Below, one piece after another: positions 1 to 64,000 of a stretch of DNA of 64,000 nucleotides. The notes beneath the pieces are model-generated. The model was not told where the DNA came from and ran no database searches. It worked only from the letters and a program-made list of their open reading frames with translations. Both the position numbers and the translations under genes were made by a program. Source of the stretch: Lachnospiraceae bacterium (GTDB lineage: Bacteria > Bacillota > Clostridia > Lachnospirales > Lachnospiraceae); assembly GCA_022774505.1 (NCBI GenBank), contig JALFLW010000010.1, positions 1 through 64,000 of the forward strand, written 5' to 3'. Within the stretch, counting starts at the first letter, position 1. Every line of letters starts with the position of its first letter.

Positions 1-614
1 AAGGTGATCGGGAATACAGCCGGATGCTTTTTGCCAAGCAAAAGACTAAGACCCTCATGCATGGTGATGTTTCCGAAAATGGCGAAGATAAAGAAGGCCA
101 AAGTATTTAACAGACCGTCAGGAGTTTTGCTCTTCAAGAGATAACCGATCAGCATGCCGAGAATATCTGCCGCAAAGAGACCGATAGAGCAGGCAAGCCA
201 GACTGTGACAGCAGCACTCATGCCCTCGTTGGCACCGAATGTGATAGCAGTAAGCTGCGTTTTATCTCCGAGTTCTGCGACAAAAAAAGTACAGAAAACG
301 GTGAGAGGTGCAAAACGGGATACATTTTCTTCTTTTGCATCTTCTTCTTCCTCGCCATCTCCCTTGAGGGAAGTGATGGCAAAAAACAGGAATGCAGATG
401 CCGCAATAAGACGGATAAGCCAGGTTGGGATAAGCTCGCTGACAAAACCTCCTAATAGTACGGCAAGTCCGTTTAATACGAGGATTGCGGCAGCTGTACC
501 GATAATGATGTCCCGAAGTTTGAAACGGGAGGTCAGGGCAACCAGCATAAGCTGGGTTTTGTCCCCCATTTCAGCGATAAATTCGGTGAACATGATCTTG
601 AGAAATAAAAGCAT
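1..614 (-). CDS. TMEM165/GDT1 (UPF0016) family Mn2+/Ca2+ transporter, 3' end cut by window edge
   Basis: Reverse-strand translation from ATG at 614: MLLFLKIMFTEFIAEMGDKTQLML...FFVAELGDKTQLTAI; two E-x-G-D-K-T motifs diagnostic of UPF0016. The ORF-track entry at 154..645 (+) is antisense to it. Confidence 0.88.
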   Translation of the reverse strand, partial: MLLFLKIMFTEFIAEMGDKTQLMLVALTSRFKLRDIIIGTAAAILVLNGLAVLLGGFVSELIPTWLIRLIAASAFLFFAITSLKGDGEEEEDAKEENVSRFAPLTVFCTFFVAELGDKTQLTAITFGANEGMSAAVTVWLACSIGLFAADILGMLIGYLLKSKTPDGLLNTLAFFIFAIFGNITMHEGLSLLLGKKHPAVFPIT

Positions 615-669
615 GAGAAATCTCCTTTCAAATGAATGGTATTGAGGGTGATTTTTTGTGTCAGTTACT

Positions 670-715
670 AAAAAAGACTCATGGCAGTGTACGCAAAATA
701 CACTGCCATGAGTCT
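670..715 (-). terminator. Riboswitch expression-platform terminator
   Basis: Perfect 17-bp inverted repeat AGACTCATGGCAGTGTA/TACACTGCCATGAGTCT with 7-nt loop, followed on the minus strand by TTTTTTAG. Confidence 0.88.
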
Positions 716-829
716 CATCATTTAAAATATTACCGGGTATAAATACCAGTATGTCGATAATACTATACATTTCAAAAACGGTTTATAAATACATCCGAAA
801 ATGTCATGTACCGATTACTCCCTCGTGAC
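705..829 (-). ncRNA. yybP-ykoY-like (Mn2+) riboswitch aptamer
   Basis: Minus-strand GUCACGAGGGAGUAAUCGG...CGACAUACUGG...ACCCGG...GAUGAGACUCAUGGC resembles the yybP-ykoY core (GGGGAGUA ... ACAUAC ... GAGAC). GUCACGAG can pair with CUCAUGGC as P1, and that 3' strand is recaptured by the downstream terminator. It precedes a UPF0016 gene. Confidence 0.72.
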
Positions 830-838
830 GTGGACTTG

Positions 839-867
839 ATTGTAACATAATTGAAAAAAACCGTCAA
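839..867 (-). promoter_or_regulatory. Sigma-A promoter for riboswitch/UPF0016 gene
   Basis: Minus strand TTGACG - 17 nt - TACAAT. Confidence 0.65.
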
Positions 868-997
868 TAAAAAGAATAAATTGATTTTCTCTTGATCATT
901 ATCCCGATAATTTAAATCTTGCTAAGTGAAAAAAAATATGGTATAAATTTGATAAAACTTTTGTAGACAATCTATAGATTTTAGGGAGGGTGACGAC

Positions 998-2605
998 ATG
1001 AAAATAACGAAAAAGAAGAAATGGATCTTTTGTTTTTTATCATTGGTAGTAATCGTAGCAGTCATGGGCAGTAATGATAGAAAGAGTCTGGCTGCAGGAG
1101 TGCCGAAATTAAATGCAAAAACAGTAACACTGGATCCCGGAAAGAGAGCAAGCATTAGATTTAAAAAGAAAATTTCCAAGGCATCTATTCGCTGGTATAC
1201 GAAAAATCCTACGGTTGCGACGGTGTCTTGTAAGGGAGTGGTCGTAGCGGTTAATCCGGGCCGGACAGACGTTATCTGCAAGGTTGTCTGCAAACAAAAA
1301 AGAAAGAAAAAAACGTATCGTCTGATCTGCAAGGTAAAAGTTAATGATTATAAAAATACATATGCTTACCGGCGTGGTATTAATGTGGCAGACAGCAATG
1401 CATTTGAGCTGCCGAAGTGGTCGGAGGTTGCACCGGTTCAGCAGTTTTTATATAAAAATGAAGGTATGGCTTATGCATACCTTCAAAACAAAAAGCTTTA
1501 TATCATAACACCGGAAAGGGAGTTTGCTATAGCTTCAAAATACCCCCTTTTGGGAGATGTCATATCTGATGAAGCCGGCAATTTTTATGTGATCAGGGGC
1601 AGGAAAAATGCCACAAACGATGCGACGGTGCCAACGACGTTTATCACAAAGTATGATCCTGATGGAAAAGAGATAAAAACGACAGGGTTTGTCGGCAGAT
1701 GTATTCCTTGGGGTGACGCGGATAAGGCAAAGACGAAGATACCATTTTCAGATGGAAATTGTGTAAGTGAAATACATGATGGCATCCTCGTCTGCTATCA
1801 TGCGAAAGAAAGATATGATGGTCATCAGTCAGATCAGGTAATTGCCGTGGATACTGCCACAATGAAAGAATATACATTGCCAAACAATGCATATTCGGGA
1901 CATTCGTTTGATCAGGCGGTAATTTATAGTGATCAGGCAAAGGATTTTGTATTTGCCAGTCTGGGTGACTGCTATAGCCGTGGATTTCGGGTAAACCGGC
2001 CGGATGGTAAATATGGTGATGATGACGGGATCATATTTCACAGTTATCTGAAAGCAAATGCCGGATATAATATGGAGATCGTCAATGAAACATTTGCTCA
2101 GTTTGCCGGCCTTGGAGAAACGAGTGCGGGGCTTGTTTTAGCAGGAGCCTCCGTGAAAGCTCTCAATGCAGATGCTGCGAAGCAAAAACAGAATTTATTT
2201 CTGCAGATATTTAATCCTTCTTTTGAAAAAATAACGAAAGATATATTTGTAAATGGAGTGGACAGAAAAGGAAATACGGCATTGAGCATGTATGACGATA
2301 AACTGACTCCAATAACGGATCATGGGGTGATCTGGCTTACGGATCATACGGACCGGGATGTGGTGGCTCCTAAGATGATCACGGCAGACGACAAGATCAT
2401 AGTAATGTGGAGTGAACTGAGAGAAAACACAATGAAAGCATATTATATGGTTTTGTCCGAGAGCGGTGTGGTCATAAAACCACGAACCTATATAGGAAAA
2501 AATTGTTTGAATTCATATGAAAAGCCGGTTTATTTCGATCAGAAGATATTCTGGGCTTATTCAAAAGACAGAAAGATAAGAGTCAAACAGTTATCGCTGC
2601 AATAG
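998..2605 (+). CDS. Secreted protein with N-terminal Ig-like (BIG2-like) domain and uncharacterised C-terminal region
   Basis: Signal-like N-terminus MKITKKKKWIFCFLSLVVIVAVMG; KLNAKTVTLDPGKRASI..WYTKNPTVATVSCKGVVVAVNPGRTDVICKV resembles BIG2 repeats. Confidence 0.65.
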   Translation: MKITKKKKWIFCFLSLVVIVAVMGSNDRKSLAAGVPKLNAKTVTLDPGKRASIRFKKKISKASIRWYTKNPTVATVSCKGVVVAVNPGRTDVICKVVCKQKRKKKTYRLICKVKVNDYKNTYAYRRGINVADSNAFELPKWSEVAPVQQFLYKNEGMAYAYLQNKKLYIITPEREFAIASKYPLLGDVISDEAGNFYVIRGRKNATNDATVPTTFITKYDPDGKEIKTTGFVGRCIPWGDADKAKTKIPFSDGNCVSEIHDGILVCYHAKERYDGHQSDQVIAVDTATMKEYTLPNNAYSGHSFDQAVIYSDQAKDFVFASLGDCYSRGFRVNRPDGKYGDDDGIIFHSYLKANAGYNMEIVNETFAQFAGLGETSAGLVLAGASVKALNADAAKQKQNLFLQIFNPSFEKITKDIFVNGVDRKGNTALSMYDDKLTPITDHGVIWLTDHTDRDVVAPKMITADDKIIVMWSELRENTMKAYYMVLSESGVVIKPRTYIGKNCLNSYEKPVYFDQKIFWAYSKDRKIRVKQLSLQ

Positions 2606-2659
2606 CGGGCTAAATTTGACAAGATATCAAAATACTGTTAGAAAATGACGTTTATGTTG

Positions 2660-2689
2660 TTGACACGTTTTTTGAGGGTGTCGTATAAT
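2660..2689 (+). promoter_or_regulatory. Sigma-A promoter for the GH94 gene
   Basis: TTGACA - 18 nt - TATAAT, with GACAC/GTGTC half-sites inside that could be an operator. Confidence 0.65.
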
Positions 2690-2742
2690 GGGGATATGAG
2701 AAAATGGTGATAAGCCGTTATAAGAAAGAGGAGGATATTTTC

Positions 2743-5145
2743 ATGAATTATGGTTACTTTGATGAGAAGAATCGTGAGTATGTGATCACCAGACCGGATA
2801 CACCGGCTCCTTGGTGTAATTACCTCGGTTCGCCGGAGTATGGTGCGATCATTTCTAACAATGCGGGTGGTTACAGTTTTGTAAAGAGCGGTGCCAATGG
2901 CCGTATCCTGCGTTATCATTTTAACAGTGATGATACACCGGGACGTTATATTTATATCAGAGATGATGAAACTGCTGATTTCTGGTCTGCTTCCTGGCAG
3001 CCGGTAGGCAAGGACCTGGATGAGTACAAGAGTGAGGTTCATCATGGTACTGCATATACTACAATGTTTTCTGAGTATGCAGGGATTAAGACGCAGGCTG
3101 ATTACTATGTACCGCTTGGAAAGGTTTATGAGGTTTGGAGATGTAAGGTGACAAATACGACGGACAAGCCACGTAAGATTTCTGTGTTTGGTTATGCAGA
3201 GCTTTCTAATGATGATAATTATAATCAGGATCAGGTAAACCTGCAGTATTCTCTGTGTACAACAAATACTGTATTTTTAGACAACAAGATCCTGCAGCAG
3301 ATCAACCTGAACTGGTATAAGGGACCGGATGGAAGTAATGGTAAAGAGCGTTTCTTCGGTATGGCAGGCCAGAAGGTTACTTCTTATAATGGTGACAAGG
3401 AAGCTTTCATTGGTATGTACCATGATTATGGTAATCCTGTTGCCGTAGAGCGTGGAGAGTGTGATGGTGTTCTCAATTATAATGAGAATAGCTGTGGTGC
3501 ACTTCACACAGCACTGGAGCTTGCTCCGGGTGAGTCTAAGGAGCTTGCGTTTGTACTGGGCCGTTATAAGGCTTCTGACGCAGACAAGATTCTTGCATGC
3601 TACGAGGATGTTTCTGTCTGCGATAAAGAGATTGAAGAATTAAAGAAATTCTGGCATGCGAAGCTGGACAACTTTAAGATCAATACACCTAGCCCTGCAT
3701 TTAACAGCATGGTCAATACCTGGAATGCATATCAGTGTTTCCTTACATTTACATGGTCAAGAGCAGCTTCCTTTATTTATTGCGGTGAGCGTAACGGATA
3801 TGGATATAGAGATACTGTTCAGGATATCCAGGGTGTGATCCATACGGATCCGGAGGCTGCATTGGATAAGATCCGTTTTATGCTTTCTGCTCAGGTTGAT
3901 AATGGTGGCGGACTCCCATTGGTTCGTTTTGACCATGATGAGCGTGCCGGTCATGAGGGAACTCCTGATGATCCGGATTATGTAAAAGAGACAGGACATC
4001 CTGCATATCGTGCAGATGATGCATTATGGCTGTTCCCTACTGTGTTCAAATATGTTTCAGAGACAGGAAATCTGGCATTCATGGATGAGGAGATCACCTG
4101 GTCTAATGTGCCGGAGAAGGCAACAGTTTATGAGCATTTAAAGAGGGCGATTGATTTCTCTATGAATCATCTGGGACCACATGGTCTTCCGGCAGGACTT
4201 CATGCTGACTGGAATGATTGTCTGCGTCTGGGTGCACAGGGAGAGTCTTCTTTCGTAGCAATGCAGTTATATTATGCATTCTCTATTATGCGTCTTTTCG
4301 CACAGAAAAAGAATGATACAGAATATATCGCTTATCTGGATAAGACACAGAAAGAAATTGGTGACAAGATCAACAAACTCTGGTGGGAGGATGACCGCTT
4401 TAACCGTGGTTTCAAGGACACAGGAGAGCTCATTGGATCTAAGAAGGATCCGGAGGCAAGTATGTGGCTGAATCCACAGTCATGGGCTGTTATTTCCGGT
4501 CTGGCTACCAAGGAGCAGGCAGAGAAGGCTTTGGAATCAGTAGACCGTGAGCTGAATACAGCGTATGGTGCTAAGGTAATGGCACCTTCCTATGTAGATC
4601 ATTATTTTGATGGTGCACTGGCGGGTCTGTTCCCACCATCAACAAAGGAGAATGGTGGTATCTTCTCTCAGACGCAGGGATGGATCATTCTTGCAGAATC
4701 GCTGATGGGCCATGGAAATAAGGCATTCCAGTATTTTGAGGAGAGTTCACCTTCTTCACAGAATGATAAGGCGGAAATCCGTAAGCTGGAGCCATATGTA
4801 CATGGACAGTATACAGAGGGGGATGAGAGTCCGTTCCACGGTCGTTCTCACGTACATTGGCTGACCGGTACGGCATCTACATGTATGGTTGGCTGTGTAG
4901 AAGGTATCTGCGGTATCCGTCCGGATCTGGATGGAATCCGTATCGCTCCGTCTATTCCAAGCGACTGGAAAGAATTTACCATGGAGAAGAATTTCCGTGG
5001 AAGCAAGCTTGAGATCAAGGTTGAGAATCCAAATGGTGCACAGAGCGGCTGCAAGGAGTTCTATGTAAATGGCGAGAAGTTTGAGGATAATTATATCCCG
5101 GCTGACAAGCTGACTCCTGTTACCGAGGTTCGTCTTGTTATGTAA
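2743..5145 (+). CDS. GH94 glycoside phosphorylase, cellobiose phosphorylase-like
   Basis: MNYGYFDEKNREYVITRPDTPAPWCNYLGSPEYGAIISNNAGGYSF...GRYIYIRD...DFWSASWQPVGK...; GH94 family pattern and ~800 aa size; RBS gaggagg upstream of ATG 2743. Confidence 0.86.
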   Translation: MNYGYFDEKNREYVITRPDTPAPWCNYLGSPEYGAIISNNAGGYSFVKSGANGRILRYHFNSDDTPGRYIYIRDDETADFWSASWQPVGKDLDEYKSEVHHGTAYTTMFSEYAGIKTQADYYVPLGKVYEVWRCKVTNTTDKPRKISVFGYAELSNDDNYNQDQVNLQYSLCTTNTVFLDNKILQQINLNWYKGPDGSNGKERFFGMAGQKVTSYNGDKEAFIGMYHDYGNPVAVERGECDGVLNYNENSCGALHTALELAPGESKELAFVLGRYKASDADKILACYEDVSVCDKEIEELKKFWHAKLDNFKINTPSPAFNSMVNTWNAYQCFLTFTWSRAASFIYCGERNGYGYRDTVQDIQGVIHTDPEAALDKIRFMLSAQVDNGGGLPLVRFDHDERAGHEGTPDDPDYVKETGHPAYRADDALWLFPTVFKYVSETGNLAFMDEEITWSNVPEKATVYEHLKRAIDFSMNHLGPHGLPAGLHADWNDCLRLGAQGESSFVAMQLYYAFSIMRLFAQKKNDTEYIAYLDKTQKEIGDKINKLWWEDDRFNRGFKDTGELIGSKKDPEASMWLNPQSWAVISGLATKEQAEKALESVDRELNTAYGAKVMAPSYVDHYFDGALAGLFPPSTKENGGIFSQTQGWIILAESLMGHGNKAFQYFEESSPSSQNDKAEIRKLEPYVHGQYTEGDESPFHGRSHVHWLTGTASTCMVGCVEGICGIRPDLDGIRIAPSIPSDWKEFTMEKNFRGSKLEIKVENPNGAQSGCKEFYVNGEKFEDNYIPADKLTPVTEVRLVM

Positions 5146-5165
5146 TCATTATATATGAGAAAACA

Positions 5166-5209
5166 GGCTCCACACATGGCATGCGATATGCTGTGGGTGG
5201 AGTTTTTTT
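5166..5209 (+). terminator. Intrinsic terminator after GH94 gene
   Basis: CTCCAC...GTGGAG hairpin followed by TTTTTTT. Confidence 0.75.
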
Positions 5210-5262
5210 GTTCTTTATCAAGATGGGGGGGGAAAATGAAATTTTGTGAATAGGAAAATGGT

Positions 5263-5311
5263 AATAATAAAAGCCTCCAAACGGAATGTGTATCTCACAT
5301 CGGTTTGAAGG
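5263..5311 (-). terminator. Intrinsic terminator after PocR/MCP-like gene
   Basis: CCTCCAAAC...GTTTGAAGG hairpin; minus strand ends in TTTTATTATT. Confidence 0.55.
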
Positions 5312-5362
5312 TTTTATAAATTTTATATTTTATTATATGTGTCGGATCAACTTGTAAACGAC

Positions 5363-6145
5363 TTACTGTTCAAACAGGGAAGAAATATCATTTACAGCCT
5401 TTGTGACTTCAGAAACGGATTTTTCGATGTCACCGTAGATGGTAGCTGACTGAGAAGAAAGCTCACCCATACTTTTTGCAACGACAGCAAAACCGACTCC
5501 TGCTTCGCCGCTTCTGGCTGCTTCGATGGAAGCATTCAGGGAAAGCATTTTCTGCTTGTTTGCAATAGATTTCAGAGAGTGCGTGTTCGAATTGATATCC
5601 TGAATGATATCTGTCGTTCGGATTACTTCATTATGAAGCTGGGAGAATCGGTCTCCGTTTATATGGCGGAAGTATTCCAGATTGACCAGCTGATTTACGA
5701 TATCTCCTAAGAGAACTGCTGCAGCACGGATCCTCTGTTCAGTGCTTACCGGAACCTGATGCAGAGCCTGGATGTAAGCATCTTCGTCGATTCCGAGCTC
5801 ACGGGCAGTCTGACGGAACTGCTCATCATCAGGCTCTTTTGGAAGAACTTGTCCTCCAATGATAGCGCCTACTTTTTCTCCGTTCAGTACGATGTCGATG
5901 GCGAAATCCATCAGCCCGGCATGACAATAATATGTACCGGTACATTCGTTATCACATTTGACACAACGGCGGTTTCCCTCTACTGAATTACGTGTATATT
6001 TCATACAGAAATCCGTGAAATTACTGCCCTCTGTGATATACTCACCATTTTTGCCTACAGCAATTGCAGCAAGACCTGTCGCATCGGAAAAAGCATCCTG
6101 AATTTTCTGCAATTTGCTCAAGTCCATAAAATCTTTTAATTCCAT
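5363..6145 (-). CDS. Soluble PocR-domain sensor fused to a short methyl-accepting chemotaxis signalling hairpin
   Basis: N-terminal PocR-like domain (CMKYTRNSVEGNRRCVKCD...CHAGLMDFAIDIVLNGEKVGAIIGGQVLP) and C-terminal MCP tip-like LSLNASIEAARSGEAGVGFAVVAKSMGELSSQS. No TM segment seen. Confidence 0.82.
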   Translation of the reverse strand: MELKDFMDLSKLQKIQDAFSDATGLAAIAVGKNGEYITEGSNFTDFCMKYTRNSVEGNRRCVKCDNECTGTYYCHAGLMDFAIDIVLNGEKVGAIIGGQVLPKEPDDEQFRQTARELGIDEDAYIQALHQVPVSTEQRIRAAAVLLGDIVNQLVNLEYFRHINGDRFSQLHNEVIRTTDIIQDINSNTHSLKSIANKQKMLSLNASIEAARSGEAGVGFAVVAKSMGELSSQSATIYGDIEKSVSEVTKAVNDISSLFEQ

Positions 6146-6331
6146 ATATATTCTCCTTTTCCCATTTATGTATCTGTGAAATGTACACAATGATAATTTA
6201 GATCATTAACTATATATTACTACAAAAAGATAATAAATGCAATTATTTCAAGGGAATGATCTGCTGTTTTCCTTGACGTTACTGTGGTGGTATGTTTTAA
6301 TGATTAGAAGAAGATGCGGAGGTGTTGTTAT

Positions 6332-9088
6332 ATGAGTACAAGAGTTTCTTTGTCTATGGACAAGGAGTGGAGTTTCCATTTGGGAGATGTAAATGTACCC
6401 GGTGAAATGACTCATAGTTATATATATAATACTTCAAAGGCCGGAGCCTGTCCCGGAGTACCGCAGGAGGATTTTGACGCACGGGAATGGGAGGTCGTAG
6501 ATCTGCCTCATGACTGGGCGATACATCAGCCGTTTTCGGAAGCGTCAGCGGCAAATTGGGGATACAAATCAGGCGGGAAGGCATGGTATCGCAAAGTTTT
6601 TGCGATTTCGGATAAGTATAGGGATAAAGAGCTTACCATAGAATTTGAAGGAATTGCATCACATGCTGTAGTATATTTTAACGGTTCGGTAATACATCGG
6701 AATTTTTCCGGATATACGCCATTTCAGATCGATATTTCGGATAGAGCACATTTTGGCTCACAGCCGAATGTGCTGGCTGTATTTGTGGATGCAGATGTCT
6801 GGGAAGGATGGTGGTATGAGGGGGCCGGTATTTATCGTCATGTGTGGCTCAATATTAAGAACCCGATACATATTCCACAGTATGGTCTTTCTGTTCGTAT
6901 GGAAGAAATTGAGGAGAATACCTGGAAGGTTAATTTATTTACCAATATATGTAATCTGACGGAAAAGGATACCGAGGTGAGGATATCGACAACACTGGTA
7001 GATCCTGATCAGGAGCTCGAGGTCAATATCAATAATGAAGGAGTTATCTGTGAAGCAGGAGAGGAGTCACAGGTAGAAACGGAATTTACCATAGAGGATC
7101 CAAAAGTATGGGATATTGAGGAACCGAATATTTATGAAGTTATTACAAAAGTATTTGTAGAGGATGAATTGGTGGATTCAGATAAGACGATCTGTGGATT
7201 TCGGACAATTGCGATGGATCCGAAAAAAGGTTTCATTCTCAATGGACGTCCCGTGAAATTGTTTGGCACATGTAATCATCAGGACTTCGGAGGGATTGGA
7301 GTGGCAGTACCGGATGCTTTGCATGAATATCGCATTGAGCGTCTAAAGGCCATGGGGTCTAATGCATATCGCTGTGCACATGGCATGCCGCACAAGGAGC
7401 TTCTCGATGCCTGCGATAAGATGGGGATGCTTGTGATCGATGAGAACCGGAATTTTGAAACTTCGGAGGAGGGACTGGAACAGCTCAGGACCATGGTTCT
7501 TCGTGATAGAAATCATCCTTCGGTTATCATGTATTCCATATTTAATGAGGAACCATTACAGGGGACGGAGGAAGGAAAGCGCATGGCACATACCATGCGT
7601 GAGGAGATCAGGGCTCTGGATGATACGAGATTTGTCACGGGAGCTATGCATGGTGGCATTGATCTTGATGAGAGTGCTGTGGCTTCTTTGGACGTATGCG
7701 GGATCAATTACCAGACAGAGCAGTATGATTCTTTCCATGAGAAGCATCCGGATATGCCTGTGTTTGCAAGTGAATCGACATCTTCCTTTTCTGTGAGGAA
7801 TTGTTATGAGGATGATGAGGAGAGGCACATGCTCAGCAGTTATGATGAGCATTGTGCGGACTGGGGAAGGACCGTGCGGCAGACCTGGAAGGATATTATG
7901 TCGCGGGATTTCATGGCAGGGGCCTTTATGTGGACCGGGTTTGATTATCTTGGAGAACCCACACCGTACACCTGGCCATCCGTTTCTTCCTATTTTGGGA
8001 TGATGGATACCTGCGGTTATGCCAAGGATGCATTTTATATGGCGAAAGCAATATTTTCCAAGAAGCCGGTATGTCATGTACTTCCTCATTGGAATCATAA
8101 AGGGAAAGAAGGGCAGATGATCAGAGTGATGTCCCACACGAACTGTGAGGAGGCAGAGCTTATTGTGAACCGTAAATCCTATGGGCGTAAGAAGATCGAT
8201 CTGTATGAGCAGGCAGAATGGGAGGTACCGTATCAGCCGGGATATATCGAGCTGATCGGATACAGGGATGGCATTAAGGCGGCTCATGATGTGAGGATCA
8301 CTACAGGAAAACCGGTGAGGCTAAAAATCGTGCCATGGCATCGGGGCATGTATAATGATGGCAGGGATGCCATGCCGGTAAATATTTATGCGGTGGATGA
8401 AAAGGGGCGTGGCGTGCCGGATGCTTCCTTTGAGATTGATATAAATGTGGAGGGCGGAACGATCCTGGGGACATGTAACGGAGACCCGACCTGCCATGAG
8501 GATTTCGGGTCAGGACACAGGAGCCTGTTTAATGGAAGATGTCAGGCAATTGTCCGGGCGGAGGAGGGAGCCAGTCAGATGGTGATATCAGCGGTGGCTC
8601 CGGAAGTGGAATTTGGGAGCCTGATGATTCCGCTCTCGACAAGGAAAACAGCTCCGTTTGTGGAAAGTATACGTCAGCAGTATCTTACCGGCTGGAAAAT
8701 GACATCAGAGCTATACGATGAGAAACCGGATGTCAATATGCATGTGGATGAGTTTGATATGAATACATGGACGGATGTGCATGTGGATGAAAAGACAGGT
8801 ACCCCTGCTCTTTTTGAAAACCAGGAGGGAAAATACGGGATATACCGTATCCGTACTCATATCCCGGAGCAGATAAACGGCAGACTGCCGGTACTTCATT
8901 TTGAAAGCGTCTGGGGAGAGTGCAGTGTATATGTGAATGGAGAGCTTAGGGCAGAGACCTCTAATGAATGGCCGGGACCGTTAGATGTGGAATTGCAGGA
9001 GAAAGATACCGGGACAGCGGAGATACGCGTACTGGTGAAAAGTTTGAATTTTCATGCCGGGCTTCATTCAATAGTAGTATTTCGATAA
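6332..9088 (+). CDS. Glycoside hydrolase family 2 protein (beta-galactosidase-like)
   Basis: VDLPHDWAIHQPFSE, VIDENRNFE, RDRNHPSVIMYSIFNEEP (acid/base NE), VFASESTSS (nucleophile region). Confidence 0.85.
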   Translation: MSTRVSLSMDKEWSFHLGDVNVPGEMTHSYIYNTSKAGACPGVPQEDFDAREWEVVDLPHDWAIHQPFSEASAANWGYKSGGKAWYRKVFAISDKYRDKELTIEFEGIASHAVVYFNGSVIHRNFSGYTPFQIDISDRAHFGSQPNVLAVFVDADVWEGWWYEGAGIYRHVWLNIKNPIHIPQYGLSVRMEEIEENTWKVNLFTNICNLTEKDTEVRISTTLVDPDQELEVNINNEGVICEAGEESQVETEFTIEDPKVWDIEEPNIYEVITKVFVEDELVDSDKTICGFRTIAMDPKKGFILNGRPVKLFGTCNHQDFGGIGVAVPDALHEYRIERLKAMGSNAYRCAHGMPHKELLDACDKMGMLVIDENRNFETSEEGLEQLRTMVLRDRNHPSVIMYSIFNEEPLQGTEEGKRMAHTMREEIRALDDTRFVTGAMHGGIDLDESAVASLDVCGINYQTEQYDSFHEKHPDMPVFASESTSSFSVRNCYEDDEERHMLSSYDEHCADWGRTVRQTWKDIMSRDFMAGAFMWTGFDYLGEPTPYTWPSVSSYFGMMDTCGYAKDAFYMAKAIFSKKPVCHVLPHWNHKGKEGQMIRVMSHTNCEEAELIVNRKSYGRKKIDLYEQAEWEVPYQPGYIELIGYRDGIKAAHDVRITTGKPVRLKIVPWHRGMYNDGRDAMPVNIYAVDEKGRGVPDASFEIDINVEGGTILGTCNGDPTCHEDFGSGHRSLFNGRCQAIVRAEEGASQMVISAVAPEVEFGSLMIPLSTRKTAPFVESIRQQYLTGWKMTSELYDEKPDVNMHVDEFDMNTWTDVHVDEKTGTPALFENQEGKYGIYRIRTHIPEQINGRLPVLHFESVWGECSVYVNGELRAETSNEWPGPLDVELQEKDTGTAEIRVLVKSLNFHAGLHSIVVFR

Positions 9089-9220
9089 GTAAAGAGATGA
9101 AAAATGCCTCTTGAATGACAAAATAGAAGAACGAGAGAAAGAGCAGACAGATCTGTGGACAGATTATGATTGGAAAATAAACTCTGATCTGCGGCAGACT
9201 GCTCAGAAATGAGGATTGAT

Positions 9221-10510
9221 ATGAACAGACAGACAGACGTTGTGATCGTAGGGACCGGAGCAGCAGGGCTTTTTTGTGCATTAAAACTCCCGACGGAATA
9301 CAGAATACTAATGATCACCAAGGATGAGGTGGATCAGAGTGATTCTTTTCTGGCGCAGGGAGGAATGTGTATGCTGCGGGGAGAAGAAGATTATGACAGT
9401 TATTTTGAAGACACTATGCGGGCAGGTCATTATGAAAATAATAAAGCATCCGTTGATGTAATGATCCGTTCTTCCAATAAGATCGCACAGGATCTTATCG
9501 GTTATGGCGTAGATTTTGAAAGAGACGGAGATCAGCTTGCATTTACCAGAGAGGGAGGTCATTCCAGACCGAGGATATTGTTTCATGAAGATATTACAGG
9601 AAAAGAGATCACAAGCAAACTTCTGTCCCAGGCTCAAAATAGAGAAAATATAACAATTCTGGATCACATCATGATGTTAGATATTATTGATGGAAGAGAC
9701 GGCTGTGAAGGGGTGGTAATACGTGAAGCAGACGGAACGTTGGGGACGGTACAGGCCGGTTATACGGTGCTTGCCTGCGGAGGTCTTGGAGGACTTTACA
9801 GACATTCTACGAATTTTCGGCATATTACCGGAGATGCACTGGCGATCGCACTGCGCCATGGAATTGAAATGGAGCATATTGATTATATACAGATCCATCC
9901 GACGACGCTTTATTCCGAAAAGCCCGGACGTCGTTTCCTGATTTCGGAATCTGTCAGAGGGGAGGGGGCAATCCTTTTAAACAAAAAAGGCGATCGGTTT
10001 GTGGATGAGCTTTTGCCAAGAGATGTTGTGACAGCGGCGATACACAGACAGATGGAAGAGGATGACATGCCATATGTCAGACTTTCGCTGGAGAGGATCC
10101 CGGAGGAGGAGATAAGGAGTCATTTCCCGAATATATACCAGCGTTGTCTTGAGGAGGGATATGATGTAACAAAGGAGCCGGTACCGGTTGTGCCGGCACA
10201 GCATTACTTTATGGGTGGCATTAAGGTGGATCTGTCAAGTATGACATCCATGGACAGACTTTATGCTGTCGGTGAGACTTCCTGCAACGGTGTACATGGA
10301 GCAAACCGGCTGGCAAGCAATTCCCTTCTGGAATCTATGGTATTTGCAGATCGTTCTGCAGGAGAGATCGCAGCGAAGGGACTGACTGATAAAAAAGACA
10401 TTTCCCATATGGTGGATATGTCAGCGTATAAGGATCTGGAAAAGCTGAAAGCAGATTATAAACAGTTAGTTTTAGACGAAATTGAAAAGGAGAAAAAGAG
10501 ACATGAGTGA
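9221..10510 (+). CDS. nadB: L-aspartate oxidase
   Basis: FAD-binding VVIVGTGAAGLFCAL, FLAQGGMCM, HPTTLY, ISESVRGEGAIL, GANRLASNSLLESMVF. Start 9221 preferred (GAGG upstream). Confidence 0.94.
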   Translation: MNRQTDVVIVGTGAAGLFCALKLPTEYRILMITKDEVDQSDSFLAQGGMCMLRGEEDYDSYFEDTMRAGHYENNKASVDVMIRSSNKIAQDLIGYGVDFERDGDQLAFTREGGHSRPRILFHEDITGKEITSKLLSQAQNRENITILDHIMMLDIIDGRDGCEGVVIREADGTLGTVQAGYTVLACGGLGGLYRHSTNFRHITGDALAIALRHGIEMEHIDYIQIHPTTLYSEKPGRRFLISESVRGEGAILLNKKGDRFVDELLPRDVVTAAIHRQMEEDDMPYVRLSLERIPEEEIRSHFPNIYQRCLEEGYDVTKEPVPVVPAQHYFMGGIKVDLSSMTSMDRLYAVGETSCNGVHGANRLASNSLLESMVFADRSAGEIAAKGLTDKKDISHMVDMSAYKDLEKLKADYKQLVLDEIEKEKKRHE

Positions 10511-11357
10511 TACAACATTTATGAAGATGAATGCGGACAGATATATTCGCATGGCACTGGAGGAAGATATTACCAGTGAGGATATTTCTACAAATTGTGT
10601 GATGCCCCGGTATCAGAAAGGACAGGTCGATCTGATCTGCAAGCAGGATGGCGTGATCTGCGGTTTGTGGGTATTTCAGAGAGTATTTGAGCTTTTGGAT
10701 GATACGGTATCCTTTGACATGAAGGTCGAAGAGGGTGAATCTGTTCATGCAGGCGAGCTTATGGCAGTAGTCACGGGAGATATCAGGGCACTTTTGTCCG
10801 GAGAGAGGACAGCACTAAATTATCTTCAGAGAATGAGTGGTATTGCGACATATACGAATGAGATCGCTACACTTTTAGAGGGCAGCCATACGACTCTTTT
10901 GGACACAAGAAAGACGACACCAAATATGCGTTTATTTGAAAAGTATGCTGTTAAGGTGGGTGGTGGAAGTAACCACCGATATAATCTGTCAGATGGTGTG
11001 ATGCTGAAGGATAATCATATCGGAGCAGCGGGCAGCATAACCAAGGCAGTGCAGATGGCGAAAGCATATGCTTCCTTTGTGCATAAGATCGAAGTGGAAG
11101 TGGAGACACTGGAGCAGGTAAAAGAAGCGGTGGAGGCAGGTGCTGACATCATTATGCTGGATAATATGACGCCGGACAAAATGAAAGAGGCAGTGAAACT
11201 TATTGATGGGCGTGCATTGACAGAATGTTCCGGAAATGTGACGAGAGAGAATATTCAGAATATGATCGATGTGGGTGTGGACTATGTATCCAGCGGTGCA
11301 TTAACACATTCTGCACCGATCATGGATATTTCCTTAAAAAATCTTCATCAGATTTAA
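10503..11357 (+). CDS. nadC: Nicotinate-nucleotide diphosphorylase (carboxylating)
   Basis: LALEEDIT-like N-terminus, RTALNYLQRMSGIAT, LLDTRKTTPNMRLFEKYAVKVGGGSNHRYNLSDGVMLKDNHI; overlaps nadB by 8 nt. Confidence 0.95.
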   Translation: MSDTTFMKMNADRYIRMALEEDITSEDISTNCVMPRYQKGQVDLICKQDGVICGLWVFQRVFELLDDTVSFDMKVEEGESVHAGELMAVVTGDIRALLSGERTALNYLQRMSGIATYTNEIATLLEGSHTTLLDTRKTTPNMRLFEKYAVKVGGGSNHRYNLSDGVMLKDNHIGAAGSITKAVQMAKAYASFVHKIEVEVETLEQVKEAVEAGADIIMLDNMTPDKMKEAVKLIDGRALTECSGNVTRENIQNMIDVGVDYVSSGALTHSAPIMDISLKNLHQI

Positions 11358-11454
11358 GGAGATAATAAAAAGGCATATGCGAATAGAAAGGATGTACAGG
11401 AGGTCCACAAACTGCAGAAAATAGAGAACGGACCTGCCGGAAAAGAGGAGAATA

Positions 11455-12381
11455 ATGCAGGAGACAAATGTAGAACAGTTGAAAAAAGAGATATTGGAGC
11501 TGAAAAAAAAGCAGGATGCAGTTATACTTGCCCATTATTATGTGGATGGAGAGGTTCAGGCGATTGCTGATTATGTCGGTGATTCCTATTTCCTGAGCAA
11601 GCTTGCTATTGAATTAAAAGAACAGACGATCATTTTCTGTGGTGTATCTTTCATGGGAGAGAGTGCCAAGGTTCTTAACCCGGGTAAAAAGGTCGTTATG
11701 GCAGATGAATTTGCAGATTGTCCGATGGCTCATATGGCTGAGGTGGCAAAGATTAAGCAGGTTCGTTCAGAGTGGGAGGATGTGGCTGTAGTCTGTTATG
11801 TTAATTCTACATCAGAGCTTAAAGCATATTCCGATGTCTGTGTGACATCTTCCAATGCGATCAAGGTTGTCCGTAATCTCAAAGAAAAAAATATATATTT
11901 TATTCCGGATGAGAATCTGGGACGTTATGTGGCAAAGCAGGTTCCAGAGAAAAATTTTATCTTTAACGATGGCTTTTGTCATGTACACAAAAGTATTCAT
12001 GCGGATGAGCTGAGTAAGGCAAAAAAAGCACATCCGGAGGCGGAGGTGCTTACTCATCCGGAGTGTACACAGGATGTTTTGGATCTTTCCGATTTTATTG
12101 GAAGTACTTCACAGATCATTGATCATGCGACACAGAGTATGGCAAAAGAATTTATTATCTGTACGGAGATGGGCGTGTTTTATGAATTGGCACAAAAAAA
12201 TCCGGACAAGAAATTCTATTCCGTGGGACATCGTCAATTTTGTCCTAATATGAAAAAGATCACTTTGGAAAAAGTGAAAAATGCATTAGAGACATTACAG
12301 CCGGAGATGATCGTGGATCCGGAGATTGCGAAAGAATCCTGCAGGCCGTTAGAGAGAATGTTGGAGCTGGCAGCGAAATAG
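11455..12381 (+). CDS. nadA: Quinolinate synthase
   Basis: ILAHYYVDGEVQAIADYVGDSYFLSKLA, CGVSFMGESAKVLNP, HPECTQDVLDLSDFIGSTSQII. Confidence 0.95.
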   Translation: MQETNVEQLKKEILELKKKQDAVILAHYYVDGEVQAIADYVGDSYFLSKLAIELKEQTIIFCGVSFMGESAKVLNPGKKVVMADEFADCPMAHMAEVAKIKQVRSEWEDVAVVCYVNSTSELKAYSDVCVTSSNAIKVVRNLKEKNIYFIPDENLGRYVAKQVPEKNFIFNDGFCHVHKSIHADELSKAKKAHPEAEVLTHPECTQDVLDLSDFIGSTSQIIDHATQSMAKEFIICTEMGVFYELAQKNPDKKFYSVGHRQFCPNMKKITLEKVKNALETLQPEMIVDPEIAKESCRPLERMLELAAK

Positions 12382-12404
12382 GAAATGTAACGGAGGTTTC
12401 CGAT

Positions 12405-13472
12405 ATGTATGGATTGATTGATAAGCTGGAGGGTACGGAATGTCTGGAGCGTGAAGAATGGATCACGCTCCTTTCTGCGTACCGGGATGATAAGCTGCGG
12501 GATTATGCAGCACAGAAAGCAAGGACGATTGCACAGTCAGTATACGGAAAGGATATATATGTACGCGGTCTGATCGAATTTAGCAATTATTGCAAAAATG
12601 ATTGTTATTATTGCGGAATACGCAGAAGTAACTCTGAGGCAGACAGATACCGTCTGTCCCGGGAGGATATCCTGGCATGCTGCAGAGAGGGGTGGAAACT
12701 TGGCTTTCGCACCTTTGTTCTGCAGGGAGGAGAGGATGGATATTACCGAGATGAATGGTATGAAGAACTGATCCGCGGGATCAAGAAGAGATATCCTTCC
12801 TGTGCAGTCACCTTGTCTGTGGGAGAACGTACAGAGGAAACATACCGCAGATGGTATGAGGCAGGGGCAGACAGATATCTGCTCCGCCATGAGACAGCGG
12901 ATGATTCCCATTATAGAACAATGCATCCGGAAGAAATGTCACCGGTGCATCGCAAAGAATGTCTTTACACCCTGAAAAAAATCGGCTATCAGGTGGGATG
13001 CGGTTTTATGGTAGGATCTCCGGGACAGGGACCGGAGCAGCTGGCACAGGACATGGAATTTATTCATGCATTGAAGCCCCACATGGTCGGGATCGGTCCG
13101 TTTGTTCCGGCTGCAGGGACTCCGTATGCACAGGAAAAACAGGGGGATCTGGAGCTGACTCTTTTCATGCTGAGTTTGCTGCGTATTCAGGAAAAGAAAG
13201 TGCTGCTTCCCGCAACTACGGCACTTGGAACGATTCATCCGTTAGGGCGTGAGATGGGGATACAGGCAGGGGCAAATGTTGTAATGCCGAATCTGTCTCC
13301 GGTGTCAGTGAGAAAAAAATATGCTTTGTATGATCATAAGATATGTACCGGGGAGGAGGCTGCAGAGTGCAGGGGATGTCTGAACCGCCGCATGGAATCG
13401 ATTGGTTACCGGATCGTTACGGATCGTGGAGATTCTCCATATTGCACCGGAATGCCCAAGGAACTTTCCTGA
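12405..13472 (+). CDS. hydE: [FeFe] hydrogenase H-cluster radical SAM maturase HydE
   Basis: Radical SAM CxxxCxxC in EFSNYCKNDCYYCGIRRSN; RDEILACCREGWKLGFRTFVLQGGED-like HydE pattern. Confidence 0.92.
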   Translation: MYGLIDKLEGTECLEREEWITLLSAYRDDKLRDYAAQKARTIAQSVYGKDIYVRGLIEFSNYCKNDCYYCGIRRSNSEADRYRLSREDILACCREGWKLGFRTFVLQGGEDGYYRDEWYEELIRGIKKRYPSCAVTLSVGERTEETYRRWYEAGADRYLLRHETADDSHYRTMHPEEMSPVHRKECLYTLKKIGYQVGCGFMVGSPGQGPEQLAQDMEFIHALKPHMVGIGPFVPAAGTPYAQEKQGDLELTLFMLSLLRIQEKKVLLPATTALGTIHPLGREMGIQAGANVVMPNLSPVSVRKKYALYDHKICTGEEAAECRGCLNRRMESIGYRIVTDRGDSPYCTGMPKELS

Positions 13473-13513
13473 ATAAATGACATGATTGACAGTTTCTGCC
13501 ATGTGAATGAAAT

Positions 13514-13555
13514 CGAACATATGTACTTGAAAAACGGATTAAAACATGCTATGAT
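13514..13555 (+). promoter_or_regulatory. LexA/SOS-like box overlapping a sigma-A promoter upstream of uvrA
   Basis: CGAACATATGTACTTG (cf. Firmicute LexA CGAACnnnnGTTCG) overlapping -35 TTGAAA (13527-13532); 17-nt spacer; -10 TATGAT (13550-13555). Confidence 0.7.
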
Positions 13556-13635
13556 AACGTATCAGAAAGAGAACGATCCTTTATGACAGGTGGCTTAACA
13601 ACTGAGGACATCATTATAGAAAGGCATGGCTTATT

Positions 13636-16488
13636 ATGGCAAAACATGAAGAATTAAAGAAATATATAAAAATCCGTAAGGCAGCAGAGCACAATCTTAA
13701 GGAGATCGATCTGGACGTGCCGAGAGATGAATTTGTCGTTTTTACGGGACTCAGCGGATCTGGAAAATCCTCTCTGGCTTTCGATACGATATATGCGGAG
13801 GGACAGAGACGTTATATGGAGTCATTATCTTCTTATGCACGTCAGTTTCTCGGACAGATGGAAAAGCCGAATGTGGATTCTATAGAGGGACTGCCGCCGG
13901 CTATTTCTATTGACCAAAAATCAACGAACCGCAATCCGAGATCTACTGTAGGGACAGTGACGGAGATCTATGATTATTTTCGTTTGTTATATGCAAGGAT
14001 TGGTATTCCTCATTGTCCGAAGTGCGGTAAGGAGATCTATGCACAGACAGTCGACCAGATGGCCGACGAGATCATGGAGCTGCCGGAGGGAACCAGGATA
14101 CAGCTGCTGGCACCGGTAGTGAGAGGACGCAAGGGCCAGCATGTAAAGGTGTTTGAATCTGCCCGCAGGAGTGGTTATGTCCGTGTCGTTGCAGATGGGC
14201 ATTTATATGATCTGTCAGAGGACATTTCTCTCGAAAAAAATAAAAAGCATAATATAGAGGTAATGGTAGATCGTCTGGTAGTCCGGGATGGGATTCAGAA
14301 ACGTCTGGCAGATTCCATTGAAAATGTACTCAAATTGTCGGATGGTCTGATGATCGTAGATATTCCGGGAGGGAAGCAGATGAGTTTCAGTCAGAGCTTT
14401 TCCTGTCCGGACTGTGGGATCAGCATTGATGAACTGGAACCGCGGACATTTTCATTTAATAATCCGTTTGGAGCCTGTCCCGTCTGTCATGGGATCGGTG
14501 TAAAGATGGAATTTGATGAAAAGCTGATGATCCCGGATCCGTCTCTGAGTCTGGCAGAGGGTGCCCTGGCAGTGACCGGATGGCAGTCTGCAAAGGATAC
14601 TTCCAGTTACAGCAGGTGTATTCTTGATGCTTTGGCACAATCTTATGGATTTGATATCAACACCCCATATGGAGAGCTGCCGGATGACATTCGTTATATG
14701 CTGATGCATGGAACGGATGGAAGAGTGGTCAAGGTGAAGTATCGTGGTCAGAGAGGTGTCGGTGTATATGATGTGGCATTTGAGGGCGTTATAAAAAATG
14801 TCCAGAGACGTTACAGAGAATGTGGCTCGGAGCGTATGAAGAAGGAATATGAAAGCTTTATGCGGATCACACCGTGCGGAGAATGTGGAGGCAGACGCCT
14901 GAAGCCGGAGGCATTGGCAGTGACTATAGGAGACAGAAATATAGCGGAAGTGACAGAGCTTTCGATCACCGGACTTATGGAATTTATGCAGGGGCTGGAG
15001 CTGACGGCTCATCAGCTTGCCATTGGAAAACTGGTCCTGAGAGAGATCAAGGCACGTCTGCAGTTTCTGTTGGATGTCGGTCTGGAATATCTGACTCTGG
15101 CGAGGGCGACAGGTACCTTATCCGGAGGAGAAGCACAGAGGATCCGTCTTGCTACACAGATCGGTTCCGGCCTTGTTGGTGTAGCCTACATCCTGGATGA
15201 GCCGAGTATCGGACTTCATCAGAGAGACAATGACAAGCTGATACAGACATTGAAGAAGCTTAAAGATCTGGGAAATACCCTGATCGTGGTGGAACATGAT
15301 GAGGATACGATGTATGCTGCCGATTATATCGTAGATATTGGTCCGGGAGCCGGAACTCATGGCGGTGAGGTGGTTGCTGCCGGCAGCGTGAAGGATATTA
15401 TGAAATGCAAGGATTCGGTAACGGGGGCATATTTAAGCGGCCGGATCCGGATACCGGTTCCTGCACAGCGCAGAGAACCGACCGGCTGGATCACGGTCAA
15501 AGGTGCCAGAGAAAATAATCTCAAAAATATTGATGTATCATTTCCGCTGGGAGTTATGACCTGCGTGACGGGAGTGTCCGGCTCAGGCAAAAGCTCTCTG
15601 GTCAATGAGATATTATACAAGGAGCTTGCCAGACGGTTGAACCGTGCACGGTTTATTCCGGGAAAACATGATTGTGTGGAAGGACTGGAGCAGCTGGATA
15701 AAGTAATAAATATTGATCAGTCTCCGATCGGTAGGACTCCGAGGTCCAACCCGGCGACATACACGGGCGTGTTTGACATGATCCGTGATCTCTTTGCATC
15801 CACTCAGGATGCAAAAGCAAGAGGATATAAAAAAGGCCGTTTCAGCTTTAATGTGAAAGGTGGCAGGTGTGAAGCCTGTCAGGGAGATGGTATCATTAAG
15901 ATCGAGATGAATTTCCTGCCGGATATCTATGTGCCGTGCGAGGTATGTGATGGCAAGAGATATAACAGAGAGACGCTGGATATAAAATATAAAGGAAAAA
16001 ATATATTTGAGGTATTAGATATGACTGTGGAGGAGGCGTTAGGATTCTTTGAGCCGATTCCTTCAATCTATCGTAAGATCAAGACATTGTATGATGTAGG
16101 ACTTTCTTATGTGAAGCTGGGTCAGCCTTCTACGACATTGTCAGGCGGTGAGGCACAGAGGATCAAACTTGCCACGGAGCTGAGCCGGAGAAGCACGGGG
16201 AAGACGGTGTATGTGCTGGATGAACCTACGACAGGACTTCATTTTGCAGATGTGCATAAACTGATCGATATCCTGCATCGTCTGGCAGAGGGAGGAAATA
16301 CGGTTATTGTCATTGAGCATAATCTGGATGTGATCAAGACAGCGGACTATATTATTGATATAGGTCCGGAGGGTGGTGACCGGGGAGGTACGGTGATCGC
16401 CCGGGGGACACCGGAGGAGGTGGCAAAGATGCCGCAGTCTTATACCGGATATTATATACAGAAGATGCTTGATAAAGACAGATCATGA
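13636..16488 (+). CDS. uvrA: Excinuclease ABC subunit A
   Basis: [37 protein letters not shown]; two ABC domains with zinc-finger motifs. Confidence 0.97.
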
Positions 16489-16570
16489 GTACGTTTGTGA
16501 AATTGCCGTTGGCTGCGGATGGAATATGATCTGTGGATAGGGAAGATTTATGCAGAGAGGGAGGATATCC

Positions 16571-17155
16571 ATGGAGAATGAAAACACATTTTTTGCCATG
16601 ATGGCGAGGATGAAATTTATTAACAGGTGGGCATTGATGCGCAATTCCTATGAAGAAAATATCAGTGAACATTCCATGGAGGTAGCGATGCTTGCCCATG
16701 CACTGGCGATTCTTGGAAACAGGCGGCTGGGGAGAAACTATCAGGCGGAAAGGATAGCCATGATCGGTCTGTATCACGATTGTACAGAGATCATCACGGG
16801 GGACATGCCGACACCGATCAAATACAAAAATGACAAAATACAGGAAGCGTATAAGGAGATTGAGGAAGGGGCAGCGAAGAGGCTTTTACAGAGGCTGCCG
16901 GAGGATCTTCGGGAAGCTTATGAGCCATATCTGTTAGAAAACAAACTGACAGAAGAGGAAAGGCGTATCGTGAAGGCGGCAGATAAGCTGTCAGCTCTTA
17001 TCAAGTGTATTGAAGAACAAAAGGCAGGCAATCAGGAGTTCCTGAAGGCAAAGGAAACTTTGCAGAAAGCAGTGGAGGAAATGAAATGTCCGGAGGCGGA
17101 TATATTCTGCAGAGAGTTTCTGCCACATTATTATAAGACTTTGGATGAATTGTAG
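16571..17155 (+). CDS. YfbR-like 5'-deoxynucleotidase (HD domain)
   Basis: FINRWALMRNSYEENISEHSMEVAMLAHAL, GLYHDCTEIITGDMPTPIKY. Confidence 0.88.
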   Translation: MENENTFFAMMARMKFINRWALMRNSYEENISEHSMEVAMLAHALAILGNRRLGRNYQAERIAMIGLYHDCTEIITGDMPTPIKYKNDKIQEAYKEIEEGAAKRLLQRLPEDLREAYEPYLLENKLTEEERRIVKAADKLSALIKCIEEQKAGNQEFLKAKETLQKAVEEMKCPEADIFCREFLPHYYKTLDEL

Positions 17156-17242
17156 GTTGCGGTATCCTCCGGTGTATGCTAAAATTATATTAACTATCTG
17201 AAATTTCAGATACAACAGCGACAGTGAGTGGAGACGAAGAAC

Positions 17243-18013
17243 ATGAATGATAAGTCATATAATGAAAATGCCTATAACGGATTTGCTTATTGTTACGATT
17301 TATTTATGGATAATATTCCCTATGACATGTGGGCGGAATATCTTGACGGCATTTTAAAGGAATATGGTATCGGACACGATGGTACACTGCTGGAGCTGGG
17401 CTGTGGTACGGGAAGTATGACAGAGCACATGGTATCAAAGGGATATCAGGATATCATCGGACTTGACAGCTCCGAAGATATGCTGATGATGGCTGAAGAG
17501 AAGAATATTCCGGGGGTACTTTTGATCCGGCAGGATATGAGAGAGCTGGAATTGCTTGGAGAGGTTGATGCCGCCTATTGTGTGTGCGATGGAATAAATT
17601 ATTTACTGGAACCACAGGATCTGCAGAAGGTGTTTGCACGGGTAAAGCACTTTCTGAAAGCCGGTGGTGTTTTTGTATTTGACATGAAAACAGAATATTT
17701 TTATAAGGATGTACTCGGAAACCGGATGATTGCAGAGAATAGAGAGGATGCCAGTTTTTTATGGGAAAATGAATATCACCGGGAAACGGGGATCAATGAG
17801 TATCTTTTGACAGTATATCAGCTGGAGGATGAAGAGAAAGATCTGTTTTCGCGGTGTGATGAGTTACATTATCAGAGGGCGTATGAGCCGGAGGCAGTGT
17901 GCCGGCTGCTTAAAGAAGCCGGACTGGAATGTGTTCAGGTATATAAAGCCTTTACAAAAAAACAGCCTGATCCGCATACGGAAAGGGTATATTTTATAGC
18001 AGTGAACCGATGA
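17243..18013 (+). CDS. Class I SAM-dependent methyltransferase
   Basis: LLELGCGTGSMTEHMVSKGYQDIIGLDSSEDMLMMA. Confidence 0.85.
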   Translation: MNDKSYNENAYNGFAYCYDLFMDNIPYDMWAEYLDGILKEYGIGHDGTLLELGCGTGSMTEHMVSKGYQDIIGLDSSEDMLMMAEEKNIPGVLLIRQDMRELELLGEVDAAYCVCDGINYLLEPQDLQKVFARVKHFLKAGGVFVFDMKTEYFYKDVLGNRMIAENREDASFLWENEYHRETGINEYLLTVYQLEDEEKDLFSRCDELHYQRAYEPEAVCRLLKEAGLECVQVYKAFTKKQPDPHTERVYFIAVNR

Positions 18014-18053
18014 TTCCGGAAGCTGGCCGAATAAATGACAGGAGAGAGAGATT

Positions 18054-18932
18054 ATGGCAGAAAATAAAGATTATATTGTAAGAGCAACAGCAGCCCGGCA
18101 GCAGCTTAGGGTATTTGCCTGCACAACAGGCGGCCTGGCAGAGGAGGCGAGAAAAATTCATGATCTGAGTCCGGTTGCGGCAGCAGCTCTGGGGCGTCTT
18201 CTTACAGCCGGCAGTATGATGGGATGTATGATGAAAGGCGAAAAGGATGTACTGACACTGCAGATCGAGTGTGGAGGACCGATCGGAGGAATTACAGTGA
18301 CGGCAGATTCCGCTGCAAATGTCAAAGGATATGTGAAAAATCCACAGGTAATGCTGCCACCAAACAGTAAAGGGAAACTGGATGTTTCCGGTGCGGTAGG
18401 ACCGGGATTTTTGAATGTTATACGTGATATCGGTTTAAAAGAGCCTTACAATGGTCAGACACATCTGGTATCCGGAGAAATTGCAGAGGATCTCACCTAT
18501 TATTATGCAGCAAGTGAGCAGATTCCTTCTTCTGTTGGACTGGGTGTCCTGATGGAGAAAGATAATCATGTAAAGCAGGCGGGCGGATTTATCATTCAGG
18601 TTATGCCAAATGCAGATGATGCTGTGATCGACCGCCTTGAGAAAAGACTAGGCGAGATTGATTCTGTGACAAAGCTGTTGGAACAGGGAATGACTCCGGA
18701 GGACATTATACGGTATCTGATGGATGGGATGGACATTGATTTTCTGGATACGATCCCGACAGTGTATCATTGCAACTGCTCCAGAGAACGTGTTTCAAGA
18801 GCGATTGCCAGTATAGGCAGAAAAGATCTGGAGGAAATGATAAACGATGGTGAGCCGGTAGAAGTCGTATGTGATTTCTGTGGTTCTCATTATAAATTTG
18901 ATACAGAGGACTTAAAGCGGATGATAAGATAA
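18054..18932 (+). CDS. hslO: Redox-regulated chaperone Hsp33
   Basis: Hsp33 fold sequence and C-terminal zinc motif CNC...CDFCGSHY. Confidence 0.95.
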   Translation: MAENKDYIVRATAARQQLRVFACTTGGLAEEARKIHDLSPVAAAALGRLLTAGSMMGCMMKGEKDVLTLQIECGGPIGGITVTADSAANVKGYVKNPQVMLPPNSKGKLDVSGAVGPGFLNVIRDIGLKEPYNGQTHLVSGEIAEDLTYYYAASEQIPSSVGLGVLMEKDNHVKQAGGFIIQVMPNADDAVIDRLEKRLGEIDSVTKLLEQGMTPEDIIRYLMDGMDIDFLDTIPTVYHCNCSRERVSRAIASIGRKDLEEMINDGEPVEVVCDFCGSHYKFDTEDLKRMIR

Positions 18933-18935
18933 GAA

Positions 18936-21233
18936 ATGAGGGAGAAAATGGGCACAAAGATAAAAAAAGGACTGATCGCTGCCGGGATTTTCATACTGGG
19001 CATTGCAGGCTTTTGTAAACTTCAACAGCTGGGTGATACCACCTATGCAACAGCTGTGGGTACTGTTCGTACAGGAAAAACTCTGAATGTCCGCAAAGGA
19101 CCGGGAACGAAATATTCATGTCTGAAAAGCGGAAGTACAAAGGTGAGCCTCAAGAATAAAGAAGAGGTTACTATTTTGGCCAGAAACAGTAAATGGTATA
19201 AAATCCGGTTCAAGCGTAAAACCCAAAAGCTTATCGGATATGTTCCGATGAAAAATCTGTCAGTAATGAGTGGGGATATGAACTCAGAAGTGTCCGGCCG
19301 TGCATATCCGTCTGCTGTTCTGGTAAGAAGCAGGGCAGTCCGGAGTGGTGCTTTAATGCGGGTGGATGGTGCTGCGGTTCGTCTGTCCAAAAACAAAAAG
19401 GTGCGCATTTTGTCGGAGTCCGTTATATACGGAGTGAAATATTACAAGATTGCATTTTCCTATAGCGGAGAACAAAAAGAAGGATATGTTCTGGCTGATT
19501 CCATCAAGGCGGACTATAATTCAGCAATTCCGGGACTGATATCGACTTCAAGACAGGTGACATTGAAAAAGAAAGCAGGATCTACCCAGCCGGTTATTGT
19601 GAATGGATCGGCATTTTCCATGAAAAACGGGACAGAGGTCTTAATGCTTTCAGAAAAGATCATATCCGGTGTGAAATATATCTGCGTGGATGTTAATTAC
19701 AATAAAAAAACATATCGGGGTTATGTAACATCAAACCTTGTCCGTTTTCAGACGATCCGGGTAGAGCAGGTGGTAAACGGAGAGCAGGAAAATCTCTTCG
19801 TCGAAAAGACAACTCCTGCACCGACAGCTACAGTCGTTCCGGAGGAAAAAACAAAGTCCACGGATAAACCAACAAATGATACGGATAATGTATCATCCGG
19901 AACATCATCAGACACAGCGGTTGATACCTCGTCAATGACAGCCAAAGAGTTTAAGAAGGAAATGGTAAAGCAGGGATTCCCTAGCAGTTACATTGCTGTA
20001 CTTCAGACTCTGCATAAGAAATATCCTAAGTGGAGATTTAAGGCTTATCAGACGGGAATTGATTGGTCTACTGCTGTAGATAATGAGAATAAGGTTGGTT
20101 TAAATCTGCTTCCAAACAGTAAATCATCCGATTGGAAATCTCAGGCGGAGGGTGCTTACAATGCATCAACCGGTACATATATCCCATTTGACGGATCAAC
20201 CTGGGTAACTGCTTCGGAAAAGGCAGTAAAATATTATATGGATCCAAGAAACTTCCTGAATGAAACGAATATATTCCAGTTTGAAAGTCTGGAATATCAG
20301 AAGGGCGTACAAAACCAGAGTGGTGTGGAGAATGTCCTGAAAAATACAGCGATGTATAAAGCGACATATGAATACACCGGTGATTCCGGAAAGAGTACGA
20401 CGACTACATATTCCAAGACATTTATGGATGCAGCAGCATTATCGGGAGTCAGCCCGTATCATCTTGCTTCAAGAGTGAAGCAGGAGGTTGTAACCGGACC
20501 GACAACGATGAGTTCTTCTGTATCCGGCACGGTCAGGGGATTTGAAGGAATCTACAATTTCTACAATATAGGAGCTAATAACAGTACCAAGGCCGGGGGA
20601 GCTGTAGCTAACGGACTTTCCTGGGCAAACAAGGATACTACTTACATGAGGCCGTGGACGAATAAGTACAAGGCGATCGTCGGTGGTGCCCAGTATCTGG
20701 GAAGCAACTATATTAATCTGGGACAAAACACATTATATCTGCAGAAGTTTAATGTGACAGGTAAAAATACATATGATCATCAGTACATGTCTAATGTCGA
20801 GGCACCATGGAGCGAATCCATCAAGACTTCACAGGCGTATGGATCAGACAAAGCAAATATGAGCCTGGTGTTCTCAATACCGGTATATTCCGGCATGCCG
20901 GCAACAGCCTGTCCTGTTCCGTCAGGTGAACAAAAGTCAGTCAGTACAGTAAGTTCAAATAATTATCTGAAGACATTATCAGTTGAAGGATATTCCTTTA
21001 ATTCTCCCTTTAAAAAAGGAGATGATGGTCATATCACATATAATGTCAAAGTGAAAAAAAAGGAAAAGGCGATCCGTATCGATGCAAGTCCGGTCAGCAG
21101 TTCCGCAAAAGTGTCCGGCAATGGCAAAAAAAGCTTTACAAAAAAGAAAAAAACAAAAACCTATGTAGTAAAGGTGAAGGCACAAAGTGGTGCTGTCAGG
21201 AAATATAAAATAAAAGTAAAACGTCAAAAATAA
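18936..21233 (+). CDS. Secreted SH3-repeat beta-N-acetylglucosaminidase (autolysin)
   Basis: Signal/TM segment; SH3_3-like repeats (GKTLNVRKGPGTKYSCL...); glucosaminidase-like region FMDAAALSGVSPYHLASRVKQEVV...FEGIYNFYNIGA; basic cadherin-like C-terminus. Confidence 0.8.
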   Translation: MREKMGTKIKKGLIAAGIFILGIAGFCKLQQLGDTTYATAVGTVRTGKTLNVRKGPGTKYSCLKSGSTKVSLKNKEEVTILARNSKWYKIRFKRKTQKLIGYVPMKNLSVMSGDMNSEVSGRAYPSAVLVRSRAVRSGALMRVDGAAVRLSKNKKVRILSESVIYGVKYYKIAFSYSGEQKEGYVLADSIKADYNSAIPGLISTSRQVTLKKKAGSTQPVIVNGSAFSMKNGTEVLMLSEKIISGVKYICVDVNYNKKTYRGYVTSNLVRFQTIRVEQVVNGEQENLFVEKTTPAPTATVVPEEKTKSTDKPTNDTDNVSSGTSSDTAVDTSSMTAKEFKKEMVKQGFPSSYIAVLQTLHKKYPKWRFKAYQTGIDWSTAVDNENKVGLNLLPNSKSSDWKSQAEGAYNASTGTYIPFDGSTWVTASEKAVKYYMDPRNFLNETNIFQFESLEYQKGVQNQSGVENVLKNTAMYKATYEYTGDSGKSTTTTYSKTFMDAAALSGVSPYHLASRVKQEVVTGPTTMSSSVSGTVRGFEGIYNFYNIGANNSTKAGGAVANGLSWANKDTTYMRPWTNKYKAIVGGAQYLGSNYINLGQNTLYLQKFNVTGKNTYDHQYMSNVEAPWSESIKTSQAYGSDKANMSLVFSIPVYSGMPATACPVPSGEQKSVSTVSSNNYLKTLSVEGYSFNSPFKKGDDGHITYNVKVKKKEKAIRIDASPVSSSAKVSGNGKKSFTKKKKTKTYVVKVKAQSGAVRKYKIKVKRQK

Positions 21234-21330
21234 CAGTACCGGTTAAGCGGGAAAATATTTCCTGTTTCCGGTGCCGTATGGCAGTTCGATCGGTAAGGTA
21301 GAAAAGAAGGAAACGGTGGGGAGAGTGACA

Positions 21331-22293
21331 ATGAGTGACAGAATCCGTAAATGGTTAGTGTTGACAATGTTATTCCTTGCCGGGTGGCTTTGGAATGGTA
21401 ATTATGTTCAGGGAGCCATGGCACAGATATCTATACAGAAATCATCGGATGTGATCGTAAAGGGAGATATTTTCTACATTGTGGTTACAGTGGCTTCGGA
21501 TGAGGAAATGACCGGTTTTGAAGGATATTTTTCTTATGATCAGGATATTATGAAATATATTACCGGTGGCAGTGTGGCAAGCGGTAATGATAATGAGATC
21601 CATATCAAAGATCTTGACCGGGAGCAGGGTACAAAGAAAATAAAATATTCCCTGCAGTTTCGGGCAAGAAAAAAAGGTGAAAGTAATGTGGGTCTGAAGA
21701 GAGGATATCATATTTCCACAGATGATGAGGACACGAAATTTTCTGTGGGGACTGCATCCGTAAATGTGCAGGTCATTTCCCAAAAAGAGTATGAGAAAAC
21801 AATGCCGCAACAGACAGGAGAGACTGAAAATGCACAGGATATTTCAGAAATTCCGGAGGAAGCTTCTCCTGAGGCTGCGTCAGATGTGCCGGAGAAAACA
21901 GATATTTTTGCCGCGTCAGCTGTACCACAGACAACCTGCCCCACAGAAGATGTGCAGAAACCGAAAAATATAGTATCAGAAACGAAAGAACCTGATGTTT
22001 CTGATACTGTACAGGAACAACCGGAAAAAAAGGGGCTGACCAGGGGAACCTGTCTTGTGATCATATGTCTGGCACTGATCGGGCTGGGAATGGTATTGAT
22101 ACTGCTGGCAGGTGTTTTACGGTCGAAAGAGGAGTACATGGAAATAGAGGATTTTTCTGAGAGTGAGGAAGATCAGGATACCGGTGAGATTGATAACGGA
22201 AAGAAAGTGGCAGATCAGGAGATACAGATACAGGATCTGCAAGAAATAGAAAAGCGGCTGGAGGAAAAACGCCGCTGGCTGAGAAAAGAGTAG
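21331..22293 (+). CDS. Surface protein with cohesin-like N-terminal domain and C-terminal TM anchor
   Basis: Signal peptide; VIVKGDIFYIVVTVASDEEMTGFEGYFSYDQDIMKY...ESNVGLKRGYHIST (cohesin-like pattern); TM GTCLVIICLALIGLGMVLILLAGVL; acidic C-tail. Confidence 0.55.
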   Translation: MSDRIRKWLVLTMLFLAGWLWNGNYVQGAMAQISIQKSSDVIVKGDIFYIVVTVASDEEMTGFEGYFSYDQDIMKYITGGSVASGNDNEIHIKDLDREQGTKKIKYSLQFRARKKGESNVGLKRGYHISTDDEDTKFSVGTASVNVQVISQKEYEKTMPQQTGETENAQDISEIPEEASPEAASDVPEKTDIFAASAVPQTTCPTEDVQKPKNIVSETKEPDVSDTVQEQPEKKGLTRGTCLVIICLALIGLGMVLILLAGVLRSKEEYMEIEDFSESEEDQDTGEIDNGKKVADQEIQIQDLQEIEKRLEEKRRWLRKE

Positions 22294-22308
22294 CAGGAGG
22301 AAGAGACG

Positions 22309-24753
22309 ATGCAAGACCGTTTTACAAAAAAAGCAAGGAAAGTGCTGAAGGATGCAGAAAAAGCAGCGAGAGAGTTAGGACATAATTATGTCGGGACAGA
22401 ACATCTTCTGGTTGCATTGATCCGCAATTCCGGTGTGGCAGCGGAGGTGCTTCGGGCAAATGGTGTGGAAGAACAGAAAATACTCGATTTGATCGATGAA
22501 ACTATAGCAGCACCGGAAAGCAACGTATTGGTGGCTGATGAGGGACATTTTACCCCTCGGACACAAAAGATCCTTGATGCGGCACAGGCAGAAGCTGAAA
22601 AGATGGGAATATCTGAGGCAGGTACCGAGCATTTGCTGATAGCGATGCTGAAGGAGACCGACTGCATTGCTGTCAGACTGCTGAATACAAAGGGGATTAA
22701 TGTACAGAAGCTGTATGTCGATGCATTGACAGCATCCGGGCAGGATATGAATACGGCCAAAAATGAATATATGAAACAGAAAAGCCGTAAGAATAAATCA
22801 ACAACACCTATTTTGGATCAATACAGCAGGGATCTGACAGCACTGGCAAGAGAGGGCAAGCTGGATCCGGTTATCGGAAGAGAGCGGGAGATTGAGAGGA
22901 TCGTGCAGATCCTCAGCCGTCGTACCAAAAATAACCCGTGTCTGATAGGAGAGCCGGGAGTCGGCAAGACAGCAGTTGTTGAAGGGCTTGCTGAAAAGAT
23001 CATTCAGGAGGATGTACCGGAACTGCTTTATAATAAGCGTGTGCTGACTCTGGATCTGTCAGGGATGGTGGCCGGTTCCAAATACCGCGGTGAATTTGAA
23101 GAGCGGATCAAGCGTTCCTTAAAAGAGGTAATGCAGAGCGGAAACATTTTATTATTTATAGATGAGATCCATACGATCATAGGTGCCGGAGGTGCAGAAG
23201 GGGCTATTGATGCAGCCAATATATTAAAACCTTCTCTTGCACGAGGAGAGATCCAGCTTATCGGTGCCACAACAAGAGAAGAATACCGCAAATATATCGA
23301 AAAGGATGCTGCGCTGGAACGTCGTTTCCAGTCGGTTGTAGTGGAAGAACCGACGGAGGAGGAAGCGATTGCGATCCTCCGGGGGCTGGCCCCGAGATAT
23401 GAGGAGCATCATCATGTGAAACTGACAGAAGGAGCCATTACGGGAGCCGTAAGGCTGGCTTCCCGTTATGTAAATGACCGTTTCCTTCCGGATAAAGCGA
23501 TTGATGCAGTGGATGAAGCATGTGCAAGGGCAGGGCTGAAGCGGTATATGATATCCCCTGAACTGCGTGGTCTGGAAGAAGAACAGGTACAGCTTGAAAA
23601 GGAAAAAGAGCAGGCAATTCGTGAAAAGGAATATGCTCAGGCCGGTGAGATTAAACGCAGGCAGGAAAAGCTGGACAAAAAAATCGCAAAGATCCGTGAA
23701 AATCGGGAAAAAACGAAAGAACAAAACGATCTGCAGGTTACAGAAAATGAAATTGCAGCAGTTATCGCAGATTGGACTAAAATTCCTGTACAGCAGCTTC
23801 AGGAGGAAGAGATGGAGAGGCTGAGACATTTGGAGGATATCCTTCATGAGAGAGTCGTGGGGCAGGAGGAGGCCGTATCGGCCGTATCAAAGGCTGTAAG
23901 GAGAGGCCGGGTTGGATTAAAAGACCCAAGACGCCCGATTGGTTCATTTTTGTTTTTGGGACCGACAGGAGTTGGAAAGACAGAGCTGTCCAAGGCACTG
24001 GCAGAGGCAGTATTTGGCAAGGAAAATGATATTATCCGTGTAGACATGTCAGAATATATGGAGAAGCACAGTGTATCCAAAATGATTGGTTCACCGCCGG
24101 GATATGTAGGCTATGAGGACGGAGGACAGTTAAGCGAAAAGGTACGCCGCCATCCATATTCTGTTGTATTGTTTGACGAGATAGAAAAAGCACATAGCGA
24201 TGTATTTAATATCCTTCTGCAGATTCTGGAGGATGGCCATGTGACAGACGCACAGGGACGTAAGGTCAGTTTCAAAAATACGATCATTATCATGACATCA
24301 AATGCAGGTGCACAGAGGATCATAGAGCCGAGACATCTTGGATTTGGTATGCAGGAAAATGCCGAGGCGGATTATCATAAGATGAAGGATAGTGTCATGG
24401 AGGAGGTCAAAAAGATCTTCAAACCGGAATTTATCAATCGTATTGATGAGATCCTTGTATTCCATACACTGACACAGGAAAATATCCGTCAGATCGTCAG
24501 GATCATGTTGGATACTTTGAACAAACGCACGACAGCACAGATGAATCTTTCTCTGGAGGTGACAGATGAGGCGGTAGCACATCTGGCCAAAAGTGGTTTT
24601 GACAAGAGCTACGGAGCACGTCCGGTGCGCAGAGCGATCCAGACACAGTTAGAGGATGAGCTGGCAGATGCGTTGCTAAATGGCAGGATAGAGGCCGGAG
24701 ACAGAGTGAAGGTTGACTGCGAGCAGGAAAAGATTGTATTTACCAAACTTTAA
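22309..24753 (+). CDS. clpC: ATP-dependent Clp protease ATP-binding subunit ClpC
   Basis: Clp_N repeats, two AAA+ domains ([31 protein letters not shown]), UVR-like middle domain. Confidence 0.93.
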
Positions 24754-24835
24754 TAATAGAAAAAGTAGAAAAAAAAACTGGTTTATGGTATGCTAATCAT
24801 ACGATAAAAGCATAAAATACGGGAGGATAATAAAA

Positions 24836-25249
24836 ATGGCAGTGATTAAAGAATTGATCCGCAAGGAGGCAGACGGAACGCTCAGCTTTGGTAATTTCGA
24901 CTTTGATACCAAGCAGAAAAAATCTGACTTTGAGTATGAGGGAGATCTGTATAAGATAAAGACCTTCAAAGAGATTACGAAACTGGAAAAGAATGGAATG
25001 TTTGTTTACGAATCTGTGCCGGGAACTGTTGTAACCAACATGAAGAGCACAGAAACAGAGGTAGAATTCAAGGTAGAAGGATGGGAGGATTCTTCAATCA
25101 CATTGGAACTGGAGCCGGAGACAGAATACAAGGTGCTGGTAGACGGTATTGATGTAGGCAGGATGAAAACAAATCTGGGTGGCAAGCTGAATGTCAGTGT
25201 GGAGCTTAATCAGGGACAGATATCTCAGATTAAGGTGAAGAAATTATAA
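24836..25249 (+). CDS. Conserved small protein of unknown function (clpC-radA interval)
   Basis: Complete 137-aa ORF with RBS (gggagg) between clpC and radA. Confidence 0.7.
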   Translation: MAVIKELIRKEADGTLSFGNFDFDTKQKKSDFEYEGDLYKIKTFKEITKLEKNGMFVYESVPGTVVTNMKSTETEVEFKVEGWEDSSITLELEPETEYKVLVDGIDVGRMKTNLGGKLNVSVELNQGQISQIKVKKL

Positions 25250-25252
25250 TAT

Positions 25253-26626
25253 ATGGCAAAAGCAAAGAGTAAGACGACATTCTTCTGTAAAGAATGTGGA
25301 TATGAATCATCAAAATGGCAGGGACAGTGTCCGGGCTGCAAGGCATGGGATAGCTTTGTGGAAGAACCGGTGGTACGGACATCTGCCGGTAAGGCAGTTT
25401 CCAGAAAGCAGATCAGAGAGCCGGCGAGATTGTCGGAAGTACAATTTTCTGAAGAGACCAGAATTGTCAGTGGTATAGAGGAATTGGACAGGGTACTGGG
25501 CGGTGGCATCGTCGTAGGCTCTCTTGTATTGGTTGGAGGAGATCCGGGAATCGGTAAATCCACACTTTTGCTGCAGATGTGTCAAAGGCTGGTACAGCAG
25601 GAGAGAAAGGTACTCTATGTATCCGGGGAAGAGTCTGAAAAACAGATCAAAATGAGAGCAGAGCGTCTGGGCGTTTTTCAGTCAGACATGCTGGTTATGA
25701 GTGAGACAGATCTGGATATTGTGGCCGAAACGATCAACAGAACTGTACCGGATGTGGTTATTATTGATTCTATACAGACGATGTACCGGGAGGAGATAGG
25801 TTCCGCTCCGGGCAGTGTGGGGCAGGTGAGAGAGACTACCGGTACGCTGCTTCGTCTCGCTAAGGGAATGTCTATATCGATCTTCATTGTGGGCCATGTG
25901 ACAAAGGAAGGTGTTGTTGCGGGGCCGAGGGTGCTGGAGCATATGGTGGATACCGTCCTGTATTTTGAGGGAGACGGAGGAGTCTCTTATCGTTTTCTGC
26001 GGGGGGTAAAGAACCGCTTTGGCTCGACAAATGAAGTGGGTGTATTTGAGATGCGGGGATCCGGTCTGGCAGAGGTATCTAACCCATCAGAGTTTATGCT
26101 TCAGGGCAAACCGGAAGATGCACCGGGTTCTGTCGTTGCATGCTCTCTGGAGGGGACGAGGCCTATCCTTGTGGAGGTGCAGGGGCTTGTCTGTCAGACA
26201 AATTTTAATTATCCGAAAAGGACAGCGGCCGGGATTGACTTTAACAGAGTAAATCTGCTGCTGGCAGTTTTGGAGAAGCGTCTGGGTGTACGGATGAGTG
26301 ATATGGATGCTTATATTAATGTCGCAGGAGGGATGCGTCTTAATGAGCCTGCAGTGGATATGGGGATCATACTGGCGATCCTGTCAAGCTACCGCAATCA
26401 GGTGATTGATGGAAAGACAATCTGCTTTGGCGAGGTAGGTCTGGTGGGTGAAGTACGTGCAGTCAGCATGGCGGAGGCAAGGGTGCAGGAAGCTGCAAAG
26501 CTTGGCTTTGAGAGATGTATCCTGCCGGAGGTGAACAGATCCCAGCTGGATCTGCAGCAAATGGATCTGAAAGGATTACAGCTGGTTGGTATATCTAATG
26601 TATATGAACTGCTGGAAATTTTATAG
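25253..26626 (+). CDS. radA: DNA repair protein RadA/Sms
   Basis: FFCKECGYESSKWQGQCPGCKAWDSF zinc finger, GGDPGIGKSTLLLQ Walker A, KNRFGSTNEVGVFEM (KNRFG motif). Confidence 0.97.
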   Translation: MAKAKSKTTFFCKECGYESSKWQGQCPGCKAWDSFVEEPVVRTSAGKAVSRKQIREPARLSEVQFSEETRIVSGIEELDRVLGGGIVVGSLVLVGGDPGIGKSTLLLQMCQRLVQQERKVLYVSGEESEKQIKMRAERLGVFQSDMLVMSETDLDIVAETINRTVPDVVIIDSIQTMYREEIGSAPGSVGQVRETTGTLLRLAKGMSISIFIVGHVTKEGVVAGPRVLEHMVDTVLYFEGDGGVSYRFLRGVKNRFGSTNEVGVFEMRGSGLAEVSNPSEFMLQGKPEDAPGSVVACSLEGTRPILVEVQGLVCQTNFNYPKRTAAGIDFNRVNLLLAVLEKRLGVRMSDMDAYINVAGGMRLNEPAVDMGIILAILSSYRNQVIDGKTICFGEVGLVGEVRAVSMAEARVQEAAKLGFERCILPEVNRSQLDLQQMDLKGLQLVGISNVYELLEIL

Positions 26627-26644
26627 AAATAGTATAATATATCT

Positions 26645-26675
26645 GGGACAAAACATTTTGTTTTGCCCCTTTTTT
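26645..26675 (+). terminator. Terminator-like hairpin after radA
   Basis: GGGACAAAAC-ATTT-TGTTTTGCCCC followed by TTTTTT. Confidence 0.65.
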
Positions 26676-26683
26676 GAAAATCT

Positions 26684-27061
26684 GTGAGGAGAGATATGAA
26701 AATTATGGAATGGAAGGGAACAGAAAATACAACACGGGGCGTCGTAGAACGCATGGAAACATCAATGAATTCTATGGAGCAGATGTCCTTTGATGCGATC
26801 AATATAACGGACTCTCTGGTGACGCTCACCAGCAAAGCGAGAGAATATGCACAGATGATGAAAAACGGTGATGAAGAAGAGAGAGAAACCTCGTTTGAAG
26901 AGATTGAAAAAATATTAGATCTGGTATTGGAAAATGCGTTTCGAGTCAACAATGTTTCGCATGAACTCGAGCATGAGGTGGTTTATCAGAGAGATACCAC
27001 GGACAATATCAGACAGATCATAGACTTTTTGTATGGAATGACAGAGAGCCGGATCATATAG
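26684..27061 (+). CDS. Hypothetical protein
   Basis: 125-aa ORF downstream of radA, charged/helical composition; RBS gaggaga. Confidence 0.6.
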   Translation: MRRDMKIMEWKGTENTTRGVVERMETSMNSMEQMSFDAINITDSLVTLTSKAREYAQMMKNGDEEERETSFEEIEKILDLVLENAFRVNNVSHELEHEVVYQRDTTDNIRQIIDFLYGMTESRII

Positions 27062-27172
27062 CATAAGAGGAAAAGTCATGCAAAAAATGCTTTTGGACGG
27101 ATGATAAGGGAGGCGGATGGAATATTTCGGTCGGTGAGGAGATTTAAACAGCAGCTCACACAGGAAGAGTGT

Positions 27173-28315
27173 TTAAGATCTTCTCGGTGGCTTTGGTCCC
27201 ATATATTGATAGAAATATGTTTTCATCATGCCATTATAGATCTTACGGTTTTTGTCGGCTTTGCGTCCGAGATATCGTTCCGCCTGATCAAAAGCAGTGA
27301 TCAGGTAGAATGACCAGCTGTCCAGATGAGAAAATGCATCGCCAATCTCCCGATAAAGGGCAGGCATGTCTTCCTCCTCCTCGAGACGTTTCCCGTAAGG
27401 AGGGTTGGTGATGATAAAGCCGTATTTTTTACGATGGCTCAGACGGGATACCGGTCTTTGCTGAAAATGGATCAGATGATCTACTTCTGCTAAGCGGGCA
27501 TTCTCCATGGCTGCCTTGATAGCACCGGGATCAATATCATATCCCTGGATATCCATTTCGATATCGCGGATGATCAAGTCTTCTGCCTCATTGGCAGCAT
27601 CATACCAGGCTTTTTTGGGAATGAGATGTTTCCAGTCCTCCGCAGAGAAAGAACGGTTCATACCCGGGGCAATATTGGCTCCGATCATGGCTGCTTCAAT
27701 AGGAAATGTACCACTTCCACAGAAGGGATCCACCAAAATACGGTCCCGTTTCCAAGGAGTCAGCATGATCAGGGCAGCAGCAAGCGTCTCGGTGATCGGA
27801 GCTTTTACAGTGGTCTGGCGGTATCCGCGTTTGTGCAGGGAATCTCCGGATGTATCAAGTCCGACAGTTACAATGTCTTTCATGATCGTGACACGGAGAG
27901 GAAAGTGGGCCCCATCCTCTGGAAACCAGTTTAGATTATATTTCTTTTTTAGGCGGTCAACCATTGCTTTTTTCATGATAGACTGTATATCCGATGGGCT
28001 GAAAAGCTTACTTTTGATAGAGGTTGCCTTTGCAACCCAGAATTTTCCGTTTTCCGGGATAAACTGTTCCCAGGGCAGAGCCTTGGTCCCCTCAAATAAT
28101 TCATCAAATGTTGTCGCTTTAAAGCTTCCGATCTTGATCAGGATGCGTTCTGTTGTACGCAGAAAAATATTAGCGCGCACGATGGCATTCTCATCTCCGG
28201 CAAAGGTGACCTTACCGTCTTCGACTTTAATAATGTCATATCCCAGTTTTTGTATTTCACGTTTTAGTACTGCTTCCAGTCCGAAGTGACATGGAGCGAT
28301 CAATTCATAATCAGC
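27173..28315 (-). CDS. THUMP-domain class I SAM-dependent RNA methyltransferase (RlmL/YpsC-like)
   Basis: ELIAPCHFGLEAVLKREIQKLGY, VDPFCGSGTFPIEAAMIGANIAPG, IITNPPYGKRL. Confidence 0.9.
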   Translation of the reverse strand, partial: ADYELIAPCHFGLEAVLKREIQKLGYDIIKVEDGKVTFAGDENAIVRANIFLRTTERILIKIGSFKATTFDELFEGTKALPWEQFIPENGKFWVAKATSIKSKLFSPSDIQSIMKKAMVDRLKKKYNLNWFPEDGAHFPLRVTIMKDIVTVGLDTSGDSLHKRGYRQTTVKAPITETLAAALIMLTPWKRDRILVDPFCGSGTFPIEAAMIGANIAPGMNRSFSAEDWKHLIPKKAWYDAANEAEDLIIRDIEMDIQGYDIDPGAIKAAMENARLAEVDHLIHFQQRPVSRLSHRKKYGFIITNPPYGKRLEEEEDMPALYREIGDAFSHLDSWSFYLITAFDQAERYLGRKADKNRKIYNGMMKTYFYQYMGPKPPRRS

Positions 28316-28459
28316 CATATTATTCCTCGTTTCCATACTTTTAATTATCGGTTCGTTTTTGGCAGATATAGGTCATCCGCTTGTCGGAGTTATCTTATCA
28401 TATATTGATGATTCATACAATAAATAAGAAAAATGTCACAGATATGTATTCTTTGGGGA

Positions 28460-29512
28460 CTATGCCTTAATAGCCCAGCGCATTTTGGTGGAACGGGCCC
28501 GGGGGTTTTGGGCACATTCCTGAGCCGAAGGGCGTACAACATCTTTGGAATATTCCCTGTAGATACCTGCTTTGAAGCCTGCCTTGAGAGCTTTTTTGAC
28601 CAGTTTATCTTCGCCGGAGTGAAAAGTGAGAATAGCCGCTCTTCCACCGGGTTTGAGGACATTGGGCAGTTTTTCCATAAATTCATAGAGGACCTCGAAT
28701 TCATTATTTACATCAATACGAAGTGCCTGAAAGACACGCTGGCATGTCTTTTTGACCGTCTCTTTCCGCTCCGTTTCGGGAAGGAAAGACAGCGTGGCTT
28801 CGATAATCTGGCGCAGCTTCGTCGTGGTATCTATATGATTTCCTTTACGGATCTCATCGACGATGGCTTTGGCGATTTCGTCACTGTACGGCTCATCGGA
28901 ATTTTCATAAAACATGCCGGCCAGTTCATCGCGGCTGATGGATTCCAGACGCTTTGCGGCACTGATCCCTTTTTCCTGATTAAGGCGAAGATCCAGGGGA
29001 CCATCAATTTTAAAGGAAAAACCACGTTTGGGATTATCGATCTGCATGGAGGATACCCCCAGATCTGCCAGAAGGAAATCGAAGCCTCCGGCTTCGCTGG
29101 CGATTTCATCAACCGTACAAAAATTTTGGAGTCTTATTGTCAGGATATCTTCCGTAAACCCCAGATCTTTCAGACGCTCTCTTGTTTTAGAAGATTCCTC
29201 GGGGTCTACATCCGTGGCATATATATGGCCCTGACCGTGGAGCTTTTCCAGCATTGCCCGTGTATGGCCTCCATAGCCCAATGTAGCATCAAAACCGGTC
29301 TGTCCGGGCTGTATCTGCAGAAAATCAAGGATTTCCGGCACCATAATAGAGATATGCATTCCGGCAGGAGTATTTCCCTTGCGGATCACATGTTCTATGG
29401 TATCCTGATACTTCTTGGGATTTAATTCTTTATATTTTTCTTCAAAGCGTTTTGGGTATTTGCCCTTATAATGAACACGGCGTTTATGAGGTGCCGGTTG
29501 AGTATTGTCCAT
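28460..29512 (-). CDS. rsmH: RsmH-family 16S rRNA (cytosine1402-N4)-methyltransferase, variant with N-terminal extension
   Basis: FDATLGYGGHTRAML, LLADLGVSSMQIDNPKRGFSFKIDGPLDLRL, AILTFHSGEDKLVKKALK; ~55-residue basic extension before the core. Confidence 0.88.
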   Translation of the reverse strand: MDNTQPAPHKRRVHYKGKYPKRFEEKYKELNPKKYQDTIEHVIRKGNTPAGMHISIMVPEILDFLQIQPGQTGFDATLGYGGHTRAMLEKLHGQGHIYATDVDPEESSKTRERLKDLGFTEDILTIRLQNFCTVDEIASEAGGFDFLLADLGVSSMQIDNPKRGFSFKIDGPLDLRLNQEKGISAAKRLESISRDELAGMFYENSDEPYSDEIAKAIVDEIRKGNHIDTTTKLRQIIEATLSFLPETERKETVKKTCQRVFQALRIDVNNEFEVLYEFMEKLPNVLKPGGRAAILTFHSGEDKLVKKALKAGFKAGIYREYSKDVVRPSAQECAQNPRARSTKMRWAIKA

Positions 29513-29679
29513 AATATTTTACATTCCTTTCCCGGTCCGCAGGCTATAGACCACAGACATCAATTTATCATTTCAAAAATTTGTTTATACGGGAGCCATC
29601 GTATTTAAAAGCCTCCTTTAATATGGGGGTAGGATAACATGGTGGACAGGAGATTGTCAAATAAACGGGGATGCAAATT

Positions 29680-29812
29680 GATCCGTAAGTGACAAGACAA
29701 TTTTTTAGCCACAGCTCACGGATCAATTTGTTTTCCCAGGCAAAATGCTTATTTTCTTTTCAGGACATAAGACATATTACGGGTACATATCGGTTTTGGG
29801 TGTGAGAAGTTT
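29680..29812 (+). repeat. Single-arm copy of the structured repeat also found at 41.3-41.9 kb
   Basis: GATCCGTAAGTGACAAGACAATTTTTTAGCCACAGCTCACGGATC...CAAAATGC...GACATAAGACATATTA...TTGGGTGTGAGAAG aligns to both arms of the 41-kb palindrome. Confidence 0.82.
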
Positions 29813-29931
29813 GAGTTAGTAAGAAATATAACAAAAATGTTTCCCGGTAAAAAGCAATATTGACCAAAGGAAAGATACACGGTACAATAAAAATTGTGTC
29901 TTTTGGACATATTACTATTAGGGGGCATTTG

Positions 29932-31683
29932 ATGAAAAAATTATTAAAGTATATTACAGAGTACCGTAAGGAATGTATTCTGGGACCTCTATTTAAGCTG
30001 TTGGAGGCATGCTTTGATCTGACAGTTCCCATGGTCATGGCATGGCTGATCGACAGAGGTATTTCACAGAATAACGTACCTTATATCTGGAAGATGGGAG
30101 GTTTATTATTGGTGCTGGCAGCCATCGGACTGACCTGCTCTATTACGGCACAGTATTTCGCCGCAAAGGCAGCGGTAGGGTTTGCAACGAAGCTTCGCCA
30201 TGCTGTGTTTGCCCATATTGAGACATTATCCTTTACGGAGATGGATGAGGCCGGGACTTCCATGATGATCACGCGGATGACAAGTGATATCAATCAGGTC
30301 CAGTCGGGAACAAATCTGGCACTGCGTCTGTTTTTGCGGTCACCGTTTATTGTATTTGGTGCGGCAGTCATGGCATTTACAATCGATATCAAGGCGGCTC
30401 TGATCTTTGCTGTCGTAATACCACTGCTTGCGATTGTCGTATTTGGCATTATGCTGCTCACGATGCCGATGTATCAGAAGGTACAGGGGCATCTGGACAG
30501 GCTGCTGGGTGTAACCAGGCAGAATCTGAGTGGTGTCCGTGTGATCCGGGCTTTCAATAAAGAGCAGGCAGAGAGAGAAAGCTTTGGAAAGGAAAATGAC
30601 CTGCTCACCAGAATGCAGCTTTTTGTGGGGCGTATTTCAGCATTGATGAATCCCGTGACATATATAATGATCAATGGTGCCCTGGTGGCACTGATCTGGA
30701 CAGGGGCAGTCCGCATCAATATGGGAACCTTGTCACAGGGCCAGATTGTAGCCCTGATCAATTATATGTCGCAGATCCTGGTGGAGCTTGTTAAGCTTGC
30801 TAATACGATTATTATGACTACGAAATGTGTTGCATGTGGTAATCGTGTCCAGGCTCTTCTGGAGGTACAAAGCAGCCTGAAGGATGGCAATATCCCGTTT
30901 GAGGAGACTCAGAAGCCGGCACTTGTGGAATTTGATCATGTGGCTTTGGCCTATAAAGGAGCCGGGGAAGCATCGTTGGAGAATATCACTTTTACGGCAG
31001 AGCCGGGACAGACGATCGGTATTATCGGAGGTACCGGTTCCGGAAAGACGTCATTGGTTCATATGATCCCACGGTTTTATGATGCGACGGATGGATGTGT
31101 ACGAATTAATGGACAGGACGTGAAATCGTACAGTCTGGAGGAGCTACGTCAGCATATAGGTATCGTGATGCAGAAAGCAGTGCTGTTTCATGGCTCTATC
31201 CGTGATAATATCCGCTGGGGCAATCCGGAAGCAGATGATGAAATGATCACAGAGGCTCTGGAGCTTGCCCAGGCTTCCGAGGTAGTTGCAGGTAAGCCGG
31301 AAGGACTGGATTACGAGATCGAGCAGGGAGGAAGAAACCTTTCCGGAGGACAGAGACAGCGATTCACTATTGCCAGAGCATTAGTGCGTAAACCATCGAT
31401 CCTGATCCTGGATGACAGTGCATCTGCACTGGATTTTGCGACAGATGCAAAGCTTCGAAAAGCTCTTTCCGGTTTAAAAAACACATCGACTATATTCATC
31501 GTATCACAAAGAACCTCCTCTATTCAGCAGGCGGATAAGATCCTTGTACTGGATGATGGACAGCTTGTCGGAATGGGAAGTCATGAAGAGTTGTTAAAGG
31601 ATTGTGATGTATATAAGGAAATATATGATTCCCAGTTTAAGAAACCAGAGGAAATAAAAGCACAGAAAGGGGAGGTGAGATAA
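29932..31683 (+). CDS. ABC exporter, fused permease/ATPase (half-transporter 1)
   Basis: Walker A GGTGSGKTSLVH, signature NLSGGQRQR, Walker B ILILDDSASALD; 6-TM N-terminal domain. Confidence 0.93.
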   Translation: MKKLLKYITEYRKECILGPLFKLLEACFDLTVPMVMAWLIDRGISQNNVPYIWKMGGLLLVLAAIGLTCSITAQYFAAKAAVGFATKLRHAVFAHIETLSFTEMDEAGTSMMITRMTSDINQVQSGTNLALRLFLRSPFIVFGAAVMAFTIDIKAALIFAVVIPLLAIVVFGIMLLTMPMYQKVQGHLDRLLGVTRQNLSGVRVIRAFNKEQAERESFGKENDLLTRMQLFVGRISALMNPVTYIMINGALVALIWTGAVRINMGTLSQGQIVALINYMSQILVELVKLANTIIMTTKCVACGNRVQALLEVQSSLKDGNIPFEETQKPALVEFDHVALAYKGAGEASLENITFTAEPGQTIGIIGGTGSGKTSLVHMIPRFYDATDGCVRINGQDVKSYSLEELRQHIGIVMQKAVLFHGSIRDNIRWGNPEADDEMITEALELAQASEVVAGKPEGLDYEIEQGGRNLSGGQRQRFTIARALVRKPSILILDDSASALDFATDAKLRKALSGLKNTSTIFIVSQRTSSIQQADKILVLDDGQLVGMGSHEELLKDCDVYKEIYDSQFKKPEEIKAQKGEVR

Positions 31684-31686
31684 GGG

Positions 31687-33447
31687 ATGGCAGCAAAAGG
31701 AAAAATGACCCGGGACGATCAGAAAAAAACCTTGGGAAAAGTAATGAGATATATCAAAAGATACCGCATGCTGGTGATTCTGTCCCTGATATTTGCGGCA
31801 GTCACCGTTATCACGACACTTTATCTTCCAATCCTTACCGGTAATGCGGTAGATCTTATGGTTGATAAGGGCCGGGTGGATTTCACCGGATTAAAGCCGA
31901 TCATAAAAACGATGTTGATCGTATTGACGATCACCGGTGTGGCACAGTGGATCATGAATATCTGTAATAACCATATAACATATCATGTGGTCCAGGATAT
32001 CCGGAAGGATGCCATGGACCGGATACAGATCGTACCGCTTAAATATCTCGATGGTCACGCGGCGGGAGATATCGTGAGCCGTGTGATCGCAGATGTGGAT
32101 CAGTTTGCGGATGGACTTTTGATGGGATTTACCCAGGCGTTTACGGGCGTCATGACAATTATTGGTACATTATGTTTTATGATCAGGATAAATGTATGGA
32201 TCACGCTGGTAGTTATTCTGGTGACACCATTATCGTTCTTTGTCGCAGGATTTATTGCAAAGAAATCATATAGTATGTTTCAGCTGCAGTCAAAGGCGAG
32301 AGGAGAGCAGACAGCCCTGATCGATGAGATGATCGGTAATCAGAGAGTCGTACAGGCATATGGCCATGAGAAGCGTTCGCTGGAGCAGTTTGATCAGATC
32401 AATGGACAATTAGAAAAATATTCTCTGAGAGCGACCTTCTTTTCTTCTATTACGAATCCGGCAACCCGTTTTGTTAATAATCTGGTATATGCAGGAGTGG
32501 GAATTGTGGGAGCGTTTTTTGCCATTCACGGAATGTTGTCCGTAGGGCGTCTTACGAGCTTCTTAAGCTATGCGAATCAGTATACAAAGCCGTTTAACGA
32601 GATATCGGGTGTCATTACAGAGCTGCAGAATGCTATTGCCTGTGCAGCCAGAGTCTTTGAACTGATGGAGGCCCAACCGCAGGAACCGGATAAACCGGAT
32701 GCTATAGAGCTTGCACAGGTCAGGGGGGCTGTAGAGTTAAAAAATGTCTCTTTCTCCTATGTGCCGGAGCAGAAGCTGATACAGGACTTTAATCTGACGG
32801 TAAAACCGGGACAGCGTGTGGCAATCGTCGGTCCTACCGGATGTGGCAAGACGACAGTGATAAATCTGTTGATGCGTTTTTATGATGTCAACAAAGGTGT
32901 GATCGCAGTAGATGGTACAGATATCCGTAATATGACGAGAGCGAGCCTGCGCAGCAACATCGGAATGGTACTTCAGGAAACATGGCTGAAGGATGGTACG
33001 ATCCGTGATAATATAATTATGGGAAAGCCGGATGCCACAGAGGAGGAGATCATTGCGGCAGCGAAGGCAACTCATGCACACAGCTTTATCAAGCGTCTTC
33101 CGAATGGATATGATACGGTGATCCGGGAGGATGGAGATAATCTGTCTCAGGGACAGAAGCAGCTGCTATGTATTACGAGAGTTATGCTCTGCCAGCCGCC
33201 AATGCTTATTCTGGATGAAGCAACTTCTTCCATTGATACGCGTACAGAGATTAAGATCCAGAGAGCTTTTGAAAAGCTGATGAAGGGAAGAACGAGTTTT
33301 ATTGTGGCACATCGTTTGTCAACTATAAAGAATGCGGATATTATTCTGGTAATGAAGGATGGAAATATCATCGAGCAGGGGAGTCATGAGAGTCTGCTTG
33401 CACAGAATGGTTTCTATGCAAATCTATATAATAGTCAGTTTGCGTAA
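31687..33447 (+). CDS. ABC exporter, fused permease/ATPase (half-transporter 2)
   Basis: Walker A GPTGCGKTTVINLLMRFYD, NLSQGQKQLL signature, LILDEATSSID. Confidence 0.93.
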   Translation: MAAKGKMTRDDQKKTLGKVMRYIKRYRMLVILSLIFAAVTVITTLYLPILTGNAVDLMVDKGRVDFTGLKPIIKTMLIVLTITGVAQWIMNICNNHITYHVVQDIRKDAMDRIQIVPLKYLDGHAAGDIVSRVIADVDQFADGLLMGFTQAFTGVMTIIGTLCFMIRINVWITLVVILVTPLSFFVAGFIAKKSYSMFQLQSKARGEQTALIDEMIGNQRVVQAYGHEKRSLEQFDQINGQLEKYSLRATFFSSITNPATRFVNNLVYAGVGIVGAFFAIHGMLSVGRLTSFLSYANQYTKPFNEISGVITELQNAIACAARVFELMEAQPQEPDKPDAIELAQVRGAVELKNVSFSYVPEQKLIQDFNLTVKPGQRVAIVGPTGCGKTTVINLLMRFYDVNKGVIAVDGTDIRNMTRASLRSNIGMVLQETWLKDGTIRDNIIMGKPDATEEEIIAAAKATHAHSFIKRLPNGYDTVIREDGDNLSQGQKQLLCITRVMLCQPPMLILDEATSSIDTRTEIKIQRAFEKLMKGRTSFIVAHRLSTIKNADIILVMKDGNIIEQGSHESLLAQNGFYANLYNSQFA

Positions 33448-33480
33448 AAGTAAACAAATAAAACAGGAATGGTGACAAAA

Positions 33481-34323
33481 ATGGAGAAAAAAGTATTAGT
33501 TTTAGATTTAGATGGCACACTGACCAATTCAGAGAAAAAGATTACACCGGAGACAAAGACGGCTCTGATGGAAATGCAGAAACAAGGGCACACGGTTGTA
33601 CTTGCATCGGGACGGCCAACGGCAGGGATAACGCCTCTGGCAGAAGAATTGAAACTGAAGGAATATGGTGGATATATTCTGTCCTTTAATGGGGGCAGGA
33701 TCACAGAATGCAGCAGTGATGAAGTGATCTATCAGAAGACATTGCCACCGGAAATTGTGCCGGATCTGTTTTCACTGGCCAGACAGCTGGATATCGGACT
33801 TCTTTCTTATGATGAGGATAATAATATTATCACGGGAATGCATTATGATGAGTATATTGACGTAGAAAAAAATATTAATCATCTGCCGGTAAAGCAGATG
33901 GAAAAAGTAGAGGATCATGTAAATTTTCCGTTGAATAAATGTCTGGGAACTGCAGAACCTGAGATCGCAGCTGAGGCAGAGAAAATATATGAGGAAAAAT
34001 TTGGGGACAGGCTTTGTATCAGCCGCAGTGAACCGTTTTTTGTTGAGATCACACCGAAGGGGATTGATAAAGCAGCCTCTTTGGAACGCTTTTGCAAAAT
34101 GACAGGAAACAGGCGGGAGGATATGATCGCCTGTGGAGACGGTTTTAATGATCTGTCGATGATAAAATATGCCGGACTTGGTGTGGCGATGGAAAATGCC
34201 CAGCCGGTAGTAAAGGAGGCAGCAGATTATGTGACTGCTTCTAATGATGAGGATGGTGTGGCAAAGGTGATCCACAAATTTATTTTAAAAGATGATATGT
34301 CCTTTAATACGGACAGTATATAG
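33481..34323 (+). CDS. Cof-type HAD-IIB family hydrolase
   Basis: VLDLDGTLTNSEKKITPETKTAL, ACGDGFNDLSMIKYAGLGVAMENA. Confidence 0.92.
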   Translation: MEKKVLVLDLDGTLTNSEKKITPETKTALMEMQKQGHTVVLASGRPTAGITPLAEELKLKEYGGYILSFNGGRITECSSDEVIYQKTLPPEIVPDLFSLARQLDIGLLSYDEDNNIITGMHYDEYIDVEKNINHLPVKQMEKVEDHVNFPLNKCLGTAEPEIAAEAEKIYEEKFGDRLCISRSEPFFVEITPKGIDKAASLERFCKMTGNRREDMIACGDGFNDLSMIKYAGLGVAMENAQPVVKEAADYVTASNDEDGVAKVIHKFILKDDMSFNTDSI

Positions 34324-34375
34324 ATGGGGATGATCCGTAATCTATGTATGAAATGCAAAAGGAGATGAAGATATT

Positions 34376-35314
34376 ATGTAGAAACCGGTCAATAAAAATG
34401 CCTCTCCCGAGGCCGCAGCACTTTTAAGCTATCTGGAACAGACAGCAGGGCATGGGATCATTACCGGACAGCATACCCAGACAAATCCTATGGAAGAAAT
34501 CACATATATCCGGGAAGTTACCGGAAAGGAGCCTAAATTAAGAGGATTTGAACTTCTGGCGTATTCGCCCAATATTAATGAGGAAGATGCCGGGGAGGCA
34601 TGTCTGACAGAAGTGTACGAAAATAGGTACACATTAAAAACTGCCATGAAGTGGGCAGAGGAATCAGATGGGATCGTTACATTTTCATTTCATTGGTTTT
34701 CACCTTTGGGCGGCCGTGACAAAAGCTTTTATACGGAGCATACTGATTTCGATCCCCAAAAAGTCCTGATAGAAGGGACTCCGGAGAGGGAAGCATTTTA
34801 TCATGATATGAAGGTGATCGCCGGTTATCTGCGGCAGTTTCAGGAAGCATCGATCCCGATCTTATGGCGGCCGTTTCATGAATCAGATGGAACTTGGTTC
34901 TGGTGGGGCTCTAAAGGACCGGAGGTGGCGAGAGAGCTGTATCTTTTGATGTATGATTATTATGTCAATGTATGTCATCTTGATAATCTGCTATGGGTAT
35001 GGAATTGCAGGCTGCCGGAAGGGTATCCGGGAGATGAATATGTAGATATTGTTTCCGTGGATATATACCTGCCGGAGTACAAACCGACAGACTATGCCAC
35101 GGAGTATGAAGAATTGATCCATGCCACCGCTAAGGATAAAGTAGTGGCATTGGCAGAGGTGGGATATATGCCGGATGTGGATATGCTGGCAGAGAGCCGT
35201 ATCCCGTGGGCATATTATATGACCTGGTCCAAAGAATTCTGTATCGGGGAACAGTACAATAGCAAAGAAAATCTCAGACGGATGTATGACAGTGCGTATG
35301 CTATTGTACTATGA
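34376..35314 (+). CDS. GH26 beta-mannanase-like protein; apparent start ATG (34376) followed by in-frame TAG (34379), possible pseudogene
   Basis: Open frame reads KPVNKNASPEAAALLSYLEQTAGHGIITGQHTQTNPMEEI... then WRPFHESDGTWFWWG (acid/base) and VALAEVGYMPD (nucleophile). Next in-frame ATG (34490) would lose the GIITGQHTQ motif. Confidence 0.75.
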
Positions 35315-36043
35315 ATAGCCGGATAGATCTTCGTTTCGTCTGTATTGTCCGGGGGTGATACCATATTCCCGGTGAAAGCAGCGGATATAATGACTGCAGG
35401 AGGCAAAGCCCAGAAATGAACTGATATCCGTGCAGCTTATGGTACTGTTTTTCAGCATATAGCAGGACACTTCACATTTTTTATGCAGGATATACTGTTG
35501 AAGAGTATATCCTGTTTCTTTTTTGAAAAGTTTCGACAGATATTCGGGATGAAGTCCCAGAGAACCGGCCACTTCTCCGGCGGACAGAGGATGAGACATA
35601 TTTTTGGTAATATAATCTACGCCATGCTGGACGTGATAAGAAAGCTCCTTTCCCCGGCGAAGCTCATTCATAGCATTGGTAAAGGCAGTGACCGCCTCGA
35701 TCTTGACAGCGGAAAGCTCCCGGTGGCTGGTGCACTGATCTACTTTACGGATTAAAAGATCACTGAGGGTAAAGGACTGTTCAGGCTCTAAACCGCCCTC
35801 AATGCAGAAACGGGTGATCATGGCGATCAGTATGACATGATGATATTTCATATTTTGTAAAGGATTAGCAGACAGAAGTCCCATATGTTCCCAGTTTTCG
35901 TTTGTGATATTTCCTTTTAGTATATCCAGATTGCCGGAGGCGATATCACGGTAAAATGAAAATTCCTCTTCCATGGGAATGTGAAAATATTCCTCCTCCT
36001 GCTGCTTTGCAAGAAGTCTTTGAAGTTCTTTTTTGACATTCAT
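35309..36043 (-). CDS. AraC family transcriptional regulator
   Basis: C-terminal HTH: LSAGEVAGSLGLHPEYLSKLFKKETGYTLQQYI...SFLGFASCSHYIRCFHREYGITPGQYRR. Confidence 0.92.
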   Translation of the reverse strand: MNVKKELQRLLAKQQEEEYFHIPMEEEFSFYRDIASGNLDILKGNITNENWEHMGLLSANPLQNMKYHHVILIAMITRFCIEGGLEPEQSFTLSDLLIRKVDQCTSHRELSAVKIEAVTAFTNAMNELRRGKELSYHVQHGVDYITKNMSHPLSAGEVAGSLGLHPEYLSKLFKKETGYTLQQYILHKKCEVSCYMLKNSTISCTDISSFLGFASCSHYIRCFHREYGITPGQYRRNEDLSGYS

Positions 36044-36216
36044 GATAATTTTGATTCCTTTTATGATATATGTTGATCTTACAAAAATGTTAAAGCTGTT
36101 TTGTGCTATTTGTATCTGTTTTATTGTATCATACTTTAAACAATAATACTATGATGAAGCTGTAAGAAAAAGAGCTTATGTAAGCAGAAATATAAAGGAA
36201 AGGAACGGTGATCATT

Positions 36217-37248
36217 ATGAAAAAATGGAGCGGTTTTGAAAAGGGGATTAATCTGGGGGGGTGGCTTTCACAGTGTGATTACAGCAGAGAACGCCTGGAA
36301 CATTTTATCGAGGAAGAAGACATCAAGAGACTTGGCAGCTGGGGACTTGATCACCTTCGCCTGCCTGTTGATTATAATGTGCTGAGAACAGATGATGGAG
36401 ACTTTCGGGAGGAAGGCTTTCGCTGCGTGAAAAGAGCAGTTGAATGGTGTCGCAAATATGGTCTCAATATTATTTTGGATCTTCATAAAACAGCAGGATA
36501 TTCTTTTGACAAGGATGAGCAGGAGTCCGGCTTTTTTGTGGAGGAGAGCTGTCAGGAGTATTTTTATACATTATGGGAAGAGATTGCACGGCGGTTTTCC
36601 GGATATGGAGATCATATTGCATTCGAATTATTGAATGAGGTGACGGAGGAGAAGACGATGGATGCCTGGAAAAGGATTTCCGGGGAATGTATCCGACGGA
36701 TCCGTGTGATCGCTCCGACGACGAAGATCCTGATCGGTGGATACTGGAACAATAGTGTGGCAGCAGTAAAAGCACTTCCGCTGCCTGTCGATGAAAATAT
36801 CGTTTACAATTTTCATTGCTATGAGCCTTTGATCTTTACACATCAGGGAGCAGGGTGGGTAGATACCATGCCTGCAGATTATCGTATGAGCTTTGATAAT
36901 GACATGTCCGTATTTTTGGACAATACAAAAAAATACCTGCCGGATAATATGATCCTGTTGGAACCGGCAAAGGATATTGATCATGCTTTGGATCAGGAAT
37001 TTTTTGAAAAACTGTTTGCAGAGGCTATAGCTGTGGCTGAAGAACGGGATGTACCGCTGTATTGCGGAGAATATGGAGTGATCGATCTGGCATCATCGGA
37101 GGATACGGTGAAATGGTATCAGAGTATTCATGCTGTCTTTGAAAAATATCATATTGGAAGGGCTGCCTGGAATTATAAAGAAATGAATTTTGGAATTATT
37201 GATCATCATATGGATCCGGTCAGGAAAGAAGTGATCAGGCTTTTATAG
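36217..37248 (+). CDS. Glycoside hydrolase family 5 (cellulase/mannanase-like)
   Basis: GINLGGWLSQ, WGLDHLRLPVDYNVL, IILDLHKTAG, AFELLNEVTE (acid/base NE), LYCGEYGVID (nucleophile). Confidence 0.88.
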   Translation: MKKWSGFEKGINLGGWLSQCDYSRERLEHFIEEEDIKRLGSWGLDHLRLPVDYNVLRTDDGDFREEGFRCVKRAVEWCRKYGLNIILDLHKTAGYSFDKDEQESGFFVEESCQEYFYTLWEEIARRFSGYGDHIAFELLNEVTEEKTMDAWKRISGECIRRIRVIAPTTKILIGGYWNNSVAAVKALPLPVDENIVYNFHCYEPLIFTHQGAGWVDTMPADYRMSFDNDMSVFLDNTKKYLPDNMILLEPAKDIDHALDQEFFEKLFAEAIAVAEERDVPLYCGEYGVIDLASSEDTVKWYQSIHAVFEKYHIGRAAWNYKEMNFGIIDHHMDPVRKEVIRLL

Positions 37249-37320
37249 TGGTCAGTGGCGTATGCCCCCTGTATTCCCTCTACGTTACGAGTATTTTCCT
37301 AATCCTATACAACTAAATTA

Positions 37321-37402
37321 ACAGGTCCGGTACATGCGGCCTGACTGTCCTTTGTTAAATAGACATAAGACAGTCAGACCGCATGTACCGGACCTGTTTT
37401 TA
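37321..37402. repeat. Long inverted repeat (29-nt arms, one mismatch) with T-run on the + strand; terminator-like
   Basis: ACAGGTCCGGTACATGCGGCCTGACTGTC / 19-nt loop / GACAGTCAGACCGCATGTACCGGACCTGT then TTTT. Confidence 0.85.
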
Positions 37403-37403
37403 G

Positions 37404-38134
37404 CATGGAAAAAACAAGGATATGGGAAAGGTAGGACTGAGTGCGGTTGAAAAAAAGAAATTTGGCGAGTATTCTCTGGGAATGAAGCAAAGACTTGGTA
37501 TTGCAGCGGCTATTATGGGAGAGCCAGATATTATCATTCTGGATGAGCCGATCAATGCCATTGACGAAGACGGGGTAGAAGAGATCAGACAGCTGATATT
37601 GGATTTGAGATCAGAGGACAGAGTCATAATAATTGCCTGTCATGATCGGTCGGAAATGGAACTTTTGGCTGACGAAGTGATTTGTATGAAAAATGGAGAA
37701 TTGATTTCGGAAAAGGGGTGTGACGATGCAGATTTGGAAAATGTATAAGCATGATCTGGATGAGGGGATCTGTATGCGTGCGGTCTATCTTCTTTTGCCG
37801 GTCCTCATTGCATTATTTTCATGTATAGGCATGCATTATAAGCTGGTACAGCTTATTCATTTAAGTTCCAGCATGGGTTCCGGCACTGTGCTGGATTACT
37901 GGCTGTATTTTATAGAAGGAGGAAAGCAGTATACGTTTAGCGTATATAATTTCTTTTTATAAAAGAAACTGGCTTTTGTTTGGAAACTGGGGCATGCCAT
38001 ATCGGATGTTTCCGGTAGCCGCACATGGACTGGAACCAAAAATATGTCTGATATTACTAACAGCGGCCATTGGTGTGGCCGCTGCAGCAGGGTATCTTAT
38101 ATACAATAAAAGAGATATTTTGGAGGAAAAATAA
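37404..38134 (+). pseudogene. Degraded ABC-2 type transporter: ATPase lacking Walker A, then truncated/frameshifted permease fragments
   Basis: 37422-37748 starts at the signature (YSLGMKQRLGIAAAIMGEPDIIILDEPINAID); 37720-37962 permease N-terminus stops early; 38000-38134 encodes RMFPVAAHGLEPKICLILLTAAIGVAAAAGYLIYNKRDILEEK in another frame. Confidence 0.75.
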
Positions 38135-38146
38135 TCCTATGGGAAA

Positions 38147-41113
38147 TTACCCGATAAATGTTTTACGAAGTTTTTTCAGGTCAAGTGTCTGCTCAGGAGC
38201 AAATTCATCAGAACTTACATAAGAGAGAAGAGAACGGATAAACTGATCAACTTCCGGCAGCTTCGTGACATCACGGTGACTGATGATCTCTCCGACAGCG
38301 GTGATGGCATCATCTCTGGTTGGCTCAGTGAGGTTGACAAGTTCGCTGAGTCGGATGGTGCAGACCATCAAAGTGCCGTTTCCGGCTTTTCCCTCAAAGA
38401 GGATACCAAGCTTGTGATTCCGGTCAAAGTTATCCATCATCTGGACGATAGGACGGTAACTCTTATCAGTGGTATCATCAAGGATTGCACAATCACAGTG
38501 GGATACCAGCTGATACCACTGTGGAGTAGCATATGTGTGAGAAGGGAAAAGCTTTAAGGCCGGATGGTCATTATGGATAAGGAGTCCCATCGTGCCTACG
38601 GCTACCGGCTTCTTCATCCATTCGCAGATATCACGAAACATTGGATAACACCAAAACTCCGTACAGTAAAATCCCTTGAGACTGTCTGCTGTTTCCTGCG
38701 GCAGATAAAGGACACGCCTGCCTTCTGCCAGCATTGCCTCTGCCTGGTCGAAATCATTTGTAAGATATGTTTTATAAATACCTTCTCCGACGGAGACTAT
38801 ATTGGCAGGATCCACATGATCATGATCGGATGGATATAGATATAATTCGTATTCATTGTAAATATCTGTTCCCTCGATGGACAGAGACAGGATAGCTGTT
38901 GTAGCATTTTCAACGGCAGGAACGGTGATCGAGATGTCCTCCAGGTTTACAAGTCCCAGAATATCCTCCGGCAGTGAGATCGTCCCTGTAGCTGCCTGTG
39001 TGCCGTCCTGCAGGACAAAGCGGTATGTTACGGATCTGCCGGAAAGACTCTCCGGACGGTAATAACGGAAAGCTGTTGAAAAATCGAAAGTGGAGCCGGC
39101 TGTCAGGATATAGCTGTCAAATTCTGCCATCAGAATGGCATCTGAGCAATAGCCGGACCATTCCTGAGTAGTGACAAGTCCTTTGCTGTCCATAAAAGCA
39201 TCTAAAATACCGACCAGAGCGGTTCCCTGACCGGAGAAATCCTGAATATCAAGGATCTGATAACCTGCCAGATTCTTTGTGCGTGCGGCAGCTTCCAATT
39301 CTTCTTTGTAGCATTGGACGGCAAGCTTGCCGCTGTTGTAGAAAAATTCATCTGCCTGATCGAGCATCCCTTTTTCTTCTAAACGATCTCGGAATACTTC
39401 AAAATTTCTAGCCTTTAATACGCCTGTATATTTGTCGATCTCATGAAAATCCGGATAGACACAGTACTGACCGATCTCATGGGATACAACAGGGATTTCC
39501 GGCATAAGCACTTCTGTATTTTCGGCAGCTTTTACTTTCTTGACACCGGTACCGTACTGAATCTCGATCTCTGCATTATCATCACCGGTATCTGCCGTTG
39601 CTGCGGCAGGAAGGATGGCATCATCATAGTTTTTGCGGGTGGATGGCTCTGCGGACTGGATATGTCCGAGCGGTGCATCACACATGCCATAAGAACCGCG
39701 GAAAAGACGATTTTTGCTGAGGCGCACACCTACAAAGAAATCCTCCTCCGGAAGGATCACAGGAGTATGTTGGAAATTATTTGAACCCTGCGTATACAGA
39801 TGACGGGTATCTACTGCCTTGTATGCGGCAAGGATCTCTGAGATCCGTTCTTTGCTTCCCCACAGCTCATTACCAAGGGACATCATACAATAGGAAGCAT
39901 GATTGCCGAAATATTTCATCATGCGGTATCCCTCTTCGATGAGATAGGACTGTTCGGTCTCATTATGTCCCTCTTCTCCCGGAGCCGTCATGGTACCCCA
40001 GAATGGGAGCTGAGGCTCCATATAGATACCGACCAGATCGGCAGCGGTAAATGCAGCATCAGGAGGACAGCAGGTATGGAAACGGTAGTGGTTGATCCCG
40101 TAGCTTTTTGAGACAGACAAAACCCGGATCCATTCATCTACCGTGGCAGGAACCGCACCGGTCAGCGGAAAGATCAGCCCGTCATGTTTGCCGCGGAGAA
40201 ATGTTTTGCGGCCATTGATCAGAAAGTCATGTCCCTCGGTGGTGAAATCGCGGAGTCCGAAAGTTGTGGTGGTGGTCTCGGCACTGTCTGTAAAGGAAGC
40301 AGTCAGCTGATAGATCACAGGTGCGTATTCACTCCAGAGTACAGGATTTTCGCCAAGCTTATAAATGATGGAATATGTTGCCTGACCGGCAGGAAACGGG
40401 ATTTCAAAAGACCGGACAGGGGTTGTCTGTTCTTTCAGGCCTTTGCGGTCACGCAGCTGTGCCTGTACTTCGATCGTATGAAATGTATCTGTGCCGGAAG
40501 TGTTTACGGTAGTCATTTCCAAAGTGACAGAGCAGTTTTTGGTATCCGGCAGAGTCTTGATGTGAGAGATATAGCATTTCTCATGGATGCGCAGAGAGAT
40601 GTCTCCGATGATACCGTTCCAGTTTGTCTGGGTGTCCGGAGATGTCAGATGACCGCCTTTTGTAGGATAAGCCAGAGGATCAGGAATCCCTTCCTCCGGT
40701 TTTTGTACATTTGCGACCAGGATCGTCAGACGGAAATCCTGCTTCGTGACTGCTTTTGTCAGGTCATAGATATGTGGTGTGTTCAGGCTGTCATATGTGC
40801 CGATCCGGATATCATCGACCCAGACCATGGTTACACGGGTGCGCTCCAGATACAGCAGGATATCTTTTGTCAGATCCTCCGGCTCGAGATGTATCTCTTT
40901 TGAGTACCAGGCGTACCCCTCATACAGATAAGGGTCTGTGAGCGTTCCGGTTTCCTTTTTGTCAGAATATGTTCCTTTTTGGGCCTGAGAGGTCGTACCG
41001 GGAAGCGTGATCGTATCTTCCGGTTTTTTTGTATAAAATGCGTTATCGACGCCCTTACATTCGGCATCCAGACAGAAATTCCATGTTCCCTGCAGGTTTA
41101 TGTTCTTTATCAT
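38147..41113 (-). CDS. Glycoside hydrolase family 2 protein (sugar-binding/TIM-barrel/beta-sandwich)
   Basis: NLQGTWNFCLD, HASYCMMSLGNELWG (acid/base NE), PVVSHEIGQYCVYPDF (nucleophile region). Confidence 0.84.
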   Translation of the reverse strand: MIKNINLQGTWNFCLDAECKGVDNAFYTKKPEDTITLPGTTSQAQKGTYSDKKETGTLTDPYLYEGYAWYSKEIHLEPEDLTKDILLYLERTRVTMVWVDDIRIGTYDSLNTPHIYDLTKAVTKQDFRLTILVANVQKPEEGIPDPLAYPTKGGHLTSPDTQTNWNGIIGDISLRIHEKCYISHIKTLPDTKNCSVTLEMTTVNTSGTDTFHTIEVQAQLRDRKGLKEQTTPVRSFEIPFPAGQATYSIIYKLGENPVLWSEYAPVIYQLTASFTDSAETTTTTFGLRDFTTEGHDFLINGRKTFLRGKHDGLIFPLTGAVPATVDEWIRVLSVSKSYGINHYRFHTCCPPDAAFTAADLVGIYMEPQLPFWGTMTAPGEEGHNETEQSYLIEEGYRMMKYFGNHASYCMMSLGNELWGSKERISEILAAYKAVDTRHLYTQGSNNFQHTPVILPEEDFFVGVRLSKNRLFRGSYGMCDAPLGHIQSAEPSTRKNYDDAILPAAATADTGDDNAEIEIQYGTGVKKVKAAENTEVLMPEIPVVSHEIGQYCVYPDFHEIDKYTGVLKARNFEVFRDRLEEKGMLDQADEFFYNSGKLAVQCYKEELEAAARTKNLAGYQILDIQDFSGQGTALVGILDAFMDSKGLVTTQEWSGYCSDAILMAEFDSYILTAGSTFDFSTAFRYYRPESLSGRSVTYRFVLQDGTQAATGTISLPEDILGLVNLEDISITVPAVENATTAILSLSIEGTDIYNEYELYLYPSDHDHVDPANIVSVGEGIYKTYLTNDFDQAEAMLAEGRRVLYLPQETADSLKGFYCTEFWCYPMFRDICEWMKKPVAVGTMGLLIHNDHPALKLFPSHTYATPQWYQLVSHCDCAILDDTTDKSYRPIVQMMDNFDRNHKLGILFEGKAGNGTLMVCTIRLSELVNLTEPTRDDAITAVGEIISHRDVTKLPEVDQFIRSLLSYVSSDEFAPEQTLDLKKLRKTFIG

Positions 41114-41223
41114 TTTTTTCTCCTTAAAATTAAATTATATATTTTTCGTTTTTTTTTGCACAAATATAGTATCATATTTGGCGGAGAAGCTCCCGGTGCT
41201 CGTAAAGGGGCATTCCTCTACAT

Positions 41224-41252
41224 ATTATACATGGTACGCAGAGGTCTTTCAA
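41224..41252 (-). promoter_or_regulatory. Sigma-A promoter for the minus-strand GH2 gene
   Basis: Minus strand TTGAAA - 17 nt - TATAAT, about 110 nt upstream of the GH2 start codon. Confidence 0.7.
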
Positions 41253-41314
41253 CTGAAAGTTCAGAGGATTTGTTGACAGAATTACCTATGTGAATTAAGA
41301 TGTAATTTAGGAAT

Positions 41315-41871
41315 TAAGGCTTTCCACACCAATAACAGAAAGCAGCACATAATATGTCTTATGTCCGGTTACATGCAATAGCATTTTGCCTTTCTAAGTA
41401 CTTTTAAATCCGTGAGCTGTGACTAAAAAATCGTCTTGTCACTTACGGATTTCGAAAAGACGAATTGCTTTGCTACTTTGATGTTTGATGAACGCATCCT
41501 CCCGTATTTACCCCAAGGTGGGAATCAGGGGTTTCGAGAGGCACTTGCACCCGCTGGTACTTACGCCCCAAGTTTTACAGACACATATTTCATCAATTGA
41601 ACACTTGGGGCGTTATGTACCATTGCATGGTGCATCGTAGCGGGAGCGTGCCGTCCGAAACAACTGAGCCCACCTATGGGGGTAAGACGTACAGATGCGT
41701 ATTCATCAAAGCATTGCAAAGCAAAGTCTTTTCAGAAATCCTACTGATCTGCGTCAATTTTTTAGTCACAGCTCACGGATCAATTTGTTTTCTGAGGCAA
41801 AATGCCTATTTTCTCTTCAAGACATAAGACATATTATGGACTGCTTTCTGTTATTGGTGTGGGAAGCCTTA
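41315..41871. repeat. ~557-bp imperfect palindrome: two head-to-head copies of a structured repeat
   Basis: Outer 51 nt of the arms match at 48 positions by eye (TAAGGCTTTCCACACCAATAACAGAAAGCAGCACATAATATGTCTTATGTC); similarity resumes at ...GTGAGCTGTGACTAAAAAAT..., ...ACGCATC... and reaches the central GGTACTTACGCCCCAAGT/ACTTGGGGCGTTATGTACC around 41588. Confidence 0.88.
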
Positions 41872-41887
41872 GTAAATTATTATTCCA

Positions 41888-42313
41888 TTAATTTCCCTTA
41901 AACTTAGATTCACAATAAATACAGCGATAGATCCTGTTCTGCCTGTCTGTAAGTTTAAATTTATGAGGCAGCTCCTGCTCAATAGAAGTAATGCAGCGCG
42001 GATTCTTACACTTAATAATATTGGTTACGGTTTCCGGCAGAGAAAGCTGATGTTTCTCAACAATCTCTGCATTCTGAATGATATTAATGGTAATACTGTG
42101 ATCCAGCACCCCAAGTACGTTCAGATCAATATCAAGATCACCCTCTATCTTAATAATGTCTTTCTTGCCCATCTTATTACTTTTTGCATTCTTAATGATC
42201 GCAACAGAGCAGTCAAGCTTTTCCAGATTCAGGTATTCATAAATTTTCATAGCTCCGCCTGCCTGAATATGATCGATCACGATTCCCTGATTCAGACCTC
42301 CGATATTTAACAT
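41888..42313 (-). CDS. pyrI: Aspartate carbamoyltransferase regulatory subunit
   Basis: [20 protein letters not shown]-terminal zinc site CKNPRCI...CIYCESKF. Confidence 0.95.
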
Positions 42314-43230
42314 GGTATATCCACCTCCAATAACTTCATGATCAATGCCATTCTCATATAAACTCCATTTTGAACCTGCTTAAAATACACAGCTCTCGGA
42401 TCATCATCCACATCTGTCGAAATCTCATTGACACGTGGAAGAGGATGCAGGATGTACATATCCTTCTTCGCATATTTAAGCTTGTCCTTCGTTAAGATAA
42501 AGCTGTCTTTCAGACGGATATAGTCCTCCTCATTAAAGAAACGCTCTCTCTGGACTCTTGTCATATAGAGAATATCCAGCTGCGGCATATTCTCCTCCAG
42601 CTTATCGGTCTCTATGTAATCAATATTTCCGGCATCCAGCACCTCACGACGCAGATAACTTGGGATCTTAAGCTCCTCCGGAGAGATCAGCACAAATTTT
42701 ACGTTGGGAAAACGTACCATCGCATTGATCAGAGAATGAACCGTGCGTCCAAATTTCAGATCACCACACATACCGATCGTAAGATTGTCCAAACGGCCTG
42801 TCTGCGTTTTGATCGTCAAAAGGTCTGTCAGTGTCTGCGTCGGATGATTATGTCCACCGTCTCCGGCATTGATCACCGGAATAGAAGAGTGCATGGCAGC
42901 CACTGTCGGTGCTCCCTCTTTCGGATGACGCATAGCACAAATATCCGCATAGCAGGAGATGACGCGGATCGTGTCCGCTACACTTTCTCCCTTAGACGCA
43001 GAACTGGAAGAAGCCTCAGAAAAACCAAGTACCTGTCCCCCCATATTGATCATAGCAGCTTCAAAGCTTAAGCGGGTACGTGTACTTGGTTCATAAAATA
43101 AAGTAGCAAGTTTTTTACCATCACAGACATGAGCATATTTGCTCTGGTTATTCATAATATCCTGTCCCAGTGTCAGAAGTTCCTCCAGCTCCTCCATGGA
43201 GAGATCCTGTGGGCTGATAAGATGTCGCAT
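42307..43230 (-). CDS. pyrB: Aspartate carbamoyltransferase catalytic subunit
   Basis: [47 protein letters not shown]. Confidence 0.96.
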
Positions 43231-43427
43231 ATATTTGCCTCCTATCCTAAATTTCGATTTTTTCTATTTTACTACAACTCCTTCCTTATGGCAATATATT
43301 GACTTGACTTTTTAAGCGGTTTCCATAATAATAAATACTGCTATGATATGAATAATACATCCTGATCCGGTGCGCTGTCCGGAATAGGAGAATATAAATA
43401 ACCATCAGCGCAGAAATGAGGAAGTCT

Positions 43428-45716
43428 ATGATAAAATTGTATGACAACGGAGTTTATCTGGTGAATGGCACAGATATCGTAGAAGATAACGGAGAGGCTG
43501 CGGCTGCTCTTACTGCAAAATGCGGACAGGCTCCAAGCAAGGAAGAAGCAGCCAAGGGTACCATGGCATATAGCATTTTGGAGGCACATAATACCTCCGG
43601 AAACATGGAACAGCTTCAGATTAAGTTTGACAAACTGACATCCCATGATATTACATTTGTGGGGATCATTCAGACAGCCCGTGCATCCGGACTGGAAAAA
43701 TTCCCGATCCCATATGTCCTGACAAATTGTCATAACAGTCTCTGTGCGGTTGGTGGAACCATCAACGAGGATGATCACATGTTTGGTCTGTCCTGTGCTA
43801 AGAAATACGGTGGAATCTATGTTCCTCCTCATCAGGCGGTCATTCATCAATATGCCCGTGAAATGCTGGCCGAGGGTGGCAAAATGATCCTTGGTTCCGA
43901 TTCCCATACCCGTTATGGTGCACTTGGTACCATGGCAATGGGAGAGGGTGGTCCTGAGCTTGTTAAACAGCTTCTGTCCCGTACATATGATATCAATATG
44001 CCGGGTGTTATCGCAGTATATCTGACAGGTAAACCACAGAAGGGTGTTGGTCCTCAGGATATTGCTCTGGCAATTATCGGTGCTGTATTCTCAAATGGTT
44101 ATGTAAATAATAAAGTCATGGAGTTTGTGGGAGATGGGGTCGCCAACCTTTCTGCCGACTTCCGTATCGGTGTCGATGTCATGACTACAGAAACAACATG
44201 TCTGTCTTCTATCTGGACTACCGATGACAAAATCAAAGATTTCTATGAAATCCATAAACGTCCGGAAAGCTATAAGGAATTAAAGCCGGCTGATATTGCT
44301 TATTATGATGGTATGGTTTATGTAGACCTTTCCAGCATCAAGCCTATGATCGCCATGCCTTTCCATCCAAGCAATGTCTATACAATCGAAGAATTAAATT
44401 CAAATCTGATGGATATTCTTGATGATGTCGAGAAGAGAGCACTCGTAAGTCTTGATAACAATAAAGTCAATTATACATTAAAGGATAAAGTCCACAACGG
44501 CCGTCTTTATGTAGAGCAGGGAGTTATCGCCGGATGTGCCGGTGGCGGCTTTGAAAACGTCTGTGATGCTGCAGATATCCTCCGCGGTAAATATATTGGT
44601 GCTGATGAATTCTCCCTGAGTGTATATCCATCCAGCCAGCCTGTATTTATGGAGCTTGTGAAAAACGGTACTATTGCGGATCTGATGGAAACCGGCGCAA
44701 CCGTGCGTTCCGCATTCTGCGGTCCTTGCTTTGGTGCCGGAGACGTTCCTCCAAACAATGGTTTATCCATTCGTCATTCTACACGTAACTTCCCGAACCG
44801 TGAAGGATCTAAGGTAAATAACGGTCAGATCGCATCAGTAGCATTAATGGATGCACGTTCCATTGCCGCTACAGCTGCAAATCAGGGTTATCTGACTGCT
44901 GCCACAGATATTGATGTTGATTTCAAGAAACCGAAATACTTCTTCGACAGTGCGATTTATGAGAATCGTGTATACAATGGATGGGGAAATGCAAAACCTG
45001 AAACTGAAGTTAAATTTGGCCCTAATATCAAGGATTGGCCTAAAATGAGTGCATTGACTGATAATCTCGTATTAAAGGTTGTATCTGAAATTCATGATCC
45101 GGTTACTACTACGGATGAGCTGATTCCGTCCGGTGAGACATCTTCCTTCCGTTCAAATCCTCTCGGACTGGCTGAATTTACACTTTCCCGTAAGGATCCG
45201 GCCTATGTCGGACGTGCAAAGGAAGTCCAGGCAGCCGAAAAGGCCCGTGTCGCCGGAGAGGACATATTTGCAGCTCTGCCGGAAGTCGAAGAGATTTTTA
45301 ATACCATTAATAATACCTTTACCGCGACTCCACAGAAGACGCAGATCGGTTCCACGATCTTTGCCGTGAAACCGGGTGATGGTTCAGCCCGCGAGCAGGC
45401 AGCTTCCTGTCAGAAGGTACTTGGAGGCTTTGCAAATATCGCAAATGAATATGCAACCAAAAGATATCGTTCTAACCTCATCAACTGGGGTATGCTCCCA
45501 TTCCTGTATCAGGGGGATCTTCCTTTTGAAAATGGTGACTATCTCTTTATTAAAGATATCAAAAAAGCCATCGAGGAAAAAAATGATACAATTAAAGCAT
45601 ATGTCGTAAATAAAGGAATGAAAGAATTTGAACTTCACCTTGGTAATCTGACAGATGATGAACGTGATATCATTGAAAAGGGCTGTCTGATCAACTATTA
45701 CCGTTCACAAATGTAA
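43428..45716 (+). CDS. Aconitase-superfamily hydratase (YbhJ-like)
   Basis: [55 protein letters not shown], 4Fe-4S cysteine pattern. Confidence 0.85.
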
Positions 45717-45741
45717 ATAAATATCCTTTACAAATCACATT

Positions 45742-45777
45742 CCCGAAAGACTTCAGATACGTCTTTCGGGATTTTTT
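45742..45777 (+). terminator. Intrinsic terminator after hydratase gene
   Basis: CCCGAAAGAC - 9 nt - GTCTTTCGGG followed by ATTTTTT. Confidence 0.85.
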
Positions 45778-46237
45778 CGGTTGTATAAGAAAATAAACCC
45801 TCCAAAAATGACATTTTCCCCTCCGCTGTTTATTTTGTATATTTTTCGATTTCAAAAACAGCATTTTCCACAACAAAAAAATGTCAGGCTCCTATTTATT
45901 TTGGATATGGTTACTATTTTGCACCTTTATTATCAGCATAATCAACATTGCTAAATAAATAACCGTCTGATATCCTTATAAGCAGAAAGTGACGGGAAAT
46001 GGAACCAGGAATAAATTCTCTGTTTGTCTATATCTTCTTTAAAATCCGTTTTCAGTATATTCTATTGTTCTTATGTAACTTCTCCCATAATGTTTTCAGA
46101 ACATTTGTTCATATATCTCAATAGAAATCTGTTTGCACTTTGTCAAAATAGATCAATCATCAAATTACCGGCTGTTTGGATACAAAGCTGCAAGATCCGT
46201 CACTTTTTAATATATGACAAAATGTTCGTAACATAGC

Positions 46238-46313
46238 ACAAAGCCAACGAGAATTACAAAGTAATTCTCAGGAGGACAATGCACTATGCACCGGTTTTGT
46301 CTTTTTTGATCAC
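46238..46313 (+). promoter_or_regulatory. Structured leader/attenuator-like element upstream of the DUF5688 gene
   Basis: Outer stem ACAAAGCC/GGUUUUGU enclosing GAGAAUUAC-AAA-GUAAUUCUC and an AGGAGG; followed by CUUUUUUG. Confidence 0.5.
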
Positions 46314-46339
46314 TGTATTAAAGGGAAGGAGTTTATTTT

Positions 46340-47257
46340 ATGGAATCAGCAAAGATCAGTTATGAGGAATTTGTAAGTCAGATACGCTGCAGGTTATATC
46401 AGCTTATACCGGAAGAGGTCAATATGGAGGTTAATCCTGTCATAAAAAACAATTCTGTTCATCTGGACAGTCTTGTCCTGTTTCGTAATGACAGTAATTG
46501 TTCACCCAGCTTTTATCTTCAGGATTATTATGAGTACTATATACAAGGAAGCTCTATTGACCGATTGACTGCACAGATCTACCAAAAATGGCAGGAATTT
46601 ATGGAAAATTCCCCTGCCTGTATACCGGATCTGAGTCTTGAAAACTGCAGGGATTTTATCATCTACCGCCTTATAAATGCGGAAAAAAACCGTGAAATAT
46701 TAAAAACTGTCCCATATATTCCATTTTTTGATCTGGCAATTGTATTTTACTATCTGGTTCACCGTGACAATGACGGCATCCAAAGTCTGCGGATCACGAA
46801 CCGGATCATGGAAGAGTGGGGACTTAGCACTCACGAATTATATCAATATGCCCAGGTCAATACCCCCTGTCTGTTTCCGAAATGTTTCCGGTCGATGAAT
46901 GATTTTGTCAATGAATTAGAATTAACATCCGAAAATGTGTCCGAAGAAGATCCTGCATCATTTAGTCCGTATATCTTAACAAACAGCAACGGGGTAAACG
47001 GTGCTGCCGCCTGGCTTTACCCTGAGGCTCTTGATGATGTGGCCGGATGTCTTAATACAAATTTCTATATTCTTCCAAGCAGCATCCATGAGCTCCTGAT
47101 CCTCCCGGAACATTATAAATTCTCTTCTTCGGAGCTGCTTGATATGGTTCAGACCGTAAACCGGCAATGCGTTGACCGGGAAGAATTCCTTTCCGACAAT
47201 ATTTATCTGTATCATATTGAAAAAAAAGCAATCAAAATGATCACTGCTGCCGAATAA
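46340..47257 (+). CDS. DUF5688 family protein
   Basis: ISYEEFVSQIRCRLYQLIPEEVNMEVNPVIKNNSVHLDSLVL...; matches my recollection of DUF5688, not searched. Confidence 0.7.
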   Translation: MESAKISYEEFVSQIRCRLYQLIPEEVNMEVNPVIKNNSVHLDSLVLFRNDSNCSPSFYLQDYYEYYIQGSSIDRLTAQIYQKWQEFMENSPACIPDLSLENCRDFIIYRLINAEKNREILKTVPYIPFFDLAIVFYYLVHRDNDGIQSLRITNRIMEEWGLSTHELYQYAQVNTPCLFPKCFRSMNDFVNELELTSENVSEEDPASFSPYILTNSNGVNGAAAWLYPEALDDVAGCLNTNFYILPSSIHELLILPEHYKFSSSELLDMVQTVNRQCVDREEFLSDNIYLYHIEKKAIKMITAAE

Positions 47258-47375
47258 AATCCCCTCTTTACAGAATCTCCCGAATCCCTTAGTATAATAC
47301 ATGGATTCCAAATCTCCTCTTGAGGATTTGGATATTAAAATAACCATACATAATCAAATCGAAAGGATGAGTGAA

Positions 47376-47864
47376 ATGAAAGCAGCAATTATCATGGGAT
47401 CAACCAGTGATCTGTCAAAAGTCGAACCAGCCGTAGATATCTTAAAAAAATATGGTGTAGAAGTAAAGGTGCGTTGCCTGTCTGCCCATCGTGCCCATAA
47501 GGGATTATCTGCATTTATCAATGAGTGCAATGAAGATGACACCGAAGTGATCATCACTGCAGCCGGAATGGCAGCTGCACTTCCGGGAGTAGTAGCTTCC
47601 CAGACCGTACTCCCTGTCATCGGTGTGCCCCTGTCAGGTTCCGTACTGGATGGTATGGATGCTCTTATGTCTATAGTACAGATGCCATCCGGCATCCCGG
47701 TAGCCACAGTTGCTATCAATGGTGCTAAAAATGCAGCCTATCTGGCATTGCAGATCATGGCCGTCAGCCACCCGGATATCCGCACGAAGCTTTTAGAGGA
47801 ACGCAAGGAAATGGAAGCAAATGCCCTAAAAACAAACGATGAAATCACGGCAAAGTTTCAATAG
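47376..47864 (+). CDS. purE: 5-(carboxyamino)imidazole ribonucleotide mutase
   Basis: AAIIMGSTSDLSKVEPAVDILKKYGV, SAHRAHKGL, PVIGVPLSGSVLDGMDALMSIVQMPSGIPVATVAINGAKNA. Confidence 0.96.
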   Translation: MKAAIIMGSTSDLSKVEPAVDILKKYGVEVKVRCLSAHRAHKGLSAFINECNEDDTEVIITAAGMAAALPGVVASQTVLPVIGVPLSGSVLDGMDALMSIVQMPSGIPVATVAINGAKNAAYLALQIMAVSHPDIRTKLLEERKEMEANALKTNDEITAKFQ

Positions 47865-47910
47865 ACTCCGAGCAGAACCTTATTTCACAGCATTTTTACG
47901 GAGGTGTTTT

Positions 47911-48475
47911 ATGAAATATTATAAGCAAAAAAAGACAACACGAGATGTATCAGAGCATCATCAAAAAATATAATTCACATATGAAGAAATTAGATTCTAA
48001 GGCAAATGGTGTTTCCGGAACACTTCATACATTTTATGTATTTGCGGATATTGACAAAAATGGCACCGATGAATGTATTTTACGTTATGTCGATGCAAAG
48101 AAATGCAACACGGCAGATATCTACAGCTTCGGGGAAACGACAGCCATATATTCGATCGTAAACGGAAAGGTAAAAGCTGTTATTAAGATGCCTCAGGAGT
48201 ATAACATATATGTCCATACGCAATATTGTGCCATATACAAAAAAAGCAATTATATTGACATGGGATTCAGCCATGGATATGAAGATCGGTGCCTTGTCAA
48301 GTATAAAAACGGAAAGCTTGCTCCCAAAGGCATCCTCTATACCAGCTCTGTTGATGAGAATAAAAAGGTGCATACACTGATCAACAATAAAAAAGTAAAT
48401 AACAAATTTTATAAAAAAAGATTGAAAGCACTTATCGGAAACGAAATGGGATATACAATGAAACGTCTCCGTTAA
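47911..48475 (+). CDS. Hypothetical protein; frame disrupted near start at an A7 tract
   Basis: ATG 47911 with good RBS (acggaggtgtttt) reads [20 protein letters not shown]; the 176-aa ORF (47945-48475) lies in another frame and lacks an RBS. Confidence 0.55.
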
Positions 48476-48539
48476 ATCGAAAAGCAGTGAAAAGCCGTAT
48501 CAAAAAGTATACGGAGGAAATGAAAATAGCCGGTTCGGC

Positions 48540-48568
48540 TTGACCTTGCCTGACAGATGTGCTATACT
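48540..48568 (+). promoter_or_regulatory. Sigma-A promoter for tRNA-Arg
   Basis: TTGACC - 17 nt - TATACT, 33 nt upstream of the tRNA. Confidence 0.75.
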
Positions 48569-48601
48569 TCAAATGTTGTCTATTATTTCAGGCAATGGTC
48601 A

Positions 48602-48674
48602 GCACCTATAGCTCAGTGGATAGAGCAGTGGTTTCCGGAACCATGTGGCGGGGGTTCGAGTCCCTTTAGGTGCG
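48602..48674 (+). tRNA. tRNA-Arg (anticodon CCG)
   Basis: GCACCTA TA GCTC AGTGGATA GAGC A GTGGT TTCCGGA ACCAT GTGGC GGGGG TTCGAGT CCCTT TAGGTGC G; cloverleaf, loop TTCCGGA. Confidence 0.93.
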
Positions 48675-48680
48675 TTATCC

Positions 48681-48711
48681 AAAGGCAGAAACTTCTGCCT
48701 TTTTCTTTTTT
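48681..48711 (+). terminator. Terminator after tRNA-Arg
   Basis: AAAGGCAGAA-AC-TTCTGCCTTT followed by TTCTTTTTT. Confidence 0.85.
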
Positions 48712-48791
48712 GTGACGAATTATATAGAAAAAACAGCGTTGATTGTAGTAACTGCCTGTGGTATACTAAGATGATTACGAATCAAGAAAGG

Positions 48792-49457
48792 ATGTCTCAT
48801 ATCATGCCGGTTAAATATAAGAGGTTTATATTTTTCTTTTTATTTATCATTCTGTTAATTGGATCCGGGACATTCATTCTGCTTTCTCCCGATCTATCGG
48901 TTTCCTTTCACCGACAAACCGCAAAAGCTCCTTCACAAACAGCCAGTTTCGGTGCGATCCACTCATATAATGGCCGTTCCGCTCAGGATACCCATCAGGA
49001 GCTTACTCTTCTTATAAAACGTTATTATACTGCGAAGCAGCAGGTAGATATGGATACCATTGCTGAATGTGTCAGCAATGTCGGACATATTGATGAAAAG
49101 AAGCTTATGACAGAAGCGGAATATGTGGAAGGATATGAAAATATCAACTGCCGGATCTTAGACGGAGCCACAAAAGGATCTTATCGTATTTATGTTTATT
49201 ATGATGTAAAAATTTATGATATCGATACCCCGATCCCTTCTTTAAATGCCCTGTATATAAAACAGGATGACTCCGGCAATTGCAAGATTTATCTGGATAC
49301 CCTGAAATCAGAAGAACAACAATATATCGATAAACTGGATAACAGCCGTCAGGTACAGGAACTTGTAAAGTCTGTCCAGAACCAGCTGCATACAGTGATC
49401 AGTCAGGACAGCCAAGTACGGGGATTTTATGAAATGCTGGAAAATGCCCAAAAATAA
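48792..49457 (+). CDS. Membrane-anchored/secreted hypothetical protein
   Basis: ATG 48792 with aaagga RBS; MSHIMPVKYKRFIFFFLFIILLIGSGTFILLSP TM segment; extracytoplasmic domain. The tRNA-overlapping ORF-track start is spurious. Confidence 0.75.
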   Translation: MSHIMPVKYKRFIFFFLFIILLIGSGTFILLSPDLSVSFHRQTAKAPSQTASFGAIHSYNGRSAQDTHQELTLLIKRYYTAKQQVDMDTIAECVSNVGHIDEKKLMTEAEYVEGYENINCRILDGATKGSYRIYVYYDVKIYDIDTPIPSLNALYIKQDDSGNCKIYLDTLKSEEQQYIDKLDNSRQVQELVKSVQNQLHTVISQDSQVRGFYEMLENAQK

Positions 49458-49478
49458 TCAGAAAAAGGATGAAATAAT

Positions 49479-50192
49479 ATGGCAGTAAGAATCAATAAAT
49501 ATCTAAGCGAAGCCGGAATCTGTTCCCGCAGGGAAGCAGACCGGATGCTTGAACAGGGAAGAATATCCATTGATGGAATCCCTGCTCTTCCGGGGCAAAA
49601 AGTCGAAGAGGGGCAAAAAGTAACCGTAGATGGAAAATCTGTTCAGAAAGAAAAAGAAGAAATTTATCTGGCTTTTTATAAGCCCCGTGGAATCGTATGC
49701 ACAACGGCCGAATCCGAAAACGGTGAAAAAATCGTAAATGTCATTGACTATATTAATTATCCAAAAAGAGTTTACCCGGTCGGACGCCTGGATCAGAACT
49801 CAGAAGGGTTGTTGTTATTAACAAATCAGGGAGAAATGATGGAACGTATCCTTCGCAGCCGCTATGGACACGAAAAGGAATATTTTGTTCGCGTCAACCG
49901 CAAAATAACACCGGACTTTTTAAAAAAAATGTCTCAGGGCGTTGAAATTCTTGACACAGTTACAAAACCATGCAAAGTATGGCAGGAGGATGAAAAAAGT
50001 TTTCATATTATTCTGACGCAGGGATTAAACCGTCAGATACGCCGTATGTGCGAGGCACTGGACTACCGCGTCACTCTGCTGCGCCGTGACCGCGTTGTCA
50101 ACATTACGCTGGATGGGCTTGTAAAAGGACGTTATCGCCGTTTAACACCACAGGAAATCCAGGAACTGAAAAGAATATGCAGCCAAACATAG
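49479..50192 (+). CDS. RsuA/RluB/E/F-family rRNA pseudouridine synthase (RluF-like)
   Basis: S4 domain INKYLSEAGICSRREADRMLEQGRI; VYPVGRLDQNSEGLLLLTNQG; TQGLNRQIRRMCEALDY. Confidence 0.92.
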   Translation: MAVRINKYLSEAGICSRREADRMLEQGRISIDGIPALPGQKVEEGQKVTVDGKSVQKEKEEIYLAFYKPRGIVCTTAESENGEKIVNVIDYINYPKRVYPVGRLDQNSEGLLLLTNQGEMMERILRSRYGHEKEYFVRVNRKITPDFLKKMSQGVEILDTVTKPCKVWQEDEKSFHIILTQGLNRQIRRMCEALDYRVTLLRRDRVVNITLDGLVKGRYRRLTPQEIQELKRICSQT

Positions 50193-50237
50193 CAGCAGAC
50201 TATCATTGATCAGAAAAAGAAGCGGGGGAAATTATAT

Positions 50238-52193
50238 ATGGATCAAAAGAAACATATGCAGGAACTTGTGCAGCAGCTTAATCATGCAGCCGCTGTTTAT
50301 TATCAGGGAACAGATGAGATCATGAGCAATTATGAATATGATCGTTTATATGATGAATTGTCCTCTCTGGAAAAGGAGACCGGCATTATCCTTGCAGGCA
50401 GTCCGACCCAAAGAGTCGGTTATGAGGTTTTAAGCGAGCTCCCAAAGGAAACGCATGCTGCACCAATGCTTTCCCTTGACAAAACAAAAAGTGTAGAGGA
50501 ACTTGCAGCCTGGCTAAATGACCAGCAGGGGCTTTTATCCTGGAAAATGGATGGTCTTACCATCGTTCTTACCTATGAAAACGGAAAATTACACAAGGCT
50601 GTCACCCGCGGAAACGGGCAGGTTGGAGAAGTCATTACAAATAATGCCAGAACATTTACGAATATTCCTCTGACTGTCCCTTATGATGGAACATTGATCC
50701 TCCGCGGGGAAGCTGTTATTTCTTATTCTGAATTTCACAGACTCAACGAAACACTTTCCGAAGAGGAACAATACAAAAATCCGCGTAATCTTTGCAGTGG
50801 TTCTGTCCGTCAGCTCAATAATGAAATCACTGCACAGCGCAATGTATCCTTTTTCGCTTTTGCTCTTGTACAGGCTCCCGGAATAGATTTCCATAATTCC
50901 CAGCAGGAAAAATTCCTTTTTCTAAAAGAGCAGGGATTTGATGTCGTAGAATATCAGAAAGTCACCTCTGACACACTCGCTGCTGCCGTACAAAACTTTG
51001 CAGATAAAATTCCACATAATGATTTTCCTTCGGACGGACTGGTGCTTCTCATGGATGATATTGCCTACGGAGAAAGTCTAGGCATGACCGCCAAATTTCC
51101 ACGAAATGCAATGGCCTTTAAATGGGCTGATGAAACAGCAGACACTAAGCTTTTGGAAGTAGAATGGAGTGCCTCCCGGACCGGGCTGATCAATCCGGTT
51201 GCCGTCTTTGAACCGGTAGAACTGGAAGGAACTACCGTAAGCCGGGCCAGCGTCCATAATATCAGTATTGTCCGCCAGTTAAAACTCGGGATTGGAGACA
51301 CTATTCAAGTATATAAAGCGAATATGATCATTCCGCAGATTGCCGAAAATCTTACCCGCAGCAATAATCTCGTTATTCCGGACACCTGCCCTGTCTGCGG
51401 AGGTCCCGCTGTGATCCACCACGAAAACGATGCTGAGGTATTATTCTGCGAAAACCCGGACTGTCTTGCCAAAAAGGTGAAATCATTAACATTATTTGTG
51501 AGCCGGGACGCGATGAATATTGAGGGCTTATCGGAGGCAACCATTGAAAAATTTCTTGCAAAGGGCATGCTGCATGAATTAGCAGATCTGTATCATCTAT
51601 CCGATCATCGGGATACGATCATTCATATGGAAGGCTTTGGTGAAAAATCCTACGAAAAGCTGATAACCGCCTTGGAACAATCCCGCCGGACCACACTTCC
51701 AAAATTTATCTACAGTCTTGGTATCCCGAATATCGGACTCTCAAATGCCAAAATGATCTGCAGCTCCTTTGAAAATGATCTGGAACAGATCCGCCACTGT
51801 ACCTTAGAGCAGCTGACAGCAATTGACGGTGTCGGTGAAGTGATTGCCAGAAGCTTTGTTGATTATTTTGCCTCTCCCGTACACAATAAGATTGTAGACG
51901 ACCTCCTATGTGAGATTCACCTGGATACTTCACAGCCTGATAATATAGTGCAGGATCTGTCTGGTCTGATATTTGTGATCACAGGCTCTCTGGAACATTT
52001 TGAAAACCGCAGTGCCTTAAAAGAAAAGATAGAAAATGCCGGTGGAAAAGTAACCGGTAGTGTTACTTCAAAGACGTCCTATCTGATCAACAACGATATA
52101 ACAAGCTCATCCTCCAAAAATAAAAAAGCCAAAGAACTCGGAGTACCGATCATTATGGAAAAACAGGCTATGGAGCAGTTTGGGCTGTCTTGA
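50238..52193 (+). CDS. ligA: NAD+-dependent DNA ligase (divergent)
   Basis: Adenylation motif WKMDGLTIVL, LRGEAVI, zinc-finger CPVCGGP...CENPDCLAK, HhH and C-terminal BRCT. Confidence 0.9.
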   Translation: MDQKKHMQELVQQLNHAAAVYYQGTDEIMSNYEYDRLYDELSSLEKETGIILAGSPTQRVGYEVLSELPKETHAAPMLSLDKTKSVEELAAWLNDQQGLLSWKMDGLTIVLTYENGKLHKAVTRGNGQVGEVITNNARTFTNIPLTVPYDGTLILRGEAVISYSEFHRLNETLSEEEQYKNPRNLCSGSVRQLNNEITAQRNVSFFAFALVQAPGIDFHNSQQEKFLFLKEQGFDVVEYQKVTSDTLAAAVQNFADKIPHNDFPSDGLVLLMDDIAYGESLGMTAKFPRNAMAFKWADETADTKLLEVEWSASRTGLINPVAVFEPVELEGTTVSRASVHNISIVRQLKLGIGDTIQVYKANMIIPQIAENLTRSNNLVIPDTCPVCGGPAVIHHENDAEVLFCENPDCLAKKVKSLTLFVSRDAMNIEGLSEATIEKFLAKGMLHELADLYHLSDHRDTIIHMEGFGEKSYEKLITALEQSRRTTLPKFIYSLGIPNIGLSNAKMICSSFENDLEQIRHCTLEQLTAIDGVGEVIARSFVDYFASPVHNKIVDDLLCEIHLDTSQPDNIVQDLSGLIFVITGSLEHFENRSALKEKIENAGGKVTGSVTSKTSYLINNDITSSSSKNKKAKELGVPIIMEKQAMEQFGLS

Positions 52194-52289
52194 CAGAATA
52201 TAAATTATCTGCAACAATAATAGATACCCCTTTTGGAATGTATTGCCACAAGGGGATAATCTGCAGTACTGAGAAAAGAGGAGTTGTAT

Positions 52290-53222
52290 ATGCCAATTAA
52301 GGTTCAAAATGATCTTCCTGCAAAGAAGATTATGGAAAATGAAAATATCTTTATTATGAATGAGACAAGGGCTATCACCCAGAATATCCGTCCCCTTCAG
52401 ATTGCGATCCTCAACCTGATGCCACTGAAAGAGGACACAGAAATCCAGATGATGCGCATCCTTTCAAATACACCTCTTCAATTAGAGATCACATTTCTTA
52501 CCACCGCAAGCTATATTGGCAAAAATACACCTGCCAGTCATTTAAATCAGTTTTACCAGACTTTTGACGATGTTAAGGAAAAGAATTTCGATGGATTGAT
52601 CATTACCGGTGCTCCTATAGAGCAAATGGAATATGAGGAAGTGCAATACTGGGAGGAACTGACCCGTATCATGGACTGGTCCCGGACGAATGTTACATCT
52701 ACCCTTCATATATGCTGGGGGGCTCAGGCCGGTCTTTATTATCATTATGGTATTCCAAAATATATGCTGCCACAGAAGGCTTTTGGAATATTTGAACATC
52801 GTGTTCACCATCGTAAGATTCCACTACTTCGTGGTTTCGATGACGTTTTTTGGGCACCTCATTCCCGGAATACAGGGGTAGACAGTAAAGCGATCGCCGC
52901 CTGCGATGATCTTTTGCTGCTGGCAGACTCTCCGGAAGTGGGAGAATTGATCCTGATGGCGCAAAACGGCAGACAAATATTTGTATTAGGCCATTTAGAA
53001 TATGATCGTTTAACGCTTGATAAAGAATATAAACGGGATATCGCCAAGGGAATCGATATCGCCCTTCCAAAGAATTATTATCCTGACGACGATCCATCTC
53101 AAAAACCGCTGCTGCGCTGGCGTGGTGCTTCCAATGCAATGTATAGCAACTGGATCAACTATTATGTATATCAGGAAACACCATACGAATTTATCAACAC
53201 AGAAAAAGTTCTATCCAAATAA
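52290..53222 (+). CDS. metA: Homoserine O-acyltransferase (MetA/MetAS family)
   Basis: MPIKVQNDLPAKKIMENENIFIMNETRAITQNIRPLQIAILNLMP; LHICWGAQAGLYYHYGIPKY. Confidence 0.95.
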   Translation: MPIKVQNDLPAKKIMENENIFIMNETRAITQNIRPLQIAILNLMPLKEDTEIQMMRILSNTPLQLEITFLTTASYIGKNTPASHLNQFYQTFDDVKEKNFDGLIITGAPIEQMEYEEVQYWEELTRIMDWSRTNVTSTLHICWGAQAGLYYHYGIPKYMLPQKAFGIFEHRVHHRKIPLLRGFDDVFWAPHSRNTGVDSKAIAACDDLLLLADSPEVGELILMAQNGRQIFVLGHLEYDRLTLDKEYKRDIAKGIDIALPKNYYPDDDPSQKPLLRWRGASNAMYSNWINYYVYQETPYEFINTEKVLSK

Positions 53223-53300
53223 GATATCCAACGGATACCGTTTCATTTGGATAGTACAATATAATCTATACAAACATATATTTATGGGAGGTCATTTATC

Positions 53301-53855
53301 ATGAACAAAAAGAAACTATTCATCAGCATGATCACTATTATGGCAGTGATCCTTTCAAGCTTTTCTCTTCCTGCTGCCGTATCCGCAAAATCCTTTACCT
53401 TAAACACCCTGAAAGGAAAAAGCTTTTCTTTCAGCAGTGGAGCAGGAGGATGGTCAACGGATATCACATTTCGTTCCAATGGTACATTTTCAGGACAATA
53501 CCACGATTCTGAATATAAAGAAGTATATCTTTGCAATTTTTCCGGAAAATTCGGAAAACTGAAAAAAGTAAATAAATATGTTTATTCTGCCCGACTGGTA
53601 AATATTAAGATTAAAAACAAAAAGAAAACCGTAAAGAAAAATGGTCTTAAATATATCTACACTACCTCGCCATACGGTATGGAAAAAGGAAAAAATTTCT
53701 ATTTCTATCTGCCGGGAGCATCCTGTGCCAAGCTGCCGAAGGACTTCAAAAACTGGGTATTCTTTGGTAAAGTACCGAAAAAACTTACATTTTACGGATT
53801 ATATAATATCAATGAAAAAACCGGCTTCCGAGGGGATGATGCCGCTTCAAAATAA
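53301..53855 (+). CDS. Small secreted protein of unknown function
   Basis: Signal peptide MNKKKLFISMITIMAVILSSFSLPAAVSAKS; basic, aromatic-rich mature part; RBS gggagg. Confidence 0.75.
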   Translation: MNKKKLFISMITIMAVILSSFSLPAAVSAKSFTLNTLKGKSFSFSSGAGGWSTDITFRSNGTFSGQYHDSEYKEVYLCNFSGKFGKLKKVNKYVYSARLVNIKIKNKKKTVKKNGLKYIYTTSPYGMEKGKNFYFYLPGASCAKLPKDFKNWVFFGKVPKKLTFYGLYNINEKTGFRGDDAASK

Positions 53856-53864
53856 TATTAATTG

Positions 53865-53905
53865 CTAAGTCTTCCCACACCCAAAACCGATATATACCCA
53901 TTATA
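53865..53905 (-). repeat. Terminal fragment of the 29.7/41.3-kb repeat family
   Basis: Reverse complement GGGTATATATCGGTTTTGGGTGTGGGAAGACTTAG matches 29781-29812 GGGTACATATCGGTTTTGGGTGTGAGAAGTTTGAG. Confidence 0.65.
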
Positions 53906-53909
53906 CTCT

Positions 53910-53954
53910 AAAAAACCGGATGAAAAAGCAAAATGCTTTTTCATCCGGTTTTTT
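53910..53954 (+). terminator. Strong (bidirectional) intrinsic terminator
   Basis: AAAAAACCGGATGAAAAAGCAAAATGCTTTTTCATCCGGTTTTTTT. Confidence 0.88.
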
Positions 53955-54161
53955 TAATATGCACAATTTTCATTTGCGATCGACATTTATTTTGTATGTT
54001 TTTTATCATTAACATTGTATTTTTTATCTATAAATGATATAATTTATCCATTATTTCGCTGTTATCGCAAAAAAATATAGCAAAATTATCCAAACAATCT
54101 TCGGTATCGATCTCAAAGATTTTTTTACCGGAAACATATTATTCTGAAAGGAGAAGGAAAC

Positions 54162-54647
54162 GTGAATAATCAGGAAATTGCAAAGCTTGATGATATTCTG
54201 CAGAAACATGATTATAACAGCACACTTTTAATTGCGATCATGCAGGATATCCAAAAGGTATATCATTACCTGCCGGAGGAAGCACTATGTTATATAGCCC
54301 GCAAACTGAAAATAAGCGAGGCAAAAATTTATGGAGTGGCTACCTTTTATGAAAATTTCTCATTAGAGCCCAAAGGAAAATTTGTGATCAAAATCTGTGA
54401 CGGAACAGCATGTCATGTACGAAAATCTGTCCCTATTCTGGAAGAATTTCGCAATACACTTGGTCTGAGTAAAGAAAAAACGACTACTGATGACATGTTA
54501 TTTACCGTAGAAACAGTTTCATGCCTCGGTGCCTGCGGTCTTGCCCCTGTCTGTACGGTAAACGACCATGTGCATCCGGCTATGACACCAGACAAGGCAA
54601 AAGCATTGATCGAAGAATTAAAGGAGGAAGCGGCCAATGAAGATTAA
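54162..54647 (+). CDS. hydC: NAD(H)-dependent [FeFe] hydrogenase subunit HydC (NuoE-like [2Fe-2S])
   Basis: GVATFYENFSLEPKGKFVIKICDGTACHVRKS...VSCLGACGLAPVC. Confidence 0.92.
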   Translation: MNNQEIAKLDDILQKHDYNSTLLIAIMQDIQKVYHYLPEEALCYIARKLKISEAKIYGVATFYENFSLEPKGKFVIKICDGTACHVRKSVPILEEFRNTLGLSKEKTTTDDMLFTVETVSCLGACGLAPVCTVNDHVHPAMTPDKAKALIEELKEEAANED

Positions 54648-56526
54648 GACGAGAGACGAACTGATCGCAAAGCAGAAAGAATATGCTGCTTCATTAAACA
54701 GTCAGCGCAAACAGATCCTGATCTGTGCAGGCACAGGCTGTGTGGCCGGAGGTTCTCTAAAGATCTACGACCGCATGAAAGAGATCATAGAGCAGAAGGG
54801 ACTGCGCTGTGCACTGGTTTTAGAAAAAGAACCGCATGATGAAAGCATTGGCTTAAAAAAGAGCGGATGCCACGGTTTCTGTGAAATGGGTCCCCTTCTT
54901 CGTATTGAACCAATGGGCTGGCTTTATCTCAAAGTGAAGCTTGAAGACTGTGAAGAGATCATCGAAAAAAGTATTATTCATGATGAAGTAGTAGACCGGC
55001 TTGTTTATCAGGATGAAAGTCTGAAATCTTATGTCAGACAGGAGGATATTCCATTTTATAAAAAGCAGACGCGTATCGCTCTGGAATACTGCGGACGCAT
55101 TAATGCCGAAAGCATTGCTGAATATATTGCTCTGGGAGGTTACAGTGCCGTTGCAAAGGCATTATTTGACATGAGCTCCCAGGAAATCGTCGATGAGATC
55201 ACAAAATCCTGTCTTCGCGGTCGAGGCGGTGGCGGCTTTCCTGCCGGCCGCAAATGGCAGCAGGTTTTGAATCAAAAAGAAGACGAAAAATATATTGTCT
55301 GTAACGGTGACGAAGGAGACCCGGGTGCCTTTATGGACCGCTCCATGATGGAAGGCGAACCCCATCGTGTTATTGAGGGTATGCTTATCGCAGCTATAGC
55401 AACCAGGGCCCACCATGGATATATATATGTCCGGGCAGAATATCCTCTGGCTGTGGAACGGCTCCAGACAGCCATTGACAAGGCTAAAGATAAAGGACTT
55501 TTAGGAAAGGATATCTTAGGCTCCGGTTTTGATTTCGACCTGCATATCAGTCAGGGTGCCGGTGCATTTGTCTGCGGAGAGGGAAGTGCATTAACAACCT
55601 CCATCGAAGGAAACCGCGGCATGCCCCGTGTAAAACCACCACGAACCGTGGAGCATGGACTTTTTAACAAGCCTACCGTGCTAAATAATGTGGAAACTTT
55701 CTGCAATGTTCCACCTATCATATTAAATGGAGCCGAATGGTATCAGGGCTTCGGGCCGGCCAACAACCACGGCACAAAAGCCTTTGCCCTGACCGGAAAT
55801 GTAAAAAATACCGGCCTGATCGAAGTACCTATGGGCACAACCTTACGCGAAGTGATCTTTGATATCGGTGGTGGTGTCAAAGGCGGTAATTTCAAAGCAG
55901 TCCAGATCGGCGGACCATCCGGTGGCTGTCTCTGTATCAGTGCTACGGAAGATCATCTGGATATGAAGTTAGACTTTGATTCTCTCAAAAAAGTAGGTGC
56001 AATGATCGGATCCGGTGGTCTTGTTGTCATGAATGACAAAAGCTGTATGGTAGAAGTTGCCCGCTTCTTTATGAATTTTACCCAGAATGAGTCCTGTGGA
56101 AAATGTGTGCCATGCCGTGAGGGAACAAAGCGAATGCTTGAACTCCTGACGGATATCACAGAGGGCCGGGGAACAATGGAACATATTGATCTTCTCGAAA
56201 AACTTGCAGATACCATTTCTGCTACTGCACTCTGCGGTCTTGGAAAAACTGCTGCATCTCCCGTAGTAAGTACATTGAAATATTTTCGTGATGAATATAT
56301 CGCCCATGTTGTCGACAAAAAATGCCCTGCCGGGCAGTGTAAAGCCCTGATGACTTACCGGATCGATCCGGAGCTTTGCCGCGGCTGTACGAAATGTGCC
56401 CGCATGTGTCCTGTTGGTGCTATCAGTGGTACTGTTAAAGAACCGCATTCCATTGATTCCACAAAATGTATCAAATGTGGTGCCTGTCTGGAGGGATGCC
56501 ACTTTCATGCCGTAAAAGAGGTTTGA
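54637..56526 (+). CDS. hydB: NAD(H)-dependent [FeFe] hydrogenase subunit HydB (NuoF-like flavoprotein)
   Basis: RGRGGGGFPAGRKWQ, NGDEGDPGAFMDRSMMEG, ESCGKCVPCREG; C-terminal 2x[4Fe-4S]. Confidence 0.94.
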   Translation: MKIKTRDELIAKQKEYAASLNSQRKQILICAGTGCVAGGSLKIYDRMKEIIEQKGLRCALVLEKEPHDESIGLKKSGCHGFCEMGPLLRIEPMGWLYLKVKLEDCEEIIEKSIIHDEVVDRLVYQDESLKSYVRQEDIPFYKKQTRIALEYCGRINAESIAEYIALGGYSAVAKALFDMSSQEIVDEITKSCLRGRGGGGFPAGRKWQQVLNQKEDEKYIVCNGDEGDPGAFMDRSMMEGEPHRVIEGMLIAAIATRAHHGYIYVRAEYPLAVERLQTAIDKAKDKGLLGKDILGSGFDFDLHISQGAGAFVCGEGSALTTSIEGNRGMPRVKPPRTVEHGLFNKPTVLNNVETFCNVPPIILNGAEWYQGFGPANNHGTKAFALTGNVKNTGLIEVPMGTTLREVIFDIGGGVKGGNFKAVQIGGPSGGCLCISATEDHLDMKLDFDSLKKVGAMIGSGGLVVMNDKSCMVEVARFFMNFTQNESCGKCVPCREGTKRMLELLTDITEGRGTMEHIDLLEKLADTISATALCGLGKTAASPVVSTLKYFRDEYIAHVVDKKCPAGQCKALMTYRIDPELCRGCTKCARMCPVGAISGTVKEPHSIDSTKCIKCGACLEGCHFHAVKEV

Positions 56527-56550
56527 TTTAGAAAGGATTAGGTTGTAAAT

Positions 56551-58266
56551 ATGTCTGAAAAATATATGATCATTGACGGAATCCGTACCGCTTTTACGGA
56601 TGAAAAAAATATCCTGCAGGTCATTCGCAAAGCAGGAATCCACGTACCCACATTTTGTTATTATACGGATATGTCCATTTATGGTGCCTGCCGTATGTGT
56701 GTCGTAGAAGACGAGAGAGGGAGTGTGATCGCCTCCTGTTCCACACCGCCTAAGGATAAAATGGTGATCCGCACAAATACATCAAAACTGCATCAGCATC
56801 GAAAAATGATCCTTGAGCTGCTTCTGGCATCCCACTGTCGTGACTGTACTATCTGTGAAAAAAACGGAAACTGCCGTCTTCAGATGCTGGCTGCCAGATT
56901 TCATCTTACAAAAGTCCGTTTTCCGAATACACATCCGGAACCTGTTATTGATGATTCCTCCCTGTCCATCGTCAGAGATCCCAGCAAATGTATTCTCTGC
57001 GGTGACTGTGTGAGGATGTGCAACGAAGTGCAGCATGTCGGTGCCATTGATTTTGCACACCGTGGTGCAAATATGATCGTGAGTCCGGCATTCGGACGGC
57101 CGATCGCCGAGACGGACTGTGTAAACTGCGGTCAGTGTGCAGCTGTATGTCCAACAGCTGCCATCACGATAAAGAAAGATCTCAAGGGAGTATGGCAGGC
57201 TCTGTATGCTCCTGATAAACGTGTCGTTGTCCAGATTGCTCCTGCAGTCCGGGTAGCCATCGGAGAGGAGTTTGGAATTGCTCCCGGCAAAAATACCATC
57301 GGTAAAATCTATACCGCACTCCGCATGCTTGGCTTTGATACCGTTTTCGATACCAGTTTTAGTGCTGATCTCACTGTTATCGAGGAAGCAAATGAACTGG
57401 TCTATAAACTGGAAAATGGAGACAAAAAGTATCCTCTCGGAAACGCTATGCCTCTGTTTACTTCCTGTTGCCCGGCATGGGTCCGCTATGTAGAAACAAA
57501 ATATCCGGAGCTGCTGCCATATGTATCCACCTGTAAATCACCAATGGAAATGTTTGGTGCTGTTTTAAAAGAATATTACAAACCGGCAGACCGGGAAGCC
57601 GGCATAGAAACAGTTTCTGTCGCTGTGATGCCATGCGTGGCTAAAAAATACGAAGCTGCCCGAGAAGAATTCCGCACAAATGAAGTGCCTGATGTAGATT
57701 ATGTTATCACCACGAAAGAATTGATCCTGATGATCAAAGAATTAGGAGTCCAATTTCAGGAGATCGAACCTAGTGCTCCCGATATGCCATTTTCCATCAA
57801 CTCCGGTGCCGGTGTGATCTTCGGAGTAACGGGAGGCGTTATGGAAGCAGCACTCCGTCATGTTGCCGAACGAAATAATGAAGCTCTCCGCGAAATTGAA
57901 TATTCCGGTGTGAGAGGACTGGAAGGAACAAAAATCGCCGAAGTCCCATTGGGAGACAAAACACTCCGTGTCGGAGTTGTAAACGGACTCGGCAACGCTG
58001 ATGCTCTGATACAGAAATTACAGCGCGGCGAAGAAAAACTTGATTTTGTAGAAGTTATGGCATGTCCATATGGCTGTATCGGAGGTGCCGGTCAGCCTTT
58101 CGGCTACCGCAGTGTCAAAGAAAACCGTGCACAGGGAATGTATAAGGCTGATAAATCAGCTATCGTTAAACGTTCCTGTGAAAATCCGACTCTTGTCAAC
58201 CTTTATGAGACCGGCATGTTAAAGGAACGTTCCCATGAGCTTCTCCATGTTCATTATGGCAAGTGA
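56551..58266 (+). CDS. hydA: [FeFe] hydrogenase catalytic subunit HydA
   Basis: H-cluster motifs TSCCPAW, MPCVAKKYEA, EVMACPYGCIGGAGQP; N-terminal [2Fe-2S], HCRDCTICEKNGNC and 2x[4Fe-4S]. Confidence 0.95.
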   Translation: MSEKYMIIDGIRTAFTDEKNILQVIRKAGIHVPTFCYYTDMSIYGACRMCVVEDERGSVIASCSTPPKDKMVIRTNTSKLHQHRKMILELLLASHCRDCTICEKNGNCRLQMLAARFHLTKVRFPNTHPEPVIDDSSLSIVRDPSKCILCGDCVRMCNEVQHVGAIDFAHRGANMIVSPAFGRPIAETDCVNCGQCAAVCPTAAITIKKDLKGVWQALYAPDKRVVVQIAPAVRVAIGEEFGIAPGKNTIGKIYTALRMLGFDTVFDTSFSADLTVIEEANELVYKLENGDKKYPLGNAMPLFTSCCPAWVRYVETKYPELLPYVSTCKSPMEMFGAVLKEYYKPADREAGIETVSVAVMPCVAKKYEAAREEFRTNEVPDVDYVITTKELILMIKELGVQFQEIEPSAPDMPFSINSGAGVIFGVTGGVMEAALRHVAERNNEALREIEYSGVRGLEGTKIAEVPLGDKTLRVGVVNGLGNADALIQKLQRGEEKLDFVEVMACPYGCIGGAGQPFGYRSVKENRAQGMYKADKSAIVKRSCENPTLVNLYETGMLKERSHELLHVHYGK

Positions 58267-58401
58267 TCAAAATCCACTAAGGGTATCTCCCTTGCAGGAG
58301 CAATCTCCGTTTATATCCTGCGTAGGCAGTTGACATTCCATGCAAAAATGGATATGCTGTAGATATATAAACTATGTATTGATCATAGGAGGGAATCGAT
58401 T

Positions 58402-58764
58402 ATGGGGAGCAGTATAGACTATAAGGTGGATAAGATCATTGATTATCTGTATCGGAAACGTAACAAAATCGCAAAGGATATTACCATTGATGCCCGCAGG
58501 CGTGCATTTCAGTTTGAGCTGACATTGTCAAAAGAGAATTATACAACTATAACAATAAACTCAAACCGCACCTATATTTTATCAATGCCTAAATCATCAA
58601 TGCTTCCGGATGACGAGACCATGCTCTATCTTAAGGATATGCCTTTTGCCGAAAAACTTGCTTTTGTTGACGCCTGGGGAGAGCTTAAACTTCGTCTGAA
58701 CCGAAAGATCACAAGGGAAGGAAACCTCGGCCTCACCTTCGATGAGGAACCGGCTTCCAAATAA
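58402..58764 (+). CDS. Hypothetical protein
   Basis: 120-aa ORF with RBS (ggaggg); low-complexity-free; overlaps convergent gene tail. Confidence 0.6.
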   Translation: MGSSIDYKVDKIIDYLYRKRNKIAKDITIDARRRAFQFELTLSKENYTTITINSNRTYILSMPKSSMLPDDETMLYLKDMPFAEKLAFVDAWGELKLRLNRKITREGNLGLTFDEEPASK

Positions 58765-60301
58765 GACATCCCGATATATACAGTCCGCATCCATAAGATA
58801 CGAGACATATCATACCGGCGAGTCCAAGTCCGATAATGGAATATTTATCCTGAAAGCAGCTTCCAAACCAACGGTAGCTGCTTTTTGCTGCCATACAGCA
58901 GGGTATGATCCACATTACCGGCAGCAGGATTCCATGAAACAAGTCAGGCCCTCCGGAATCCTCACTTTCCCGTCCCAGATAAAATGCCAGATAGATTCCC
59001 TCAAAAAGCACCTGTATAAGCTGACTCACAAGAAAACCTATCAGATAAATCTGTATTCCATATATCGGCACCATATATATCAAAAATAATATTTTCACTA
59101 CCAGACTTACGGCAGTGATCAAAAAAGAAATATGTGTCTTTTTTAGTCCATTGATAACACTGGTAAGAGTAGTCCCCAGATACATAAAAGGGCATAACCA
59201 GGATAACACTACTAAAAAATCTCCACAAAGTTCACTGTGAAATATCACCGTTCCAAGCTCATGTCCAAAAGCCAAAAAGACCCCTGTACAGAAAATCCCC
59301 AGTAAAAGACAATAATGAACAGACAAAAACAGGCTTTTCCTGATCATATTCCTGTCATTTCCTGCATCAGCCTCAGCGATCGAAGGAACAAGAAGAACAG
59401 CCATAGAATTTGTAATAGTAGACGGAAATAACAAAAAAGCCAATGTCATCCCCGTCAGGATTCCATAAATACTCAATGCCATCTCCGAACTATATCCATA
59501 TTTGCGCAGCATAGCCGGCAGCAGAACGGATTCGATACTATTTAAAAGATTGATAAACAACCGGGTCAATGTCAGTGTAGAAGAGAGCCAGAGTAACGAA
59601 CGCATTCCCCGGAGGTATATTTTTTGTTCCGGACTCCTTTTTTTAATTTCATTTTTTCTAAAATAACATGAAATTTTCCACACATTATAAATGCAGGAGC
59701 TTATTTCACCTGCAGCCAGTCCCCAGATGGCAATCCTGCAATTTTCTTCCGGCGAGGCTCCCTGAAAAAACAACATGGTAATCCCAAACACAAACAGCAT
59801 CCGGAAGGTCTGCTCAATGATCTGGGTAATCGCCGGAATCCTGGCATCCTGTATCCCGTAATAATATCCATTAATGCAGGCCCCCAGACAACAAAAAGGA
59901 AAGAATACGGTCATGATCTTAAGATATGGAGCAAGAGACGGTTCCATAACAAAATGTAGGGCGATCCATTCTGCTTTCCACCATATCAGATACTGCAGAC
60001 TGACAGCCAAAAACATGGCGATCCCCGTAGCCACGCAAAACAGTTTCCAATCGGAATTTTCTTTTCTTCCTGATCCATTTTGTGCAGCGATCACCTGTGA
60101 GATCGCCGTCTGTATCCCCGCTCCATAAATTGTAAAACAGATTGCATATACCGGGAATATCAACTGATATACTCCAAGATAATGTGCCCCCAGAAGATCT
60201 GCCAGATATATCTTATAAAAGAAACCTAAAATCCGGGTAATAAATCCCGCTGCAGTCAGTAAAAAGGTTCCTTTGACAATTTTATGCACTGCATTTTCCA
60301 T
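58733..60301 (-). CDS. Polysaccharide/lipid flippase of the MATE-MurJ superfamily (SpoVB-like)
   Basis: HKIVKGTFLLTAAGFITRILGFFYKIYLADLLGAHYLGVYQLIFPVYAICFTI...GIQTAISQVIA. Confidence 0.88.
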   Translation of the reverse strand: MENAVHKIVKGTFLLTAAGFITRILGFFYKIYLADLLGAHYLGVYQLIFPVYAICFTIYGAGIQTAISQVIAAQNGSGRKENSDWKLFCVATGIAMFLAVSLQYLIWWKAEWIALHFVMEPSLAPYLKIMTVFFPFCCLGACINGYYYGIQDARIPAITQIIEQTFRMLFVFGITMLFFQGASPEENCRIAIWGLAAGEISSCIYNVWKISCYFRKNEIKKRSPEQKIYLRGMRSLLWLSSTLTLTRLFINLLNSIESVLLPAMLRKYGYSSEMALSIYGILTGMTLAFLLFPSTITNSMAVLLVPSIAEADAGNDRNMIRKSLFLSVHYCLLLGIFCTGVFLAFGHELGTVIFHSELCGDFLVVLSWLCPFMYLGTTLTSVINGLKKTHISFLITAVSLVVKILFLIYMVPIYGIQIYLIGFLVSQLIQVLFEGIYLAFYLGRESEDSGGPDLFHGILLPVMWIIPCCMAAKSSYRWFGSCFQDKYSIIGLGLAGMICLVSYGCGLYISGCLIWKPVPHRR

Positions 60302-60440
60302 ATTTTCTCCCTGAACCAAAAGACCTCTATGCCATTTGTTCAAAATCTGTTTCGCTCTTTTCATTTTTATGAAAAAGATGATTCAACTATGACGAAAATA
60401 TGCATAGATTATTATAAGCAAACAAAGGAGCGATCCTATT

Positions 60441-61580
60441 ATGATATATCTGGACCATGCAGCAACAACCCCTGTATATCCTGAAGCCTTGGAGGCGATG
60501 ACTCCCTATCTGGACACATACTATTTTAATCCGTCAGGAAATTATAGAGAAGGCATCTCAATCCGAAAAACATTAAACCGCATACGGCTGGAAATCGCCG
60601 AAAGCATACATGCAGACCCGAAAGAAATCGTTTTTACCAGTGGCGGCACCGAATCAGACAACTGGGCTCTGATCAATGCTGCCAGACAGTATTCCGCCAA
60701 AGGGCACCATATCATAACAAGCAGTATCGAGCATCATGCCATCCTTCATACCTGCCATTTCCTGGAAAGCAGGGGTTTTGATATAACCTTTCTTCCTGTA
60801 ACCTCAAAGGGTATTATTGATCCGGAGTGCCTCGAAAAAGCAATACGGCCGGATACCATTCTGATCAGCATCATGTACGCAAATAATGAAATAGGAAGCT
60901 TACAGCCCATTCATGAAATCGGAAAAATAGCAAAAAAATACAGCATCCCTTTTCATACAGATGCTGTTCAGGCATATTGTCATATACCTATTGATGTAAA
61001 TGCAGACATGATCGATCTGCTTAGCGTCAGTGCACACAAATTCGGCGGGCCAAAGGGTGTCGGATTCCTTTATGCCAATTCCCGTACTCCCCTGCAGCCG
61101 TTTCTTTACGGTGGTGCCCAGGAGCAGGGCAGAAGAGCAGGAACAGAAAATGTTGCCGGCATTGTCGGCATGGGAAAAGCTGCCGAAATCTCTCTGACAC
61201 ATCTAAATGAGTATGCTCAGACAGAAAGCCGCCTTCGCGACTACCTTATGCATCGTATTCTTGCTAAGATTCCCCTTACCCGCCTAAACGGAAGCCATGA
61301 TAAACGTCTCCCAGGAAACATTAATGTCAGCTTTCGCGGAATTGAAGCTGCCACTCTGATCGCCATGCTGGAAACAAAAGAAATCTATGTTTCCGGCGGA
61401 TCAGCCTGTTCATCCGCTGACCGCTCACCATCTCATGTTTTGAAGGCTCTGGGACTTACAGATGCAATGGCCTCCGGGGCTCTGCGTATTACCATCGGTC
61501 ATGAAAATACTCTGTCGGAAATGGAAGAGACCTTTCAGGCAATCCGTTCCTGTGTCCGGGAACTGAGACAGATTGGCTGA
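60441..61580 (+). CDS. Cysteine desulfurase (NifS/IscS-like)
   Basis: IYLDHAATTPVYPEALEAM, FTSGGTESDNWAL, SVSAHKFGGPKGVGFLY, SGGSACSS. Confidence 0.94.
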   Translation: MIYLDHAATTPVYPEALEAMTPYLDTYYFNPSGNYREGISIRKTLNRIRLEIAESIHADPKEIVFTSGGTESDNWALINAARQYSAKGHHIITSSIEHHAILHTCHFLESRGFDITFLPVTSKGIIDPECLEKAIRPDTILISIMYANNEIGSLQPIHEIGKIAKKYSIPFHTDAVQAYCHIPIDVNADMIDLLSVSAHKFGGPKGVGFLYANSRTPLQPFLYGGAQEQGRRAGTENVAGIVGMGKAAEISLTHLNEYAQTESRLRDYLMHRILAKIPLTRLNGSHDKRLPGNINVSFRGIEAATLIAMLETKEIYVSGGSACSSADRSPSHVLKALGLTDAMASGALRITIGHENTLSEMEETFQAIRSCVRELRQIG

Positions 61581-61599
61581 TAGCCGGAATAGTGCCTTT

Positions 61600-62451
61600 C
61601 TATAACGGGATCATTTTCGGTTTTCTTCCATAAAATTCCGTATAATAGCGAAAACCACACTTATGCAGCAAAGCCGGTATTCCATCAAAAGCATAGGCGA
61701 GATGTCTGGTTTCATGTGCATCAGAACCAACCGTAATTATCTCGCCTCCAAGCTCCTGATAACGTTTCAATACCCTTTCACTGGGATTCGTATGTCCAAG
61801 TCCGTATTTAATCCCTGCCGTATTTACCTCAATTCCGTAACCTCTCTCCAGCACAAGTCTCAGGATCTCATCAATGATATCCGAAGACTGCTGCCAGCAT
61901 TTATCCAGATATGCTTCATCTATGATCCCAAGTTTTCTGTTTTTTTGCTGTGTCGGTGTATATCGGATAATATAATCTATATGACCATATACATCAAGAT
62001 CAAAGCCGCTTTTAATATTTTCCAAAGTATTCTCATAATACCTGCGTATTCCGTCTTTCTCTGAATAATTCTCCCAAAATTCCGGATAATAGGGATCCGT
62101 ATCATCTACCAGATGCGTAGATCCGATCACAAAATCAAAATCATACTTGTGTGTCAATGCATTACACCGCTCCACGAGATCCGGTTTTAATCCCAGTTCA
62201 ATCCCCTGACGCAGCTTCACCGATGAAAATTGTTTTCTGAGATTTTTCAGCTTTTCCATATATGCATCTGTATCAAGTATAAATTCAATACCGTTTCCTG
62301 TATCCGGGAAATCATAATCCATATGATCTGTAAAGCAGATGGAATCTAATCCCAGTTCAATCCCCCTTTTTACCATCTCTTCCATAGGCGTACTGCTGTC
62401 TGTCGAAAAGCTGGTATGAACATGATTATCAGAATGAATCATTTTAATCAC
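61600..62451 (-). CDS. PHP-domain histidinol-phosphatase (HisK type)
   Basis: DNHVHTSFSTDSSTPMEEMVKRGIELGLDSICFTDHMDYDFP; SDAHETRHLAYAFD. Confidence 0.88.
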   Translation of the reverse strand: MIKMIHSDNHVHTSFSTDSSTPMEEMVKRGIELGLDSICFTDHMDYDFPDTGNGIEFILDTDAYMEKLKNLRKQFSSVKLRQGIELGLKPDLVERCNALTHKYDFDFVIGSTHLVDDTDPYYPEFWENYSEKDGIRRYYENTLENIKSGFDLDVYGHIDYIIRYTPTQQKNRKLGIIDEAYLDKCWQQSSDIIDEILRLVLERGYGIEVNTAGIKYGLGHTNPSERVLKRYQELGGEIITVGSDAHETRHLAYAFDGIPALLHKCGFRYYTEFYGRKPKMIPL

Positions 62452-62469
62452 CGTACCTTTCCCTTTTTA

Positions 62470-63999
62470 TCAATCCTCGATTTCCTTTATTCCTGAGATA
62501 TCAGGTACTATTGTCATCGAATAATTTGTGTAGTATACGACAAATCCCGGTTTGCTCCCATTTGGCTTTTTTACATGTTTACGCTGGATATAATCAATCT
62601 CTGCTTTCGCCTGATCCTTGGCCTTAGAATACCAGCCTGCTAAAGCAGCAGCTTCCTCAAAGGTCCGGTCCGGGAGTTCTTTTCCCTCTGCCTTGACGAT
62701 CACATGGGAACCTGCCGTTCCCTTTGCGTGAAACCACCAGTCACCGCCATTTGCAAAATGGAAGGTTAATTCATCATTCTGATAATTATTTCTGCCGACA
62801 TACATATGGAAGCCGTCAGAAGACAGATAATGAAATGGCTTGCTTTTTCCCTTAACGCGGCCTTTTTGATTTTTTGAGCCAAGATGTTTCTTCACATATC
62901 CACACTCAGAAAGCTCCTTCCTAATGGAGGACAGGTCTTCCTCCTGTCTTGCAATATCCAGTGCATTGCTTACCGATTCAAGATGTTCGATCTCTTGTTT
63001 TGTTTCCTCAAGCTGTACTGTCAATGCTTCAAACGTCCTTTTAAGCTTCGCATATTTATCAAAATATCTTTTGGCATTATCCATAGCCGACTTTGTCTCA
63101 TCCAAAGGTATCGTAACTTCCTTACCCGTATAATAATTCTCACAGGTGAGGCTCTTTTCTCCCCCTTTCAGATTATATCCATATGTGGTAAGCAGATCTC
63201 CATAAACCTTATATTTCTCTCTTTTTTCCGTATCTTTAAGCTGCTTTTCCTGAAGGTCATATTTTTTTCGGCATCGCTCCAATGCAGTATTTGTAACACG
63301 CCGAAGTTCAAACGACTTTTGATGTATCCTTGAATACAGCTCCTTCTGAGCATAATAATCATATAAAAGCCTGCTGATACTGTCATATGGAACAGATGTA
63401 TAATTCTCATCCCTTTCATACAATGACAGGCTGAAAGCTGCGAACTCTACCGGTTCCTGTCCTTTCCTGATCATAGCAGGAGAGAAGTCATGATCTTTAA
63501 TTTTCTCCCGGAGATTGTCAAAATTCCGATACAGATGAAGCATTTCCATTTCCGATAGCTCAGAAGCAGAAGAGTAGTCCTGCAGACTTGCACGATATAA
63601 AAGCTCATTTGCCATCACAGGACTAAATCCCGTAAGCGATGTGTATAATGCTTTATTCAACGGTACCGGCTTTGCCGCGATCCTCTCTGTAAATTCTTCA
63701 TAATCCACGGTAAGAGGATCTGCTTTATCTAATGTATTCGGGATAAAATATTTCCGGCCGGGAAGCACCTCGCGCACAGAGCTTACCAATGCCGATACCC
63801 TTTTAATGCTGTCTACGATAATATCATCCTCCTGACAAAAGATGATATTACTATGTTTTCCCATAAGCTCCACGTACAGCTTTTTATGACACAGATCACC
63901 CATTTCATTAAGATGCTCCAGCGAAAAACACAAAACACGCTCTAAGCCAAGCTGTTCAATCCCTAAAATTCTGGCATTGGATAAATGTTTGCGCAGCAC
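62470..63999 (-). CDS. rqcH: NFACT/Rqc2-family ribosome quality control protein RqcH, N-terminus cut by window edge
   Basis: LYVELMGKHSNIIF, coiled coil, HYLSSDGFHMYVGRNNYQNDELTF, DWWFHAKGTAGSHVIVK. Confidence 0.93.
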   Translation of the reverse strand: MLRKHLSNARILGIEQLGLERVLCFSLEHLNEMGDLCHKKLYVELMGKHSNIIFCQEDDIIVDSIKRVSALVSSVREVLPGRKYFIPNTLDKADPLTVDYEEFTERIAAKPVPLNKALYTSLTGFSPVMANELLYRASLQDYSSASELSEMEMLHLYRNFDNLREKIKDHDFSPAMIRKGQEPVEFAAFSLSLYERDENYTSVPYDSISRLLYDYYAQKELYSRIHQKSFELRRVTNTALERCRKKYDLQEKQLKDTEKREKYKVYGDLLTTYGYNLKGGEKSLTCENYYTGKEVTIPLDETKSAMDNAKRYFDKYAKLKRTFEALTVQLEETKQEIEHLESVSNALDIARQEEDLSSIRKELSECGYVKKHLGSKNQKGRVKGKSKPFHYLSSDGFHMYVGRNNYQNDELTFHFANGGDWWFHAKGTAGSHVIVKAEGKELPDRTFEEAAALAGWYSKAKDQAKAEIDYIQRKHVKKPNGSKPGFVVYYTNYSMTIVPDISGIKEIED

Positions 64000-64000
64000 C

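Follow-up and report, generated by a model that had tools for sequence, protein, structure and literature searches.

A long intergenic palindrome in a Lachnospiraceae genome is probably one copy of a genus-restricted, MITE-like element with arms templated on each other

Introduction

Why should a palindrome of more than half a kilobase stand between pyrI and a GH2 gene in a bacterial genome? Long perfect palindromes are attacked or lost in bacteria (SbcCD). The initial annotation of this locus, in a 64,000-nucleotide stretch of a Lachnospiraceae draft genome (GCA_022774505.1, contig JALFLW010000010.1, positions 1 to 64,000; hereafter the window), offered a head-to-head MITE-like insertion and a large structured RNA among its readings, and named an assembly artefact as a hazard. 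Here we ask which of these the palindrome is, using its own draft genome (G000; 2.81 Mb, 128 contigs), a sister species of the same genus (G001), a third species of that genus (G002) and wider collections.

Results

A giant non-coding palindrome at 41315-41871 had been proposed, and this was confirmed by inverted-repeat searching, RNA folding and the list of ORFs. Three inverted-repeat pairs were found, at 41315-41365/41821-41871 (51 nt, 94%), 41408-41431/41757-41780 (24 nt, 100%) and 41563-41576/41600-41613 (14 nt, 93%), and folding of 41305-41880 as RNA gave a minimum free energy of -292 kcal/mol on the plus strand and -287.7 kcal/mol on the minus strand, compared with about -141 to -142 kcal/mol for shuffled sequences (palindrome z about -24). 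Because its ORFs (76 and 68 aa) are short and lie in overlapping frames across the right arm, and because copies of the element differ by indels, a gene within the palindrome is not credible. There was no Rfam covariance-model match above cut-off for the palindrome; such a match was listed in the initial annotation as one that would count against it. The proposed extent of ~557 bp was nearly right; under the family boundary rule, TSD-CTAAGAC...GTCTTAG-TSD, where TSD is the target site duplication, the element spans 41314-41872 and is 559 bp long. A nested hairpin had also been ascribed to each arm, but AAATCCGTGAGC...TTACGGATTT occurs in the left arm only, the matching segment of the right arm having diverged (AAATCCTACTGATCTGC). 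The parts of the element and related features in the window are as follows.

41314-41872, plus strand: whole element (559 bp), B arm on the left and A arm on the right (family boundary rule, palindrome search)
41314-41330, plus strand: left terminal inverted repeat, here TTAAGGCTTTCCACACC, family form CTAAGACTTCCCACACC (search for element ends)
41856-41872, minus strand: right terminal inverted repeat, here CTAAGGCTTCCCACACC (search for element ends)
41314-41576, plus strand: B arm, the tip of which (41325-41347) is A type, whereas most copies differ here (segment map)
41577-41599, no strand: central loop between the innermost inverted repeats (inverted-repeat search)
41600-41872, minus strand: A arm (segment map)
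41347-41365, plus strand: strongly conserved CCATAATATGTCTTATGTC-like block adjoining the variable tip (alignment of copies)
41307-41313, plus strand: left half target duplication TTAGGAA, with its partner at C41:13055-13061 and none on the right side here (duplication test and synteny)
41873-41879, plus strand: right flanking 7-mer TAAATTA, which differs from the left one (duplication test)
53865-53902, plus strand: solo B-tip remnant of the same element family, CTAAGTCTTCCCACACCCAAAACCGATATATACCCAT (search for element ends)

The element has pyrB and pyrI to its right and the GH2 gene to its left, on the minus strand. The relatives of PyrB place the host among the Lachnospiraceae. A promoter-like TTGAAA-17-TATAAT lies at 41252-41224 on the minus strand, upstream of the GH2 gene and between it and the element, in a scan whose totals were near chance. 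The solo B-tip fragment at 53865-53902 has no partner end and adjoins a hairpin and a T-run.

Used as a query against its own draft genome, the window element was found at ~40 distinct places, most of them 85-98% identical; a query from the sister species added a second subfamily and further places, and a search for the element ends added further short copies, bringing the total to at least 59 copies by our own count over the search tables. Since ~30 contig ends of this assembly fall inside the element family, the assembly breaks at these places. Tens of copies are present in the sister species G001, with an identity to the window copy of 70-83% (overall range 70-90%), and no copies were found in G002. 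Outside the genus, a search of 299 family genomes gave nothing better than chance-like matches below 45 bits, and plasmid and phage BLAST and exact-pattern scans of IMG/VR and GTDB r220 returned nothing from collections that may omit records very near the window. One weak short match in another genus (L049) was rejected as lying within a coding-like stretch, and five other weak short matches in other genera were rejected for want of a comparable palindrome around them. At one end of contig C52 of G000 (1-200; L071), only ~14 bp separate the ends of two different element subfamilies, as though one element had landed next to the other.

Prokaryotic MITEs lack coding capacity, are usually shorter than about 500-600 bp, and have terminal inverted repeats, target site duplications, multiple dispersed and mostly intergenic copies, and insertion polymorphism. 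All of these features were found in the family. The window element has no credible ORF in its 559 bp, and copies end on both sides in a 17-bp terminal inverted repeat, CTAAGACTTCCCACACC. Exact 7-bp AT-rich target duplications at the same locus flank 8 copies (TTACCTA, TTATTAA, TTACTTA, TTAGGAA, TAATTTA, TAATTAA, TTAATTT and ATTTTTA), with 23 identical 7-mers in 4278 comparisons in the same-strand control, and two further duplications were read directly for the copies on C113 and C64, taking the total from 8 to 10. The window copy itself has none, and a duplication was found in 0 of the 3 full-length internal copies of its own genome. All 24 copies examined were intergenic by a simple and approximate ORF rule; tandem genes flank 13 of them, convergent genes 9 and divergent genes 2. 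Insertion polymorphism between species was seen at two places, as a 230-bp copy on C64 of G000 is absent from the same intergenic place in G001 (C53), and a 530-bp copy on C49 of G001 is absent from the same place in G000 (C76). The element family moves or once moved. Empty sites and target duplications, which the initial annotation had recommended looking for in sister strains, were both found, and with them and the many copies and terminal repeats its MITE-like reading stands; its head-to-head arrangement does not, as this is one element formed of an A arm and a B arm. An IS630-like TA target, read from bare ends of the form TA/AGGC, was rejected because short copies give 7-bp duplications outside CTAAGAC.

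Among transposase genes of three Pfam families (PF01609, PF13586 and PF00872), none had the element's ends. We also looked for an autonomous copy beside solo terminal repeats, but in the 20 stretches fetched the printed flanks were host genes or element remnants, with no transposase recognised. A DDE transposase gene beside the C74 copy was rejected as the mobiliser, since it belongs to an unrelated IS inserted inside that copy (L136; G000 contig C74:97-1692). That IS encodes a DDE_Tnp_1 transposase of 434 aa, is flanked by what looks like an 8-bp duplication (ATGCACCA) and has unrelated ends (CCAATGTCATTAAGTTAAG).

Twelve copies drawn from the two species were aligned over a 165-pair stem, and 97.4% of stem cells were paired. 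Changes on both sides were seen at 53 of the 165 pairs and in 174 cells, compared with 34 pairs and 59 cells in shuffles, which is far above shuffled and slid controls, although alignment cells cannot be counted as independent events and blocks of shared changes come from each of the two species. Within the subfamily of the own genome, one-sided changes outnumbered two-sided changes by 61 to 13, and inserted copies decay singly while lineages stay paired. G-U and A-C occurred 15 and 13 times at pairs common to both strands, and 19 and 24 times within the own-genome subfamily. These near-equal frequencies speak against selection on a one-strand RNA, although young changes make up most such cells and for old ones the test is weak. 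The strand-specific covariation by which a structured RNA is judged, with G-U tolerated and A-C not, was not seen, and a scan found no promoter-like site within the element.

Mapping of tip, outer, inner and central segments over 22 copies gave a usual order of tipB-outB-inB-cenB / cenA-inA-outA-tipA, and several copies depart from it. The window copy has a doubled A tip, one on either end; the C52 copy, with its exact duplication kept, has an inner A segment in its left arm; and the 182-bp C90 copy, also with its exact duplication kept, has outer A joined to inner B. The C5 copy has outer B on both arms, but is at a contig end, as are some of the swapped copies; at such places the swap may be the work of a short-read assembler. 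Because several copies have segments swapped between arms, templating of one arm on the other is a more likely cause than selection for an RNA. Inverted repeats subject to template switching are known to undergo arm homogenisation, spacer inversion and two-sided changes of several bases (PMC8794818, PMC8604942), and template switching would be the process that keeps the arms alike here. However, free copying between arms should erase mismatched A/B loops, and this process does not account for the persistence of the same ones in both species. Candidate reasons are that perfect pairing is limited, since bacteria attack or lose long perfect palindromes, and that the element needs the loops structurally. 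The shorter copies, of 51-370 bp, have lost internal parts of the stem. Those on C81 and C9 have a common deletion junction at the short repeat CGTATT and others have different junctions, all most simply read as slippage across a folded strand.

The flanks of the window copy differ, with TTAGGAA on the left and TAAATTA on the right, and there is no target duplication. The left flank is reciprocal to that of a 155-bp copy at C41:13064, where the gene encodes an Amidase_3 protein with relatives that adjoin GH2 in G001 and G002, so the element formerly sat between GH2 and the amidase gene. Because of this half-duplication and the former amidase neighbour on another contig, the GH2-element-pyrI order is attributed to recombination between two copies or to the assembler. 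In G002 other genes follow pyrI, and the matching test on the pyrI side found no partner for the half-duplication among the loci compared. Cross-locus matching of half-duplications as a general rearrangement map was rejected, being at chance level, and we claim the GH2/amidase case alone, backed by gene order in two species.

Discussion

We consider that the palindrome is probably a MITE-like transposable element, non-autonomous, restricted to the genus and present here at full length, with arms templated on each other. A transposase acting in trans would have moved the element through its 17-bp ends, between which each arm is one half of an imperfect foldback, the halves staying complementary across species. 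Folding of the strand during replication could let template switching or conversion carry changes over from one arm to the other, and the shorter palindromes could arise by slippage over the stem. The window copy, with its half-duplications of two insertions, is either a recombinant between copies or an assembly chimera. Counting against this explanation are the lack of a transposase with the element's ends among the three Pfam families and of a duplication in any of the three full-length internal copies.

The foldback itself may instead be needed for propagation as DNA, for example as an extruded hairpin recognised by the mobilising enzyme, so that selection on the moving lineage keeps the stem paired while inserted copies decay. 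Pairing kept between lineages and not within inserted copies, the lack of strand bias and the internal loops conserved in both species all fit, but the arm swaps show a mutational process giving the same two-sided changes, and very short copies with exact duplications exist, though these may have shrunk after insertion; we regard this as unlikely. More doubtful is that the whole foldback, and not the 17-bp ends alone, is needed for movement, with a hairpin DNA form in the transposition cycle and selection keeping the 165 pairs complementary, which, if true, would make this a distinct foldback class of bacterial non-autonomous elements. Very unlikely, too, is a mobile gene for a large, structured non-coding RNA, whose product would be the hairpin RNA. 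The fold is very strong and covarying, and fixed G-U pairs occur at several stem positions on the plus strand, yet G-U and A-C are equally common at changing pairs, the fold is symmetric on both strands, most copies are decayed or deleted, and there is neither an internal promoter-like site nor an Rfam match. With no strand bias and no Rfam match, a large non-coding RNA was dropped as first choice.

That the whole palindrome is an inverted duplication made by the assembler or library has a negligible chance; the assembly is a draft with many breaks in the repeat, but the idea is already refuted, because the structure recurs in many contigs and also, at 70-80% identity and with two-sided changes, in a second species. 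For the GH2-element-pyrI junction alone the concern about an artefact may hold, and we put at about even the chance that assembly fused two half-copies, the left from one copy and the right from a different one, which is compatible with the mobile-element explanation. The differing 7-mers, the left one reciprocal to that beside the amidase gene, the ~30 contig ends in the element and the other genes after pyrI in G002 point this way. Cellular recombination between copies leaves the same pattern, however, and the C41 copy is short and inside its contig, so that side is more likely to have been read correctly.

The element forms a new family among known MITE-like elements, in which its length, a full-length foldback kept across species and visible arm exchange are unusual. 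QMITE1 and QMITE2 of Coxiella burnetii are likewise gene-less, with terminal inverted repeats, short target duplications (7-9 bp for QMITE2), tens of copies, full and shortened versions and a transcript that folds along its length, but they are shorter than 559 bp (39-400 bp for QMITE1) and are not known to be related to the element in sequence (PMC10969869; PMC5896051). The review passages on them describe neither two-sided changes between species nor arm swaps. Chunjie of Geobacter uraniireducens is also non-autonomous and intergenic, with conserved terminal and direct repeats and internal size variation, but is 178-235 bp long (PMC10969869). ERIC, REP, RUP and Correia elements are intergenic palindromic repeats, some movable and RNA-folding (PMC10969869), but are much shorter, and our Rfam and collection searches showed no common sequence. 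Quasipalindrome template-switch mutation produces the same arm homogenisation, spacer inversion and two-sided changes, but is a mutation process in genes and reporters and not a transposable element (PMC8794818, PMC8604942, PMC7202029).

The two species are a natural collection of many long palindromes, and the deletion series, arm swaps and two-sided changes among them reveal how such inverted repeats persist and evolve within bacteria. They also carry a warning that strong covariation alone need not imply a functional RNA, and gene order beside full-length copies needs careful treatment. One further variant, on contig C21 of G001 (25043-25621; L104), has a 39-bp tandem duplication (repeated GGCACTTGCGCTCGCCACTACTTGCATCCTG) in the middle of its palindrome.
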